Origin: Eubacterium sp.
GTDB taxonomy: Bacteria; Bacillota; Clostridia; Lachnospirales; Lachnospiraceae
Reading direction: 5' to 3'
NCBI GenBank assembly: GCA_021769425.1
Contig: JAETSX010000012.1
Span: forward strand, 1 to 64,000
Length of the DNA: 64,000 nucleotides
The notes below the pieces were generated by a model. It had not been told where the DNA came from, searched no databases, and worked only from the letters and a program-made list of their open reading frames with translations. Position numbers and translations under genes: made by a program. Positions within the stretch are counted from its first letter, which is position 1, and each line of letters starts with the position of its first letter. Below are positions 1 to 64,000 of this stretch, in pieces.

Positions 1-23
1 AAGGTACAGCTTTTCGATGGGCT

Positions 24-587
24 TCATTCTGTATGCAAAAATACGTTTGCGGCAGATAAAGGCAGCGTAACTGCGGCATGATAAGTTGGCAAATCTTTTT
101 GCTCGCCAGTATAATCATTAATTAGTGGAACTTCCCTTAGAAAATTGGGGTCTGCAACTAATTCACTAATAAGAGCATGTTCAATAGATTTTATTATTTC
201 TTCCGAATTGGCGCCAGAAACAGCAGATGTAAATTTCTGCTCCAATTCCAAAGACATCTCTCGCAAATCGACTACTTCATCTTGTAAGCATTTTAGCGGT
301 TTGCGGACAAATGGAAATAGACCATATGGGTGAAATGAAATTCCAAAAATAAAAGCATCTCCATTTTGGCGAATAAAACTCGGCTTGCTCCGCAGACCAT
401 TGATGTGGAATGGTGGCGCAACAATTTTGCCAGAAATCCGTTTCCGGTATTCCTGCCAAAATGCTTGTTGGTGACATGTCCCCAAACCCCTGAGATCATC
501 ACCTGCGGTGATGGCTGCAACGCTGAAATCTTTATACATGAAGATAGAAAAAGAAAAAAACCTTATCATAGCTATAATAAACAGCAT
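24..587 (-). pseudogene. AraC-family regulator fragment, sensor domain only
   Basis: The middle of the product (FGISFHPYGLFPF) resembles the N-terminal sensor domain (DUF6597-like) of AraC-family transcription regulators. The reading frame stops just where the two helix-turn-helix motifs should begin, so the DNA-binding part is missing or in another frame beyond the window edge. The first ~45 residues do not look conserved and the true start is uncertain. It lies beside other broken minus-strand genes, which supports decay. Family assignment is from pattern memory and moderate; inactivity is an inference. Confidence 0.5.
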
Positions 588-697
588 GGCGGCATTGATT
601 TCTCAAAGCCGTCACCAGTAAAATGTAATATGAGTGTGGGAAAGGAGCTGCCCAACAGCATTTTTCTTTTCGGTCGCTGAACAGATATAATAGTTTA

Positions 698-973
698 TTA
701 GCAATTACAGCAATAGACTTTAATTGCTTCACCAAAAAAATCCGCAACGTTCCATGTGGCAAATCTGTTGATATACTCGACAAATCATTCATCTATTTGA
801 TAGAGTTGGCCCAGATACATCAGCATAGCCTTCGAACAGGGATAGGAGTTTTCAGATATATACTCCTGCCACTCTGCAACAATGGATTGAACGGCAGGTA
901 ATGCAGGTGTTTCCGCCTTATATTCCGCCAGGCGATCAAAGACATTTTGGGAATATATTAAAAAATCATTCCA
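698..973 (-). pseudogene. TipAS-domain (MerR-type regulator C-terminus) remnant
   Basis: Read on the minus strand, 92 codons match the shape of a TipAS antibiotic-recognition domain, the C-terminal half of TipA-like MerR regulators: VAEWQEYISENSYPC, then MYLGQLYQIDE, then FFGEAIKVYC. A TGA at 785-787 interrupts the frame directly after QIDE, where relatives usually carry Arg, so a single CGA to TGA change would explain it. The DNA-binding N-terminus is absent. The remnant joins the 3' end of the DUF2268 fragment without a gap, which suggests a deletion that fused two unrelated genes. Confidence 0.6.
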
Positions 974-1702
974 CTTCCGATTCTGTCAGCAAGAGTAATG
1001 TCATTGTGCCATTTAATAAACTGGAAACGGACATTATGATTTGTTTCATGTGCCAGTGCTACGGGAAGTCTGCTCTGAGTGTGTTCAGACGGAACAAGCC
1101 ATGTAAAAATGTAGCCGGGAATACCTCCATCTCCACAGTAATTGTCATTCATTATCATATAAGGGTTCTCTGGATCAGCCAGCAAAATAGTGTAGAGATA
1201 TTCTTTTATTGGCAACTCAATTTTTGCATCAATAAAACACTTTAATGACCGCGCGATAGACTTTTGACAGTTATCCCAAAATTGGTTATCGCCTAGCAGT
1301 GTAATACTTTCGGTCCATGTTTCATCTATTTTTTCCGGCAGAAGAAAGCCTAACATACCACTTGCCATAATAACATCATAGCCATTCGGTTGTGCAGCCT
1401 TCATTGGCGCATTGTAGCAGGCCCATTTCTTTTCAAAAGGCTTCATTATTTCATAGTAAACCCCCATCATGCTCAGCCTTTCGTGCGACGGGCCGCATGG
1501 CCATTCATGCTGTGAAAGTCGAAGACTTTCATAGTAACCCCCATCATGCTCAGCCTTTCGTGCGACGGGCCGCATGGCCATTCATGCTGTGAAAGCCGAA
1601 GACTTTCATAGTAATAAATGTCATTTTTTTAGAGACTGGCGCTTCCATGATTTTTCTGTAGATACCGTCAGAACGAACGGCCTGTACTTTTAGAATACTC
1701 AT
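958..1702 (-). pseudogene. DUF2268-type putative Zn protease, split by repeats
   Basis: The main part contains PVALAHETNHNVRF, an HExxH zinc-binding motif as in the predicted Zn-dependent proteases of the DUF2268 family. A good start with a GGAAGG site lies at 1702 and encodes MSILKVQAVRSDGIY, a plausible true N-terminus. Between codon ~28 and the protease part sit two copies of the ~78-bp repeat (1450-1614), and the two coding parts are in different frames. The 3' end is also lost: shortly after the HETNH helix the sequence passes into the TipAS remnant. The gene is therefore broken at both ends. Family call is solid; the order of events is inferred. Confidence 0.7.
1450..1614 (+). repeat. 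Repeat A array, 2 units of ~78 bp, inside a gene
   Basis: Two tandem units begin with TTCATAGTAA and contain ATCATGCTCAGCC, GTGCGACGGGCCGCATGGCC and a terminal palindrome pairing GAAAGTC with GACTTTC. The same unit occurs at 9781, 39330 and 46035, always in this orientation. Here it separates the two parts of the DUF2268 gene. Confidence 0.9.
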
Positions 1703-1952
1703 ATTTTGTACTTCCTTCCGATAGTTTGTAACTTCATTCTACAGTATGACGGAACGTCAAAGTCAATAGTTTTTTAAAGATTTCTTTTCTACATCCGTTT
1801 GCCAGGTTATCAGCGCCTTTCGGAATCAAGCGTACCCGGCTAAGGTGAACCCACCATCAATCCGGTTCTTTACACATAGTTTCTGCACCCGGTGCTCGTA
1901 TAACTCCCATTTCTTTGCAGTTTCTTACATTGTCATTGCGTTCTTTTACAAA

Positions 1953-1987
1953 GAAAAAGCGCCACCAAAAATATGTGGCGCTTTTTC
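1953..1987. terminator. Bidirectional intrinsic terminator
   Basis: Perfect 13-bp arms (GAAAAAGCGCCAC and its complement) enclose a 9-nt A/T loop, with A and T runs on either side. It lies 80 bases downstream of the minus-strand DUF3795 gene and would end that transcript. Confidence 0.85.
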
Positions 1988-2067
1988 AAAGATATTCAAT
2001 TGGGGAAAGGGAAGATTAGATGATCTATAAGCACTGATTCATGTGCAAAAATCATAGCATATTCAAA

Positions 2068-2619
2068 TTATCCCTTTTTCTTATGAAGTTTTAAATCGAT
2101 ATTTTTCGCTGCCGCTGCATCCTGCAGTAATCCGGCGATAAATGCGCTTTTTTCTTTGAGCGTCAGTGTTTCCATATCAGGTTTACGATCAATTTTTCTA
2201 AGTACCGTTTGCAGCTCTTGCAGTTCCAGCAGGTTGACGGCTACACAAAGGAGTGTCTTTTTGCGGCCATCATTATAATTGGATAATAAAACCTCCAGAA
2301 TGTCGGCTTTCTCCGCCTGCTCTGCATTATAAGCGTCTATCCCGAATTGTTTGGCCCTTTCCATATCAGATTTTCGGTTTCGGTGTGTTATAAAAGAATC
2401 AAAATCGTCAATATGATCGTATTTTTCGCAAGGGTATTCGCTGCATTGGAAACAATATTCAACACCGCCATGTTCCATACTGCACCTTGCAATTTTACAC
2501 GACTGATTTCCTTCACCGCCGCCGCAGCCGGGGCAGTTTTTATTCAAGAACATGGGGCAAAGCCCGCAATTCAAACCGCAGAGGGAAAATAATTGATTTG
2601 GTCGGTTAAATCCTTTCAT
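2068..2619 (-). CDS. DUF3795 domain protein
   Basis: A 183-residue protein with a Cys-rich N-terminal half: CGLNCGLCPMF, CPGCGGG, CKIARCS, then CFQCSEYPCEKY. This Cys layout is typical of DUF3795 proteins, which probably bind metal but have no established function. The C-terminal half is helical and Cys-free. The start is well set by an AAGGAGG site eight bases upstream. A second, shorter DUF3795 gene lies at 3432-3806, with a broken YcxB-like gene between them. No partner gene suggests a role. Confidence 0.8.
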   Translation of the reverse strand: MKGFNRPNQLFSLCGLNCGLCPMFLNKNCPGCGGGEGNQSCKIARCSMEHGGVEYCFQCSEYPCEKYDHIDDFDSFITHRNRKSDMERAKQFGIDAYNAEQAEKADILEVLLSNYNDGRKKTLLCVAVNLLELQELQTVLRKIDRKPDMETLTLKEKSAFIAGLLQDAAAAKNIDLKLHKKKG

Positions 2620-2703
2620 GGAACCTCCTTAAAAAGCCTGCCTGCAAATATTCAAGACAAGCTCTGATAATACTTGACATAACAACGTAGGAAATTTGAA
2701 AAT

Positions 2704-2874
2704 TTAAAACTCATATCTTGTACCATGCGAGAGCAACAGGCCATCTGTTAATTCCACACGCAGAATGATAGTGTTTTCATCGTCAAAATCAGTATGGCCG
2801 TTATCGATCCATTCTGCAAAGACCTTTTTCAGCTTTTCAGCAATCACACAATTCTCTTTTTTTCTGAAATACAA
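2704..2874 (-). CDS. Small protein, unknown function, TTG start
   Basis: A 56-codon frame begins with TTG at 2874, with an AAGGGAG site nine bases upstream, and ends FDDENTIILRVELTDGLLL then SHGTRYEF. The frame is open only from this point, and codon use looks normal. It starts five bases past the end of the YcxB-like gene, so they could share a transcript. I do not recognise the family. No ATG is available in frame, which weakens the case. Confidence 0.4.
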   Translation of the reverse strand: MYFRKKENCVIAEKLKKVFAEWIDNGHTDFDDENTIILRVELTDGLLLSHGTRYEF

Positions 2875-2878
2875 TAAG

Positions 2879-3415
2879 TCATTCTCCCTTCAAATCACAT
2901 TTTGGAATTAACGTATATATTCGTGGCGCTTGAATTAAATAATAAAAATCATGGCTTTCCCATAGTGCAGAATAAATATCCCACTTCATTTCTGATTCAA
3001 TGCTTTGTGTTTTAAATTCAATTGTTTCTTTAGAGAATACCAGCGTATATTCTTCATGATATTTTACAGTTTACTTGAATTTCAGTATAGGCATTAGAAT
3101 ATATAAATAGCTTCCCAATGCAGTTACAACAATTATCAATCCAAATATTAAGATACTGAATATGTTAAAAGAGGTGAACAGCATATAAACTACCGACAGC
3201 AGCAAAAATACAGCGACTAAAGCAATATCATATTTATGTATAATTTTATTATATATTTGGCAATTATTTAATGCCAGATATATAGAAATTAAATATTGCC
3301 TTTCTGCTCTTATATATTCACTTTGAGTATATTGAAATCTTAATTCTACTGTTTCCAAAGGTATACATCCATACATTATATAAATAATCTTTGTTACAAC
3401 TTCTGATTTCTCCAA
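2879..3415 (-). pseudogene. YcxB-like membrane protein with in-frame stop
   Basis: The frame encodes a short soluble start (RFQYTQSEYIRAERQYL), two membrane segments, and then TAA at 3071-3073. The same frame continues past the stop with EEYTLVFSKETIEFKTQS and MKWDIYSALWES, the C-terminal domain expected for YcxB-like proteins, and ends at 2879. A single nonsense change therefore splits a ~178-residue protein. Part of the first half (SIYLALNNCQIYN) is encoded by a palindrome also found at 13.28 kb, so a repeat may have entered the gene as well. Read-through is possible but less likely than decay. Confidence 0.65.
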
Positions 3416-3431
3416 CTCTAAAAAATGAGAG

Positions 3432-3806
3432 TTATCGTTTCCCCTCTTTAATGAACATTATCAGCTTTTCTACGTCATCAAATTCATCATAATCACCAAC
3501 AATACCTTCACGATGATATATAATACCGTTTTTCTCGTTACGCGCTAAGCAATCTAACAGCATTTGCTCCCCATATCTTTTAATAAATAAAGTAAAACCG
3601 TATGGTTTTATCTTGGACAGTAAGCCTTTTCTGCAATCTTCCATGCAGCTATAACAATGGTCATAACATTTTGCTATTGAGCATTTCCTGTTTTCACACC
3701 AGTCTTTGTCGGGACATTCTCCCGAATTACATCCGTGGCAGGTTGTGCTTTCAGAACATAAACAGCAGGCAAGCCCGCATCTTGCAATTCCTAATTCCCG
3801 TTTCAT
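3432..3806 (-). CDS. DUF3795 domain protein, short form
   Basis: A 124-residue protein beginning MKRELGIARCGLACCLCSE. Cys clusters follow: CHGCNSGECPDKDWC, CSIAKCYDHCYSC and CRKG. This matches DUF3795, a likely metal-binding family of unknown function. An in-frame ATG lies 15 bases upstream, but the GGAGGTG site favours the start at 3806. It is a distant paralogue of the 2068-2619 product, with similar N-terminal Cys spacing but little else in common. Confidence 0.75.
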   Translation of the reverse strand: MKRELGIARCGLACCLCSESTTCHGCNSGECPDKDWCENRKCSIAKCYDHCYSCMEDCRKGLLSKIKPYGFTLFIKRYGEQMLLDCLARNEKNGIIYHREGIVGDYDEFDDVEKLIMFIKEGKR

Positions 3807-4050
3807 AAAACACCTCCGCAACTCTCAACAAATCCCGATTTTTTTGCTTCATTTATTATCTCGACAAACTCTCCCTAAATTTTAATTTATTTTTCTGTTG
3901 TGTTATTCCCCGACAAACGAGAAGTTATCTTATCGACACAATCCACCCGCCACCCTGAACCAAATACTGAAACTCTGTCAGTTCAACATTCTCTGTTCTG
4001 TTCATATTTGCATCCTCACAACTTCGATTTGTTTATTTGTCCATCATGTA

Positions 4051-4389
4051 TTAGTTGTTCAAAAGTTTTGTCAAATCATCCACGGAAGCGTCCATTTTCA
4101 CAGAGACTTCTTCCATCGTCATGCCGGAAGCAAGAAAACGCTTTATCACCATTTTCATATCCTCGCCGACCTCAATGATGTGGCCGTCTAAATCGTAGAA
4201 CCGGATCACCCGCTGGCCCCAACTATGTTCGATTACTTCTCCCAGATATTCAATGTCCGGGTATTCTTTCAGTTTGTTCAGGAAACCGTCAAGGGCCTGT
4301 TCCTCAAAAACAATTTCCGCATTATTAGCCTTTTTCAGGACACACTCTTTCGGCAGGCTGATCAGCCAGTCAAAATCCTGTAAAGGTTA
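4051..4389 (-). pseudogene. VOC/glyoxalase-family protein, 5' truncated
   Basis: About 112 codons without a start encode the C-terminal part of a vicinal-oxygen-chelate protein: VIEHSWGQRVIRFYDLDGHI is followed by IEVGEDM and then a helical tail (KRFLASGMTMEEVSVKMD) seen in a glyoxalase-like subgroup. The N-terminal beta-alpha-beta unit is missing, and an in-frame TAA stands just upstream of the first homologous residue. A deletion is inferred. The direction and context match the other broken genes here. Confidence 0.65.
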
Positions 4390-4481
4390 TCTATAATTCT
4401 CTGTAAGTCCAACCGAATTTGTCACTGGCCTTCCCGGTTGAACGTTTATTATACCATAGAGCAGCCTGTATCGCCACTTTT

Positions 4482-4805
4482 TCATATCCGGTTTTGTCCA
4501 AGATTTGTCTTGTTTTTGTCCAAGATTAACCCTAGGGGTATTTCCCGCAGTTCCTTCCGAAATTGGTGCGCATAACGGATGGCCTTAACTGTACCGTCTT
4601 TTTCCCGTCCGTCATATACCGCGATTACACGGTCTGCATGTTCCACTATGTAGCGGTTGCAGGGAGAACGTTGAAACAGATAATCCAGCGTAAAGCATAC
4701 CCAAAAATCTTTTTCCACAATGGCATCGTTGAGCCCCATCTTATCTGCTGCGTTACGGAACAGCCTCCGTTTATCATTGTCTGAAAATCGTGCAGCGTTT
4801 TTCAT
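4482..4805 (-). pseudogene. AbiEii-type toxin N-terminus fused to SLOG protein tail
   Basis: The first ~50 residues (MGLNDAIVEKDFWVCFTLDY) are the start of an AbiEii/AbiGii nucleotidyltransferase toxin. The sequence then switches without a frame break to YIVEHADRVIAVYDGREKDG, the C-terminal Rossmann-type part of a SLOG/DUF1273-like protein. The nucleotidyltransferase active site, which follows the N-terminal helices in AbiEii, is absent, so toxin activity is not expected. The start lies two bases after the antitoxin stop, as in intact AbiE operons. The simplest reading is an in-frame deletion joining two genes. Confidence 0.7.
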
Positions 4806-4807
4806 TT

Positions 4808-5419
4808 CTATTGTACCTCCCCGGCAATCTGCCGTATCGCATTGTAAATCCAGTCCGTAGATTCTGCCGCCTCTCTTAGCATAGCGGCTTTATCGTCCTC
4901 ATTCAGCCGGGAGCTAAGCGTCTGAATCGTTTTGGAAGTGACATTTGTTTTCCCCAAAGTTTTCAATGCCTGAATCACCAGAGCCGTCATATAGGAAAGA
5001 CCTGTGATCTCCTTATTGGTTCTGTGCCTAAATTCCAGCTTTGTGGAATTCCACTCATAGGTCTTATATGGGTCGTCGCTGATATAGGACCATACCGCTG
5101 TTACCTGCGTGGAAAGCCCTAACAGGTTCAGTGCCGTATACCCACAGGGAGCAATCGTCCAGTGGTAGTTCCGGGCCAGCGCCTTCGCTACCGCCTCCGG
5201 GTCCGCCGCTACATATTCTTTCAGCATTTTGCTGTATTCCGGCTTTTCATAAACACCTTTCAAAGTCCGCCGGAGCGTACCTGCCTGTGTAAGCCGGTTC
5301 AGGTTCCGTCTTATGGTTCCCGTATCGGCAATATCAGCAAAATCAGAATTGACAAAAACGGTTCCTTCTGCCGCTGCGCCAATCCGCTCCTGAATCTGCC
5401 TGGAATATCCATTTGCCAC
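4808..5419 (-). CDS. AbiEi-like antitoxin / DUF6088 transcription regulator
   Basis: A 203-residue protein with an N-terminal winged-helix region (DIADTGTIRRNLNRLTQAG then TLRRTLKGVYEKP) and a C-terminal domain with ALNLLGLSTQV. It matches DUF6088/AbiEi antitoxins of type IV toxin-antitoxin systems, which repress their own operon. The AGGAGG site sets the start. The cognate toxin directly downstream is truncated, so the antitoxin is now an orphan, but its own frame looks complete. The palindrome at 5434-5467 just upstream is a likely binding site. Confidence 0.8.
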   Translation of the reverse strand: MANGYSRQIQERIGAAAEGTVFVNSDFADIADTGTIRRNLNRLTQAGTLRRTLKGVYEKPEYSKMLKEYVAADPEAVAKALARNYHWTIAPCGYTALNLLGLSTQVTAVWSYISDDPYKTYEWNSTKLEFRHRTNKEITGLSYMTALVIQALKTLGKTNVTSKTIQTLSSRLNEDDKAAMLREAAESTDWIYNAIRQIAGEVQ

Positions 5420-5433
5420 TTTGTTTACCTCCT

Positions 5434-5467
5434 TTTGTCCCGAATATTATATATTATTCGGGACAAA
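5434..5467 (-). promoter_or_regulatory. Palindromic operator/promoter of the AbiE-type operon
   Basis: Perfect 13-bp arms (TTTGTCCCGAATA / TATTCGGGACAAA) flank an 8-nt A/T spacer. A TATAAT-like -10 on the minus strand lies within the palindrome, and the antitoxin ribosome site follows directly. This arrangement fits autorepression by the antitoxin; binding itself is inferred. Confidence 0.7.
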
Positions 5468-5496
5468 TTTATATAAAGTTCGAAAATGGGTACAAA

Positions 5497-5534
5497 AAAG
5501 GACATCCACCTAAATAAAAGATGAAATGTCCTTT
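5497..5534. terminator. Hairpin with A/T flanks, possible terminator
   Basis: AAAGGACAT pairs with ATGTCCTTT across a 20-nt loop, with A-rich and T-rich flanks. It could end a transcript entering from the integrase remnant side. Confidence 0.45.
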
Positions 5535-5579
5535 GGCATATACACTATTCAATTTTATGTACAAAGCAGTTTGCCGCTG

Positions 5580-5789
5580 TTACGGTAGGAGCTTTTTCTT
5601 TACGATTTTCTCATGTTCCAATGAAATGGGTCTGTAATTGTGTTCCGTGCGGTCTATATGGACTGTGCGGCATTCCATGTCAATGTCCGCCTTTATCAGT
5701 GTACATAGCTCGCCCATGCGTAAGCTTAACTGTAAGTTCAAATGGATTGCAAAGGGCAAATGTAAGAAAAGGCTGGAAAAATCTTGCAT
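5580..5789 (-). pseudogene. Tyrosine recombinase (integrase) fragment
   Basis: The central ~35 residues (LQLSLRMGELCTLIKADIDM) have the signature around the first catalytic Arg of phage-type integrases (G-x-R-x-x-E-L). Neither the core-binding domain upstream nor the C-terminal HxxR...Y part is present. It is a scrap of a mobile-element integrase and supports the idea that the first 6 kb are the remains of an island. No attachment sites could be recognised. Confidence 0.6.
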
Positions 5790-6024
5790 GCCCCTGGAAC
5801 TTTTTTCATGCCGGGAAGGAAGGGCATTATGCCAGCTGTGTCAGAATTGTATGGAGTGCGTATACCCCATTCATCCTTATCTTAAATTGTAGCGCCGGAA
5901 AAAAACAGAATAGAATTGCCTGAATTTTAGAGGAACTTGAAGTCACCTTTAATAAGCATTATCATGACGGTCTTGATGCATATTAAGGCTTTTTTCTATA
6001 TATAAGAATCCATAAGATATTTTG

Positions 6025-6339
6025 TTACCCATGCTCTTCACAAAGGCGGTTCAGCAGGCTTAATACCAGGATCATGTCACTGTCATTCAACAGTTTAAAT
6101 TTAGATAAAGCTTTATTTACCAGCTCTGGGTTTTGCTGCTGCTGGTCGAAAAATTCAGCAGGCGTTATCTGAAAATAATCACAAATAGAGAAAAACTCAG
6201 TTAAAGAAGGAAGTGACTTTCCGGAAGAAATATTATTGATATATCCTCTGCTATGTCCTAAATCGTAGCTCATCTGATATTCTGAAATTCCTTTTTTAAT
6301 TCGAAGCTGTGTGATCCGGTTCTTGACAAATTCATCCAT
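6025..6339 (-). CDS. XRE-family helix-turn-helix regulator
   Basis: A 104-residue protein with an N-terminal Cro/C1-type domain (residues ~8-62; ITQLRIKKGISEYQMSYDLG, INNISSGKSLPSL) and a short helical C-terminus. AGGAGG precedes the ATG. It is transcribed divergently from the secreted-protein gene at 6535, with a 195-base A/T-rich region between, and could regulate that gene. The target is not known. Confidence 0.85.
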   Translation of the reverse strand: MDEFVKNRITQLRIKKGISEYQMSYDLGHSRGYINNISSGKSLPSLTEFFSICDYFQITPAEFFDQQQQNPELVNKALSKFKLLNDSDMILVLSLLNRLCEEHG

Positions 6340-6534
6340 GGCATACTCCTCCTAAATATATACATAATTATAAATGAGAAACATTAAAAATATTCTATGT
6401 AAAAATGTTATAATGGCTTGAAACATCTAATATAAAATGTTATTATATGATGAGAAATGATTATATTGTTAATATGAGGGGAAAAGACATTTATAAAATG
6501 ATAATGGCAGCAGTGTGAAAAATGGAGAATTACA

Positions 6535-7020
6535 ATGCAGAAGAATGTGGCAGTAAGTGTATGGGTGTTACTATTATGTCTTTGTTTCCTTTTTTTATTA
6601 AAAGGCTGGCAAGTGATGGCTGCAGAATTAGAGCCGGCAGAGGAATATGAACTGGGTGAGGAATATGAAGGAAAGATTTCATACAGTGATAAGGTGCGGT
6701 GTTTTCGCTTTACTGTTCCGGAAAAATCCCACATTACGCTATACTTAAAATACAGCGGAAAAGGATGCGGAGGAACGATTTATGATGAATTTGGAAAGGA
6801 AGTTTTGAAGAGGGAAGATTTGAGGTTTCAAAAAGATATTTTTACCGGTTGGTCTTCAGCGGAATTATCCAGAACGCTTTCTTCCGGCACTTATTATATA
6901 AAATTATGGAATGAAGGCATATGGAAATGGCAGCATTGCAGATTTTCTTTTCGGATTGAGGCAAGAAAGGCGTTAAAAATTTTGTATATATTTTGTCTGT
7001 ATTCTTTCAAAAAGTATTGA
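6535..7020 (+). CDS. Secreted protein, unknown function
   Basis: A 161-residue product with a hydrophobic signal sequence (SVWVLLLCLCFLFLL) ending near residue 29. The mature part is rich in beta strands (ISYSDKVRCFRFTVPEKSHI then TLYLKYSG; SSGTYYIKLWNEG), which recalls bacterial pre-peptidase C-terminal (PPC-like) sandwich domains. It has no enzyme motif. The C-terminus is hydrophobic and ends near a promoter for the next gene. Function unknown. Confidence 0.6.
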   Translation: MQKNVAVSVWVLLLCLCFLFLLKGWQVMAAELEPAEEYELGEEYEGKISYSDKVRCFRFTVPEKSHITLYLKYSGKGCGGTIYDEFGKEVLKREDLRFQKDIFTGWSSAELSRTLSSGTYYIKLWNEGIWKWQHCRFSFRIEARKALKILYIFCLYSFKKY

Positions 7021-7044
7021 TATTCTCTTGAAGTTTGTGATAAT
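7017..7044 (+). promoter_or_regulatory. Candidate promoter of fucO
   Basis: TTGATA, a 16-bp spacer and GATAAT lie 54 bases upstream of the fucO start and overlap the end of the preceding gene. Moderate match only. Confidence 0.4.
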
Positions 7045-7097
7045 ATTAATGAAGATTCTTGTGAAAAGAATTTTATTAATGAAAAGGAGAAGGAAAA

Positions 7098-8246
7098 ATG
7101 GCAAACAGATTTGTGTTAAACGAGACATCTTATCACGGGGCAGGTGCAATTCAGGAAATTGCAACAGAAGCAAAAGGAAGGGGGTTCCAGAAGGCTTTTG
7201 TATGTTCTGATCCGGATCTGGTGAAGTTTGGAGTGACAAAGAAAGTATTGGATGTATTGGATGAAGCGGGGTTAGTTTATGAATTATATTCTGACATTAA
7301 GCCGAATCCGACTATTGAGAATGTGCAGACAGGCGTGGCGGCATTTAAAAAATCAGGGGCAGATTATTTGATTGCAATCGGTGGCGGTTCTTCTATGGAT
7401 ACAGCGAAAGCTATCGGTATTATCATCAATAATCCGGATTTTGAAGATGTGGTAAGTCTGGAGGGCGTTGCACCTACTAAGAATAAATCTGTACCGATTT
7501 TTGCTGTTCCCACAACTGCAGGAACAGCAGCAGAGGTGACCATTAATTATGTCATTACAGATGCAGCGAAAAACCGTAAAATGGTATGTGTTGATCCGAA
7601 GGATATACCAGTTGTGGCATTTGTGGATTCAGATATGATGGCTTCCATGCCGAAGGGTTTGACGGCTGCCACTGGTATGGATGCACTGACTCATGCGATT
7701 GAGGGCTATATTACAGCGGGCGCTTGGGAATTATCCGATATGTTCCATATCAAAGCCATTGAAATCATTGCAAGAAGCCTTCGCGGAGCAGTGGATAACA
7801 CGCCGGAAGGAAGAGAAGGAATGGCATTGGGACAGTATGTGGCGGGAATGGGATTTTCCAATGTTGGACTCGGAATTGTTCATTCCATGGCGCATCCTTT
7901 GGGGGCTCTGTATGATACGCCTCATGGTATCGCAAATGCAATTATTCTGCCAACTGTTATGGAGTACAATGCAGAAGCGACGGGAGAGAAATACCGCGAT
8001 ATCGCAAAGGCAATGGGTGTGGAAGGCACAGACGCCATGTCTCAGGAAGAGTACCGGAAAGCGGCCATTGATGCCGTGAAGAAGCTGTCTGAGGATGTTG
8101 GCATCCCGGCTGATTTGAAAGAGATTGTTAAGAGAGAGGATATTCCTTTCCTTGCACAATCTGCTTATGACGATGCATGCAGACCTGGTAATCCAAAAGA
8201 GACCAGTGTAGCAGATATCACCAAATTATATGAATCTCTGATCTGA
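7098..8246 (+). CDS. fucO: Lactaldehyde reductase / 1,2-propanediol oxidoreductase
   Basis: A 382-residue iron-containing alcohol dehydrogenase (group III), the same length as FucO. It reduces L-lactaldehyde to 1,2-propanediol with NADH during anaerobic deoxy-sugar use. The nucleotide loop GGGSSMD is at ~95-101. Metal ligands are D195, H199, H262 and H276 (GMDALTHAIEGY, GIVHSMAHPLGA, DTPHG). AAGGAGAAGG precedes the ATG and a terminator follows, so it is a single-gene transcript. No fucose genes are nearby, so another short aldehyde could be the main substrate. Confidence 0.88.
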   Translation: MANRFVLNETSYHGAGAIQEIATEAKGRGFQKAFVCSDPDLVKFGVTKKVLDVLDEAGLVYELYSDIKPNPTIENVQTGVAAFKKSGADYLIAIGGGSSMDTAKAIGIIINNPDFEDVVSLEGVAPTKNKSVPIFAVPTTAGTAAEVTINYVITDAAKNRKMVCVDPKDIPVVAFVDSDMMASMPKGLTAATGMDALTHAIEGYITAGAWELSDMFHIKAIEIIARSLRGAVDNTPEGREGMALGQYVAGMGFSNVGLGIVHSMAHPLGALYDTPHGIANAIILPTVMEYNAEATGEKYRDIAKAMGVEGTDAMSQEEYRKAAIDAVKKLSEDVGIPADLKEIVKREDIPFLAQSAYDDACRPGNPKETSVADITKLYESLI

Positions 8247-8274
8247 CATAAGATGATTTAGCAAAGATGATATA

Positions 8275-8308
8275 GAAGGGAGCATTCCGTCCGGGATGCT
8301 TCCTTTTT
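8275..8308 (+). terminator. Intrinsic terminator after fucO
   Basis: GGGAGCAT pairs with ATGCTTCC (one G-U pair) across a short loop, followed by TTTTT, 30 bases past the fucO stop. Confidence 0.8.
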
Positions 8309-8346
8309 GGTAGGTTTTGTCATTAAATCATTATGTAAGCGGAATT

Positions 8347-8530
8347 AAGAACTTTGTGAAAAATTATTGTATGGACAGGTTAAAAGACTTTGTGAAAAAA
8401 TTATTGTATGGACAGGTTAAAAGACTTTGTGAAAAAGTCATTGTATAGGCGGATGGATAGATTATGCGAATAAATCGTTGTATGGGCAGATGGATAGATT
8501 ATGTGAATAAATCATTGCATAATAGGGAAA
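8347..8530 (+). repeat. Five tandem ~37-bp degenerate repeats
   Basis: Five head-to-tail copies contain an (A)GACTTTGTGAAAAA...ATTGTATGGACAGGTT core, with later copies diverged to GATTATGTGAATAAATCATTG. The unit is 36-37 bp and not a multiple of three, in keeping with a noncoding position between fucO and the DUF1858 gene. Confidence 0.85.
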
Positions 8531-8605
8531 ATGGTATTATAATATAAAAACACGTGAACTGAAAATAATCAGTAACAGAAGTGAAAGCGTAAGGAGGTAG
8601 AAAAG

Positions 8606-8806
8606 ATGGCTCAGGTAACAAAAGAGACAATGATTGGAGAATTGCTTCAAATTGATGAGAATGTAGCTCCGATTTTACTGGAGATTGGTATGCACTGCCT
8701 TGGCTGCCCGTCTTCTCAGATGGAGACAATTGCAGAAGCTGCAATGGTTCATGGCATTGATCCGGATGCGTTAGTGAATAAAATCAATGAATTTCTGGCA
8801 AAATAA
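8606..8806 (+). CDS. DUF1858 domain protein
   Basis: A 66-residue protein with the DUF1858 layout: [20 protein letters not shown], then [15 protein letters not shown]. The paired Cys (CLGC) is typical and may bind a metal or act in redox/sulfur chemistry, but the role is not established. The AAGGAGG site before ATG makes the start sure. It stands alone between a repeat block and a long gene-free stretch. Confidence 0.88.
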
Positions 8807-8971
8807 GCTATTGCCAAATTTGCCGGTTAATGAATAAGCCGTGTATAGCTATACCCGTGAGAAAAATCATTTGCCGACAGATCTTTCTAGCTTTGAGGAA
8901 AAAAGCAAATGATTTGGCAAATAAGTATGCTCGTGAGTATAAGTCTGCCAGGTGATGAAGAAATTTTTTAA

Positions 8972-9027
8972 GGAATGGGGTGAAAAGGCCATGTTTTAGA
9001 ACACAGCCTTTACTCCATTTTTCTTTT
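8972..9027 (+). terminator. Strong terminator, possibly of a small RNA
   Basis: GAATGGGGTGAAAAGGC pairs almost fully with GCCTTTACTCCATT and is followed by TTTTTC. It is 165 bases past the DUF1858 stop, and the segment before it contains GTATAGCTATAC and an AAATCATTTGC / GCAAATGATTT inverted repeat. Confidence 0.75.
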
Positions 9028-9726
9028 GTTCAGGGCAGCTGCTGCCAATAGGGCAAAGACTGCCAGATTTATAATTCGTGAATAAAAATTCTCTTCTTAC
9101 ACAAAATTTAAAATATCTGAGTGAATTCCCCCTTTGTTGCTTCATAAAAATATGAAGATATTTCGTGATATAATAAGTTAACGTATGAAGCAGCGGTACG
9201 CAATTGCTTCATAATGACATGTTTCCGGTATTCAGATAATCACGGAAACAATCAATTTTGCCGGAAAATTCATAAGTTCTTTTTTCTTTTCCCAAAATGC
9301 GGAAGTTTATGTTCCGTGGCTGCCAGCACAGCTAAATTTTTATTGTCAGAATTTTCCGGGTAGAATTGTTGCTTTCGGGGTCTTTTGCTAAAATGCAAAG
9401 AACAGGCGATTTATGGTAAACATTCGTTAAAGTGAGAAATATACAGATGACAGGTGTGTTTCCAGGTTAATTTTATCGGATTTCCACATACTATAAATCT
9501 ATGGAACAGGATGTGCAGAAACAGATATGTACATTTGTAATATAGATAACTCTCTTGAAATGTGTTATGATTGCAAAGACCTGATAATTTGTATTGGCTC
9601 CTTTCTGCCTGAACCAGACTTGCATTTCTTTATTATTTATAGCATACAAATAATACCAAATGCAAGATATTTCGGCAAAAATTTAGAAAATTAATATTTT
9701 TTTTAGAAAATCCAGGAGTGTACGAC

Positions 9727-9756
9727 TTGACGAAGTATAAGAATATGTAATATACT
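9727..9756 (+). promoter_or_regulatory. Candidate promoter of mecA
   Basis: TTGACG, an 18-bp spacer and TATACT form a good sigma-A promoter. The repeat A array lies in the long leader between it and mecA. Confidence 0.55.
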
Positions 9757-9780
9757 TTGAGTACTATAAAAGATTTAACT

Positions 9781-10021
9781 TTCATAGAAAACCCTCATCA
9801 TGCTAAGCCTGTCGTGGGACGGGCCGCATGGCCATCCATGCTGTGAAAGTCGAAGACTTTCATAGAAAACCCTCATCATGCTAAGCCTGTCGTGCGACGG
9901 GCCGCATGGCCATCCTACTATGGAAGTCGAAGACTTTCATAGAAAACCCTCATCATGCTAAGCCTGTCGTGCGACGGGCCGCATGGCCATCCTACTATGG
10001 AAGTCGAAGGCTTTCATAGTA
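9781..10021 (+). repeat. Repeat A array, 3 units of 77-78 bp
   Basis: Units start at 9781, 9859 and 9936 and end at the TTCATAG of 10013. Each carries GTCGTG(C/G)GACGGGCCGCATGG and ends in a CTATGGAAGTC-GAA-GACTTTCATAG type hairpin (first unit CTGTG). The array is in the mecA 5' region, so it would be transcribed into the leader. Confidence 0.9.
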
Positions 10022-10131
10022 AACCTAGTAATAATATCGTTAGTTTTGCATTAACATAGATTCAGTTGAACATGAAGAGTTTAAGAAGTGTTGATTTCTG
10101 ATGTGGCAGTTTAGGAGAAGGAAGTGATCAC

Positions 10132-10923
10132 ATGAAAATTGAAAAGGTAAATGAGAACCAAATTCGCTGCACTCTTACGAGAGAGGATCTGGCAGATCGT
10201 CAGATCAAGTTAAGTGAACTGGCATATGGAACAGAAAAAGCGAAGATGCTTTTTCGGGACATGATGCAGCAGGCAGCCTATGAATGTGGATTTGAGGCAG
10301 AGGATATTCCATTAATGATTGAAGCGATACCTTTGTCCGCAGATACAATTATTTTGATTATTACGAAGGTGGAATATCCGGAAGAGTTGGATACCAGATT
10401 TTCACAGTTTTCACCGGGGGATCCTGAGGATGAAGTAAGAGATGAATTTACAGGTGAAGAGTCTGATAAGGTGTTTGAAACGGCAGGCGCAGATGATATT
10501 TTAGACCTGGTCCGCAGACTGCAGGAACAGACCAAGAGCGCTGGAACTGCCGAAAGGGCAAATGATTTTATTCCTTTAGAGAAAGCAGTCCGCAAGGATA
10601 AGCAGGAATCGAAGGAACCTTTGGTGGTAGATATCACAAAGCTTTTTGTATTTGATGAGTTAGATGAGGTAAATCGGCTGGCACGGGTGCTGAAGGGATT
10701 TTATAACGGGTGCAATGTGCTTTACAAGAACAAATTGAACCGGAAGTACTATCTGATTATCAGTAAGAGTCATCACACGCCGGAAGAATTTAATAAGGTA
10801 TGTAATATTTTGGCGGAGTATGCCCATCAGGAGAAGTATTCTTCTGCAATCCGGGCGTATTTTGAAGAGCATTATGAGTTGATCTTAAAAGAAGATGCAT
10901 TGCAGACGTTAAGTAAGATTTGA
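10132..10923 (+). CDS. mecA: Adaptor protein MecA
   Basis: A 263-residue protein with the MecA layout: an N-terminal target-binding domain (MKIEKVNENQIRCTLTREDL), an acidic low-conservation linker (~85-160) and a C-terminal ClpC-binding domain starting near FVFDELDEVNRLARVL. MecA delivers substrates to ClpC-ClpP for degradation. Length is slightly above the usual 220-250 because of the linker. An AGGAGAAGG site sets the start. It is probably transcribed from the promoter at 9727. Confidence 0.9.
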   Translation: MKIEKVNENQIRCTLTREDLADRQIKLSELAYGTEKAKMLFRDMMQQAAYECGFEAEDIPLMIEAIPLSADTIILIITKVEYPEELDTRFSQFSPGDPEDEVRDEFTGEESDKVFETAGADDILDLVRRLQEQTKSAGTAERANDFIPLEKAVRKDKQESKEPLVVDITKLFVFDELDEVNRLARVLKGFYNGCNVLYKNKLNRKYYLIISKSHHTPEEFNKVCNILAEYAHQEKYSSAIRAYFEEHYELILKEDALQTLSKI

Positions 10924-11186
10924 GTTGAACATAAGTCCTGGCACTCTATCCTGGATAGAAATTAGAACTGCGAACTGTTTACTTTGAACTATTGCGTTGT
11001 TGAAATTCCTGGACGATGCCGCCGCATCGCCGTCGGAATTTTGACTGGCAATGGCATGAAGGGCAGGTTCACAGACTTATTTTTATCCGGATGGAATGCC
11101 AGAGTATTTTTCAAACACGCTCTAGTGTTTTATATCATAGGTCAGCGTTCCTATGGTATAGAACATATAATGCACGGGAGGATAAA

Positions 11187-13196
11187 ATGTCAGACACAGA
11201 CATCATGCAGGAGGAAGCTGCCGGCAAGAGCAGAGGAGGGCAGCCGGAACCTGCAGGAGGAGAAGCAGGGAGGCAAACCTCCGGCAGAAGGATCAGAGGG
11301 GGACAGCCGGAACCTGCAGGAGAGGAAGCAGGGGAGCAAACCTCCGGCAGAAGGATCAGGGAGGAAAAGCCAGAATCTGCAGGTAGAGAAACAGAGAGAC
11401 AGTCCGCCGGCAGAAGGAGGTCCCAGAACCGATCCAGGAGAAGAAGACGAAGGAGATCTGGAAGAAATAACAGAATGCCGGTGTTTATTACTGCTGTTTT
11501 TATAACAGCAGTAGTTTTGCTTGCACTTTTAAGTGTTGTAATAAAGAAATACAGTCCCAGTAAAGAACGGGCAGATTTGAATGAATACTATAATGTTCAG
11601 GGAGAAGAAGAAATGGCAGTGGTTCTGGACGGAGAGCGTTTGGAGGAAACAGCCAGAATTTGGGACGGACATGTATACATGGATTACAAGTTGGTTCAGC
11701 AGTACCTGAATCAACGATTTTATTGGGATTACAATGAAAATATCCTGCGGTATGTTACGAATACGGATATAGTATCTGTAAATGCAGGCAGTACAGAATA
11801 TACAGTTACGAAAAAGAACGAAAGCACAGATTATGTGATAGTAAAAGTTGATGGAGAGCACATGTATTTGGCGCTGGATTTCGTTCAGAATTATACGAAT
11901 ATTGATTTTGCTGTGTATCAGAATCCAAATAGGGTGAAGATTACGGCTTCCTGGGGTGAGGTTCAAACGGCGCTCATTCGCAAAAAAACAGAGATCCGTG
12001 TAAAAGGCGGCATTAAAAGCCCGATTGTGGCGGATTTGGAAAAGGGAAGCAAAGTAACGATTCTGGAGACCGGAGAGGATTGGAGCAGAGTCTGTACGGA
12101 AGACGGATTGATTGGATGGCTGAAGAATAAGAGGCTGGGAGAACTGACGGCCGAGACGTTATCAAGAGAATTTGAAGAGCCGGTATTTTCCCATATGCTG
12201 AAAGAAGGGCCGGTAAGCCTTGGATGGCATCAGGTAACCACCCAGGAAGCAAATAGCAGGATTTCCAGTATTTTGCAGGATACAAAAGGCGTGAATGTGA
12301 TTTCTCCCACCTGGTTTTATCTGAATGACAACGAGGGGAATATTTTTTCGCTGGCCAGCAGGGAATATGTGAATTACTGTCATCAGAATAATGTGGAGGT
12401 CTGGGCTTTAGTCAGCAATCTGGAGAATCCCGAGGCTGACAGTACTTATGTGCTGACCCATACTTCTACCCGGGATTATCTGGCAAACCAGATAATTGCG
12501 GCAGCCATTGAGTATGATTTAGACGGGATTAACCTGGATTTTGAAGCATTGAGTGGTGATGTGGGAGACGCCTATATACAGTTTATACGGGAACTTTCCT
12601 TAAAATGTGAGAACAATAATCTGGTACTTTCTGTGGATAATTATGTGCCCACAAGCTATACTGCATTTTATAATCGCGCAGAACAGGCGGTATTTGCAGA
12701 TTATGTGATTATTATGGGATATGATGAGCATTACAGCGGTTCCGAGGACATTGGTTCTGTGGCTTCTATTGGATTTGTGCGGGAAGGGGTGGAAAATACC
12801 TTAAAAGAAGTTCCGCCGGAACAGACGATTTTGGGGATGCCCTTCTACAGCAGGGTTTGGGAGCTGACGCCCAAGGATGGAGCCGGAGAGGACGCGGAAT
12901 CTGCAGCAGAGGATTATCTTCCTTATACATTTACCTGTACAGAGGAAGGCATGCAGACCGTGGAAAACCGCTATACGGAAAACGGCGCACAAGCTGTATG
13001 GTCTGATGAGGACGGACAGTATACGGCTGAGTATGAGAAAGATGGGAAAACCTATAAAATGTGGATTGAAAATGAAACTTCTTTAGAGGAGAAGCTGAAA
13101 GTCATGAAACAGAATAACCTGGCCGGAGCGGCTTATTGGAAACTGGGCTTGGAGCGGCCATCTGCCTGGGATACGATTATTAAATATGTGAATTAG
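11187..13196 (+). CDS. Membrane-anchored GH18 glycosidase with SH3 domain
   Basis: The 669-residue product has a cytoplasmic N-terminus of ~95 residues built of 21-residue repeats (GGQPEPAGGEAGRQTSGRRI type) and a poly-Arg run, one membrane segment (97-119), an unassigned region, a bacterial SH3 domain (~260-320) and a family 18 glycosidase domain (~340-669). The catalytic motif DGINLDFE has its acid at E453. This resembles SleL/YaaH-type enzymes acting on peptidoglycan. GGGAGG sets the ATG at 11187. The charged repeat tail is unusual for this class and may be a recent expansion. Confidence 0.85.
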   Translation: MSDTDIMQEEAAGKSRGGQPEPAGGEAGRQTSGRRIRGGQPEPAGEEAGEQTSGRRIREEKPESAGRETERQSAGRRRSQNRSRRRRRRRSGRNNRMPVFITAVFITAVVLLALLSVVIKKYSPSKERADLNEYYNVQGEEEMAVVLDGERLEETARIWDGHVYMDYKLVQQYLNQRFYWDYNENILRYVTNTDIVSVNAGSTEYTVTKKNESTDYVIVKVDGEHMYLALDFVQNYTNIDFAVYQNPNRVKITASWGEVQTALIRKKTEIRVKGGIKSPIVADLEKGSKVTILETGEDWSRVCTEDGLIGWLKNKRLGELTAETLSREFEEPVFSHMLKEGPVSLGWHQVTTQEANSRISSILQDTKGVNVISPTWFYLNDNEGNIFSLASREYVNYCHQNNVEVWALVSNLENPEADSTYVLTHTSTRDYLANQIIAAAIEYDLDGINLDFEALSGDVGDAYIQFIRELSLKCENNNLVLSVDNYVPTSYTAFYNRAEQAVFADYVIIMGYDEHYSGSEDIGSVASIGFVREGVENTLKEVPPEQTILGMPFYSRVWELTPKDGAGEDAESAAEDYLPYTFTCTEEGMQTVENRYTENGAQAVWSDEDGQYTAEYEKDGKTYKMWIENETSLEEKLKVMKQNNLAGAAYWKLGLERPSAWDTIIKYVN

Positions 13197-13205
13197 TCAG
13201 ATTGA

Positions 13206-13246
13206 GAAAAGCCATATCCTTTTTAAAAGCGGATATGGCTTTTTTC
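13206..13246 (+). terminator. Intrinsic terminator after the GH18 gene
   Basis: AAAAGCCATATCC pairs perfectly with GGATATGGCTTTT and is followed by a T run, ten bases past the stop. Confidence 0.92.
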
Positions 13247-13276
13247 TGGTTCGGTGGAAACCTGGAAAATATAGTT

Positions 13277-13390
13277 TCTATATATCTGGCATTAAATAAT
13301 TGCCAGATATATAGCCCCTCCGGGGGGATGCGCACTCGCGCGAATATGTATATGCCGCAAAGCGGCCGCGCTCGGCGCAGATGGCAATAA
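13277..13390 (-). repeat. Repeat B (composite palindromic element)
   Basis: A short palindrome (TATATCTGGCA / TGCCAGATATA) is followed by CCCCTCCGGGGGGATGCGCA, CTCGCGCGAATATGTATATG and GCGGCCGCGCTCGGCGCAGA. Nearly the same sequence lies in the opposite direction at 42281-42390. The palindrome alone recurs inside the YcxB-like gene at ~3.27 kb. Confidence 0.8.
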
Positions 13391-13403
13391 GAGGTGAACA
13401 GAG

Positions 13404-14462
13404 TTGAGGATTGCAATCTGTGATGATGAAAAGTATGTGCGCAGTTTCATACGGAAGCTGATAGAAAAGCAGGGAACGGACTGCGAAATCAGAGAATATT
13501 CTTCCGGCAGGGAATTGCTGAAGTCCCAGGGGCTGAGCGGTTATTGGGGAGAGACACAGCAGTCCCAGGGACTGGACGGTTATTGCGTAGAATCACAGCA
13601 ATTCCAGAGACTGGACGGTTATTGCGTAGAATCACAGCAATCCCAGGGGCCGGGCGGTTGTTCCGTAGAATCACAGCAGTCCCAGGGACTGGGAGGTTAT
13701 TGGGGAGAGACACAGCAATCCCAGGGACTGGGAGGTTATTGGGGAGAGACACAGCAGTTCCAGGGGTCGGGCAGTCATCGGGGAGAATTACAGCAATCCC
13801 GAAGGCTGGGCAGCGGTACTGGGGAAATCCAGTCGGGCTCTCATGTTCCGGAAACAATTGATATTCTTTTCCTGGATATTTCCATGGAGGATATGGATGG
13901 AATGACAGCAGCAAAGCTGCTGCGGGAGTCGGCCAAAGAGCAGGAAGCTGCAGTGTGGGGCAGTCTTCCCCTTCTGATTTTTATATCGGGCTATCCGGAA
14001 TATGTGATGGAGGCTTTTTCCGTGCATGCCTATCAGTTTCTGGTAAAACCCATTGAGGAAAAGGAATTTGCAGCAGTGTTTGATCAGGCTGTGCGGGAAT
14101 GCCGGATTTTGAAAAGGAAAAAGCAGAAGACGTCCAGGGAATTGCTGGTTCACAAAAGGAATACTACAAGAAAGGTTTTGGAAGCGGATATTTATTATGT
14201 GGAAAGCAGCAACCGCAAGGTGATTCTGTGTCTGAACAGTGAAAAAATCACTTATTACGGCAAGATCAGCGGACTGGAGGAGGAACTTTCGGAGAGTTTT
14301 TTCCGGGTGCATAAGGGTTATCTGGTAAATATGAAATATGTGGAGCGGTACAGCAGAACAGAGGTTTGGATGAAAAACGGTGACAAACTGCTGATTTCAA
14401 GGTACAAATACCAGGATTTCGTGAAAGCATACCTGAGGTATATTTCGGATGGAAATTGCTGA
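13404..14462 (+). CDS. LytTR response regulator with a repeat-filled receiver
   Basis: An AgrA-like regulator: receiver start MRIAICDDEKYVRSFIRK, phospho-acceptor D158 (IDILFLDISMEDMDG), receiver Lys in FLVKPIEEK and a C-terminal LytTR DNA-binding domain (~245-350). Between residues 41 and ~144, in the middle of the receiver, eight copies of a 13-residue unit (SQGLGGYWGETQQ type) are inserted, making the protein ~105 residues longer than usual. The start is TTG after a GAGGTG site. The sensor kinase follows. The repeats lie between helix 2 and strand 3, a surface loop, so folding may survive. Confidence 0.88.
   Translation: MRIAICDDEKYVRSFIRKLIEKQGTDCEIREYSSGRELLKSQGLSGYWGETQQSQGLDGYCVESQQFQRLDGYCVESQQSQGPGGCSVESQQSQGLGGYWGETQQSQGLGGYWGETQQFQGSGSHRGELQQSRRLGSGTGEIQSGSHVPETIDILFLDISMEDMDGMTAAKLLRESAKEQEAAVWGSLPLLIFISGYPEYVMEAFSVHAYQFLVKPIEEKEFAAVFDQAVRECRILKRKKQKTSRELLVHKRNTTRKVLEADIYYVESSNRKVILCLNSEKITYYGKISGLEEELSESFFRVHKGYLVNMKYVERYSRTEVWMKNGDKLLISRYKYQDFVKAYLRYISDGNC
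13524..13835 (+). repeat. 39-bp minisatellite, 8 copies, in frame
   Basis: Eight head-to-tail 39-bp units (CAGGGACTGGGAGGTTATTG type) encode 13 residues each. The fifth and sixth are identical in sequence, which points to recent duplication; the outer ones are more diverged. Confidence 0.92.
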
Positions 14463-14525
14463 TTGCAGGAGTCAGATACCAGGATTCTGCAAAGGCGTAT
14501 CCGGATACTTTTCGGAGGAAAATCA

Positions 14526-16013
14526 TTGAACCAAAAGACGTTTCAATTAATTGTGGACATTTCAGGAGGATGCCTGATTCTCATTCAGCTATTGTGTTTT
14601 CAGATTTTGTGGAAGATTTTCTATCCGGAGAATGATTCCCGGATTGGGAAATCAGAGGCCGGAATTCTGGCCGGAGTGAATCTTCTGATCAGTTTCTGGC
14701 CGGGGTCCCCTGGGAGGATTCGGTATGTTGTTTCAGCGCTGCTGATTTTGGCCTGTGTGTTTATCCGAGGTAGGAAACGTCTGGAAAAAGCGGTGTTTGT
14801 GCTGTTTTTGTTTTACAATTTTCATGGGTTGGGATTTTTGATGGCAAACAGCGTGCACCAGTGTTTGACAGATTGTTTTTTTAATCGGCTGGATCAGTCT
14901 TCTGCAGAATATTTGTCAGAGATTTACAAAGGCTCAGCCTGGTGTCAGATGATTCTGGTGTTTGTCTATGGGTTGCTGCTTCTGGCAATGGTTGGAATTT
15001 TGCAGAGGATTGTGGAAGAGTCCTGGGAAATGAACTGGCAGGATACGGTGTTTCTGTCGTCTCTCAATGGGGCTGGTATTTTGCTGGCGCGGACGGTGAT
15101 GGAACTTTCCATGGTAAAAATGGAGCAGGGAATCTTTGTGCTTTTTGATGAAAAAAAGGATATGATTTGGAAAGTTCCGCTGATTGCACTGCTGCTTTAT
15201 GCGGGGGAATTGTCTGCGGTTACTATTTTTCAGAAATACGGAAGGCTTCAGCGGGAGAGACAGAAGCATTTTGTGGAACGGCAGCAGATGAAACTGCTTC
15301 AGCAGCGTTTGGAGGAAGCAGAGGATTTCTATGGCAGTATCCGTAAGGCCAGACATGAGATGAAGAACCACATGGCAAATCTCAAGGGATTGACGGCCGG
15401 CGGGAATTATCAGGCGGCAGAACAGTATGTGGAAAAACTGGAGGAAACCATGGGGAAGCTGGATTATCAGTTTGCCACGGGAAATCCGGTTACAGATGTG
15501 GTAATCAATGATAAATACCGGAAAGCTGCGGCTCTTGGGATTGATTTCAGGGTAAATTTCCATTATGGGCCAAAGGATGGCGTCTCGGTGTTTGATATGG
15601 GAATTTTGCTGGGAAATCTTTTGGACAATGCGATTGAAGCATGCCAAAGGATGGAAGGAGGCCGGCGGTTTATCCGTTTGAGCCTGCGAAGGAAAAATCA
15701 TTTTCTGCTGATTGAGGTGGAGAACAGTTTTGACGGAATTCTTTGGTGGGAGGAGGGCAGCCCTGTCCCTGCCACCAGAAAAAAAGATTCCCTGACAGGG
15801 AAAAAATGTTCGCAGCGGCCCGGGAATGCGCCGGCGGCTGCAAAGCAGGATAGAACTTGCCTGTGGGTGGAACACGGGGTTGGATTGACAAATGTAAAAG
15901 AGATAGCGGAACGTTATCTTGGAGTTATGGAAATGAAAATAAATGGAAATGTGTTTCAGGTTGTAGTAATGCTGCAGCAGAGTGAGGAAAAAGCAGAAGG
16001 CAGCAGCCAGTAA
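14526..16013 (+). CDS. GHKL sensor histidine kinase (AgrC-like)
   Basis: A ~495-residue kinase with about six membrane segments in its first 220 residues, a coiled dimerisation helix and a phospho-acceptor His in KARHEMKNH (~276). The ATPase domain follows, with N-box GNLLDNAIEACQRM and G-box GVGLTNVKEIA. A ~40-residue Lys/Pro-rich insert lies between them. TTG at 14526 after GGAGG is preferred; a TTG at 14463 is also in frame. The arrangement with the LytTR regulator upstream is that of quorum-sensing-type peptide systems, but no peptide gene is evident. Confidence 0.87.
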   Translation: MNQKTFQLIVDISGGCLILIQLLCFQILWKIFYPENDSRIGKSEAGILAGVNLLISFWPGSPGRIRYVVSALLILACVFIRGRKRLEKAVFVLFLFYNFHGLGFLMANSVHQCLTDCFFNRLDQSSAEYLSEIYKGSAWCQMILVFVYGLLLLAMVGILQRIVEESWEMNWQDTVFLSSLNGAGILLARTVMELSMVKMEQGIFVLFDEKKDMIWKVPLIALLLYAGELSAVTIFQKYGRLQRERQKHFVERQQMKLLQQRLEEAEDFYGSIRKARHEMKNHMANLKGLTAGGNYQAAEQYVEKLEETMGKLDYQFATGNPVTDVVINDKYRKAAALGIDFRVNFHYGPKDGVSVFDMGILLGNLLDNAIEACQRMEGGRRFIRLSLRRKNHFLLIEVENSFDGILWWEEGSPVPATRKKDSLTGKKCSQRPGNAPAAAKQDRTCLWVEHGVGLTNVKEIAERYLGVMEMKINGNVFQVVVMLQQSEEKAEGSSQ

Positions 16014-16031
16014 ACAGCAGGAGGTATTGTT

Positions 16032-16685
16032 ATGAGAGTGACAGATCAGATTATGAACGCAACAGCAAGGAAAGCAGGAGCGCCGGTGAATATGTCTCTG
16101 GTAGATTATCTGAACAAGAATCAGAAAAACAGCCTGGAGGATGTTTTTGGGGTAAATGCTGCCGCAGATTTAACAAAGAAAAAAGGTTATGAAAAACTGG
16201 AAAAGACAGCGGAGGAGCTTGCAAAGAGCGCTCAGGCATTTCTGGCAGAGGGGCAGGATTCTATGTTTGCCAAAGCAAAAGAAAGCGGGAATCATGATGA
16301 AATCTATAGTCATGTGGAAAAGCTGCTGGAGAATTATAACAGTGTCATAAAATCCTTAAAATCCAATGCTTCTCCACTGGACGACTATTACCGGCAGATG
16401 CTGGGCGATGCGGCAGGAGAGAACAGCGAGGCGTTAAAGACAGCGGGAATCACCATCGGAAAAGACGGAACCTTAAGCCTGGACAAAGAAAAATTAAAGG
16501 AAACGGATTTAGACAGCCTGGAGAACCTTTTTGGACCAGCCGGGTCATTTTCAGAAAAAGTTGCTTTTTTAGGAGAGCGGATTGCTGACAATGCCGGAGC
16601 CAATGCCTTAAGTTATTCCAGTAAGTACAATTCCAATGGAAACAGTTATGCGGCTTTTGGAAGCAAGTACGATATTTGGGGTTGA
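16032..16685 (+). CDS. Protein of unknown function, helical
   Basis: A 217-residue protein without signal or membrane segment. It is mostly helical, then has ALKTAGITIGKDGTLSLDKE and DLDSLENLFGPAGSFSEKVA, a pattern loosely like the C-terminus of flagellar cap protein FliD. No flagellar genes are near, so this is only a resemblance. The next gene follows after 27 bases and both follow the GHKL kinase closely, so they probably form one unit. A GCAGGAGG site supports the start. Confidence 0.6.
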   Translation: MRVTDQIMNATARKAGAPVNMSLVDYLNKNQKNSLEDVFGVNAAADLTKKKGYEKLEKTAEELAKSAQAFLAEGQDSMFAKAKESGNHDEIYSHVEKLLENYNSVIKSLKSNASPLDDYYRQMLGDAAGENSEALKTAGITIGKDGTLSLDKEKLKETDLDSLENLFGPAGSFSEKVAFLGERIADNAGANALSYSSKYNSNGNSYAAFGSKYDIWG

Positions 16686-16712
16686 GGAACGTTTGGCAGG
16701 AAAGGAGCGGTT

Positions 16713-17381
16713 ATGAGCCAGAATACCATGTATGTAAATTATATGACAAAAACTTACCATAATTTTCTGAAAAGCCAGGAAGCGAAACAGAGCCAGGCAG
16801 AACCCGTGTCCTTTGCAGATAAGATTGCTGAGAAGAAGCTGGAGGCGGCAGGCGCCGGGCAGATGGAGATTACTCCCAATGAAATGACACTGGAAGAATA
16901 TAAACAGTATATACACGATAAAATATCCCAGATTCCCATCAGCCCTTCGCAGATGAGTTCTTCTTTTTCGGTACATATTTCGGATGCAGGCTTTGAGGCT
17001 ATGAAGGCAGATCCGGAATATGAAAAATGGGTACTGGATACGCTGAAATATAGTTTTGGATTTAACAATCCCTGGGCAGGAATCTGCGGCGGCAGTTACG
17101 TGGTTCATAATTTTGGGGCCACGAAAGAGGAATACAGCGGCCAGAGCTGGCATGCGGGCTACCAGAACGGAAAAGGAGAGAGCCTGTTCAATCAGAAAGC
17201 AGAGGACAGCTTCTGGGAGAGGCGGACGCAGCGAAGAATTCAGCTTCAGGAACAGCTGGAAGAACTTCAGATGAAGCGGATGCTGGATAAGCGGTTCTTT
17301 GGGGAAGATTATATGCAGCAGTCTTATTTTTCAGCAGAGCTTCTGTTTATGCCCAGCGGTGATGCAGAAGGAAAGAAATAG
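16713..17381 (+). CDS. DUF6033-type protein of unknown function
   Basis: A 222-residue protein with the features I associate with DUF6033: EYKQYIHDKISQIPISPSQM, VHISDAGFEAMKADPEYEKW and NPWAGICGGSYVVHNFGATK. The C-terminal part is a charged coiled helix (EQLEELQMKRMLDKRF). It has no signal peptide. GAAAGGAGCGG precedes the ATG. It is probably co-transcribed with the 16032 gene. Family assignment is moderate; function unknown. Confidence 0.65.
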   Translation: MSQNTMYVNYMTKTYHNFLKSQEAKQSQAEPVSFADKIAEKKLEAAGAGQMEITPNEMTLEEYKQYIHDKISQIPISPSQMSSSFSVHISDAGFEAMKADPEYEKWVLDTLKYSFGFNNPWAGICGGSYVVHNFGATKEEYSGQSWHAGYQNGKGESLFNQKAEDSFWERRTQRRIQLQEQLEELQMKRMLDKRFFGEDYMQQSYFSAELLFMPSGDAEGKK

Positions 17382-17704
17382 AGGAAAAATAATATTATAT
17401 TACTCCGGCGGTTAAATATCGCAGAATTTTACGTAGGATAAATTTTCATCTGCAAGGCGGAAGAATGATTTGCGCTCTTTTTGAAATAGTGAAAATTTGT
17501 TGGCAAATCATTTTGCTCACAGGTATATAGAACCACTTCTTATCAGACAGGTTACCCTTATTTTTTGCAGGTTGACCTGTCTCTTTTGCATTTCACTTTA
17601 CTGTCTCTTGCACTCTTTCTGTTTTCTGTTAAAGTAGCCTTGAGGACGGTCATGGAAATTTTTGATTGGGGCTCAGGCTGCATAGGGCAGAACAGGGAGG
17701 AAAT
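17382..17704. other. Intergenic: repeat C and a hairpin
   Basis: Holds repeat C (17397-17430, shared with 26066-26099 and inverted at 31292-31310), a GGCAAATCATTTTGCTCAC segment that recalls 8.9 kb, and a hairpin AGACAGGT / ACCTGTCT (17545-17582) followed by CTTTTG that may end the upstream unit. No gene seen. Confidence 0.6.
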
Positions 17705-18625
17705 ATGAAATTATCAATTACAGTGGAACATTTAAAAAAGTACTATAATAAGGTGAAGGCAGTGGATGATATCAGCTTTTCCGTGGAAGAGGGAGAAATG
17801 TTCGGATTTCTTGGGGTAAACGGCGCGGGAAAATCCACCACCATTAACATGCTCTGCACTCTGCAGGAGCCTGACGGCGGAAGGGCAAGCATTCATGGGC
17901 TGGAGCTTGGGCGGGAGAATGAAAAAATTAAAAGGCATATCGGAGTTGTGTATCAGAATAATTGTCTGGATAAATTGCTGACGGTAAAAGAGAATCTTCT
18001 GATTCGGGGCAGCCTATATGAAAAAGATAACCAAAAATTAAAGAAGAATCTCAGGCATGTAGCGGAAATTCTGGATCTTGAGGAGGTGCTGAAGCGTCCC
18101 TTCGGAAAGCTGTCCGGCGGCCAGAAGCGAAGATGTGAAATTGCCAGGGCCTTGATGCATACGCCTGATATTTTGTTTCTGGATGAGCCTACTACGGGGC
18201 TTGATCCGGCCACCAGGAAAAATGTGTGGGAAACAGTGCACAAACTTCAGCAGGAAATGAATATGACAGTGTTTTTGACGACACATTACATGGAGGAAGC
18301 AGCAAAAGCAGATCATATCGGAATTATGGAGCAGGGTCATTTTGCAGAATATGGAACGCCTTTTGCCTTGAAGGAAAAATATGCGAAAGATAAGCTTTCT
18401 CTGATTCCCAAACAAGGCAGCAGAGAGAAGATTCAGGCAGAGCTTTCAGCTTGCAATCTGAGGTACAGGGCCAAAGAAGAAAGGATTTACGTGGAAATTG
18501 CGGATACCCTTGCCGCCCTTCCCCTGGTGAACCGGCTGCAGGAGTGTTTAGAGGGATTCGAAGTAATTCAGGGAACCATGGATGATGTTTTTCTGGAAGT
18601 TACCCAGAGGAAAACTGAAGATTAA
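17705..18625 (+). CDS. ABC transporter ATP-binding protein
   Basis: A 306-residue ABC-2-type exporter ATPase (DrrA/CcmA-like). Walker A is GVNGAGKST (38-46), signature LSGGQKRR, Walker B LFLDEPTTGLDP and the switch His in TTHYMEEA. The C-terminal ~80 residues are a family extension. It pairs with the permease gene 64 bases downstream. An in-frame start exists 39 bases upstream, but GGGAGG points to ATG 17705. The substrate is unknown; LytTR-DUF3021 neighbours suggest response to a membrane-active compound. Confidence 0.9.
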   Translation: MKLSITVEHLKKYYNKVKAVDDISFSVEEGEMFGFLGVNGAGKSTTINMLCTLQEPDGGRASIHGLELGRENEKIKRHIGVVYQNNCLDKLLTVKENLLIRGSLYEKDNQKLKKNLRHVAEILDLEEVLKRPFGKLSGGQKRRCEIARALMHTPDILFLDEPTTGLDPATRKNVWETVHKLQQEMNMTVFLTTHYMEEAAKADHIGIMEQGHFAEYGTPFALKEKYAKDKLSLIPKQGSREKIQAELSACNLRYRAKEERIYVEIADTLAALPLVNRLQECLEGFEVIQGTMDDVFLEVTQRKTED

Positions 18626-18689
18626 TGGATGGTAGTGGTGATGAGAAGGAAAGAATCATATCTGGAAACAGGAAAGAAAGGAGTCTGCA

Positions 18690-19604
18690 ATGAAAAAGTT
18701 TATGAATCTCACCAGGAGGAATTGTCTGGTATTTTTAAGGGACAAAGGGGCGGTATTTTTCTCTCTGCTGTCTATGCTGATTGTATTGATGCTGATGGGG
18801 GTTTTTCTGGGAAATATGAATGAAGAAAATGTGGTGAATCTGCTGAAAGAATATGGAGGCGTTCGGGATTTTTCCCGGGATGAAGCCCATGCCAGGGAAC
18901 TGATTCAGTATTGGACGCTGGCGGGAATCCTTGTGGTGAACGCTGTTACAGTTACGCTGACAGTGATAGGAAGCCGGGTTGCTGATGTTTCGGAAGGAAG
19001 GCTTTCAAGCCTGTATTCCGCTCCGGTGAGCCGGGGGCTTATTGCGCTTTCTTATGTGGCCTCTGCTGTATTGATTGGCATTATAATGTGTATGCTGACC
19101 CTGGGGATTGCTCTTTGCTACATTGGGGCAACCGGAGGAACTTTGTTAAATGCCGGGGCTTTGGGCAGAATTTTCCTTCTTATTGTATTGAATGTGTGTG
19201 TCTTTGCGGTGATCATGTATTTCTTTGCGCTGTTTGTAAAAAGCAGCAGCGCCTGGTCTGGAATTGCAACGGTGGTCGGGACTCTGGTTGGATTTGTGGG
19301 GGCTATTTATCTTCCTATGGGAAGTCTTCCCTCAGGGGTTGCTTCTGTGCTAAAATATATTCCGGTGCTTCACGGCGCTTCCCTGCTGCGGAAAGCCTGC
19401 TGCGGACAGGCGCTGGAGACTGCTTTTGCGGGAACGCCCGGGGAATTGTTGGCAGAATACAGTGAATATATGGGAATTCAGGTAAAAATGGGGGAAAATA
19501 CGGCAGATTCTCTTTTTCAGGCATTATTTCTGACAGCCTGTGGTATAATTGCATTTATATTGATTGTATTGGTGCAGAAAAAGAAAGATATCAGTGACCG
19601 ATAG
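18690..19604 (+). CDS. ABC-2-type transporter permease
   Basis: A 304-residue membrane protein with six predicted segments, the first near residues 19-39 (VFFSLLSMLIVLMLMGVFLG), a large outer loop, and the last near 280-298. The pattern of one segment, a loop and then five fits ABC-2 permeases such as DrrB. It forms the exporter with the ATPase upstream. GAAAGGAG precedes ATG. The LytTR gene starts ten bases after the stop, so the four genes form one operon. Confidence 0.88.
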   Translation: MKKFMNLTRRNCLVFLRDKGAVFFSLLSMLIVLMLMGVFLGNMNEENVVNLLKEYGGVRDFSRDEAHARELIQYWTLAGILVVNAVTVTLTVIGSRVADVSEGRLSSLYSAPVSRGLIALSYVASAVLIGIIMCMLTLGIALCYIGATGGTLLNAGALGRIFLLIVLNVCVFAVIMYFFALFVKSSSAWSGIATVVGTLVGFVGAIYLPMGSLPSGVASVLKYIPVLHGASLLRKACCGQALETAFAGTPGELLAEYSEYMGIQVKMGENTADSLFQALFLTACGIIAFILIVLVQKKKDISDR

Positions 19605-19613
19605 AGGAAAAAT

Positions 19614-20051
19614 ATGAAAGTGACTATTTTAGATATAGGGCCGGAGGAGGAAGAAGAGATTATTATCAAGTGCCATTCTCTGGATGATGATATGGTGAAG
19701 CTGGTGAATCAGTTGAAACAAGGCGCAAGGAAGCTTGCCGTGTATCAGGAAGAGGGAATGTTTTTTGTGGAGCCGGAGGAGGTGTTTTACTTTGAGTCGG
19801 TAGACCAGAAAGTATTTGCCTACTGTAAAACGGAAGTGTATCAGGTAAAATGCCGTTTGTATGAGCTTCTGGAGGAATTGCCGGGACGTGATTTTATCCG
19901 GGTATCCAAATCCTCCATTTTAAACCTGAAGCAAATCAAAAGGCTGGCTCCGGCATTCGGGGGTCGTTATGAGGCTTTGTTAAAAAACGGGGAAAAGGTA
20001 ATTATTTCCAGGCAGTACGTGAGTCTGCTCAAAGAAAAGTTGGGCGTGTGA
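19614..20051 (+). CDS. LytTR DNA-binding regulator without receiver
   Basis: A 145-residue protein whose C-terminal ~95 residues are a LytTR domain (EVFYFESVDQKVFAYCKTEV, DFIRVSKSSILNLKQIKRL, LKNGEKVIISRQY). It has no receiver, as in LytTR regulators paired with DUF3021 membrane proteins, which are thought to control them. It follows the permease by nine bases and precedes the DUF3021 gene by ten. It likely controls this exporter operon. Confidence 0.9.
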   Translation: MKVTILDIGPEEEEEIIIKCHSLDDDMVKLVNQLKQGARKLAVYQEEGMFFVEPEEVFYFESVDQKVFAYCKTEVYQVKCRLYELLEELPGRDFIRVSKSSILNLKQIKRLAPAFGGRYEALLKNGEKVIISRQYVSLLKEKLGV

Positions 20052-20061
20052 GGAGGGAAGG

Positions 20062-20544
20062 ATGATGCGGAAACGTCTGGATGCAATGGCATCCCTATTT
20101 GTAAAAATTACCACGGGAATCCTGTTTGCAGCGGCGATGTTTATTACTGTTTTTTATGGCTGGGAACTGGAATTGCATGTGGATATTCTCTGGCAGATTC
20201 TTGTGCTGGCGTTTATTTGTACACTGGGAAGCCTGGTGATTCCTGTAGACGGTCAGAGGGAGGTTTCCAGAAGAACCATGCTTTTACGTATTGCAGTATA
20301 TTATGCTTATGTGAATGCTGCAGTGTTGTTTGGCGGTTTTCTTTTTGGATGGTTCTCCTTTCATAATTTAAAGCAGGTGCTTGGCATGGTAGCTGCCGTG
20401 GCTGCTGTTTATCTTGGGGTGTTGATTTGCTCTTCCTGGCTGGAATATCGGGAGGCGGAGCAGATTAATAAAAAACTGGAGCATTACTATGAGAACCGGA
20501 AAACAGTGAATCCAAAAGCGGAACAAAAAAAGGATCAGGATTAA
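20062..20544 (+). CDS. DUF3021 membrane protein
   Basis: A 160-residue protein with four membrane segments and a charged cytoplasmic tail, fitting DUF3021. Such proteins sit next to LytTR regulators and are believed to inhibit or tune them at the membrane. GGAGGG precedes ATG. It is the last gene of the exporter operon; the secreted protein gene starts 81 bases on. Confidence 0.85.
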   Translation: MMRKRLDAMASLFVKITTGILFAAAMFITVFYGWELELHVDILWQILVLAFICTLGSLVIPVDGQREVSRRTMLLRIAVYYAYVNAAVLFGGFLFGWFSFHNLKQVLGMVAAVAAVYLGVLICSSWLEYREAEQINKKLEHYYENRKTVNPKAEQKKDQD

Positions 20545-20625
20545 TTCTTGACGAAGGATTCTCTCCGTGTTATTCTGACATCGAAGTATTTCATTTACCA
20601 GTTTACAGGAAGGAAAGGAAATTTT

Positions 20626-23600
20626 ATGCAGTGGAAAAGAACGGTCAGTTTTGTGCTGGCAATTCTGTTTGCGATGTCATTTGCGGCTGGAGGCTTTGGC
20701 GGGGAGGCGTATGCAGCTCAGTTGGAAACAGACAGTCAGGCGGCGGATGCCGGGGAGAACGGGAGGTATTATTACAGCCAGCTTCCGGAGGAGGCAAAGG
20801 GGTTTTATGATGCAATGCATCAAATGCATGTACAGGGAATTTTTAAAACAGGAACCGGAGATTATGATCTTGTGGCAAACGGGCATCTGAGCCAGTCCCA
20901 GCTTGAGGGTTACGCCAATGGAAATATGACGCTGTTATCTTATATGGGCGCCGCAAGAGATGCTTTTTATGCAGATTATCCGGAGATTTTTTATGTGGAT
21001 TTTTCTTATCTGACCCTGCGGGTAACCAAAAAGGGCGCAGAGTACTGCGCTTACCTTGGGCCGGGCAGAAGCGATAATTATTTTGTAAAAGGTTTTACGA
21101 GCCAGGAGGAAGTGGAAGCGGCGATTGCCGAATTTGACGCAAGGATTAATGAGGTTGCAGCAGGAGCCGGCAGCCTTCCTGCGGAAGAGGGGAAAGATCC
21201 TGCGGTACAGAAAGTTACATACATCCATGATGAATTGATTTGGCACACTTCTTACCGGATGGAAAATTCCTGTATGAAAGAAAATGTCGGACATATCCGG
21301 ACAGCATACGGCGCCTGGGTAAAGGGGGAAAGCCTGTGTGAAGGATATGCAAGGGCAGTGAAGGCTGCTTTGGACAAGCTGGGGATTCCGTGTATTCTTG
21401 TACAGGGAGGATTCCGGCGGACATCTGATAAAACGGAACCCCATATGTGGAATTATGTCCAATTGGATAATGTATGGTATGGACTGGACGCAACAGCGGA
21501 TGATCCCATATCTTCCCTTCCGTCAGAAGGAGGCATAGACGGCTTTGAACGGTCCGATTACCTTTTGGCAGGGAATGACACTATGAGCAAAAGGCATGTT
21601 CCGGACGGCGTCATGTCGGAAGCCAATTTTGAGTTCCAATATCCGCAGCTTGAGGGGCAGGACAAGATGTTTCAGGAAGTTGCCAATACAAACGGCCTGA
21701 AGGTGATGTTCAGCGAAGACGCAGTGGTGGGTGATGTACAAACCGGAGTGTATAAGGTAAGCTACAATGGCATGGGCGCCGCAAAATCCATAGAAAACGG
21801 TAAGTATATTTTGATGCGCACTACCAAATATTATCCTAATACAAACCGTTGGGAATATGATAATTGGGGCTATGTGCTGCCGGATGTATATCAGTTCGAG
21901 GATACGGAAACAGAAGCTACTATTTCCCTTGCAAGTGCAGAATATGTGGAATTTGCCGTGACCAGTGAAGATCCGGGGGACTATAAGGAAGATAGTGTTG
22001 AGGGGCTTAAGCGGCTGACCTTTCGGGGAGATCCGCTGCTGTTTGACGCATATACAGAAGTGCTCTATAATCCAAGCGGAACCTATACACCGCCGCCGTA
22101 TGTAAAAAAAGCGGTTCCCTCTTTGAGTTCCAGGATAGAGATTGGGAAAACTCATAAAATAACAGTGGAATTTGATGAGCCGCTGAAGCTGGCGGAGGGC
22201 GCAGCAGCGGCGGGAATTGATGTTTCTGTCCTGCAGGAAAATACAACTGCGTTAGATTATTGTAAAATTGAGAATTTTATGTGGGACGGCAACAGTACCG
22301 TAAGCTTTGATTTTACGCCCAGTGAAATGTGGCTGGATGAAAAGGTGGACTATATATTTTATGTAACCGGCCTGGTAGGAGTGGACAGTGAGAAGGTTCC
22401 GAAAAGCTTCAACTATATTGCTTTCAGGAAATTGTCGATCTGTGCCTTCCGTTCTCAGGGATATTACTTTAGTATGTTCGGAAGACCCAAGCTTCTGGAA
22501 AATTCAGATCTTTCCAAGAAGGATTTCCAGGAATGGAAGACAGACAGTAATGCGGCTGTAACGCCGGAGATGATGACGGGCCTCACTCTTGTGGCGACTT
22601 CTACAAGTGATAAAGAGACAGATGCCATCAATAACCAGCTTGAGGCTGAACTTGGAGGGAAGGTAACAAGCAGCGAGACGTATAATATTAACCTTCTGAT
22701 CTGCAATGAAAAAATTGTAACGGTAGGGTCTTCTATCCGGCTGGCAGTTGGATTCCCCAAAGGCTACGGGCCGGATGACGAAGGAGTTACATTTAAAGCA
22801 TACCATTTTAAGCGGGATAAAAACGGAGAGATTACGGGCATGGAGGAAGTACCCTGCACCGTGACGCGGTATGGACTGGTGATTTCGTGTAAATCCTTCA
22901 GCCCCTTTGCCGTAGTAGCAGTGGCTGATGACGGGACGAACCCCAAAACTTCCAAATCCATTATTCTCTCAGCCACACAGGGAGGACAGATTACCGGAGC
23001 GGAGGAAAGCATCCTTACGCTGGCGCAGGGTGAGAACCGGGAACTGACCATCCAGGCGGATGAGGGATATGTGATTGATTCTGTAGTATCAGGCGGAAAA
23101 TATCAGGAAATTACAGACAGCAAATCTATGGTCATAAAGGCAGATTACAAGTCTATGATAGACGGCGATATTATAGAAGCCCAGTTTGTGGCTGAGACAG
23201 TTCGCCAGAAGGAAACAGAACGGGGGGAAACTACGGTTTTGCCGGCTCCGCTTCCTGCCGGAGTGGAACTTGGGACAAACAATATCACGGCAGAGGAGAC
23301 AAAAGGATTTGAGATAACGTCAAATATAACGGCGGCAGAGGGCTTGGATTATACCTGTCAGTGGTATAAGGACGGCCAGCCGTTAGAAGGACAGACAAAA
23401 AACAAGCTTACGGTTTCGTCTGCGGTTAAGCAGGATGCGGGCAATTATACACTGGCAGTTACTACAAGATCCGGCGCTGCAGGAACAGAGGCCCAAAGCG
23501 GCGTCTGCAAGGTGACTGTGGCATCAGCGCCGGGGAATGGGGATTCCCAGATTACCCCAGTGCCGGAGGAACCGGATAACAAAGAAGATCAGGTGCAGAA

Positions 23601-24255
23601 GCCGACAGAGCAAAAACCCAATCTGAAAAAGGTGGCCGGTCTGAAGATCTCTTCAGAAAAAACGGATCGGGTAAAGCTGCAGTGGAAAAAGGTTTCAGGG
23701 GCGGACGGTTACCAGGTGCTTCGGTACAATACCTCTAAAAAGAAATTTGTAAAGGCAGCCAATGTCACCAAAACTTCCTACATAGATAAGAAGAGAACCG
23801 CGGGCAAGCCGTACCGATATAAAGTCAAGGCATATAAAAAAGTAAACGGCAAGACATACTACGGGCCTTTGTCCAAGGAAGTTAAAATAATTGTGAAGCC
23901 TAAGGCTCCCACCGGGGTATCAGCGGTACGTTTGACAGATACATCCGTTCAGATTTGTTTTAATCCTGTGAAAAATGCATCTTCCTACCGTATTTACGAG
24001 TATAATGAGAGTACCGGCAAACAGGTGGCTTCTTTCAAGGTGACAGCTAAAAAGCTTTATCAATATAATAAGAAAACAAAGAAATGGAAGTATCTCAGCA
24101 AGGTTCAAAAAGGAAAGAGCGGCAGATATATCTGTGAACTGACAGGTCTCAGTGCATCAGATATAAACCTGAAGTTCAGAGTGAAAACCACAGTATCCAA
24201 GAAAGGATATAAGGTCCGCTACAGTGTGGGAAGCAAATTGGTGGCGCTGGAATAA
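20626..24255 (+). CDS. Secreted transglutaminase-like surface protein
   Basis: A ~1209-residue exported protein. A signal peptide (RTVSFVLAILFAMSFAAGGF) starts at ATG 20626 after AGGAAAGG; a TTG 78 bases upstream is less likely. Residues ~130-310 form a transglutaminase/protease-like domain with Cys ~237 (GESLCEGYARA), His ~272 (EPHMWNYVQ) and Asp ~288 (GLDATADD). Beta-sandwich regions follow, then an Ig-like domain (YTCQWYKDGQPLEGQT) and one or two fibronectin III repeats near the end (LQWKKVSGADGYQVLRYN). No LPXTG or membrane anchor is seen. It probably acts on or binds the cell surface; the substrate is unknown. Confidence 0.85.
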   Translation: MQWKRTVSFVLAILFAMSFAAGGFGGEAYAAQLETDSQAADAGENGRYYYSQLPEEAKGFYDAMHQMHVQGIFKTGTGDYDLVANGHLSQSQLEGYANGNMTLLSYMGAARDAFYADYPEIFYVDFSYLTLRVTKKGAEYCAYLGPGRSDNYFVKGFTSQEEVEAAIAEFDARINEVAAGAGSLPAEEGKDPAVQKVTYIHDELIWHTSYRMENSCMKENVGHIRTAYGAWVKGESLCEGYARAVKAALDKLGIPCILVQGGFRRTSDKTEPHMWNYVQLDNVWYGLDATADDPISSLPSEGGIDGFERSDYLLAGNDTMSKRHVPDGVMSEANFEFQYPQLEGQDKMFQEVANTNGLKVMFSEDAVVGDVQTGVYKVSYNGMGAAKSIENGKYILMRTTKYYPNTNRWEYDNWGYVLPDVYQFEDTETEATISLASAEYVEFAVTSEDPGDYKEDSVEGLKRLTFRGDPLLFDAYTEVLYNPSGTYTPPPYVKKAVPSLSSRIEIGKTHKITVEFDEPLKLAEGAAAAGIDVSVLQENTTALDYCKIENFMWDGNSTVSFDFTPSEMWLDEKVDYIFYVTGLVGVDSEKVPKSFNYIAFRKLSICAFRSQGYYFSMFGRPKLLENSDLSKKDFQEWKTDSNAAVTPEMMTGLTLVATSTSDKETDAINNQLEAELGGKVTSSETYNINLLICNEKIVTVGSSIRLAVGFPKGYGPDDEGVTFKAYHFKRDKNGEITGMEEVPCTVTRYGLVISCKSFSPFAVVAVADDGTNPKTSKSIILSATQGGQITGAEESILTLAQGENRELTIQADEGYVIDSVVSGGKYQEITDSKSMVIKADYKSMIDGDIIEAQFVAETVRQKETERGETTVLPAPLPAGVELGTNNITAEETKGFEITSNITAAEGLDYTCQWYKDGQPLEGQTKNKLTVSSAVKQDAGNYTLAVTTRSGAAGTEAQSGVCKVTVASAPGNGDSQITPVPEEPDNKEDQVQKPTEQKPNLKKVAGLKISSEKTDRVKLQWKKVSGADGYQVLRYNTSKKKFVKAANVTKTSYIDKKRTAGKPYRYKVKAYKKVNGKTYYGPLSKEVKIIVKPKAPTGVSAVRLTDTSVQICFNPVKNASSYRIYEYNESTGKQVASFKVTAKKLYQYNKKTKKWKYLSKVQKGKSGRYICELTGLSASDINLKFRVKTTVSKKGYKVRYSVGSKLVALE

Positions 24256-24276
24256 ATGATATGCAGGAGCATACAT

Positions 24277-24324
24277 ATTTGCCGGCGGATTCTCACTGTT
24301 TAAAGTGGAATCCGCCGGCAAATC
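24277..24324. repeat. Long perfect inverted repeat
   Basis: ATTTGCCGGCGGATTC pairs perfectly with GAATCCGCCGGCAAAT across a 15-base loop. There is no T run after it on the plus strand, so it may act as a mRNA stabiliser or weak terminator after the transglutaminase gene. Confidence 0.75.
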
Positions 24325-24364
24325 ATCTGGCTTACAGACATGCACACTTAAGGGAGGGAAAGTT

Positions 24365-24892
24365 ATGGGAACCAGAATACCGTATCGGCTTTATGTACTG
24401 GGGTTCATGTTGATTGCCTATGCTTTTTATACGCTTTTTGGAGATAATAGGCGGGAAGAAAAGAATGTGCCGGTAGGGATGCTGCTTTTAACCAGGCAGC
24501 CGATCCTGCGCTATATATTGTATGCTACAGGATGCAGCATGCTTGTTTTTAACGTGGTGATTCTTGCAACGGCATATTTATATGAAGCGGAAGTTGTTGT
24601 AATTGTTGTGTCATGTGTTGTCTTTTGCGGTATTGCCGGATCATGTTTTCTGTGTGGGCGTTATTGCTATGCCAGCCATATTTTTTTTGGGGATGAGAGA
24701 ATTATGATTGGGCAGATGTTTGGCAAACCGGATATTTTGCTTTGGGAAGAAATTGGTAAGGTGGAGATAAAGAAAAACAAGATCAGGATTTGGGATAAAA
24801 GGGGCAAAAAGAAAATGGTCGCTTATGCAAATATGGTAGGATTTGAGGAATTTCAGAATCTTGTAAAACATAAGTGCGAAGATTTATTATAA
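24365..24892 (+). CDS. Membrane protein of unknown function
   Basis: A 175-residue protein with three membrane segments in the first 115 residues and a soluble C-terminus (IMIGQMFGKPDILLWEEIGK, FQNLVKHK) that resembles a small PH-like fold seen in other Firmicute membrane proteins. An in-frame start 60 bases upstream falls in the inverted repeat, and GGGAGG favours 24365. It is followed after 16 bases by another membrane protein gene. Confidence 0.65.
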   Translation: MGTRIPYRLYVLGFMLIAYAFYTLFGDNRREEKNVPVGMLLLTRQPILRYILYATGCSMLVFNVVILATAYLYEAEVVVIVVSCVVFCGIAGSCFLCGRYCYASHIFFGDERIMIGQMFGKPDILLWEEIGKVEIKKNKIRIWDKRGKKKMVAYANMVGFEEFQNLVKHKCEDLL

Positions 24893-24908
24893 AGGAGAGA
24901 TGAGAGTT

Positions 24909-25823
24909 ATGAAGTTGTTGCAGCAGGAGTTAAGCAGCAAGATTCTTGCAGGGAGTCTGCAGCTGTATGGGGATCACATGGCAGGCGAGTACCAAGGTTT
25001 CTATCTTATGATGGAACCTGGAAACGGCCAATATATTATAACTGTGGCCGCCCATTTGCCGGAAGCAGAAAATAATGACAGCGTAAAAGAGTTTCTGCGG
25101 GATCTGCAGAGGGAGAAGGAACAAATCACCGGATACCAGACAGAGAAGTATATGGTAAAATTATCTGTTCAGATTGAGAAAAAGGAAAAAGATATTCCGG
25201 CAGTGGTAAACAGTGCAGTAGAACCGCTGATGGCATATCTGTCAGTAAATCATTACATATCAGGTTGCCGAAGCTGCGGCAAACCGGTTACTCTGGCAAA
25301 TCGGCATAAAGTTTCTGACGGTTATTGTTTTCTGTGCAGCGAATGCGCCAGCGCCAGGGTGCCGGAAGCGGATTTGCAGGGAAGCGGCCAAAACACATTT
25401 TTTACAGAAATATCCCAGGAAAAGAGCAGTGCAGCGCCTGGGTTTGTGGGAGCACTGTTTGGATCGCTGGTAGGCGGAGTCCTTTGGGCGCTGTTTTTCA
25501 AGCTTGGAATTATTGCCGGGCTTGCAGGGGCAGTAGCGGCAATCTGCGCAGCCTGGGGCTATAAGAAGCTGGGGAAATGCATGGATCGGAAAGGAATGGT
25601 AATCACCCTGCTGGTTACTGCATTTACTATTTATCTGGCAAACCGGATCGCCTGGTCCTGGGAGATTTATGAGCTGATGCAGGAGAATGGGTTCGGATTT
25701 ATGGATATCTTTGCGGAGCTGGATGATTTTCTGGCATTTTCCGGAAGCTGGCAGTACTACAGAACATTGCTGGTAGGCTATGTTTTGACAGTGCTCTGTA
25801 TGTTTCGGACCAAGAGACGGTAA
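24909..25823 (+). CDS. Zinc-ribbon membrane protein of unknown function
   Basis: A 304-residue protein with a soluble N-terminal domain (~1-115), a zinc ribbon with two Cys pairs (CRSCGKPV, CFLCSEC, residues ~120-148), then about four membrane segments. The N-terminal part is predicted alpha/beta without catalytic motifs. ATG 24909 fits the AGGAG spacing better than ATG 24900. Likely co-transcribed with the preceding membrane protein; function unknown. Confidence 0.65.
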   Translation: MKLLQQELSSKILAGSLQLYGDHMAGEYQGFYLMMEPGNGQYIITVAAHLPEAENNDSVKEFLRDLQREKEQITGYQTEKYMVKLSVQIEKKEKDIPAVVNSAVEPLMAYLSVNHYISGCRSCGKPVTLANRHKVSDGYCFLCSECASARVPEADLQGSGQNTFFTEISQEKSSAAPGFVGALFGSLVGGVLWALFFKLGIIAGLAGAVAAICAAWGYKKLGKCMDRKGMVITLLVTAFTIYLANRIAWSWEIYELMQENGFGFMDIFAELDDFLAFSGSWQYYRTLLVGYVLTVLCMFRTKRR

Positions 25824-26221
25824 TACAACGTTTTTGAATAAAATGCAAACAGACAAGGGGCTGTCGGGAAACTGGGGATGGAACCAGCCCAAGTACACTG
25901 CATTATACAGCAAAGGGGAAAAATGGAGGGATACTGACAGGTATAGAAACTGTAAGTAAATAATCTGCAAAAATTAAGGGCTGTTGAGAATGGGATTCAC
26001 ATCGGAAAACATCCCGTTGGCAATATTATTCTGGTGAAAATTGAATAGAAATCCGATATACTGATATATTACTCCGGCGGTTAAATATCGCAACATTTTG
26101 CTTGCCTAAATCAAAAGACGGGAAGTTTTGCCTCTGTATTATGCTGATGGCAGAATGAAAAAATGTTGGAAGAATACTTTGCCTGGTTTTATCATAAATA
26201 GTAACAAGGACGATAAACTGG
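25824..26221. other. Intergenic: hairpin and repeat C
   Basis: A GGGCT...AGCCC hairpin with the GCTGTCGGGAAA start also found at 27146 and (as GCCGTCGGGAAA) 31090, and repeat C at 26066-26099 (ATTACTCCGGCGGTTAAATA). No gene recognised. Confidence 0.55.
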
Positions 26222-27124
26222 GTGCAGCGGATGAAAAAAAGAATTGAAGTGATAATGGCGGTGGCGTTGCTGGTAGGGGCTTACTTTTTTGCCAGGGAGG
26301 GAGCCCATATGGTAGAGAGCAGGAGAGCGCAGAAAGGGGAAATCTGCATTGTTGTGGATGCCGGACACGGAGGCGACGATCCCGGTAAAATCGGCATCAA
26401 TAAAGAAAAAGAGAAAGACATCAATCTGAAAATTGCCAGAAAGCTTCAGAAACTGCTGGAAAAAGAAGGCATTAAAATTGTTATGACACGGACGGATGAG
26501 GGCGGACTGTATCAGCAGTCTTCCAATAATAAGAAAGTGGAGGATATGCGCAAACGCTGTGAAATTATCACGAAGGCCAAACCAGTGTTTACGGTGAGCA
26601 TCCACCAGAACAGCTATCCGGAGGAATCAGTGAAGGGAGCGCAGGTATTCTATTACGGCCAGTCTCAGGAGGGAAAAAAGCTGGCGGAGGCGCTGCAAAA
26701 AGCCATGGTTGAGCAGCTGGATCCCCAGAATCACAGACAGGCGAAGGCAAACGAAAGCTATTTTCTGCTGAAAAAGACGCCTAGCCCTACGGTAATTGTG
26801 GAATGCGGGTTCCTGAGTAATTCGGAAGAAGCGGCCCTTCTGGCAACCGAGGAATATCAGAATAAAGTGGCTGAAGCGGTGAAAGCCGGGATTTTGGAGT
26901 ATCTGGGCGGAAGCGAAGGCGCATCTTCGGAAACGGCAGGGAAACAGGATGGAACAGCGCTGGAAGCTGCGGATGAACAGGATGGAACAGCGCCGGAAAC
27001 AGCGGATGAACAGGATGGAACAGCGCCGGAAGCTGCGGATGAACAGGATGGAACAGCGCCGGAAGCTGCGGATGAACAGGATGGAACAGCGCCGGAAACA
27101 GCAGGCGGGCAGGATAGTAATTAA
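26222..27124 (+). CDS. cwlD: N-acetylmuramoyl-L-alanine amidase, CwlD type
   Basis: A ~300-residue protein with an N-terminal membrane anchor (VIMAVALLVGAYFFA) and an Amidase_3 domain: H49 in VVDAGHGGDDPG, Glu in EKEKDINL, His in VSIHQNSY and the catalytic Glu of VECGFLSN. It cleaves the stem peptide from muramic acid; CwlD is used in spore cortex maturation. The C-terminal ~70 residues are an 11-residue repeat (AADEQDGTAPE type, about five copies). GTG 26222 fits AAGGA spacing; ATG 26231 is the alternative. A large hairpin terminator follows. Confidence 0.87.
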   Translation: MQRMKKRIEVIMAVALLVGAYFFAREGAHMVESRRAQKGEICIVVDAGHGGDDPGKIGINKEKEKDINLKIARKLQKLLEKEGIKIVMTRTDEGGLYQQSSNNKKVEDMRKRCEIITKAKPVFTVSIHQNSYPEESVKGAQVFYYGQSQEGKKLAEALQKAMVEQLDPQNHRQAKANESYFLLKKTPSPTVIVECGFLSNSEEAALLATEEYQNKVAEAVKAGILEYLGGSEGASSETAGKQDGTALEAADEQDGTAPETADEQDGTAPEAADEQDGTAPEAADEQDGTAPETAGGQDSN

Positions 27125-27145
27125 ATAGATACATAAAGCATAGGG

Positions 27146-27230
27146 CTGTCGGGAAATGATGGATTTTCCACAAGATATACGGCGCTGCAGTTATATCTTG
27201 TTTGTAGATTTCATTTTCCGGCAGTTTTTT
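27146..27230 (+). terminator. Large hairpin terminator (repeat E) after cwlD
   Basis: Imperfect ~33-bp arms run from CTGTCGGGAAATGATGGATT to GATTTCATTTTCCGGCAG and are followed by TTTTTT. A related hairpin lies at 56266-56366. Confidence 0.8.
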
Positions 27231-27310
27231 GAATGGGTGTTCTGGCGGCAGTGTTTTTTCGAACTGCAGCGTTTCCTGGCGCGGCCCGGGAACAGTGAAG
27301 TCAGAAGAGG

Positions 27311-27429
27311 CGGTTACCTGTTGGAAAGAGCATGGAGGTGGACTGTAAACGGTTACCTGTTGGAAAGAGCGTGGAGGTGGACTGTAAACGGTTACCTGGG
27401 AAAGAGCATGGAGGTGGACTGTAAACGGT
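27311..27429 (+). repeat. Three tandem 39-bp repeats upstream of Uma2 gene
   Basis: Three head-to-tail copies of CGGTTACCTGTTGGAAAGAG + CATGGAGGTGGACTGTAAA, the last shortened by three bases. The unit holds GGAGGTGGAC, a ribosome-site-like element. The block lies ~60 bases upstream of the Uma2 start. Confidence 0.85.
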
Positions 27430-27492
27430 TGTAATTTGCCGGAAGCTGTGTATAATAGAACCATGGAGGAAAGCAGAAAGGAAGTGAATTCT

Positions 27493-28056
27493 ATGCCGGC
27501 ATTACAGCCGCAGCCCGAAACCATTACATTGGAGCAATATGAGGCTCTTCCGGAAGAAATCAGAGCGGAAGTTTATGAGGGAGTGGTTTATGATATGGGC
27601 AGTCCGTCACAGGATCATCAGGCGATTCTTACGGAGCTGCTTGTTTTCATTCGATCCTATCTTAAAAAAAACGGAGGGAATTGTCAGGTATTTCCGGCTC
27701 CTTTTGATGTGAAGCTTTCTGACAGCCCCCTTACCGTCGTTCAGCCCGATCTTATGGTTGTCTGTGATAAAAATAAACTGGATGGAAAACGCTGCAACGG
27801 TGCGCCGGATTTCATTATTGAAATTGTTTCTCCAGGCAATCCGGCAGATGATTATATCCGTAAACTCTATTACTACAAGAATTCCGGGGTTCGTGAATAT
27901 TGGATTGTAGATCACCGCCGTAAAATAGTGACCGTCAATTATTTTGAAGAAAGCATACTCAATGTGCAGTATTCTTTTGACTCCACAATCAAGGTTAATA
28001 TCTATGAAGACTTGTATATTAATTTTTCTGAGGTTGCTGATGTGATGAGTATTTAA
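27493..28056 (+). CDS. Uma2-family putative endonuclease (DUF820)
   Basis: A 187-residue protein with the restriction-like fold of Uma2/DUF820: EVYEGVVYDMGSPSQDHQAI, QPDLMVVCDKNKLD, PDFIIEIVSPGNPADDYIRK and YKNSGVREYWIVD. The Asp of QPDL, the Glu of IEIVSP and the Lys of KLYYYK form a PD-(D/E)xK-type site. These proteins are common and mostly uncharacterised. AGGAAGTG sets the ATG; a longer in-frame start 57 bases upstream has no site. Stand-alone gene after a repeat block. Confidence 0.85.
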   Translation: MPALQPQPETITLEQYEALPEEIRAEVYEGVVYDMGSPSQDHQAILTELLVFIRSYLKKNGGNCQVFPAPFDVKLSDSPLTVVQPDLMVVCDKNKLDGKRCNGAPDFIIEIVSPGNPADDYIRKLYYYKNSGVREYWIVDHRRKIVTVNYFEESILNVQYSFDSTIKVNIYEDLYINFSEVADVMSI

Positions 28057-28248
28057 CAGGAAAAGCATGAATGCAGCCGGCGGTGTTACGAAAGGCGGAA
28101 CCGCATCCCTATATGTAGTGGTTGCGAAGATTGCATGAATATGGGATAATATGCTGTAGAGAGAAAGGGTAACACACTGGAATGGATCCCAGACAAAAAT
28201 GGAAAAGAGCTGAACAGAACCAAAAGGAAACAAGAGCAGGTAGATACC

Positions 28249-29310
28249 ATGGAGACAGCAATTGTAAACATTACAGATGACAGGCAAGGCATAGAAGCAA
28301 TCAGGGAAAAGATTCGTGCAGCAGGGCGGATCATAAGACAGGGCGGTCTGGTGGCGTTTCCAACAGAGACAGTCTACGGGTTGGGGGCGGACGCCTTAAA
28401 TCCCCTGGCGTCAGGTAAGATTTATGAGGCCAAGGGCCGTCCTTCGGACAACCCTCTGATTGTACATATTTCCAATATGGAAGATCTGGATAGAATAGTG
28501 AAAAAAGCCCCGGAACAGGCAAAGAAACTGGCAGAGAAATTCTGGCCGGGGCCTTTGACCATGATTTTTGAGAAAAGCGATATTGTTCCTCTGGAAACTA
28601 CAGGAGGGCTGCAGACAGTGGCGGTGCGTATGCCCAATCATCCGGCAGCCCTGCTTCTGATCCAATCCGGCGGCGGGTTTATTGCAGCTCCCAGCGCGAA
28701 TACTTCCGGGAGGCCCAGCCCTACCCGGGCAGAGCATGTGGCGGAGGATATGAGGGGTAGAATTCCAATGATTCTGGACGGAGGCCCTGTGGGGATTGGC
28801 ATTGAATCCACCATCGTGGATTTCTCAGAAGAGATTCCAATGATTTTAAGGCCCGGATATATTACAGCAGAGATGATACAGGAAGTAATCGGGGAAATCA
28901 GAATGGACCCCGGCCTTGCTGCAGAGGATGCTAAAATTCATCCGAAAGCGCCGGGAATGAAATACCGGCATTATGCGCCAAAGGCAGACCTGATTCTGGT
29001 GTCGGGCGCTAAGGAAAAGGTACAGGAGAAAATCAATGAACTGGCAGAAAAAGCCGCAGAAGAGGGGAAAACTGTCGGTATTATCGGTACGGAAGAGACG
29101 AAAGACGGATACCGGTACGGGGTGGTGAAAAGCATCGGAACCAGAAAGGATGAGACTTCCATTGCCCGGCATTTATATGGTATTTTAAGGGAATTCGATC
29201 AGATGGATGTGGAAATCATATATTCAGAGAGTTTTTCACTGTCAGGAATCGGACAGGCGATCAGGAACCGTATGCTGAAAGCAGCGGGGCATCAGATGAT
29301 AGAAGTGTAG
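28249..29310 (+). CDS. tsaC: L-threonylcarbamoyladenylate synthase (Sua5 form)
   Basis: A 353-residue protein with a YrdC/Sua5 domain (~20-205: GGLVAFPTETVYGLG, KGRPSDNPLIVHI, SANTSGRPSPT) and a C-terminal SUA5 domain (~215-350, beginning with KAPGMKYRHYAPKA). It makes threonylcarbamoyl-AMP from Thr, bicarbonate and ATP for the t6A37 tRNA modification. Full length for the long Sua5 form. It is first in a tight cluster with the phosphatase (18 bases on) and upp. Confidence 0.93.
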   Translation: METAIVNITDDRQGIEAIREKIRAAGRIIRQGGLVAFPTETVYGLGADALNPLASGKIYEAKGRPSDNPLIVHISNMEDLDRIVKKAPEQAKKLAEKFWPGPLTMIFEKSDIVPLETTGGLQTVAVRMPNHPAALLLIQSGGGFIAAPSANTSGRPSPTRAEHVAEDMRGRIPMILDGGPVGIGIESTIVDFSEEIPMILRPGYITAEMIQEVIGEIRMDPGLAAEDAKIHPKAPGMKYRHYAPKADLILVSGAKEKVQEKINELAEKAAEEGKTVGIIGTEETKDGYRYGVVKSIGTRKDETSIARHLYGILREFDQMDVEIIYSESFSLSGIGQAIRNRMLKAAGHQMIEV

Positions 29311-29327
29311 ACAGGAAGGTGACGGAT

Positions 29328-29789
29328 ATGAGAAGATACAGAAAAATTATTTTTGTATGTGACAGCGGTACGGCACGTGCACCTATGGCAGAGGCTATCA
29401 TGAAAGAATATATCATAAAATACCCGGTGGAAATAGAGAGCAGGGGGCTTGTGGTGCTTTTTCCGGAGCCGCTGAATCAGAAAACGGAGGCTGTGTTGAT
29501 CAGCAATGGCATTAATGCAGAAAATCGGATGTCAAAACAGCTTACAGCGGAGGATTTACAGCAAGAAAGTCTGATTATTACGATGGAGGCTGCGCAGAAG
29601 CAGAAGATTCTGGAAGAATATAAAGACAGCCTGGAAGCGGACGTGGAGGTGCTGACGGATTTAACCGGAGATGAACTGGAGATTTTAAATCCCTACGGCG
29701 GAACCCTTCAGTCTTACGGACTCTGTTACGAGACATTGAATAAGACTATCAAAAAACTGGTTAATCTTATCAACGAAGGAGAAGAATAA
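29328..29789 (+). CDS. Low-molecular-weight tyrosine phosphatase-like protein
   Basis: A 153-residue protein with the phosphate loop CX5R at the N-terminus (C11-DSGTA-R17, then AP), as in low-molecular-weight protein-tyrosine phosphatases. The usual general-acid Asp-Pro loop (DPFGG type) is NPYGG here, so Asp is replaced by Asn, which would weaken normal catalysis. It may dephosphorylate slowly, bind phospho-ligands, or use another acid. An in-frame GTG lies nine bases upstream, but ATG fits AGGAAGG better. It lies between tsaC and upp with one base to upp. Confidence 0.82.
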
Positions 29790-29790
29790 T

Positions 29791-30420
29791 ATGGCAAAAG
29801 TAATGATTATGGATCACCCTCTGATTCAGCACAAAATCGGGTGGATACGGAAAAGCGACACGGGATCCAGAGATTTTCGGGGAATGGTGGGAGAAATAGC
29901 CATGCTGATGTGCTATGAGGCCACCAGGAATCTGGAATTGGAAGATATTAAGATTGAGACGCCTATCTGCGCCACAACAGTGAAAGGGCTGAAAGGAAAG
30001 AAACTGGCAGTGGTTCCCATTCTGCGCGCCGGCCTTGGAATGGTAGACGGCATGCTTGCAATGATTCCTGCGGCAAAAGTGGGGCATATTGGGTTGTACC
30101 GGAACCCGGAGACATTGGAGCCAGTGGAATATTACTGCAAGTTGCCGGAGGATTGTTCCGAACGGGAGGTGTTTGTAGTGGATCCCATGCTTGCCACAGG
30201 CGGTTCTGCGGTGGCGGCTATCCAGATGCTGAAGGATAAAGGCGTCAGAAATATACATTTCCTCTGCATCATTGCAGCGCCGGAAGGGGTGGAAGCCATG
30301 AAAACGGCCCATCCGGATGTGGATATGTATATTGGAGCCCTGGATGAAAAGCTGAATGATCACGGGTATATTGTGCCGGGGCTTGGAGATGCCGGGGATC
30401 GGATTTTCGGCACGAAATAA
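29791..30420 (+). CDS. upp: Uracil phosphoribosyltransferase
   Basis: A 209-residue enzyme converting uracil and PRPP to UMP in pyrimidine salvage. It has the PRPP loop [16 protein letters not shown], the N-terminal region [14 protein letters not shown] and the uracil-binding end [20 protein letters not shown]. Full family length. It starts one base after the phosphatase stop with the ribosome site GAAGGAGAAG in that gene's end, so the two are translationally linked. Confidence 0.95.
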
Positions 30421-30447
30421 GACAGGCAGAAGCAATGAAAGAAAAAC

Positions 30448-30545
30448 GCTCTGCGAGGATGCTCAGAGTCTGCCCCAGCGAAGCGAGGGTATTCGCACGA
30501 GGGGTATCATGTCGCTAAAGCGGCCGCACTCGGCGCGCAAAGTGT
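30448..30545 (+). repeat. Repeat B-type element between upp and dCMP deaminase
   Basis: Contains CAGAGTCTGCCCCAGCGAAG, TATTCGCACGAGGGGTATCA and CTAAAGCGGCCGCACTCGGC. Parts recur at 44685-44740 and 51433-51480, and the GCGGCCGC...CTCGGCGC core also at 13.37 and 42.33 kb. Confidence 0.7.
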
Positions 30546-30584
30546 GCAAGAAAGGTATTCTGCAAATAAAAGGAGAGGTTTAGA

Positions 30585-31070
30585 ATGAGCAGTAAAAGAC
30601 AGGATTACCTTACCTGGGATGAATATTTTATGGGAGTGGCCATGCTTTCCGCCATGCGTTCCAAAGATCCGGGAACTCAGGTGGGAGCCTGCATCGTCAG
30701 CCAGGATAATAAGATTTTGTCTATGGGTTACAATGGGTTCCCTATCGGATGTTCCGATGATGAATTTCCCTGGAACCGGGAAGGGGAACCCCTGGACAAC
30801 AAATATTTGTATACAACCCACAGTGAACTGAATGCCATATTGAATTACAGAGGCGGCAGCCTGGAAGGAGCGAAGCTGTATGTCTCCCTGTTTCCCTGTA
30901 ATGAATGCGCCAAGGCGATTATTCAGTCAGGGATTAAAACTGTGGTGTATGACAGCGACAAATATAAAGATACGCCGTCCGTCATTGCTTCCAAGCGGAT
31001 GCTGGATGCGGCAGGGGTGAGGTATTATCAGTATACTCATACGGGGCGGGAAGTGAAGATGGTATTGTAA
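30585..31070 (+). CDS. comEB: Deoxycytidylate (dCMP) deaminase
   Basis: A 161-residue cytidine-deaminase-fold enzyme that turns dCMP into dUMP, the route to dTMP. Zn ligands are the His of THSELNAIL and the Cys pair in PCNECA; the catalytic Glu is in HSE. The N-terminus SSKRQDYLTWDEYFMGVAML fits the family. AGGAGAGG precedes ATG. The pairing with upp gives a small pyrimidine salvage cluster, though a repeat element lies between them. comEB is the symbol used for the related Bacillus gene. Confidence 0.9.
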   Translation: MSSKRQDYLTWDEYFMGVAMLSAMRSKDPGTQVGACIVSQDNKILSMGYNGFPIGCSDDEFPWNREGEPLDNKYLYTTHSELNAILNYRGGSLEGAKLYVSLFPCNECAKAIIQSGIKTVVYDSDKYKDTPSVIASKRMLDAAGVRYYQYTHTGREVKMVL

Positions 31071-31088
31071 GCAGAATCAGAGAAATTT

Positions 31089-31134
31089 GGGCCGTCGGGA
31101 AATTTGTCATTTCCCGTCAGCCTCTGCTTTTTGC
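31089..31134 (+). terminator. Intrinsic terminator after dCMP deaminase
   Basis: GGCCGTCGGGAAAT pairs with ATTTCCCGTCAGCC across a 5-nt loop, followed by CTCTGCTTTTT. Confidence 0.82.
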
Positions 31135-31594
31135 ATATCGTTTATAATGCCTGCAAATGATACTGCCATGACTGGTATTCTCCGGAATGGAAAGGCACTG
31201 CAATCCCAGTGTGCATCAGAACGCTTCCGTTTTGTGCGGTCTTGCTGTCTCCAATCAGATAATTCTTTTCGGCATCCAATCCCTTTAACTTGATATTTAA
31301 CCGCCGGAGATTTCGAAAGCGCAGAAATGACGGGGAGTTGCGGTTCACTCCCGGTCCGTGCGCCACGCCGCACGGTCACAGGCCAATACAGTATTGGGGC
31401 CAGAATCTGGTCTCTTGCCGTAAGGCAGCTTTAAACAGGCCGGATGCGCTGCTGTGAGCGCCATAGATGCGAACAGAGTAACGATAGGGATAAATAACTT
31501 CCCAAAAATAATAGAAATGAATAGACATTTCCACAGAAAATAGATATAATGATTTCATGTGGTGGAAATTATGGTTTGGCAATGGAGGTGCTGT
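31135..31594. other. Intergenic before the ATP synthase operon
   Basis: Holds an inverted copy of the repeat C core (31292-31310), an inverted copy of repeat D (31337-31387, CCGTGCGCCACGCCGCACGG) and the operon promoter. No gene seen. Confidence 0.65.
31522..31550 (+). promoter_or_regulatory. Promoter of the atp operon
   Basis: TAGACA, a 17-bp spacer and a perfect TATAAT; the first gene starts 45 bases downstream. Confidence 0.75.
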
Positions 31595-31990
31595 GTGAAA
31601 TACAGAAGAAGCGTATACCGTTCTCTTGCCCTGATTACACAGTTTGGGATCAACATGCTGGTGCCTATTTTTTTGTGTGTAATGGCAGGCGTTTATATCG
31701 GGAAGAAATTTGAGATAAACTGGATTACAATTCCTCTGTTTGCTGTGGGCGCGCTGGCGGGATTCCGCAATATTTTCATCATGGCGAAGAAAATTTATTC
31801 CGATGAGACGCCTTCCCGGCATTCTCCTGTGTCAGGGGAGCGGATAGATCATGGAGAAACGTTTTCCCGGCATTTGTCGATATCTGAGAAGCAAAAAAGA
31901 AATAATGAAACGTCTGCCTGGCGTTCTGATCGGCCAGGGCAGCATCTAAACCACAGGGAGAAGGATACGGTCCATGTTAAAAAGAATTAA
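31595..31990 (+). CDS. atpZ: AtpZ/AtpI-family protein
   Basis: A 131-residue membrane protein with two segments (LALITQFGINMLVPIFLCVM; ITIPLFAVGALAGFRNIFIM), typical of the small AtpZ-like protein before atpI; it may help ion supply to or assembly of F0. The ~60-residue charged C-terminus (ETPSRHSPVSGERIDHGETF) is longer than usual and contains degenerate SRH.../SER... repeats. GTG 31595 after GGAGGTG is preferred to earlier in-frame starts that fall at the likely transcript start. It overlaps atpI by 17 bases. Confidence 0.75.
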   Translation: MKYRRSVYRSLALITQFGINMLVPIFLCVMAGVYIGKKFEINWITIPLFAVGALAGFRNIFIMAKKIYSDETPSRHSPVSGERIDHGETFSRHLSISEKQKRNNETSAWRSDRPGQHLNHREKDTVHVKKN

Positions 31991-32387
31991 TCAGGCTCTT
32001 CCGGAATTGCTGGCGGGAATTGTATTGTACGGCGCGCTGATTCAGGCAGCCGGAGTATGGTTTGTGAATGATAAGGCACGGTATTCCATCGGTCTTTGGG
32101 CCGGCATTATTCTGGCAATGGGAATGGCGGTGAATATGGCAATTGTTATTTTTGATACGGTAGAGGAGATGGCAGAGGGCAGGTCTTCCAGAAGGGCCTC
32201 TCTGTATGCAGCCCTGCGGTATCTGGCAGTTGTATTGGCATTTGGAGTGGTCGGATACTTTAATCTGGGCAATGTAATTGTTATGTTTGCGGGCGTAATG
32301 GGTCTGAAAGTCTCTGCCTATTTGCAGCCCCTGACACATAAATTTTTAGCAGCTTTTCAGGAAAAATATTTTCATGGAAAAAGTTAA
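31974..32387 (+). CDS. atpI: ATP synthase subunit I
   Basis: A 137-residue protein with four membrane segments, of the ATP synthase I family that assists c-ring assembly. Its place between the AtpZ-like gene and atpB supports the call. It starts within the end of the upstream gene, so the two are coupled. A 67-base gap with AAGGAGGTGA leads into atpB. Confidence 0.82.
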   Translation: MLKRINQALPELLAGIVLYGALIQAAGVWFVNDKARYSIGLWAGIILAMGMAVNMAIVIFDTVEEMAEGRSSRRASLYAALRYLAVVLAFGVVGYFNLGNVIVMFAGVMGLKVSAYLQPLTHKFLAAFQEKYFHGKS

Positions 32388-32454
32388 AAGAGGTGATAGA
32401 TTAGAAAATTTTGTAAATAATGTTTTAAAAGCAAAGTTATAAGGAGGTGAGAGA

Positions 32455-33189
32455 GTGCAGAGCTCAATTTTACTGTCTTCCGGCGCGGATATTGATATTA
32501 TGGTGCACGGACTGTTTTCGTATGAGTTATTTGGACACACGTTCTGGATCACCACAACCCATGTAAGCCTTCTGATTGTTATGGCGATTCTGATTGGATT
32601 TTCTATTGCGGCTAATCGCGCTATGAAACATGCATCAGAAGTTCCCGGAGGATTTCAGAATGTGGTGGAGCTGATTGTAGAGAAACTGGATGGCATGGTC
32701 CACGGCGTTATGGGAAAAAGCGGCGGCAAATTTGTCAATTATGTGGGTACGATATTCATCTTTATTTTGATATCCAATCTTTCCGGCCTGTTTGGATTAA
32801 GGCCGCCCACGGCCGACTACGGCGTGACATTGCCCCTGGCTTTGCTGAGTTTTATTCTGATTCATTTCAATCAGTTTAAGTATCAGACCCCCAAAGCGAT
32901 ATGGACGGATATGTGTTCCCCGCTTCCGCCATGGCTGCCTATCTGGTTCCCCATTAACCTGATCAGTGAAATTGCCGTTCCGATTTCATTGTCGCTGCGT
33001 TTGTTTGCCAACGTATTGTCAGGAACCATTATTATGGCATTGATTTATGCCTTATTGTCAAAGTTCGCTTATTTCTGGCCGGGCGCGCTGCATGCATATT
33101 TTGATGTGTTCTCAGGCTGCATCCAGACGTATGTATTCTGTATGCTGACGATGACGTACATCAGTAATGCAATCGGGGAAGAAGAATAG
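32455..33189 (+). CDS. atpB: ATP synthase F0 subunit a
   Basis: A 244-residue membrane stator subunit that forms the ion half-channels. The key Arg lies in SLSLRLFANVLSG, and the conserved ISEIAVPISLSLRLF segment is intact. GTG start after AAGGAGGTGA. It is followed by a structured insert before atpE. Confidence 0.95.
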   Translation: MQSSILLSSGADIDIMVHGLFSYELFGHTFWITTTHVSLLIVMAILIGFSIAANRAMKHASEVPGGFQNVVELIVEKLDGMVHGVMGKSGGKFVNYVGTIFIFILISNLSGLFGLRPPTADYGVTLPLALLSFILIHFNQFKYQTPKAIWTDMCSPLPPWLPIWFPINLISEIAVPISLSLRLFANVLSGTIIMALIYALLSKFAYFWPGALHAYFDVFSGCIQTYVFCMLTMTYISNAIGEEE

Positions 33190-33194
33190 GGGGA

Positions 33195-33688
<494 letters not shown>

Positions 33689-33691
33689 GGA

Positions 33692-33883
33692 CATACCTTT
33701 ATGTGCAAAAAGCAGCACAAAACAGAGGAAGCGCCCTTCGGGCATACCTTTATGTGCAAAATGCAGCACAAAACAGAGGAAGCGCCCTTCGGGCATACCT
33801 TTATGTGCAAAAAGCAGCACAAAACAGAGGAAGCGCCCTTCGGGCATACCTTTATGTGCAAAAAGCAGCACAAAACAGAGGAA
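33692..33883 (+). repeat. 51-bp tandem repeat, 4 copies, between atpE and atpF
   Basis: Units start at 33692, 33743, 33794 and 33845; the last is cut at GAGGAAAGGAGG, the atpF ribosome site. Each full unit ends with GCGCCCTTCGGGC, a tight hairpin. Copies differ at only one or two bases, so the expansion is recent. Confidence 0.93.
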
Positions 33884-33896
33884 AGGAGGACAGGCC

Positions 33897-34399
33897 TTGG
33901 AACAGTTATTTGGCTTAAATCCTCAGCTTTTGCATGATACGGTTCTTTCGATACTTGCCATTCTGTTTCTGTTTACCTTAATGTCTTACCTGCTGTTTAA
34001 CCCGGCAAAGAAGATGTTAAAGGACAGGCAGGATCGGATTAAGAATGATATTGACACTGCCAGAAAAGACAGGGAAGAAGCTGCCGCTGTCAAAGCGGAG
34101 TATGATGCGAAAATCAAAGGAATCGAGAAAGAAGCTGAGGAGATTTTAAGTGAGGCCCGCCAGAAAGCCCTGAAAAATGAAAGCAGGATTGTAGATGAGG
34201 CGAAGGAAGAAGCTGCCCGCATCATAAAACGCGCCAACGAGGAAGCTCTGTTGGAGAAGAAACGGGTTATGGACGAGGCAAAACAGGAAATGATTGCAAT
34301 AGCCTCAATGATGGCAGGCAAGGTAGTGACAGCCTCTATTGATACATCCATTCAGGACGCACTGGTGGAGGAAACATTGAAGGAAATAGGTGAAAGTAC

Positions 34400-34412
<13 letters not shown>
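33897..34412 (+). CDS. atpF: ATP synthase F0 subunit b
   Basis: A 171-residue peripheral stalk subunit: one N-terminal membrane helix (LSILAILFLFTLMSYLLF) and a long charged coiled coil. TTG start after AAAGGAGG, where the last tandem repeat merges with the ribosome site. It overlaps atpH by 13 bases. Confidence 0.93.
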
Positions 34413-36468
<2,056 letters not shown>

Positions 36469-36486
36469 GACGGGTGGTGAATGTTT

Positions 36487-37344
36487 ATGGCGTCCATGAG
36501 GGACATCAAAAGAAGAAAAGGCAGCATACAAAGTACGCAGCAAATCACAAAAGCCATGAAGCTGGTTTCCACCGTTAAACTGCAGAAAGCCAAAAGCCGC
36601 GCGGAGCAGTCCAATCCATATTTTAACTATATGTATCAGACGGTAACCTCAATGCTGGCCCGTTCCGGGAATCTGAGCCATCCCTATTTACAGGCGGGAA
36701 GTTCTTCCAGAAAAGCGATCATAACCATTGCCTCTAACCGGGGGCTTGCCGGCGGATATAATTCCAATATTGTGAAGCTTGTCACAGACAGCGGAATTCC
36801 AAAGGAAGAGGCTAAGATTTACATTATCGGCCGTAAAGCAAGGGAATCTCTGGAAAGAAAAGGTTATGAAATCACAGCGGATTATTCAGATGTCATTGAA
36901 GGACCCACTTACGGCGACGCCGCCCAGATCTGCAGGGAAGTGTTAGAGGCGTTTACCAAAGGGGAAATCGGGGAAATCTATCTTGCTTATACTCATTTTA
37001 AGAATACGGTCAGCCATGAGCCCACCCTGATGAAGCTGCTTCCCATAGAATTTGAGGAAGCAGAGCTGAAAGAGGCGGACAGTCATGTGCTGATGAATTA
37101 TGAACCCAATGAGGAAGAGGCGTTGGATCTGATTATTCCGAAATATATGACAAGCCTGTTCTACGGTGCGCTGGTGGAAGCGGTTGCCAGTGAAAATGGA
37201 GCCAGAATGCAGGCCATGGATTCCGCAACCAGCAATGCAGAAGAAATGATTAGTGATTTGACGCTGAAATATAACAGAGCGCGTCAGGGCTCTATTACAC
37301 AGGAGCTGACAGAAATTATTGCCGGCGCCGAAGCCATTTCATAG
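36487..37344 (+). CDS. atpG: ATP synthase F1 subunit gamma
   Basis: A ~285-residue central shaft with conserved ends (RDIKRRKGSIQSTQQITKAM; TSNAEEMISDLTLKYNRARQ). The start is ATG 36487 or the in-frame ATG 36481. The gap to atpD (116 bases) is longer than others and holds no clear element. Confidence 0.94.
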   Translation: MASMRDIKRRKGSIQSTQQITKAMKLVSTVKLQKAKSRAEQSNPYFNYMYQTVTSMLARSGNLSHPYLQAGSSSRKAIITIASNRGLAGGYNSNIVKLVTDSGIPKEEAKIYIIGRKARESLERKGYEITADYSDVIEGPTYGDAAQICREVLEAFTKGEIGEIYLAYTHFKNTVSHEPTLMKLLPIEFEEAELKEADSHVLMNYEPNEEEALDLIIPKYMTSLFYGALVEAVASENGARMQAMDSATSNAEEMISDLTLKYNRARQGSITQELTEIIAGAEAIS

Positions 37345-37406
37345 TAATGTTCCGCATTTCTATGAAATGGGGTTATTCTTTCAGGAGTTTATACCTTGCT
37401 GTTTAA

Positions 37407-38852
<1,446 letters not shown>

Positions 38853-38864
38853 GGGGGTGAGCAC

Positions 38865-39272
38865 ATGGCAGAGGAAAATAAGAACTTTCAATTGGAGATT
38901 ATCACGCCGGATCGTGTGTTTTACAAGGGGGAAGCGTCTATGGTGGAATTTACATCCGTAGATGGAGAGATGGGTGTCTATAAGCATCATATCCCTCTGA
39001 CCACCGTACTGGCTCCCGGAATTGTGACTGTGACAGAGCCCGGCGGAAAGAAGCATGCGGCAGTCCATGCAGGGTTTGTGCAGATTCTGGGAGAAAAGGT
39101 AACCTTTTTGGCAGAAATTGCGGAATGGCCCGATGAGATTGACGTGAACCGTGCCCAGGCAGCCAAAGCCCGTGCAGAAGAACGGCTGCGCAGCCACAGT
39201 GCGGATATTGACGTGGCCCGTGCAGAGATTGCTTTGAAGAAAGCCCTGGTGCGGCTTGATGTAAAACAGTAG
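38865..39272 (+). CDS. atpC: ATP synthase F1 subunit epsilon
   Basis: A 135-residue protein: an N-terminal beta sandwich (FQLEIITPDRVFYKGEA, GEMGVYKHHIPL) and two C-terminal helices that can inhibit hydrolysis. It is the last gene of the operon, 12 bases after atpD and followed by a terminator. Confidence 0.95.
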   Translation: MAEENKNFQLEIITPDRVFYKGEASMVEFTSVDGEMGVYKHHIPLTTVLAPGIVTVTEPGGKKHAAVHAGFVQILGEKVTFLAEIAEWPDEIDVNRAQAAKARAEERLRSHSADIDVARAEIALKKALVRLDVKQ

Positions 39273-39278
39273 TTAAAT

Positions 39279-39329
39279 GAAGCATTGCAGATATCAGATG
39301 AATCATCTGGCATTTGCAGTGCTTTTTCT
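39279..39329 (+). terminator. Terminator of the atp operon
   Basis: AAGCATTGCAGATATCAGAT pairs imperfectly with the segment ending GCAGTGCTT and is followed by TTTTC. It touches the start of the repeat A array. Confidence 0.8.
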
Positions 39330-39494
39330 TTCATAGGAAACCCCCATCATGCTTAGCCTGTCGTGCGACGGGCCGCATGGCCATCCATACTATGGAAGTC
39401 AAAGACTTTCATAGTAAACTTCCATCATGCTCAGCCTGTCGTGCGACGGGCCGCATGGCCATCCATACTATGGAAGTCAAAGACTTTCATAGTA
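39330..39494 (+). repeat. Repeat A array, 2 units of 78 bp
   Basis: Units at 39330 and 39408, ending with TTCATAG at 39486. It lies between two terminators, a neutral position unlike the copies in genes. Confidence 0.9.
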
Positions 39495-39501
39495 AAAACA
39501 A

Positions 39502-39541
39502 AAGCCGGAAAATTTATACTATAGGATAAATTTTCCGGCTT
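39502..39541. terminator. Bidirectional terminator, atpC / CAP gene
   Basis: Perfect 15-bp arms AAGCCGGAAAATTTA / TAAATTTTCCGGCTT with a 10-nt loop, between convergent genes. Confidence 0.9.
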
Positions 39542-39606
39542 CCGTAAAGTCTGGGAAGACAGAAGTCAGTCTTCTCCTGTGCTGTTTTCCTGGACGAAGA
39601 TCCCTT

Positions 39607-42000
39607 TTATATGATTCTTTTTGCGCTGCTGTATGCTCCGTAGATCTTTTTCCCGCCCGATTTCTTATAGGCTCGTATCCGGAACGTGTAAGATGTTTTC
39701 TTTTTCAGCCCGGTTTTCATGTAAGAGGTCTTTGTCTTTCCAAGGGTTTTGATCTTTTTGTACTTGCCGTTTCCGGTCTTCATGTAGATTTCATAGCCGC
39801 TTGCGCCGGTGACTTTTTTCCAGGACAGTTTTGCCTTTGTCTTGCCAATTCTCTTAACTGATTTAAATTTTACTTTTGCCGGCGGGGAAACTTTCTTGCT
39901 GTTATTGCTGTTACTCTGGCTGCCGCCTGACTGCGAGCCGGAATTGCCGCTTGTCTGTGAGCCGGAATTGCTGTCGGCCGGAAGTTTGTCAATTTTCCTT
40001 GTGAAAGTGTATCCGCAGTAATCGCATACGAGTTTTTCTGTTCCCTCTCGCTTTGTGGTGGGCTTTCTTAGTATGGTTGAGGTGTATTTATGGCCGGGAC
40101 AGGAAACCTTTACAGTAATGGTGACATCCATTGTCCGGTAATCCCTTGTATTTTCCGGCGTATATACGGCCGGATAGGAATACGTGCCCTCTGTCTTTAA
40201 TGCGGTTTCCGGGTTCTTCCATGAAAATCCTTTCGGCAGGGCTGTATCCGCCAGTGTTGTGCCGCTTTTTCCCGCTACGCTTTCTGGGATCTCATATTCC
40301 GGATCTATTTGATCCACTGTCACTGTGATGGTTCTGCTCCAGGTCTGGTAACCCTCCCGGTTTACCCGGCATATGATCTGATAGGTTCCTGCATGGGTCA
40401 GTTTTTTCATGACTGTGGTGTAAACGGGATTTTCGCCTGCCAAGGCATATTCCACCGTATCGCCCGTCTGCGTTCCTTCGACAGTAAGGGGCCAATACCT
40501 CCCAGGAACATAATGCATGTTGCTGCGGATTTTAATGGTAAGCCCTTTGATGGTTGGCTGTGCGGAAGCATCCGGCAGTAAATATTCATAGCCGATGGAT
40601 TTTAGCAGTGTTTTCAAACTGGCTTCCCTTTGGGAGCTTTCGGTGACTTTCAGTACATTCCCGGAGGCATCGGTGTATACGCAGATGGGCAGGTTCGCAG
40701 GCCGGGAAACACTTGCGCCCAGATATTCCTCTGCATAGTTCCATAAGGAATTATTCGCTGTATTTTCCAGATCGTAACAGTAAGTAACGCCGGTAGTTGC
40801 CATTTGCGCTCCAAACTCTGCCACTGCCGCCTGCTCGTCCTTCATGATGTCAATGTAGCAGATATCAACCTGGTCGTCCGGCAAGCCTAAATCATCCAAA
40901 CTTTTTAAGGTATCTCTCGTATTGGAGCATGATGCCCGCCCAAACACAGCGACGGTCAGTTCACGGGATGAATCAAACATCCCTTTCCTGTTTCCGTCCA
41001 CAGTCAGAAAAGTAGTTGTATCCGCATCTGCCGGGGGCGGAGCAGTTTCCGTAATGGTAACGGAAACATCAGCTTCCATTCCGTCATAGACAATTTTTAC
41101 CTTAGTATTGCCTGCTGCCAGAGCCTGCAGGCTGCCGTCCGCTGACATAGACACCAGCGTTTCGCCTGCAGGAATGCTCCAGTTTGCCCCAACTGTGCCC
41201 GAAACCTGAAGGGATGGAGCATATTTCCAGGTTTCCACCGTTCGGAGGGAAAGATAAGCCTGAGGCGCGGAAGCTTTTCCTCCGACTTTTATGCCGATGG
41301 AGCTTTTTACTGGCGTCAGAGACCGTTCGGTGATCCGATCATTGGCAATGGTTATTTTGACATCCGCCAATCCGTCTGCCGGTTCCGTCTCGTTGGTATC
41401 AACAATATCCCAGCTGAATACCTGCGCCCAGTAAGTGCATCCCTTATATTCGATATGCGCTATTCCCACTGCTTTAAAGTTCTTGTTCAGCAGGTTCCGT
41501 CTATGTCCCTGACCGGAATACTTCTCATTGTCCTCCTTCCACATCGTAAATGCCTGCTGCTCATTGGCGCCGTACATGCTTGCTGCAAGATTTTCTCCTC
41601 TCGTGCCTTTGAATTCGCTGCCGAAAGCAGTATTAACGGACAGCGATCCGTCCGGCCTTGTATGGGAATAGGCAGCAACCAGTTCGGCCGCCCGCTGCAT
41701 GGCAATCTTTTCCAGTTCGTAGTCATAAACCAATTCTTCCAAGCCGGAATAATAAACCTTTTCGGTATCTGTTTCGTTCCATGCCCATGCATCGCTTCCT
41801 GTTCGGAATTCATTGATCCTTTCCAACATCTGCCGGGCGTCTGTCTGGTTATAGATAACTTCAACTCCGACTTCCGTCTCCGATTGGGACACAGAACTTT
41901 CCTGCCCGCTTTCCGCTTCTGCTGTAATCGAAGGAATGCCTGTAAACAGCAGGGATACAGCCAGAAACAGAGCAAGAATCCTTAGCTTTCTTTTTCTCAT
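39607..42000 (-). CDS. Secreted CAP-domain multidomain protein
   Basis: A 797-residue exported protein with a signal peptide (LRILALFLAVSLLFTGIPSI). Domains in order: CAP/SCP (~55-205; YSGQGHRRNLLNKNFKAVGI), a Big2-like domain (~210-325), a thioredoxin-like region with one Cys in the usual motif place (VAVFGRASCSNT, ~335-470), Ig-like sandwiches, a Cys-rich segment (CDYCGYTF), a Ser/Gly linker and a fibronectin III domain (LSWKKVTGASGYEIYM). AAGGAGG sets the start. It resembles CAP proteins of gut clostridia with C-terminal Fn3 units; the thioredoxin-like insertion is less usual. Function at the cell surface is unknown. Confidence 0.85.
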   Translation of the reverse strand: MRKRKLRILALFLAVSLLFTGIPSITAEAESGQESSVSQSETEVGVEVIYNQTDARQMLERINEFRTGSDAWAWNETDTEKVYYSGLEELVYDYELEKIAMQRAAELVAAYSHTRPDGSLSVNTAFGSEFKGTRGENLAASMYGANEQQAFTMWKEDNEKYSGQGHRRNLLNKNFKAVGIAHIEYKGCTYWAQVFSWDIVDTNETEPADGLADVKITIANDRITERSLTPVKSSIGIKVGGKASAPQAYLSLRTVETWKYAPSLQVSGTVGANWSIPAGETLVSMSADGSLQALAAGNTKVKIVYDGMEADVSVTITETAPPPADADTTTFLTVDGNRKGMFDSSRELTVAVFGRASCSNTRDTLKSLDDLGLPDDQVDICYIDIMKDEQAAVAEFGAQMATTGVTYCYDLENTANNSLWNYAEEYLGASVSRPANLPICVYTDASGNVLKVTESSQREASLKTLLKSIGYEYLLPDASAQPTIKGLTIKIRSNMHYVPGRYWPLTVEGTQTGDTVEYALAGENPVYTTVMKKLTHAGTYQIICRVNREGYQTWSRTITVTVDQIDPEYEIPESVAGKSGTTLADTALPKGFSWKNPETALKTEGTYSYPAVYTPENTRDYRTMDVTITVKVSCPGHKYTSTILRKPTTKREGTEKLVCDYCGYTFTRKIDKLPADSNSGSQTSGNSGSQSGGSQSNSNNSKKVSPPAKVKFKSVKRIGKTKAKLSWKKVTGASGYEIYMKTGNGKYKKIKTLGKTKTSYMKTGLKKKTSYTFRIRAYKKSGGKKIYGAYSSAKRII

Positions 42001-42168
42001 TATGATCCTCCTTTTCGTTCTATCGTCCTATATGATTCTGTATGCGCTGTTTGTTCTTATAATAATATAACATCTTTCTTTCCGATATCTGGCTTTTGGT
42101 GCGAATAGTAAATATAGGGCGCGAACAGTCATGCGTGTTTAACCTATAGCCCTCACAGTAACAAATCC

Positions 42169-42232
42169 GGTATTGGCCTGTGACCGTGCAGCGTGGTGCA
42201 CGGCCCAGGAATGAACAGTAACGTCATGCTTT
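42169..42232 (+). repeat. Repeat D
   Basis: TATTGGCCTGTGACCGTGCA then GCGTGGTGCACGGCCCAGGA and ATGAACAGTAACG. GACCGTGC...GCACGGCC can form a hairpin. An inverted copy lies at 31337-31387 and a shorter one at 56824-56857. Confidence 0.75.
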
Positions 42233-42280
42233 AGCGTTCAAGTTAAGATTTTGTGGATTTCTCTCCCGCTTTATGCTATG

Positions 42281-42390
42281 ATTATATATAGATGGCGATT
42301 AATTATCGCCATCTGCGCCGAGCACGGCCGCTTTATGGCATATACATATTCGTGCGAGTGCGCATCCCCCGGAGGTTTATATATTTGGCA
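42281..42390 (+). repeat. Repeat B, inverted relative to 13.3 kb
   Basis: GATGGCGATTAATTATCGCCATC palindrome-like start, then CGCCGAGCACGGCCGCTTTA, CATATACATATTCGTGCGAG and GCGCATCCCCCGGAGG, ending in TATATATTTGGCAG. It matches the reverse complement of 13277-13390. Confidence 0.8.
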
Positions 42391-42573
42391 GTTTTTAATC
42401 GGCAAATATTATAGAAAGAATGCTGACGGGATGGAGCGCCGGGAAAATTATTACAATTGCACAAGCGAAAATTTTTTTCAAAAGAGTGCAAGTATTTTCT
42501 CTGGTGAAACGTATTATAAGTAAAGAACCAAATGAAGCATTGACAAGTCATCAATTTAATTTAGGAGGCAGAT

Positions 42574-43353
42574 ATGAATAAGATGAAGAAAGCACTGATT
42601 GTAATATTCGCTTGCATTGTGGTATGCGGTATTTCCGCACCGGTAATTGCAGCGAATATGCAAAAAAGCAGTACCCGCGTAGAGCAAGAGGTAAGTACCA
42701 GAAAAGCAGGGCTGAGCAATGCGATTTTAAATACCAGCGCTGTTAGCCCCAAAGAAACAGCTGAGGAAACATCTGGCATTGCATCGGCAGAGGAATCAGT
42801 TCCCGAAACTGTGCCGGCAGCAGATGACAATACGGAGAATCTTGTGGATATCCAGGATACCGACTTAGTTAATGATGCAGCAGACGAACCGGAAGCGCCC
42901 GCAGAGGATCCGGCAGATGTTGCAGAGCCGGAAGCGCCCGCAGAGGATCCGGCAGATGTTGCAGAGCCGGAAGCGCCCGCAGAGGATCCGGCAGATGTTG
43001 CAGAGACAGAAGTTCCTGACACTGCAGCCCCGGCAGTCTGCCCATATTATGTAGATGCCAATGGAGACGGAGTTTGTGACCATTGTGCCCACGGCGGAGC
43101 ATGCGGCAATTACGTAGATGCCAATGGAGATGGAATTTGTGACTATTGTGCCCACGGCGGAGCATGCGGCAATTATGTGGATGCGGATGGAAATGGGGGC
43201 TGCGATTATTGTTCCCATAACGGAAGCGGCCATTGCGGAAGCTTTGTAGATTCTAATGGGGACGGAGTCTGTGACAATTATGCAGGCGGAAGCGGAAACG
43301 GCTATGGAGGCGGCCATCATGGAGGCGGCCATCATGGAGGTCACCACTGGTAA
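42574..43353 (+). CDS. Secreted Cys/His-rich protein with EF-type loops
   Basis: A 259-residue exported protein: signal peptide (~1-27), a Ser/Thr/Glu-rich stretch, three copies of a 13-residue unit (AEPEAPAEDPADV; ~105-143), four ~21-residue units starting at C156, C177, C198 and C221 (CGNYVDANGDGICDYCAH type), and a Gly/His tail (GGGHHGGGHHGGHHW). The DxNxDGxCD loops are like Ca2+-binding EF/dockerin loops; paired Cys and His suggest Zn, Cu or Ni binding as well. The ECF-type sigma gene starts 19 bases on. I know no function for it. Confidence 0.75.
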   Translation: MNKMKKALIVIFACIVVCGISAPVIAANMQKSSTRVEQEVSTRKAGLSNAILNTSAVSPKETAEETSGIASAEESVPETVPAADDNTENLVDIQDTDLVNDAADEPEAPAEDPADVAEPEAPAEDPADVAEPEAPAEDPADVAETEVPDTAAPAVCPYYVDANGDGVCDHCAHGGACGNYVDANGDGICDYCAHGGACGNYVDADGNGGCDYCSHNGSGHCGSFVDSNGDGVCDNYAGGSGNGYGGGHHGGGHHGGHHW

Positions 43354-43372
43354 AATACAAAGGGGATATTCT

Positions 43373-43855
43373 ATGCGCAGCGAGCAGGAGGTTGAACAGG
43401 CAATCGAATCATACTCCGATATGATTCGAAGGATTTGCCTTTTGCATCTGAATAATCATGAAGATACGGAGGATGTGCTTCAGGAGGTGTTTTTGAAGTA
43501 CGTCCTCCATTCTGCGGTTTTTGAAAGCAGGGAGCATGAGAAAGCGTGGTTAATCCGTGTCACGCTCAATGCCTGTAAAGATTTGAAAAGGAAATTATTC
43601 CGTCACAGTACAGTGCCCCTGGAGGTGCTTTCAGAGGAGGCGGCCAGTGTAATGCCGGAACAGATGGGGATCTTAGAGGTTGTGTTATCGCTGCCGGTGA
43701 AATATAAAGATGTGATTTATCTTCATTATTATGAAGGGTACACTGCAAAGGAAATCGGGACAATGCTGCATAAAAAGGAAAATACCGTATATTCTCTTAT
43801 GTCGAGGGGAAGAGAATTGCTGAAACAGAAGCTGGGAGGTGACAGGAATGTATGA
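43373..43855 (+). CDS. ECF-type RNA polymerase sigma factor
   Basis: A 160-residue sigma-70-family protein. Region 2 is at ~5-75 (HLNNHEDTEDVLQEVFLKYV) and region 4 at ~105-155 (LPVKYKDVIYLHYYEGYTAK, then a helix-turn-helix). AAGGGG precedes ATG 43373. It follows the secreted protein gene by 19 bases and overlaps the anti-sigma gene by eight, so sigma and anti-sigma are translationally coupled. It likely drives this unit, but no promoter motif could be assigned. Confidence 0.88.
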   Translation: MRSEQEVEQAIESYSDMIRRICLLHLNNHEDTEDVLQEVFLKYVLHSAVFESREHEKAWLIRVTLNACKDLKRKLFRHSTVPLEVLSEEAASVMPEQMGILEVVLSLPVKYKDVIYLHYYEGYTAKEIGTMLHKKENTVYSLMSRGRELLKQKLGGDRNV

Positions 43856-44618
43856 TGAGATTCGGGAAGCATTTGATCAGGTTCGTGCAACGGAACAGAT
43901 GAAACAGTCTGTGTCTGGTTATCTGGTTCAAAAGAGACGGAAAAATGCAGATAATTCCTTTAAACTCCGTATGCGCTCTCTGGTTCCTGTCTGTGCGCTG
44001 CTGTTGATATGTATTGGAATTGGAAATTGGTATTTCTGGGAAATGCCGGTGTCTTATGTCAGTGTGGATGTGAATCCTTCTATTGAACTGACGCTGAACC
44101 GGAGAAACCGCGTCACAGATGCAAAAAGCCGTAACCGGGACGGGGCAAAGGTCCTGGAGCATGTGCAGTTAAAAGGAAAGGACTATCTGGAAGCGGTGGA
44201 GCTTTTAGTAGAGAGTGAGGCAATGCAGCAGTATCTGACTACAGATGCGGAACTGACAGTTACAGTGGCTTCATTGAATGCGGAAGAACTTCTGTCCGGT
44301 CTTGAGAGCAGCGTAGTGTCCACCCACTATCATGGGATGTGCAGAAGCGCAGATATGGAAACTGTGGCCTCGGCCCATGATCATGACATGTCTCTGGGAA
44401 AGTATCAGATGTACCAGCTATTGTCTCAATATGGTTCCGGGCTGACGGCAGAAGACTGCCGGAATATTTCCATGTGCCGGCTTCGGGAACTTTTGTCTCA
44501 ATACGAAAACGGAAGGAAAGAGTCGGTAAGCAATGATGAATTAGAAAATATGCAGGTGGGCTGCCACCACGGCGGACAGCAGCATCACCATCATGATAGC
44601 GGGCATCACAGCGAATAG
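43848..44618 (+). CDS. RsgI-like transmembrane anti-sigma factor, His-rich tail
   Basis: A 256-residue single-pass protein: a cytoplasmic part of ~43 residues that could hold the sigma factor, a membrane segment (44-65), then an RsgI-type outer domain (YVSVDVNPSIELTLNRRNRV). The rest is helical with His pairs (STHYHGMC, ASAHDHDMS) and ends in GCHHGGQQHHHHDSGHHSE. The outer His clusters suggest metal sensing. The ATG is set by GGAGGTG six bases upstream; a GTG nine bases earlier is in frame. A strong terminator follows. Confidence 0.8.
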   Translation: MYDEIREAFDQVRATEQMKQSVSGYLVQKRRKNADNSFKLRMRSLVPVCALLLICIGIGNWYFWEMPVSYVSVDVNPSIELTLNRRNRVTDAKSRNRDGAKVLEHVQLKGKDYLEAVELLVESEAMQQYLTTDAELTVTVASLNAEELLSGLESSVVSTHYHGMCRSADMETVASAHDHDMSLGKYQMYQLLSQYGSGLTAEDCRNISMCRLRELLSQYENGRKESVSNDELENMQVGCHHGGQQHHHHDSGHHSE

Positions 44619-44629
44619 TGATGTCCGGT

Positions 44630-44677
44630 TTTTTTATCTTATAGGAAAGTCCTTCGGATTTCCTATAAGATAAAAAA
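44630..44677. terminator. Bidirectional terminator after the anti-sigma gene
   Basis: Perfect 18-bp arms TTTTTATCTTATAGGAAA / TTTCCTATAAGATAAAAA with a GTCCTTCGGA loop. Confidence 0.93.
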
Positions 44678-44684
44678 TAAAGAT

Positions 44685-44740
44685 GCGCATTCGCACAAGA
44701 GGTATGATGTCGCTAAAGCGACCGTGTTCGGCGCGGCAGG
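44685..44740 (+). repeat. Partial repeat B-type element
   Basis: GCGCATTCGCACAAGAGGTA and TGATGTCGCTAAAGCGACCG match the right half of the element at 30448-30545. Confidence 0.65.
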
Positions 44741-44773
44741 TTGGATATTCCCCTTCAGTAATATACTGATAAA

Positions 44774-44826
44774 ATGTAAACATTTGTTTTGCATAGGTTG
44801 ACAATTCAAAAAATCCTGTGTATAGT
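44774..44826 (+). promoter_or_regulatory. bioB promoter with BirA-like operator
   Basis: TTGACA (44798-44803), a 17-bp spacer and TATAGT form a clear promoter. ATGTAAACA (44774-44782) and GGTTGACAA (44796-44804) resemble the two half-sites of BirA operators (TTGTAAACC / GGTTTACAA), and the right half covers the -35. The half-site spacing (13 bp) is shorter than the 14-16 bp I would expect, so this is tentative. Confidence 0.55.
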
Positions 44827-44975
44827 ATTTTTAGAAAAAGGGGTGTATTCCTGCATTTCGCAGTATTTTTAAAATGAAGGTAAAAGCGCAGGAAAATGCG
44901 GGGATCAGGAAAATATGGAAACCAGGAAAATGCAGAAACCAGGAAAATGCAGAAACCAGAAAGACGGAGGAAATA

Positions 44976-45950
44976 ATGAAAGAGAAACTGGAGCTTTTCA
45001 AGAAAAGTGTCTTAGAGGGATATCAAATCAATAAGGAAGAGGCGCTTGAATTGGCGGAGACACCGTTGGAAGAACTGTCGCAGGCAGCAGATGAGATCCG
45101 GCAAAGATTCTGCGGAAACCAGTTTGACCTCTGCACGATCATCAATGGGAAGAGCGGAAAGTGTTCGGAAAACTGTAAATATTGTGCACAGTCCTCTTTT
45201 TATCCAACGGATGTTGAGAGTTATCCCTTATTGGGGACGGAAGAACTGCTGAAACAGGCGGAATATAACAGGAAGCGGGGAGTGCCCAGGTACTCGATTG
45301 TCACTTCCGGCAAAAAACTGAGCAGCCGGGAGGTGGAACAGGTTTGTGAGAGCATCCGTCAGATCAGGAAGAATGTAGATATTTCTGTCTGCGTATCCTT
45401 CGGACTTCTGAATGAGGAAGAATTTTGGAAAGTAAAGGAGGCAGGTGCGGCCAGGGTGCATAACAATCTGGAGACATCAGCAAATTATTTCCCAAGTGTC
45501 TGTACCACACATACACAGGAAGATAAAATTGCTTCGCTGCGGGCGGCGGAAAAAGCCGGATTGAGCATCTGCAGCGGCGGAATTATGGGGTTGGGAGAAA
45601 GCATGGAGGACCGCATTGACTTGGCGCTCAAGCTGCGGGAGCTGGGGGTCCGTTCCGTACCGGTGAATATGCTCAATCCCATCCCTGGAACGCCTTATGA
45701 GAACAATCCCAGGCTGACAGAAGAGGAAATGTGCCGGATTGTAGCTGTTTTCCGATTTATTCTGCCGGAAGCCTTTATCCGGCTGGCGGGAGGCAGAGGC
45801 CTGATGGAGGATCAGGGTCGAAGATGCTTTCAGTCCGGAGCCAATGCGGCCATTACCGGCGATATGCTGACAACGGCGGGGATTACGATTCAGAAAGATT
45901 TGGAAATGCTGAAAGAATTGGGCTATCAGGCTGGAGCGTGCGGAAGATAG
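44976..45950 (+). CDS. bioB: Biotin synthase
   Basis: A 324-residue radical-SAM enzyme that inserts sulfur into dethiobiotin. The SAM cluster motif is C63-ENC-C70 (CSENCKYC); the second cluster ligands are in VSFGLLN and NNLETSANYFP regions. GGAGG sets ATG 44976; a longer frame from 44874 covers a leader with 17-bp repeats (GAAACCAGGAAAATGCA). No other biotin genes are in the window, so the cell may import dethiobiotin or have the rest elsewhere. Confidence 0.93.
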   Translation: MKEKLELFKKSVLEGYQINKEEALELAETPLEELSQAADEIRQRFCGNQFDLCTIINGKSGKCSENCKYCAQSSFYPTDVESYPLLGTEELLKQAEYNRKRGVPRYSIVTSGKKLSSREVEQVCESIRQIRKNVDISVCVSFGLLNEEEFWKVKEAGAARVHNNLETSANYFPSVCTTHTQEDKIASLRAAEKAGLSICSGGIMGLGESMEDRIDLALKLRELGVRSVPVNMLNPIPGTPYENNPRLTEEEMCRIVAVFRFILPEAFIRLAGGRGLMEDQGRRCFQSGANAAITGDMLTTAGITIQKDLEMLKELGYQAGACGR

Positions 45951-46034
45951 AATTGTCTGAAATGGGCAGGTGCAAAATGTTTTGCAGATCTGATTGAAAG
46001 ACAGAAATAAAAATGCAGGAAATTTGGTATAATA

Positions 46035-46238
46035 TTCATAGTAAACTCTCATCATGCTCAGCCTGCCGTGCGACGGGCCGCATGGCCATCCATGCTATGG
46101 AAGCCAGGGGCTTTCATAGTACCCCCATCATGCTCAGCCTGCCGTGCGACGGGCCGCATGGCCATCCATGCTATGGAAGCCAGGGGCTTTCATAGTACCC
46201 CCCATCATGCTCAGCCTGCCGTGCGACGGGCCGCATGG
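46035..46238 (+). repeat. Repeat A array, 2 full units and 1 truncated
   Basis: Units at 46035 and 46113 (78 and 76 bp) and a third at 46189 that stops at GGGCCGCATGG, where it runs straight into the amidohydrolase coding sequence. Confidence 0.9.
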
Positions 46239-47302
46239 ACCTGGAGGAAAAGGATTTTGGAGAAGCGCAGGTATTGGATGCATCTGGTCTGCAGGTGTAT
46301 CCTGGTTTTGTGGAAGCCCACTGCCACCTGGGACTGGACGGTTATGCCATCGGATTTGAGGGAGCGGATTATAATGAAATGACAAATGCCCTGACGCCGG
46401 AACTGTCTGCCGTTGACGGACTGAATCCCCAGGATGAAAGCATTCGTCAGGCCATGGAGGGAGGAGTAACCTGTGTGGCGGCCGGACCGGGAAGTTCTAA
46501 TGTGCTGGGCGGAACCTTTACAGTTTATAAAACAGCGGGAAAACGGATTGACGACATGGTGATCCGGGAAAAAGCCGCCATGAAATGCGCTTTCGGTGAA
46601 AACCCCAAGTTCTGCTATAAAGACAAAGAAATTTATTCCCGGATGACCACGGCTTCGAAACTGCGGATTATGCTTCGGAGGACACAGGAGTATCTTGCCA
46701 GAAAAGAGGCGGCCGGAGATGATATTTTAAAGCAGCCTCCGTATGATCCCAGCCTGGAAGCGCTGATCCCCGTCATTCAGGGGGAACTGCCCCTAAAGGC
46801 CCATGTGCATCAGGCAAATGATATTTTTACTGCCATACGCATTGCCAGGGAATTCGGCGTTGGACTGGCTCTTGATCACTGTACTGATGGGTCCCTGATT
46901 GCGGAGGAGCTGGCAAAGGAGGGGTATCCGGTGGCAGTTGGGCCAACTCTGACCTATGCGTCGAAATTTGAGCTGAAGAATAAGAGCTTTGCAACTCCGG
47001 GGGATTTGGCAAAGGCAGGATGCCAGGTGTCCATTATCACAGACTCTCCGGTGATTCCACAGCAGTATCTTGCCCTGTGCGCCGGACTTGCTGTGAAATC
47101 CGGCATGGATCCATTTGATGCGTTAAAGTCAATTACCATTAATGCCGCAAAGCACATTGGCGTGGCTGATCGGGTAGGCTCCTTGGAAACTGGAAAAGAC
47201 GGAGATTTTGTAATTGCAGACGGCGATCCTATGATTTCTGATACAAAGATTTGCTATGTGCTGATTGACGGAAAGATTACTTACCGATGTGAAAATCTGT
47301 GA
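46235..47302 (+). pseudogene. Amidohydrolase, N-terminus replaced by repeat A
   Basis: A 355-residue imidazolonepropionase-like amidohydrolase with metal site EAHCHLG, HVHQAND, LALDHCTDG and the Asp of IITDSPVIP, plus the C-terminal DGDFVIADGDP strand. The family normally has ~35-45 more residues at the N-terminus forming part of the small beta domain. Here the first conserved residues (GLQVYPGFVEAHCH) come ~20 residues after an ATG that belongs to the truncated repeat, and no ribosome site precedes it. Probably a 5'-truncated gene; expression from the chance ATG cannot be ruled out. Confidence 0.75.
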
Positions 47303-47352
47303 GCCGATTGGGTGGCAGTTCAGTCCGGGGCTTTGCGCTGTGGGGCTGGCGC

Positions 47353-47391
47353 AACTGCACGGCAAATCTTTTTGCCGTGCAGTATATTTTC
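47353..47391 (+). terminator. Intrinsic terminator after the amidohydrolase gene
   Basis: ACTGCACGGCAAA pairs with TTTGCCGTGCAGT, followed by ATATTTTC. Confidence 0.8.
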
Positions 47392-47494
47392 AGGTGGAAT
47401 TTTCAGGAGCTTAATAAAACAACAGCCTGAGATTGAGATTCGATATTGTTCGGGAATGTTTATGGGAGCATACAATGTGTTCCAGAATGGAAGG

Positions 47495-47523
47495 AAAGGG
47501 TTGCCGTTTGGCAACCCTTTTTG
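47495..47523 (+). terminator. Second intrinsic terminator
   Basis: AAAGGGTTGCC pairs with GGCAACCCTTT around GTTT, followed by TTTTT. Confidence 0.8.
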
Positions 47524-47830
47524 GGGGAGTAAATTTATGAAATGTTTCATGGGGTGCCACATCTTGGGCGGTGGCACCAATATATGTAAAATAACTTTCC
47601 GAAAAAAGTTAAGTTATTGTTGGTCGAAGTCAATAACGGTGCGCGCTTGTTTGTGCTATCAACTTCATTTGATATAATGAGTATAGGACATAAATGTGTG
47701 CAAATTGTGGACAATTTCTAAAAGAAAGATAAAGAATTCAAAAGAAATTATGAAGAAAAAGTAAAAAAAATATCAGGGAAAAAAGTAACAGATCATACAT
47801 CATATTTTATGAAAGGTTTTCGATATTTTC

Positions 47831-47860
47831 TTGCAAAAAAAGAGGCGGCAATGTTATAAT
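47831..47860 (+). promoter_or_regulatory. Candidate promoter of the DUF362 gene
   Basis: TTGCAA, an 18-bp spacer and TATAAT; the leader then carries a ribosome site and a tiny frame. Confidence 0.65.
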
Positions 47861-47895
47861 GTACTTTAAATACAAATCAAGGAGGAGCAGTTAGT

Positions 47896-47928
47896 GTGAA
47901 AAAGATTTTCATTACTATTTGTGCCTAA
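47896..47928 (+). CDS. Possible 10-residue leader peptide
   Basis: GGAGGAG is followed at good spacing by GTG and ten codons for MKKIFITICA, then TAA, 27 bases before the DUF362 start. It may be a translated leader, or the remnant of a lost signal peptide. Nothing like an attenuator hairpin was seen after it. Confidence 0.35.
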   Translation: MKKIFITICA

Positions 47929-47955
47929 GTGAAACGAAAGGAATGAGTGATTTTT

Positions 47956-49071
47956 ATGGATAAGTCAAAAGTATATTTTACAACATTTAAAACTTCATAT
48001 ACGGAAAATATTCCGGACAAATTAAGGCGCCTGATTTTTACAGCCGGAATACGGAACATTGATTTTACGGATAAGTATGCAGCCATTAAAATGCATTTTG
48101 GGGAGCTGGGGAATCTGGCCTTTCTGCGTCCCAACTATGCCAAGGTAGTAGTGGATATTGTGAAGGAGCTGGGAGGAAAAGCATTTTTAACAGACTGCAA
48201 CACTCTTTATGTAGGCAGCAGGAAAAATGCCCTGGATCATCTGGATACTGCTTATGAGAACGGATTTTCCCCCCTGTCTACAGGCTGCCACGTAATCATT
48301 GGAGACGGGCTGAAGGGAATGGACGAAGAGCTTGTCCCGGTGGACGGTGAATATGTGAAGGAGGCCAAGATCGGCCGCGCCGTTATGGACGCTGATATTT
48401 TTATTTCCCTGAACCACTTTAAGGGACATGAAATGACGGGCTTTGGCGGAGCGCTGAAAAACATTGGCATGGGCTGTGGTTCCCGTGCAGGCAAGATGGA
48501 GATGCACAGCGAAGGAAAGCCCAATGTAAACCAGGAGAAATGTGTGGGCTGCGGCATGTGTACCAGGGTCTGTGCCCATACAGGAATTACCGTGACAGAC
48601 AAAAAAGCTTCTATTAATCATGACAATTGTGTGGGATGCGGACGCTGCATCGGCATTTGTCCCAGAGATGCAGTTGAGCCAAGCTTCGGAGATTCCAATG
48701 ATGTGCTGAATTATAAGATGGCGGAATACAGCAAAGCTGTGATTCAGAACCGGCCTCATTTCCATATTTCCATTGTCTGTGATGTGTCTCCCAACTGTGA
48801 CTGCCATCCGGAGAATGATATTCCCATTATTCCCAATGTGGGAATGTTTGCGTCCTTTGATCCGGTGGCGCTGGATGTTGCCTGCGCAGACGCCTGCAAT
48901 CGTCAGCCGGTGGTTGCCGGAAGTATTTTGCAGGAAAATAAAGAACATGATCATGATAAAGAACACGATCATTTCCATATTACCCATCCGGACACCAACT
49001 GGAAGTCCTGCGTGGAGCATGCGGAGAAAATCGGAATCGGCAGCCAGGAATATGAACTGATTGAGATTTAA
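47956..49071 (+). CDS. DUF362 protein with two 4Fe-4S clusters
   Basis: A 371-residue protein with a DUF362 domain (~1-185; LNHFKGHEMTGFGGALKNIG) and two ferredoxin motifs (CVGCGMCTRVC near 196; CVGCGRCIGIC near 226), followed by the DUF362 end region (NVGMFASFDPVALDVACADA). Probably an electron-transfer protein of unknown partner. Near the C-terminus is a His/Asp-rich insert (KEHDHDKEHDHFHITH) that could bind metal. GTG 47947 is an alternative start. The 5'-nucleotidase gene follows by 13 bases. Confidence 0.87.
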   Translation: MDKSKVYFTTFKTSYTENIPDKLRRLIFTAGIRNIDFTDKYAAIKMHFGELGNLAFLRPNYAKVVVDIVKELGGKAFLTDCNTLYVGSRKNALDHLDTAYENGFSPLSTGCHVIIGDGLKGMDEELVPVDGEYVKEAKIGRAVMDADIFISLNHFKGHEMTGFGGALKNIGMGCGSRAGKMEMHSEGKPNVNQEKCVGCGMCTRVCAHTGITVTDKKASINHDNCVGCGRCIGICPRDAVEPSFGDSNDVLNYKMAEYSKAVIQNRPHFHISIVCDVSPNCDCHPENDIPIIPNVGMFASFDPVALDVACADACNRQPVVAGSILQENKEHDHDKEHDHFHITHPDTNWKSCVEHAEKIGIGSQEYELIEI

Positions 49072-49084
49072 GGAAAGAACATTT

Positions 49085-51052
49085 ATGAATATAGTGAAGA
49101 GAGTATGGAAGCTGCTGCTGCTTTGCCTGATGGGAATGGTTGTTTCGGAAAGCGCTGCATTTGCCAAAGAATCCAAAGAATCTAAGGAAGTGAAAGTGGT
49201 TTTTACCCATGATCTTCATTCTCATCTGGAGCCTTTTTATCTGGAAGAAGATGGAGAAGAACAGCAGGTGGGCGGATTTGCCCGGATTATGACTTATTTG
49301 ACAAAGCAGCGGCGGGAGGATGAGAATCTTCTGTACTTAGACGGTGGAGACTTTTCCATGGGAACGCTGTATCAGACGGTATATGCTTCACAGGCGGCCG
49401 AACTTCGGATGCTGGGAGCTCTGGGCGCAGACGCCTCCACGTTTGGAAATCATGAATTTGATTACCGAAGCAAGGGTCTGGCAGATATGCTTCAGGCGGC
49501 AAGAGACAGTGGGGATGAAGTTCCGCCTCTGGTAGTCTGCAACATAGACTGGGAAGCAACGTTAAAAAGTGAGAAGGCAGAAGAAGGAGCCATACTGCAG
49601 GAAGCATTTGAAATGTACGGTGTGAAACCCTACATCATGGTGGAAAAAGGCGGCGTAAAAATCGCTGTTATCGGCGTGTTCGGCAAAGATTCCCTGGCAT
49701 GTGCGCCTACCTGCGCCCTGTCTTTTCGGGATCCGGTGGAAGCAGTAAGAGAAACAGTGGAGGAAATTCAGAAACAGGAAGCCGCGGACATGATTGTTTG
49801 TGTGTCCCACAGCGGAACCTGGGAGGATGAGAAGAAATCCGAAGATGAATTGCTGGCCAAGGGAGCGCCGGCATTGGATTTGATTGTAAGCGGCCATACT
49901 CACAGCATTTTGGAAGAGCCCATTGTCCACGGCGATACAGCGATTGTATCCACGGGGGAATATGGAGCCAGGGTGGGTTCCCTGAAGATGGTTCAGAAGG
50001 AGGACGGCCGCTGGAGCCTTGCGGACTATGAGTTAACCTTGATGGACGAAAACTATCCGGAAGACAAAGAGGCGGCAGAAAAAATCCAGGAGCTGGGCAA
50101 AACCATTGATTCTGACTATCTGTCCCGGTTTGGATTTACCAAAGATCAGGTGTTGGCCCATAATCCCTGGGAGTTTACCAAAATAAACGGGCTTGGAGAG
50201 ATTTTGCAGGAGGAGCCTTTGGGAAATCTTTTGGCAGATTCCTACCGTTATGTTGTGAACAGCAGTGACACCGGCGATGAGAATCCGGTTATGGTGGCGG
50301 TAGTGCCCAGCGGCTGTATCCGCGACACGTTTCATAAGAATAACGACATTACTGTGGCAGACGCATTCCAGGTTCTCTCTCTGGGAATCGGACCGGACGG
50401 CGTGCCGGGATATCCTCTGGTAAGCGCATATTTTACCGGAAAAGAGCTGAAAACCATGGCGGAGGTGGATGCATCCATTTCGCCGCTGATGTCAACTGCC
50501 CAGTTATATGTCAGCGGCCTGTCCTATAAAATCAATCCCAGCCGAATGATACTGAACAAAGTAACGGATGTGGAATTTCAGGATATGGATGGATCGGCGG
50601 AGGAATTAGAGGATGACAAACTTTACCGTCTGGTTGCGGATCTCTACAGCGGACAGATGTTGGGCGCAGTGACGGAGCAGTCCTACGGCATTCTATCCAT
50701 TGTGCCCAAAGATGCCCAGGGAAATGAGATTCCTGTGGAGCAGCTGGAGGAACATACTATCTATGTCAACGGGAAAGAATTGAAAGCCTGGGAATGTGTG
50801 GCAAGATACCTGGATTCCTTTGAGGAAAAAACAGAGGCGAAAGAGCCGGAGATTCCTGAATATTACAGCACAACTCATGGCCGTAAAGTAGTAGAAGCCG
50901 ACAGCAGTTTGGGGGCTGTCCTGAAAAACCCAAACCGGATAGCAGCTGCCGTTTTCGCCATTGGTGCAGGACTGGTCATTATTCTTGTATTAGTGATTTT
51001 TGTGATTGTGCGGTGGAGGAAAAAGAAAAGGCGTAGAAAGGAAAATATTTGA
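49085..51052 (+). CDS. Surface-anchored 5'-nucleotidase/metallophosphatase
   Basis: A 655-residue exported protein: signal peptide, metallophosphatase domain with HDLHSHLEP, GDFSMG, GNHEFDY, VSHSG and SGHTHS, a 5'-nucleotidase C-terminal domain (~345-540; VMVAVVPSGCIRDTF), and a C-terminal membrane anchor (VIILVLVIFVIVRW) with a basic tail. Likely hydrolyses extracellular nucleotides. ATG 49085 gives a proper signal peptide; a longer frame begins 24 bases before. It probably shares the transcript of the DUF362 gene. Confidence 0.9.
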   Translation: MNIVKRVWKLLLLCLMGMVVSESAAFAKESKESKEVKVVFTHDLHSHLEPFYLEEDGEEQQVGGFARIMTYLTKQRREDENLLYLDGGDFSMGTLYQTVYASQAAELRMLGALGADASTFGNHEFDYRSKGLADMLQAARDSGDEVPPLVVCNIDWEATLKSEKAEEGAILQEAFEMYGVKPYIMVEKGGVKIAVIGVFGKDSLACAPTCALSFRDPVEAVRETVEEIQKQEAADMIVCVSHSGTWEDEKKSEDELLAKGAPALDLIVSGHTHSILEEPIVHGDTAIVSTGEYGARVGSLKMVQKEDGRWSLADYELTLMDENYPEDKEAAEKIQELGKTIDSDYLSRFGFTKDQVLAHNPWEFTKINGLGEILQEEPLGNLLADSYRYVVNSSDTGDENPVMVAVVPSGCIRDTFHKNNDITVADAFQVLSLGIGPDGVPGYPLVSAYFTGKELKTMAEVDASISPLMSTAQLYVSGLSYKINPSRMILNKVTDVEFQDMDGSAEELEDDKLYRLVADLYSGQMLGAVTEQSYGILSIVPKDAQGNEIPVEQLEEHTIYVNGKELKAWECVARYLDSFEEKTEAKEPEIPEYYSTTHGRKVVEADSSLGAVLKNPNRIAAAVFAIGAGLVIILVLVIFVIVRWRKKKRRRKENI

Positions 51053-51144
51053 CGGAGTAAAAGATTGATATTGAAATACGGACGGAAATTCAGAGAAGGT
51101 GAGCAGGAAGAAATTTCTGACTGCAAACCTTAAGATAATCCCGC

Positions 51145-51342
51145 CTCTGCCGCTGGAAAATTGTTCAAGAAACAGCGGCTCAAAATGCCGGGAACTGTCT
51201 GCGTACTGAAAATAGTTTTCCAACCGCACAGGCAGAAGTATTATAGACAGTGTGAAAGGGAAATATGTAAGCAAACCAGACCACAAGGATAGCCTGAAGG
51301 GAACGGTGCAGCCTGCAAGCAAAATTTTTGCGGGAATATTCT
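51145..51342 (+). promoter_or_regulatory. Structured RNA candidate upstream of hydEG
   Basis: A hairpin GCCGCTG / CAGCGGC (51149-51179) is followed by ACTGTCT (~51196) and AGACAGT (~51246), which can pair at long range, and by CTGTCTGCG, which can instead pair with CGCACAGGCAG. Two competing folds lie upstream of a terminator, as in riboswitch or attenuator leaders. I could not match it to a known class (not TPP, FMN, SAM, T-box or a clear cobalamin type). Confidence 0.4.
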
Positions 51343-51374
51343 GCCCCTGCGCCTTTTGGCGCAGGGGCTTTTTA
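51343..51374 (+). terminator. Strong intrinsic terminator upstream of hydE
   Basis: GCCCCTGCGC / GCGCAGGGGC with a CTTTTG loop and a T5 tail. It lies 290 bases after the nucleotidase gene and 119 before hydE, so it either ends the former or acts in the hydE leader. Confidence 0.92.
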
Positions 51375-51432
51375 TATCATGGGAAAGACCTTGTTATAGT
51401 GAAACGCTAAAGTTTATGACTTTCCTATAATA

Positions 51433-51480
51433 TTATGCGCAGAGTCTGCCCAAACGAAGCGAGGGTACTCGTGCGAGAGC
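51433..51480 (+). repeat. Partial repeat B-type element before hydE
   Basis: ATGCGCAGAGTCTGCCC then CGAAGCGAGGGTACTCGTGC, like the left half of 30448-30545. It overlaps the region just before AGGAGGAC of hydE. Confidence 0.65.
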
Positions 51481-51492
51481 CCAGGAGGACTT

Positions 51493-52551
51493 ATGAAGCA
51501 AACAAAACAATTAATCGACAAACTGGAAGCCGAATCCCGGCTCTCCAGAGAAGAATGGATTGCCCTGTTAGAGGGCCGCAGCCCTGATGCGGCAGAGTAT
51601 CTGTTTCAAAAAGCCAGAAAATGGCAGCATAAGTATTACGGAAATAAAATTTACACCAGAGGATTAATCGAATTTACCAACTATTGTAAAAATGACTGCA
51701 GATACTGCGGCATCCGCAGAAGCAATGGAAACGCTCAGCGTTATCGGCTGACCGAAGAGCAGATTATGGAATGCTGCCGGACAGGATATGATCTTGGATT
51801 TCGGACCTTTGTGCTGCAGGGCGGCGAGGACGGAGCCTTTTCGCAGAAGAAACTGGAAGAGGTAATCCGGAGAATAAAAGAGAATTATCCGGACTGTGCC
51901 GTTACCCTGTCCATAGGAGAGCGTTCCTACGAGAGCTATCTCGGCTTCTTCCAGGCAGGGGCAGACCGTTATCTTCTCCGTCATGAAACGGCAGACGAAG
52001 AACATTATCGGAAGCTGCATCCGCCGGAGCTGTCTTTGGAGCATCGGAAAAAATGCCTGTATCAGTTGAAAGAAATCGGTTATCAGACGGGCACCGGATT
52101 TATGGTGGGAAGCCCCGGGCAGACACCGGCGCAGTTAGCAGAAGATATGATGTTTATCCGTGAACTTAAGCCGCATATGGTCGGAATCGGGCCCTTTGTG
52201 CCCCATCACGATACCCCATTCGCCGGGGAAGCCGCCGGAAGCCTGGAACTGACGCTGTTTTTGATAGGGCTTCTTCGGGTCATGCTGCCGAAGCTGCTGC
52301 TGCCGGCCACCACTGCATTGGGAACCATCGAGCCGCAAGGGCGGGAGAAAGGGATCCTGGCGGGGGCCAACGTGGTTATGCCTAACCTGTCCCCTGTTTC
52401 CGTGCGGAAAAAATATGAACTGTATGACAATAAAATCTGTACCGGGGACGAGGCGGCGGAATGCCGGGCCTGCCTGACCCGGAGAATGGAGCAGATTGGA
52501 TATGAACTGGTCACAGACCGGGGCGATTATAAGGAGGAAAATTATGTATAA
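51493..52551 (+). CDS. hydE: [FeFe]-hydrogenase maturase HydE
   Basis: A 352-residue radical-SAM enzyme for building the H-cluster (Fe-S-Fe bridging part). The SAM cluster motif is C65-x3-C69-x2-C72 (NYCKNDCRYCGI); RYLLRHETADEEHYRKLHP and GFMVGSPGQT are typical of HydE. AGGAGG precedes ATG. It overlaps hydG by eight bases. The hydrogenase and hydF are not in the window. Confidence 0.93.
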   Translation: MKQTKQLIDKLEAESRLSREEWIALLEGRSPDAAEYLFQKARKWQHKYYGNKIYTRGLIEFTNYCKNDCRYCGIRRSNGNAQRYRLTEEQIMECCRTGYDLGFRTFVLQGGEDGAFSQKKLEEVIRRIKENYPDCAVTLSIGERSYESYLGFFQAGADRYLLRHETADEEHYRKLHPPELSLEHRKKCLYQLKEIGYQTGTGFMVGSPGQTPAQLAEDMMFIRELKPHMVGIGPFVPHHDTPFAGEAAGSLELTLFLIGLLRVMLPKLLLPATTALGTIEPQGREKGILAGANVVMPNLSPVSVRKKYELYDNKICTGDEAAECRACLTRRMEQIGYELVTDRGDYKEENYV

Positions 52552-53962
52552 CGTAATGTCACCGAAAGCAGAAGAATTTATCAGCCATGAAGAGATTCAG
52601 GAAACGCTGGCTTATGCAGAGAAAAACAAAAATAACAGAGAGCTGCTGGAACAGATTCTGGAAAAAGCAAAACTTCGGAAAGGACTTTCCCATCGGGAAG
52701 CCGCCGTGTTACTGGACTGTGAGCTTGCGGACATCAATCAGCAAATTTATGCTCTTGCCCAGCAGATTAAAAAGGATTTTTACGGCAACCGCATTGTGAT
52801 GTTTGCGCCGCTTTATCTGTCTAACTACTGCATAAACGGCTGTGAATACTGCCCTTATCATCTGAAAAACAAACATATTGCCAGGAAAAAACTCACCCAG
52901 GAAGAGATTGTAAAAGAGGTCATGGCCCTGCAGGATATGGGTCACAAAAGGCTTGCGCTGGAGGCAGGGGAAGATCCGATCAACAATCCCATTGAGTATA
53001 TTCTGGAATGCATTCATACCATTTACGGCATTAAGCACAAGAATGGGGCAATCCGCCGGGTAAATGTAAACATTGCCGCAACTACAGTGGAAAATTACCG
53101 GAAATTAAAAGAGGCGGGAATCGGCACTTACATTTTGTTCCAGGAAACCTACAATAAAGAATCATATGAGAAACTGCATCCCACAGGGCCAAAGCATGAT
53201 TATGTTTACCATACCGAAGCTATGGATCGGGCCATGGAAGGCGGAATTGATGACGTGGGCCTGGGAGTTTTATTTGGGCTGAACAATTACCGTTATGATT
53301 TTACCGGAATTCTGATGCATGCAGAGCATTTGGAAGCTTACAAAGGCGTAGGTCCCCATACCATCAGCGTTCCCAGGCTGCGGCGGGCGGACGACATTGA
53401 TCCGGATGTGTTTGACAATGGCATTTCCGATGACATTTTTGAAAAAATCGTGGCGTGTATCCGGATTGCCGTTCCATATACAGGAATGATAGTATCCACC
53501 AGAGAAAGCAAGGCATGCAGAGAAAAAGCGCTGCGCCTTGGAATTTCCCAGATCAGCGGAGCTTCCAGAACCAGTGTGGGAGGTTACGCAAAGCCGGAAC
53601 CGGAGGAAGAAAATTCGGCGCAGTTTGACGTCAGCGATAACCGTACGCTGGATGAGGTGGTCAGATGGCTGATGGAAATGGATTATGTACCCAGTTTCTG
53701 TACGGCATGCTATCGGGAGGGAAGAACCGGGGATCGTTTTATGACGCTGTTAAAAAGCGGTCAGATTGTCAATTGCTGCCATCCCAATGCCCTAATGACC
53801 CTAAAAGAATATTTAGAAGATTATGCTTCACCAAAAACCAGGGAAATCGGGGATAAACTGATTGAAAAAGAGCTGGATGTGATTACCAATCCCAAAGTAA
53901 AAGAGAAAGTCATTGATTATCTGGCAAATATTCATAATGGGCAGAGGGATTTCCGTTTTTAA
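52544..53962 (+). CDS. hydG: [FeFe]-hydrogenase maturase HydG
   Basis: A 472-residue radical-SAM tyrosine lyase that makes the CO and CN ligands of the H-cluster. The SAM motif is C96-x3-C100-x2-C103 (NYCINGCEYCPY). The C-terminal auxiliary cluster site has CTACYREGRTGDRFM and IVNCCHPNALMT. ATG 52544 follows AAGGAGG; longer in-frame starts lie inside hydE. Coupled with hydE and followed by a terminator. Confidence 0.95.
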   Translation: MYNVMSPKAEEFISHEEIQETLAYAEKNKNNRELLEQILEKAKLRKGLSHREAAVLLDCELADINQQIYALAQQIKKDFYGNRIVMFAPLYLSNYCINGCEYCPYHLKNKHIARKKLTQEEIVKEVMALQDMGHKRLALEAGEDPINNPIEYILECIHTIYGIKHKNGAIRRVNVNIAATTVENYRKLKEAGIGTYILFQETYNKESYEKLHPTGPKHDYVYHTEAMDRAMEGGIDDVGLGVLFGLNNYRYDFTGILMHAEHLEAYKGVGPHTISVPRLRRADDIDPDVFDNGISDDIFEKIVACIRIAVPYTGMIVSTRESKACREKALRLGISQISGASRTSVGGYAKPEPEEENSAQFDVSDNRTLDEVVRWLMEMDYVPSFCTACYREGRTGDRFMTLLKSGQIVNCCHPNALMTLKEYLEDYASPKTREIGDKLIEKELDVITNPKVKEKVIDYLANIHNGQRDFRF

Positions 53963-53972
53963 ATTACAGATA

Positions 53973-54050
53973 AAAGAGGCCGTTTTGAAAGGAAAGGTTC
54001 TCCGCAATATCTTGCGGGAAAGATCCATTTATCGACGGCCCCTTTTTATT
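53973..54050. terminator. Terminator between hydG and the PH-domain gene
   Basis: AAAGAGGCCGT pairs with ACGGCCCCTTT around an inner hairpin CCGCA / TGCGG; T-rich on both sides, so it can serve both convergent genes. Confidence 0.78.
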
Positions 54051-54072
54051 CGGCATAAAATCTGTCGATGTT

Positions 54073-54963
54073 TTATCGCCGGAGCAATAGCTTTTTTGTC
54101 AGCAAATCTTTTTCCCGTTCTGTAATATAAGGAATTGCAATTTCCCGATTTAACGCAGAGGCCAGAATAAAAACCGAACCGTGAAACAGATGATAATGTC
54201 TGGATACGGGATTTTGTTTCCACTGTAAATGCTGAATGTGTCCATAGGGGACAATTTTTTTGGGCAGATGAAAGCCGGATACTGCCCCGCAGGGAAGCAG
54301 GCTGCACAGCAAAAGCCAGAACAGGCAGGAACAGAAATAAATTTTGCCGGCATGTTTGGACGGCCTTTGCATATGATATAGTAGGGACGAAGAAAATTCC
54401 GGTAAAAGTTCCTGTAAATAAGGAGGAAGGGCGGTTTTTTTCCGGCAAAGGGACAGTTGGGTCAATTCCTCTTTGGAATCGCCCACGCCAATGCAGACTA
54501 ATTGAACCTCACAGCGTCCGGTGAGCCGTGCGATGGGAGGCTCCAAAATTCGCAGTGCATGGATACGGTTTATGGGGATCGTGTAGTCCTGTTTTCGGAA
54601 AAAACCGTAGTGAATCATCAGTTCAAACAGGTTTTGTTCCGTATTGATATTAGAGATATGTGCAGGGTTATAAGTATTCTTTTTCCGGCGGAGGGTATTT
54701 CGTTCAATGACCAGGGTCTGCTCCTCCAGATAAATCCAGGTTTTCTTCCACACCAGAAACTGATAACCGGCAATAAAAACGGGGAGCAGCAGCATAAGTC
54801 CTAAAAATCCCAGGATGAAGGCAATATTTTCCCGCACCATAGGCTCTGAGAAAAACAGATGGATGCTCTCATCCGCCTGAGATAACATCAGCAGCATCCA
54901 GGCAATGAGAAACCCACCGGATTTTTCCTTGCAACTATAAGGCAATTCTGGTAAAATTGACAA
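54073..54963 (-). CDS. PH domain membrane protein, internally shortened
   Basis: A 296-residue member of the YdbT-like bacterial PH (bPH2) family: two membrane segments, then LVIERNTLRRKKNTYNPAHI and ISNINTEQNLFELM of the first PH unit, followed at once by DYTIPINRIHALRILEPPIA of a second one, a membrane pair and a third unit (VPYGHIQHLQWKQNPVSRHY). Relatives are ~450-500 residues, so ~150 residues, from the end of unit one to the start of unit two, seem to be missing without a frameshift. No strong ribosome site is visible at the start. It may be a decaying gene or a true short form. Confidence 0.65.
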   Translation of the reverse strand: MSILPELPYSCKEKSGGFLIAWMLLMLSQADESIHLFFSEPMVRENIAFILGFLGLMLLLPVFIAGYQFLVWKKTWIYLEEQTLVIERNTLRRKKNTYNPAHISNINTEQNLFELMIHYGFFRKQDYTIPINRIHALRILEPPIARLTGRCEVQLVCIGVGDSKEELTQLSLCRKKTALPPYLQELLPEFSSSLLYHMQRPSKHAGKIYFCSCLFWLLLCSLLPCGAVSGFHLPKKIVPYGHIQHLQWKQNPVSRHYHLFHGSVFILASALNREIAIPYITEREKDLLTKKLLLRR

Positions 54964-55081
54964 AGGTATGTCCTCAAAATTTTCAAAGAATACAAGGTTT
55001 TATATTCGGGAGCATATTCATGGGCTTTTGGGTATAAGGATCCTAAGTTTCAGATAATTTCAGCAGAACAGGGGATGGAAT

Positions 55082-56164
55082 ATGAGCGTACAGGACAAAA
55101 TAGAGCGCATTTTAAAAAGCATACATCTGCTGTTTTCCAAAAGCGAGCCTTATGAGGGAAGCGGCACGAAGATTATTGTGGAAAAGCAGATTGTTTTTGA
55201 ATTATTGGAACAACTGAATCTTGCCATCTATGAGGCCATGGATCAGTATGAACTTACCACAAGAAAACATGAGATAGCGGAACGCCGCTGTGAGAAGCGG
55301 GGAGAGGAAATCCTTCAGAAAGCAAGCAGGCATGCAGACGACATTTATGCGGCTTCTATCATGTATACGGATGACGCCATCAACCGGATCTGCTATATTA
55401 TGGATGATGCGAACCAGGCGGTTCAGAGTATTTTCCGCAAGATGAATACGGAGATAGAAGAACAGCGGGATCGGGTCAGACGCAACCAGTTGGAATTGAC
55501 AGGCCAGCTTCGGGATTTTGCCGATACGGACAAATATGTGAAGTTGATTGAAGAGGTGAACCGCCAGCGGGAAAAAGAACGGCAGATGGAGCTGGAGGGC
55601 CGGAAGGAAAAACGAATCCAGAACGAAGGCAAATCTTACTCTGCCGTGAAACCGGAAATTAAAATTAACCAGGCCTATTTTGAACGCACCGGCAAAAGCT
55701 ATGAATCAGATCAACAGAACGAAGAAAACCAGTCGGACGCAGCGGACAGCCTGGCTCATATCACCGGAAAAGAGTTTGCGGAAAATCTGCGCCGCAGGGC
55801 CAAAAGAAACCGGGGAAATGAGATGAAAATTGAGGATATGTCCCTGGATGGGGACAGAACCGGCAAAAAAGAAACTACAATGGCAGAGAGGGAGAAGGGC
55901 CTGGATGATATTCTGGCAAAAGCCGGTGCAGGTCTGGCAGCCATGGTGGAATCTGAGATTAGGGAAATAGAGAATGCTTCAAAAGCAGGAGATCCGACTT
56001 TCTCTTCCAGGCCGGAATTATCCATGGAAACAGCGGAAATTCCCAAGCTTCCGCCGGAAATCCACGTGGATTTGGATGCTGAGTACTTTAAATGGAAGGA
56101 AGGGGAAGAAAATCCTGCGCCTGAGAAGAAGGAAAAACGGTTTCATTTTGGGAGAAAGCAGTGA
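55082..56164 (+). CDS. Coiled-coil protein of unknown function
   Basis: A 360-residue soluble, charged protein. Residues ~45-185 are a long coiled coil (ILQKASRHADDIYAASIMYT), followed by low-complexity charged sequence and ending in basic KEKRFHFGRKQ. The N-terminal part loosely recalls DivIVA-like or SMC-like scaffolds. No catalytic motif or membrane segment. The start follows GGGGATGG. Monocistronic by position; function unknown. Confidence 0.65.
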   Translation: MSVQDKIERILKSIHLLFSKSEPYEGSGTKIIVEKQIVFELLEQLNLAIYEAMDQYELTTRKHEIAERRCEKRGEEILQKASRHADDIYAASIMYTDDAINRICYIMDDANQAVQSIFRKMNTEIEEQRDRVRRNQLELTGQLRDFADTDKYVKLIEEVNRQREKERQMELEGRKEKRIQNEGKSYSAVKPEIKINQAYFERTGKSYESDQQNEENQSDAADSLAHITGKEFAENLRRRAKRNRGNEMKIEDMSLDGDRTGKKETTMAEREKGLDDILAKAGAGLAAMVESEIREIENASKAGDPTFSSRPELSMETAEIPKLPPEIHVDLDAEYFKWKEGEENPAPEKKEKRFHFGRKQ

Positions 56165-56265
56165 GAAGCTGTCAGCGTGTGTTTGAAAAATATTTCTTAA
56201 AAATATCAATGAGGTTCAGAAAGGAATTGCAGGTTAAAGTCAGATTCTAATAAAGTCTAAAGAAG

Positions 56266-56366
56266 GGACCATCGGAAAGCAGCGGATTTCCACAATATAT
56301 AGTTGTGATTCATTCGGTATCACAACCATATATTGTGTGTAAATTTCATTTTCCGATGGCCCCCTT
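56266..56366. repeat. Repeat E long hairpin
   Basis: CATCGGAAA...TTTCCGATG outer arms and TATATAGTTGTGA / TCACAACCATATA inner arms, ending in CCCCCTTTAT. Same design as the terminator at 27146-27230; probably the terminator of the coiled-coil gene. Confidence 0.75.
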
Positions 56367-56697
56367 TATAACCTTTTCAGCATCTGCTGAAAAATCTATT
56401 TGAATTTATACTCCAAATATTATGACAATTAAAAAAGGAAAATTATGACACTTTTTGAGGATATTTCAGGATTTTTAGTCTTTGGGGCTTGTTCCTGAAC
56501 TGCCTTTACATTCCCTTTGTAAATGAGCATGCAGTCTTTAGCCTTCTGCTTGCCAGCGGCTATCGGAAAGTGGTTGCCTTTGAAGGAAAGAGAGTCCTGA
56601 TCGGGGAAAAGGAATCTGAATAGAAACCGAATATGACATTTGAACTGCGGCAGACTTTTTATATGTAACTGCTTGAGTAATAGAATACGGAGGAAAA

Positions 56698-56738
56698 TAC
56701 AGGATTGCCCTTTTGTACACAAACAGGGCAATCCTGTA
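56698..56738. terminator. Perfect inverted repeat, possible terminator
   Basis: TACAGGATTGCCCT / AGGGCAATCCTGTA, 13-nt loop, followed by TTTCTC. Confidence 0.6.
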
Positions 56739-56823
56739 TTTCTCAATTTCAAAAAATCTTAATAAATTTCCCCCGCATAACTTAACATTCAGTTGCTATA
56801 CTGTAATTATCCAAATAACGCCC

Positions 56824-56857
56824 GGGTGGTGCACGGCCCAGGAGTGAACACTAACTG
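56824..56857 (+). repeat. Repeat D, partial
   Basis: GGTGGTGCACGGCCCAGGAG then TGAACACTAAC, matching the right half of 42169-42232; it lies ~110 bases upstream of the response regulator. Confidence 0.7.
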
Positions 56858-56964
56858 TGAAAGCTCCGGATGCATTTTATCATTTATCTGGAATATTGCC
56901 ATCTGACCTTCCTCAGGTTATAATGAAAAAGCGGTAATTCCAACGATAAAATGAGGTGAAGGAA

Positions 56965-57660
56965 ATGAAAAGTATTCTGGTTTGTGATGATGACAGGGAA
57001 ATTGTGGACGCAATTGAGATTTATCTGCAGCAGGAGGGCTATCGCATATTAAAAGCCTACGATGGGGAACAGGCATTGCAGGTTCTGAAAGAAAATGAAG
57101 TGCACCTTCTGATTATTGATGTGATGATGCCCAAGTTAGACGGTATCCGCGCCACATTGAAGATCCGGGAAGAAAGCAGCATTCCCATAATCATTTTGTC
57201 CGCCAAATCCGAGGATGCGGACAAGATTCTGGGGCTGAATATCGGGGCGGACGATTATGTGACAAAGCCGTTCAATCCGCTGGAACTGGTGGCAAGGGTT
57301 AAGTCCCAGCTTCGCCGCTACACCCAGCTTGGCAATGCGGCAGAAAGCAGCAAACGGGTGTATCAGGTGGGCGGATTGATAATCAATGATGATTTGAAAG
57401 AAGTCACAGTGGACGACGCTTTGGTCAAGCTTACGCCCATTGAGTACAATATTCTGCTGCTGCTGGTGAAAAATCAGGGAAAAGTTTTTTCTATTAACCA
57501 AATATATGAGAGTATATGGAACGAGGACGCCATCGGTGCGGACAATACAGTAGCCGTACATATCCGCCATATCAGGGAGAAAATAGAAATCAATCCCAAA
57601 GAGCCCAGGTATCTGAAAGTAGTCTGGGGCGTAGGCTATAAAATAGAAAAATCGAAATAA
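56965..57660 (+). CDS. OmpR-family response regulator (VanR-like)
   Basis: A 231-residue regulator with receiver (phospho-acceptor D52 in IIDVMMPKLDG, K100 in DYVTKPFNPLELV) and a C-terminal winged-helix DNA-binding domain (TPIEYNILLLLVKNQGKVFS). ATG 56965 after GAGGTG is chosen over GTG 56956. The sensor kinase follows by 26 bases. Typical of cell-envelope or antibiotic response systems; target unknown. Confidence 0.92.
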   Translation: MKSILVCDDDREIVDAIEIYLQQEGYRILKAYDGEQALQVLKENEVHLLIIDVMMPKLDGIRATLKIREESSIPIIILSAKSEDADKILGLNIGADDYVTKPFNPLELVARVKSQLRRYTQLGNAAESSKRVYQVGGLIINDDLKEVTVDDALVKLTPIEYNILLLLVKNQGKVFSINQIYESIWNEDAIGADNTVAVHIRHIREKIEINPKEPRYLKVVWGVGYKIEKSK

Positions 57661-57686
57661 TGTAAAGAAATGAAAGCGGTGGTAAA

Positions 57687-60482
57687 GTGGCGAAGACTCG
57701 ATATTCTGCCGGCCTGAAAATTATTGCAGTTGTGGCGCAGCTTGTGTTTTTCGTGGCACTGGTGCTGTCTGTGATTATGCTGGCTGTGCTGTTTCAAAAA
57801 GATATCCTGGATTTTGGGGATTTGAAAAATACATCCTTCGAATCTTCCAGTTATTTCTCTTCAAAATTCCAGAGTTCGGTTGAGGAAATTTTAAATTTTA
57901 TTGATTTAAGGAAAAAATTTGAAACGGACGGAAGCTATGATACGGAAAAAGAAGTGGCGATCTGGAGTTATTACAATCATCAGGAAATCACCGGCCGGCC
58001 GGGAAAAAACAAGGATGAAAACCGCCTGCGGTATTATCTGGGAGATTTGTCCGAGTGGTCGCGGGATTACCAGAAGGCGTCTTATGATTTTGCGTCAGAG
58101 TATACCATAGACCAGGGAATCCACTTAAAGCAGAATGTGTACAAGGACGGCATTTCTATTTTGAGCGGGGAAAAGACAATATCTTCCCTGGAAGAAATGA
58201 CCACAGAGCTGCAGGAAATTATCGTACAGAATGTAGAGCACTATTACGGCGGTTCTTACAGCATTGTGGGAATCCAGGAGGGAGAAGGATATTCAGAGGC
58301 AACCGTCAGTTCGGAACAGGAGCTTTCGGAAGAACCCGCCGCAGATTCCGCTGAAGTAACGTCAGAAGAAGACATAAGTGCAGAGGATTCACAGGAAACA
58401 GATTCTGCAGAGGAAGATGACGAAGCGGAAGAAGAAAAACTGGAACAAATTATCCGAAAAGTCCGAAACGGCAAATTATATGATTTAGACGCAGAGGAAC
58501 TGATTCTTCTATTGAAAAGTATGGATATGATCAACATGAACATTGTTGCGAATTATGAATTCATAGAGGAAGATTATCTGCCGGTAGGAGGCAGGGGAAT
58601 CTGGGAAAGCTTCATGAAAGGCGAGTGTTCCATGAACCGGATGTGCAATGCGTATGCTGCGCTGGAATATACGCTTACGAATATCGGCGGGGAAATCAAT
58701 CAGTATAAAAGGTGTCTGAATCTGTATAATCTCTCGGAAGGCGGAACAAATATTTCCTATTGGATCAGCCGGGGAAGCGAAGACACTATCTATACCAATA
58801 TCAGGGAGCCGCTGAATATGGGGTTTGCCGAATTTGGGGCAGAAAAAGGAAAATATGTGTACTATCGGGAAAATGACATTCGGCTGGAGACAAATGTCAA
58901 AGGGATGGAGGATGTTTTTTACAGTTCCCTGGAACCAAAATACGGAGGAAAGGGAAATGTGCTTTTCGTCTGTGTCGATACATCATATCCTAACGAAGAT
59001 GGGTTTAAAAAGGCAAAAGAAGAGTTTACCGGGATGCGGCCCTGGATTTTTATCAGTTTAATGGGAACGGTAATCAGTATTTTGGTCTGTCTGGTCTGTC
59101 TGATTTATCTCAGTATGGCGGCAGGCAGAAGAGACGGAGACGAGAGAGTGTATCTGAATCTCTTTGATCGCCTTCCAACGGAGATTTTGTATGTTCTGGT
59201 AGTTCTGGCAGGAATTTTTTGTTTTTTGCTGTTTGGGTGGATTTTTTATCAGTTCAGCAGCGAAGAACTGGCAGGCCTTATGGTGGTGTCCGGAATTGTT
59301 TCTTTTTTCAGCGCGGCGGTTTTTTTGATTTTTTATCTCAGCTTTGTACGGCGGATTCGTGCTGGAATTTTGTGGAAGCGGAGTATGCTTCGATGGTTTG
59401 TGCGGGGGATCGGACTGCTGTTTATTACCAGAAAATCCTCATCCAAAATGCTGATTTTGTTCGGAATCCATTTGCTGATCTGCTTTGGGCTTTTGTCCGA
59501 GCTGTTGGGTAATCTTTATGATGAAAACGTTACGATACTGATTACAGCGGCGTTTATACTGCTTTCCTGCGTGGAAGCGGTGCTGATTATCCGGGAAGGC
59601 GTTCAGCGCAATAAAGTCATTGAGGGCATCCGCAGGATTTCCGGAGGAGATTTGGAATATAAAATTGCCCCGGAGGAATTAAGCGGTGATAATAAATGTG
59701 TGGCAGAGGCGGTGAACACCATCGGAGACGGCCTGTTTCATGCAGTGGATGACAGTGTGAGGAATGAACATCTGAAGACGGATTTGATTACCAATGTTTC
59801 CCATGACATTAAGACGCCGCTGACTTCCATTATCAATTATGTGGATTTGCTGAAAAGAGAGGATTTGCAGAATGAGCGGGTGCAGGGGTACATTGCGGTG
59901 CTGGACAGCAAATCCCAGAGGTTAAAACAGCTGACGGAAGATCTGGTGGAGGCGTCTAAGGTCAGTTCAGGAAATATCAAGCTGGAAATGGAACGGATTA
60001 ATCTGGTGGAACTGGTGCACCAGACGGAGGGAGAGTTTGACGAGAGATTTGAGGCCAGAAACCTTACAGTGGTCAATAAGCTGCCCCGGGATGCGGTGGT
60101 TATTCTGGCAGACGGCAGGCGGATTTGGCGGGTATTGGAAAATGTTTACAGCAATGTGGCGAAATACGCCATGGAATATACCCGCGTCTATGTGGACATG
60201 GAAGCAGACGGGAACCAGGTCAGGTTTTCCATTAAAAATATTTCTGAAAACCCTCTGAATATACAGGCGGAAGAACTGACAGAGCGGTTTATCCGGGGAG
60301 ACATTTCCAGGAGCACAGAAGGCAGCGGCCTTGGGCTTTCCATTGCCAAAAGCCTTACTGCCCTGATGAATGGGACCTTTGAAATTTATCTGGACGGAGA
60401 TCTGTTTAAGGTCACAATCTGTTTCCCTCAGGAGCCGGAACTATATAAACTGTCGGGCGCATCCAACAGCGAAGGTATCTGA
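57687..60482 (+). CDS. Large sensor histidine kinase
   Basis: A 931-residue kinase, partner of the upstream regulator. One N-terminal membrane segment, an outer domain of ~420 residues with a very acidic stretch (SAEVTSEEDISAEDSQETDS), five or more further membrane segments (~450-640), HAMP-like linker, phospho-acceptor H706 (NVSHDIKTPLTSI) and ATPase domain with N-box NVYSNVAKYAME and GSGLGLSIAKSL. GTG start. The large outer domain is unusual for VanS-like kinases and may bind a ligand. Confidence 0.9.
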   Translation: MAKTRYSAGLKIIAVVAQLVFFVALVLSVIMLAVLFQKDILDFGDLKNTSFESSSYFSSKFQSSVEEILNFIDLRKKFETDGSYDTEKEVAIWSYYNHQEITGRPGKNKDENRLRYYLGDLSEWSRDYQKASYDFASEYTIDQGIHLKQNVYKDGISILSGEKTISSLEEMTTELQEIIVQNVEHYYGGSYSIVGIQEGEGYSEATVSSEQELSEEPAADSAEVTSEEDISAEDSQETDSAEEDDEAEEEKLEQIIRKVRNGKLYDLDAEELILLLKSMDMINMNIVANYEFIEEDYLPVGGRGIWESFMKGECSMNRMCNAYAALEYTLTNIGGEINQYKRCLNLYNLSEGGTNISYWISRGSEDTIYTNIREPLNMGFAEFGAEKGKYVYYRENDIRLETNVKGMEDVFYSSLEPKYGGKGNVLFVCVDTSYPNEDGFKKAKEEFTGMRPWIFISLMGTVISILVCLVCLIYLSMAAGRRDGDERVYLNLFDRLPTEILYVLVVLAGIFCFLLFGWIFYQFSSEELAGLMVVSGIVSFFSAAVFLIFYLSFVRRIRAGILWKRSMLRWFVRGIGLLFITRKSSSKMLILFGIHLLICFGLLSELLGNLYDENVTILITAAFILLSCVEAVLIIREGVQRNKVIEGIRRISGGDLEYKIAPEELSGDNKCVAEAVNTIGDGLFHAVDDSVRNEHLKTDLITNVSHDIKTPLTSIINYVDLLKREDLQNERVQGYIAVLDSKSQRLKQLTEDLVEASKVSSGNIKLEMERINLVELVHQTEGEFDERFEARNLTVVNKLPRDAVVILADGRRIWRVLENVYSNVAKYAMEYTRVYVDMEADGNQVRFSIKNISENPLNIQAEELTERFIRGDISRSTEGSGLGLSIAKSLTALMNGTFEIYLDGDLFKVTICFPQEPELYKLSGASNSEGI

Positions 60483-60529
60483 CGTTTTGGTTTTGCGAAG
60501 AACTGGATCGGGAAAAAGGGAAATTTATA

Positions 60530-60558
60530 TTGCAGTAACGAACAAAAGGCTCTATAAT
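60530..60558 (+). promoter_or_regulatory. Promoter of the hybrid kinase gene
   Basis: TTGCAG, a 17-bp spacer and TATAAT. A hairpin AATGCGG / CCGCATT (60595-60617) lies in the leader just before the ribosome site. Confidence 0.7.
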
Positions 60559-60637
60559 AAGAGTATCTTTATTTTCAGGTAACAAACAGCGCAGAATGCG
60601 GTTTGAATTTCCGCATTTTGAGAGGAATGGTGGGATT

Positions 60638-62560
60638 ATGAGAAAAAAAAGCCAGTTAGAACGTGTGCTGGATAGTATTACAGGAATTTCTATTTTCGTT
60701 ACTGCTCAGGGAAGCCATGAGATACTGTATGTAAATGAGCGGGTGAAAAAGATTAAGCATTCCATTAAACCGGGAGATATCTGTGACGAGGTATGGAAAT
60801 GCGATCACAAACATTGTCCTGCCTGCAGCATGGAGGGAAAAGAGAGCCGTACCATTACCAGCTACGATATGCCCTTTGGAAAATTTGTGGATATCAGCGC
60901 TGCGGAGGTACTGTGGGAGGATAGGATTCCGGCCCATGTAGTGTCTGTCTGCAGCCATACGATAGAAAAAGTGGATCAGGGAACGGAACTGAGACGGATG
61001 CAGATGCAAGTTGCGCTCTCTCAGATATATACAATGGTAAATTCTGTTAACTTGACGAAAAACACATATTTTATAATGGAATATGCCGGTTTTGACAGTC
61101 ATTGTGCGCCGATTTCCGGTAAATTTGATGATTTGGTTGCCGCCGGTGCAATGAGTATGCATCCGGATTACAGGGAGACTTTTCTGGAAAAATTCAGCAG
61201 GAGCAGTCTGTTGGAATTGTATGCATCAGGAGAGAATTCCAGGTATATGACTCACAGGCAGATGGGGGACGACGGAAACTATCACTGGACAGACACCCAT
61301 GTGATCCGTGTTGAGAATCCCTACAATGATGATGTGATGCAGATTTCCCTGAGCCGGAATATTGATGAACGCAAGAAGATGGAAGAACAGATGAAGACAG
61401 CGCTGGAAGCTGCAAAGCGGGCAAACCGGGCCAAAACGGACTTTATATCCCGGATGTCCCACGATATCCGTACACCCATCAATGCCATTATGGGAATGTC
61501 AAATATTGCTTCCACGAATCTGAGAAATCCGGAAAAGGTGCGGGACTGTCTGGAGAAGGTGGGACTTTCAACACGTTTTCTGTTGTCTAAAATCAACGAT
61601 ATTCTGGATATGTCCAAATTGGAAAGCGGGAAGCTTGCAATTGCGGAAAAGAAATTCCATTTTCGGGAACTGATACAGGAACTGAAAGAAATGTTTGCTC
61701 TTCAGACAGAAGAAAAGCAGCAGAAGCTGGAGATTTTTGTGCATGAGAATGTGGCGGATGCCTATTTAGGAGATGCTCTGCGCCTGAATCAGATTCTTTT
61801 TAATCTTTTAAGCAATGCCATTTTATATACATTGGAAGGAGGGAATATTTCCCTGAAGGCGGAACAGATCTCGGGCAAGGGGGATGAGGTTCTGCTTAAA
61901 CTTACTGTTGCAGATAACGGGATTGGTATGAGTGAAGAATTCCAGAAAGTGCTGTTTGAACCCTTTGAGCAGGAGTGCGCCACGGAAGGACGGGTATTTG
62001 AAGGCAGCGGTCTGGGGCTTCCCATTACCAGAAGCCTGGTTCAGCTTATGGGCGGAACCATCCATTTTGAAAGCAAGCGGAAGAAGGGAACCACCTTTGT
62101 GGTGGAACTGCCCTTTAAACTGTTAGAAGAGGACAGGAAAAAAGAGGTTCAGGAAGAGGAATATGACTTCTCAGAAGTATTCCAGGGGCAGCGGGTGCTG
62201 GTAGTGGAAGACAATGAGATTAATCTGGAAATCGTCCAGACGTTTTTAGAGAGCTGGAATCTGGAAGTGGATGCAGCGGAGAACGGGTTGATTGCAGTGG
62301 AGAAGTTTAAAAATTCCCAGCCGGGATGGTATCAGCTGGTGTTGATGGACATCCGTATGCCTGTGATGGACGGGCTGACTGCGACCAGAGAAATACGTGC
62401 GCTGGATCGGGCGGATGCCGGGACTGTGCCCATTATGGCTCTGACGGCTAATGTGTCCCCGGGGGACAGCCAGCATGCCAAAAAGATTGGAATGAACGAA
62501 TATCTGACGAAACCGGTGGAGATGAAGCTTCTGCACCGGAAAATCAAAGAATTTATTTGA
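60638..62560 (+). CDS. Hybrid sensor kinase with C-terminal receiver
   Basis: A 640-residue soluble hybrid kinase: an N-terminal PAS-like domain with a Cys/His motif (CDHKHCPACSMEGK) that may hold a metal, a second PAS-like region (~125-250), phospho-acceptor H275 (RMSHDIRTPINAIMG), ATPase domain (NLLSNAILYT, GSGLGLPITRSL) and a receiver with D571 (LVLMDIRMPVMDG). No membrane segment, so it senses an internal signal. ATG 60638 has a GAGG site 14 bases upstream; an in-frame ATG lies 42 bases earlier. No output domain, so it must pass phosphate on. Confidence 0.88.
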   Translation: MRKKSQLERVLDSITGISIFVTAQGSHEILYVNERVKKIKHSIKPGDICDEVWKCDHKHCPACSMEGKESRTITSYDMPFGKFVDISAAEVLWEDRIPAHVVSVCSHTIEKVDQGTELRRMQMQVALSQIYTMVNSVNLTKNTYFIMEYAGFDSHCAPISGKFDDLVAAGAMSMHPDYRETFLEKFSRSSLLELYASGENSRYMTHRQMGDDGNYHWTDTHVIRVENPYNDDVMQISLSRNIDERKKMEEQMKTALEAAKRANRAKTDFISRMSHDIRTPINAIMGMSNIASTNLRNPEKVRDCLEKVGLSTRFLLSKINDILDMSKLESGKLAIAEKKFHFRELIQELKEMFALQTEEKQQKLEIFVHENVADAYLGDALRLNQILFNLLSNAILYTLEGGNISLKAEQISGKGDEVLLKLTVADNGIGMSEEFQKVLFEPFEQECATEGRVFEGSGLGLPITRSLVQLMGGTIHFESKRKKGTTFVVELPFKLLEEDRKKEVQEEEYDFSEVFQGQRVLVVEDNEINLEIVQTFLESWNLEVDAAENGLIAVEKFKNSQPGWYQLVLMDIRMPVMDGLTATREIRALDRADAGTVPIMALTANVSPGDSQHAKKIGMNEYLTKPVEMKLLHRKIKEFI

Positions 62561-62621
62561 CAAAAGGGTTAGAGTTGATGTTAGATAGGGTATGAATTGA
62601 TAGAAAACAGGAGGAAATCAC

Positions 62622-64000
62622 ATGATAACATTACACGACGGCGGTGTTTATCTGGTAAATGGAACGTCTTTGATTGAGGAAAACAGCCAGGCGGCTGCAG
62701 CGATACAGGCAGAGACAGGCATATCCGTCACCAGAGAACAGGCCGCCAGAAATACCATTGCCTATGGAATTCTGGCAGATCACAATACCTCAGGCAGCAT
62801 GGACAAACTGAAAATCAAGTTTGACAAGCTGACCTCCCATGATATTACTTTCGTAGGGATTATCCAGACAGCCAGGGCTTCCGGGCTGGAGAAATTCCCG
62901 GTTCCCTATGTGCTGACAAACTGCCACAATTCCCTCTGTGCGGTGGGCGGAACCATTAACGAAGACGATCATATGTTTGGACTTAGCTGTGCCAAAAAGT
63001 ACGGCGGCGTCTATGTGCCGCCTCATCAGGCAGTCATCCACCAGTATGCAAGAGAGATGCTGGCAGGCGGAGGCAGAATGATTCTGGGTTCCGACTCTCA
63101 TACCAGATACGGCGCATTAGGCACTATGGCAATGGGCGAAGGCGGGCCGGAATTGGTAAAACAGTTGTTAAATAAGACTTATGATATCAATATGCCCGGT
63201 GTCGTAGGAGTTTACATTACCGGGAAGCCCAGGCGGGGCGTAGGGCCCCAGGACGTGGCCCTTGCCATTATCGGCGCAGTGTTTGCAAATGGCTATGTCA
63301 ATAATAAAGTGATGGAGTTTGTCGGACCCGGCGTTTCCGGGTTAAGCGCGGATTTCAGAATCGGCGTGGACGTTATGACCACAGAGACCACCTGCCTGTC
63401 CTCTATCTGGCGGACAGACGAAGTTATCCGGGAGTTTTATGAGATTCACGGACGGACAGAGGATTATAAAGAACTGAATCCCGGACAGGTTGCATATTAT
63501 GACGGAATGATTGAAGTGGATTTGGATCAGGTGAAGCCGATGATTGCCATGCCGTTCCATCCCAGCAATACCTATACCATCGAAGAACTGAACCAGAACC
63601 TGATGGATATTCTGGATGACTGTGAGAAAAAGGCCCAGGTGAGCTTAGACGGCGCTGTGGAATTTTCTTTAAAAGATAAAGTTAAAAATGGAAAACTTTA
63701 TGTGGATCAGGGAATTATTGCAGGATGTGCCGGAGGCGGATTTGAGAATATCTGTGATGCGGCGGATATTTTAAAAGGCGGTAACATCGGCGCGGATGAA
63801 TTCACCCTGAGCGTATATCCGGCAAGTATGCCGATTTATATGGAACTGGTGAAAAACGGCGCGGCAGCTTCTCTGATGGCCGCAGGAGCAGTGCTGAAAA
63901 CCGCATTCTGCGGTCCCTGCTTCGGCGCTGGGGATACGCCGGGCAATAATGGATTTTCCATCCGTCATTCCACCAGAAACTTCCCCAACCGGGAGGGAAG
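62622..64000 (+). CDS. Aconitase-family hydratase (YbhJ-like), 3' end outside
   Basis: The first ~459 residues of a long aconitase-superfamily protein. It has [13 protein letters not shown] (resembling the active-site His region), the substrate region [20 protein letters not shown] and Fe-S ligands (IAGCAGG and CGPCFGAG). The [11 protein letters not shown] and TSGSMDK versions are those of the YbhJ-like hydratases rather than citrate-cycle aconitase; substrate unknown. GGAGG precedes ATG. The gene runs off the right edge. Confidence 0.85.

Follow-up and report, generated by a model that had tools for sequence, protein, structure and literature searches.

We describe a three-gene unit of a Eubacterium sp. 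that comprises a gene for a secreted protein (gene A), an ECF sigma factor gene and a gene for a membrane anti-sigma factor, all on the + strand, and that is conserved in related genomes. What is new here is an ECF-type promoter before the secreted gene and a second, unlinked gene with the same promoter; a literature search of partial coverage, based on titles and the openings of abstracts, returned no description of the unit. We judge the chances about even that the unit is an autoregulated loop, which would sense a ligand outside the cell (probably a transition metal) and secrete a protein that binds it.

Organization of the three-gene unit

The unit lies at positions 42574-44618 of the window, i.e. 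the whole 64,000-nt stretch that was analysed, which belongs to contig C158 of a 4.9-Mb draft genome. The three ORFs were found where the initial annotation had placed them, with the 19-nt gap between gene A and the sigma factor gene and the 8-nt overlap between the sigma and anti-sigma genes (Table 1). By reading, GGGAGG is present just 5' of the ATG of the anti-sigma gene (43848), while the GTG at 43839 is a longer, mechanical start. A terminator-like hairpin was found at the end of the operon; it is weak evidence by itself because the scan of the window gave 6 such sites versus 2.3 expected. A promoter-like site, for which this type of scan is also weak evidence, was found at 44798, 3' of the unit.

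Table 1. Features of the unit and their positions in the window
Feature	Positions	Strand	Basis or remark
ECF-type promoter, TGCAAGTATTT-N12-CGTATTATAAG	42487..42520	+	53 nt to gene A; conserved upstream in congeners and family
Gene A, secreted 259-aa protein	42574..43353	+	Acidic P/A/E linker, repeat units and tail with His; signal peptide recognized by inspection
Four Cys/Ca-loop-like repeats in gene A	43039..43281	+	Sequence reading; alignment of relatives
His/Gly C-terminal tail of gene A	43306..43350	+	Sequence reading; alignment of relatives
ECF sigma factor, 160 aa	43373..43855	+	Pfam/NCBIfam; MRSE-like start in relatives
Membrane anti-sigma factor	43848..44618	+	256 aa from ATG 43848; 259 aa from GTG 43839
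Likely transmembrane helix of anti-sigma factor	43980..44036	+	Hydrophobic stretch by reading; within model helix, residues 19-68
RsgI_M/SEAL-type outer domain	44049..44417	+	Pfam, solved RsgI chains, Foldseek
N79-P80, expected self-cleavage site	44073..44078	+	Invariance and alignment with PDB chains
His-rich tail of anti-sigma factor, one Cys	44562..44615	+	Sequence reading; 19-sequence alignment
Terminator-like hairpin with T run, operon end	44600..44627	+	Hairpin scan

The gene A product gave no Pfam family at E ≤ 1 and three NCBIfam matches, all far below cut-off. It had been said to carry four CxNYVDANGDGxCDxC units; four units are indeed present, but CDxC closes just units one to three, the fourth having CDNY at its end, and the loop of the third is altered (DADGNG). 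The C, D, G, N and H columns of the repeats were invariant in 9/9 aligned relatives. The His tails that had been noted on both exported products were both found (GGHHGGGHHGGHHW; CHHGGQQHHHHDSGHHSE). By reading, the linker contains three near-identical 39-nt tandem repeats that encode EAPAEDPADVAEP (window 42892-43008), and its length varies among relatives.

The sigma factor and its membrane partner

The description of the sigma factor as ECF-type was borne out by its Pfam matches (Sigma70_r2, 4.7e-11; r4_2, 2.1e-13). It consists of sigma2 and sigma4 domains only, and its 160 residues fall within the range of ECF factors (about 160-200). NCBIfam TIGR02937 scored 73.9 bits (cut-off 42.9), which alone is not decisive for an ECF factor because this model also scores some SigI proteins; no SigI model was present among the best 25 of 88 NCBIfam matches.

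The anti-sigma factor had been called RsgI-like, which holds, by sequence and fold, for its outer central domain and not for the rest of the protein. Pfam RsgI_M matched at 3.4e-26 (92.8 bits, cut-off 25.3); no other Pfam family was found at E ≤ 1, and the N-terminal sigma-binding domain of RsgI is absent. An ordinary SigI-RsgI pair was considered and rejected on these grounds: since both SigI and the RsgI N-terminus are missing, the unit is not a member of that class. The outer domain matched six solved RsgI chains by sequence, with E values from 1.3e-17 (best, 8u9o) to 6.9e-14, and a Foldseek search with a model of the anti-sigma factor retrieved 10 PDB chains at E ≤ 0.001, all RsgI, the best values being those of 8t9n_A (7.0e-8, TMt 0.77) and 8hdj_B (2.0e-7). 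In this model, ten-residue blocks from residue 51 to 240 had an average pLDDT of 77-95, and confidence was below 50 at residues 243-259, which belong to the tail. The tail extends about 18 residues past the folded part in the window.

Residues D77, N79, P80 and S81 were invariant in 19/19 anti-sigma factors. For five of the six PDB chains listed, the alignment opens with chain residue 1 at profile position 81; in that of 8u9o_B, the one inspected, this residue is the P of N-P. The anti-sigma factor is predicted to be self-cleaved at the N-P site. The genome encodes one M50 protease.

Conservation in the genus and the family

The genes are kept together in relatives, as their adjacency across the genus and the family indicates. 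The named relatives of the anti-sigma factor are Lachnospiraceae, including Petralouisia muris and Eubacterium sp. 14-2. A search of 61 genomes with the anti-sigma factor gave matches in 30 at E ≤ 0.001, and 21 of the 29 genomes of the genus had a strong match (E 4.5e-44 or better). A secreted Cys/His repeat gene lies directly upstream of the sigma gene in 16 of these 21 loci (L002-L016, L020), and a secreted protein with C-x2-H-x3-H repeats (CxxHxxxH protein) is encoded beyond the anti-sigma gene in four (L018, L019, L021, L022). The last locus, L017, begins at a contig edge and is not assessable, so that a Cys/His-type secreted gene adjoins the pair in 20/20 assessable genus loci. Among these partners the repeats shift from YVDANGDGxCDxC to CPYVDENHT or CGHTDGNHPYDCPNWDGN units, and the HH-rich tail is kept. 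A His-containing secreted protein is also encoded upstream in L023 and L024, which come from other families of the order.

We then used a profile of 19 anti-sigma factors to search 347 genomes of the family, of which 91 matched at E ≤ 1e-15. The best 64 of these 91 were considered; 60 loci were newly taken, 2 were already in the set and 2 were left out (a fragment, G380, and G393). Thirty-six of the 60 (L137-L169, L171, L174, L175) scored at least 163 bits and had a sigma factor of the window's kind; one, L171, is truncated at the end of its contig. Counted by eye, 32 of the 35 assessable loci have a Cys/His-type secreted gene next to the pair, upstream in 29 and beyond the anti-sigma gene in L143, L161 and L165. 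No partner was seen by eye beside L141, L142 and L168; L141 and L142 keep His tails (5 and 7 His in 60 residues). The unit is thus real and conserved, and its presence in tens of genomes excludes chance. L168 and L174 have a short sigma frame and an anti-sigma tail without His, and look decayed.

Outside the 36 were SigI-like loci, other ECF kinds, and three loci with an ECF-length sigma factor and a weaker score (L177, L179, L184), in which no partner was seen. The ECF/RsgI_M pair of L177 (G155:C50:479800-486700) has no His tail and immediately follows genes for an ABC-3 family permease and a FUR-family regulator. In a strict automatic test on the 60 loci, a His-containing secreted neighbour was found in 20/32 His-tailed loci (4 or more His among the 60 C-terminal residues of the anti-sigma factor) versus 4/28 others (Fisher p 1.8e-4, the loci being related to each other), an association that arises partly by construction because the test requires His in the partner. 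Since it demands His, this test also misses some of the partners seen by eye (those missed are L140, L146, L149-L151, L153, L155, L158, L164, L172-L174 and L180).

Promoter of the unit

The aligned regions 5' of gene A show TGCAAGnATTT-N12-CGTATTATAAG, a pattern that occurs once in the window and was found 0 times in 100 shuffles. In the family, an ECF-type promoter, TGMAWGGATT-N12-CGTATTAT, with a -35 element reading TGAAWGGA or TGCAAGGA, precedes the secreted gene in 29/32 loci; these 29 beat all 500 shuffles when corrected ORF starts were used, which L145 (p 0.014), L156 and L160 did not. L156 has a match further upstream in another scan, and the partnerless L168 retains a site before the sigma gene (L222). 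None of five SigI-type loci with a divergent His/Cys-rich gene had the ECF promoter (0/5; best p 0.014), as expected if another sigma factor serves them. ECF factors recognize a -10 motif [CG]GT[ATC], as given in PMC10575876, and the -10 CGTA of the promoter fits it. The operon is preceded by a conserved -35 element and a CGTA-like -10 element, as expected for ECF factors. The sigma factor of the unit is predicted to read TGMAWGGATT-N12-CGTATTAT.

Scanning of the 29 genus genomes with up to 3 mismatches gave 34 matches, versus 2 for the backwards control. All 23 matches with 0-2 mismatches precede the operon or a CxxHxxxH gene: 17 are operon promoters, 1 stands before an adjacent CxxHxxxH gene (G004) and 5 before unlinked CxxHxxxH genes. 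They were present in 18/22 genomes with the locus and in 0/7 without it. Three of the 11 matches with 3 mismatches precede a CxxHxxxH gene, including G000:C177 in the window's own genome; the other 8 look like chance.

With a looser pattern, 10 genomes yielded 41 matches, made up of 10 operon promoters, 9 CxxHxxxH genes and 22 others, a number close to that of the backwards control (24); 21 of the 22 were read, G016:C42 being left out. A set of 24 genomes gave 43 matches; operons or genes adjacent to them account for 17 and unlinked secreted genes for 2. The remaining 24 exceed the control (13), and the promoter may have targets beyond those read; all 24 were read, and none precedes a His/Cys-rich secreted gene or an evident metal gene. 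The extra sites lie mostly inside open frames of more than 150 codons (18/24 in one set read). No metal transporter gene was found behind any of the promoter-like matches read.

The unlinked CxxHxxxH gene

Using a shorter core, we found the promoter before an unlinked gene for a secreted CxxHxxxH protein in the window's genome and in 8/9 congeners, G016 being the only one of the 10 genomes without a site at this gene. A script located the start of 11 of 13 CxxHxxxH genes. The products of these 11 have a signal peptide by inspection, a His-rich start and 2-13 repeats, and the distance from promoter to ATG was 63-77 nt in 10 of them and 115 nt in one. All 11 sequences (L075, L074, L071, L073, L067, L090, L218, L057, L064, L208, L210) show MA-H-x-H after the signal peptide, and the mature protein starts with H-x-H in 11/11 if cut after A30, a cleavage site set by eye. 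This start resembles an amino-terminal Cu/Ni site and may form one. No confident AlphaFold fold was obtained for the CxxHxxxH protein (pLDDT 38). A Vanabin-2 match in Pfam (E 0.048, under cut-off) was taken as compositional.

A CxxHxxxH profile found the protein in 6 of the 347 family genomes (G000, G104, G229, G232, G385, G387), all of which have the sigma locus, and in none of the locus-free genomes among the 347. Four of the six had been fed into the profile, having been found through the promoter or the locus neighbourhood; G229 and G387 are independent of it. In G385 the CxxHxxxH gene is unlinked and has the promoter, while in G104 the promoter stands before an unlinked gene of the Ca-loop type (L225), and the gene next to the locus is of the CxxHxxxH type (L208). 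Two unlike secreted repeat proteins thus share one promoter set and swap places.

Co-variation of the tails

Of 83 loci examined, a script classed 60 as ECF-type and assigned an upstream partner to 42 of these. The number of His in the last 40 residues of the partner correlated with that of the anti-sigma factor (rho 0.66, n = 42 loci), also with phylogenetic contrasts (r 0.38, sign-flip p 0.0003; 40 contrasts over 41 loci, the near-duplicate L008 being dropped). With contrasts, partner His was negatively related to anti-sigma Arg (r -0.51, p 0.0035), and partner Arg to anti-sigma His gave r -0.30 (p 0.07). The Arg-Arg relation was not significant with contrasts (r 0.21, p 0.26; raw rho 0.45), and no co-variation was seen for Cys in the two tails (raw rho -0.20, not significant; contrasts -0.04). 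For His in the whole partner versus tail His, the raw rho of 0.23-0.26 was not significant, while contrasts gave 0.40 (p 0.028). In six loci (L149, L151, L153, L155, L158, L160), both tails are poor in His or free of it and carry Arg/Gly in its place. In L151, L153 and L155 the architecture is kept with Arg/Gly/Asn-rich tails that are almost devoid of His, which a pure His-metal model does not explain; loci almost without tail His that keep the architecture indicate that His-metal binding is not universal.

Proposed mechanism and alternatives

We propose that the ECF sigma factor would be held at the membrane by the anti-sigma factor, with its self-cleaved SEAL domain and short ligand-binding tail. 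An extracellular ligand, bound by His/Cys, would engage this tail and make the SEAL halves separate, whereupon a site-2 protease would cut the membrane stub and free the sigma factor. The latter would transcribe its own operon, gene A first, as well as the unlinked CxxHxxxH gene from TGMAWGGATT-N12-CGTATTAT promoters, and the secreted proteins would bind and buffer the same ligand, thereby switching off the sensor. The protease step and the sign of the response are putative. The proposal builds on the observed gene order, SEAL fold and cleavage motif, single promoter type, co-occurrence and tail co-variation. The His/Cys chemistry makes a transition metal, for example Zn, Ni or Cu, the probable ligand, and the secreted Cys/His proteins are predicted to be metal binders. 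A tail of only about 18 residues would suit an ion or a small diffusing partner better than a polymer outside the wall, and a role of the gene A product as ligand buffer or co-sensor would fit the shared promoter and the co-varying tails.

A more far-reaching form of this proposal appears possible, though doubtful: a self-contained extracellular metal-homeostasis loop, in which the SEAL anti-sigma factor and the secreted repeats share one evolving ligand chemistry and the sensing tail equals the exported sequestering tail, an 'external metallothionein' in gut Lachnospiraceae, with a like coupling made a second time with SigI. Against the autoregulated loop proposed above stand the loss of His from both tails in some loci in favour of Arg/Gly, the tail Cys that do not co-vary, the His contrast of just 0.38, the absence of a metal transporter gene behind the promoter-like matches read, the His tails of the partnerless L141 and L142, the lack of a partner in L168, L177, L179 and L184, and the CxxHxxxH protein without a confident fold. 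The replacement of His by Arg/Gly/Asn where both tails lose it (raw rho 0.45 for Arg-Arg; contrasts r -0.51 for partner His versus anti-sigma Arg) would rather speak for an envelope circuit, which we consider unlikely: polycationic tails (His or Arg/Gly) would attach to an anionic surface such as a wall polymer or mucin, the secreted products would be Ca-stabilised surface proteins, as the resemblance of their DxNxDG loops to Ca sites might suggest, and the anti-sigma factor would sense the surface, e.g. through acidification that charges His. However, the Arg-Arg co-variation loses significance with contrasts, partners without His retain their Cys loops, and the paired Cys and His of the CxxHxxxH repeats are left without a role.

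It is similarly improbable that the secreted protein is itself the ligand, its tail touching the like-built tail of the anti-sigma factor directly or through a metal bridge in a flux-like secretion feedback. The co-variation of like tails within a locus agrees with this, as does the shortness of the anti-sigma tail, to which a diffusing partner must come; yet the CxxHxxxH partners (L137, L143, L161, L165) have most of their His in the repeats and at the N-terminus of the mature protein, while the anti-sigma tails of these loci remain His-rich (5 to 8 His in 60). A calcium circuit, with the DxNxDG loops as Ca stores or sensors and with incidental His tails, accounts for the Ca-loop spacing of the gene A repeats; we give it little credit, as the CxxHxxxH product has Cys/His repeats and no such loop, and the partners of L015 and L020 carry CGHTDGNHPYDCPNWDGN units without it. 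His-rich secreted proteins occur in many clostridial genomes, so that low-complexity His proteins could be chance neighbours behind a general promoter, but the adjacency, the promoter with its controls, the co-occurrence and the SigI-type set (0/5) make this hardly credible.

Comparison with known systems

In C. thermocellum RsgI6, self-cleavage of the outer domain is followed by a cut by RseP, after which ClpXP degrades what is left (PMC12203970). The unit shares with SigI-RsgI of Bacillus and Clostridium thermocellum the fold of the outer domain and the N-P site, with presumed self-cleavage, RseP and cytosolic protease steps, and by analogy its anti-sigma factor probably works in a like manner at the membrane. 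It differs by its two-domain ECF sigma factor of 160 residues, by the lack of the RsgI N-terminal domain in Pfam at E ≤ 1, by a short His tail as candidate sensor in place of a carbohydrate-binding part, and by an output of secreted Cys/His proteins. The pairing of an ECF sigma factor with a SEAL anti-sigma factor is not unique to the unit, since L181, L182, L186 and L190 also have an ECF sigma factor beside an RsgI_M-type anti-sigma factor; there, the sigma factor is of another ECF kind (175-193 aa), the anti-sigma factor lacks a His tail (no more than 2 His among the 60 C-terminal residues) and no Cys/His secreted neighbour was found in the strict test. In L172, L173, L176, L178 and L180 a SigI-like sigma factor shows a like coupling: the SEAL anti-sigma factor has His in its tail, and a secreted gene rich in His/Cys lies divergently; the best NCBIfam matches of these sigma factors are SigI, below the equivalog cut-offs.

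The nearest functional likeness that we saw, by analogy, is CnrYXH of Cupriavidus metallidurans, an ECF sigma factor with a membrane anti-sigma factor and a metal-binding extracytoplasmic protein, CnrX, the sensor thought to switch CnrY (PMC4598750). Unlike in CnrYXH, the anti-sigma factor of the unit is SEAL-type, the extracytoplasmic protein is under the operon promoter and is the apparent output, and neither a CnrX-type anchored metal sensor nor an RND efflux gene was found within the three genes. In sigmaV-RsiV, according to the same paper (PMC4598750), the outer part of the anti-sigma factor likewise binds an extracellular ligand, lysozyme, and is then proteolysed. Unlike the unit, that system has a protein ligand and another output. 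It is not known to contain a SEAL domain. Metallothioneins and His- or Cys-rich metal-buffering proteins are small, repeat-built and rich in Cys/His, like the CxxHxxxH protein, which differs in having no Pfam family over cut-off and, with its profile, no PDB sequence relative at E ≤ 1.

An RsgI/SEAL-type sensor with an ECF sigma factor thus gains a compact predicted regulon in gut bacteria, which as far as read consists only of secreted Cys/His proteins. Promoter, sensor tail and ligand are directly testable, and the unit offers a case of a sensor and its product co-evolving. Should a metal prove to be the ligand, the unit would illustrate how commensals of the gut cope with fluctuating levels of extracellular metal or compete for it.

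Short tandem arrays with a spacing of 76-78 nt were also seen dispersed in the window, at 1479-1585, 9810-9994, 39359-39466 and 46064-46169. They comprise 9 copies, each on the + strand, with at most 3 mismatches from TGCCGTGCGACGGGCCGCATGGCCATCCAT, of which 100 shuffles gave none; read in one frame, the arrays mimic small ORFs (SCSACRATGRMAIH).
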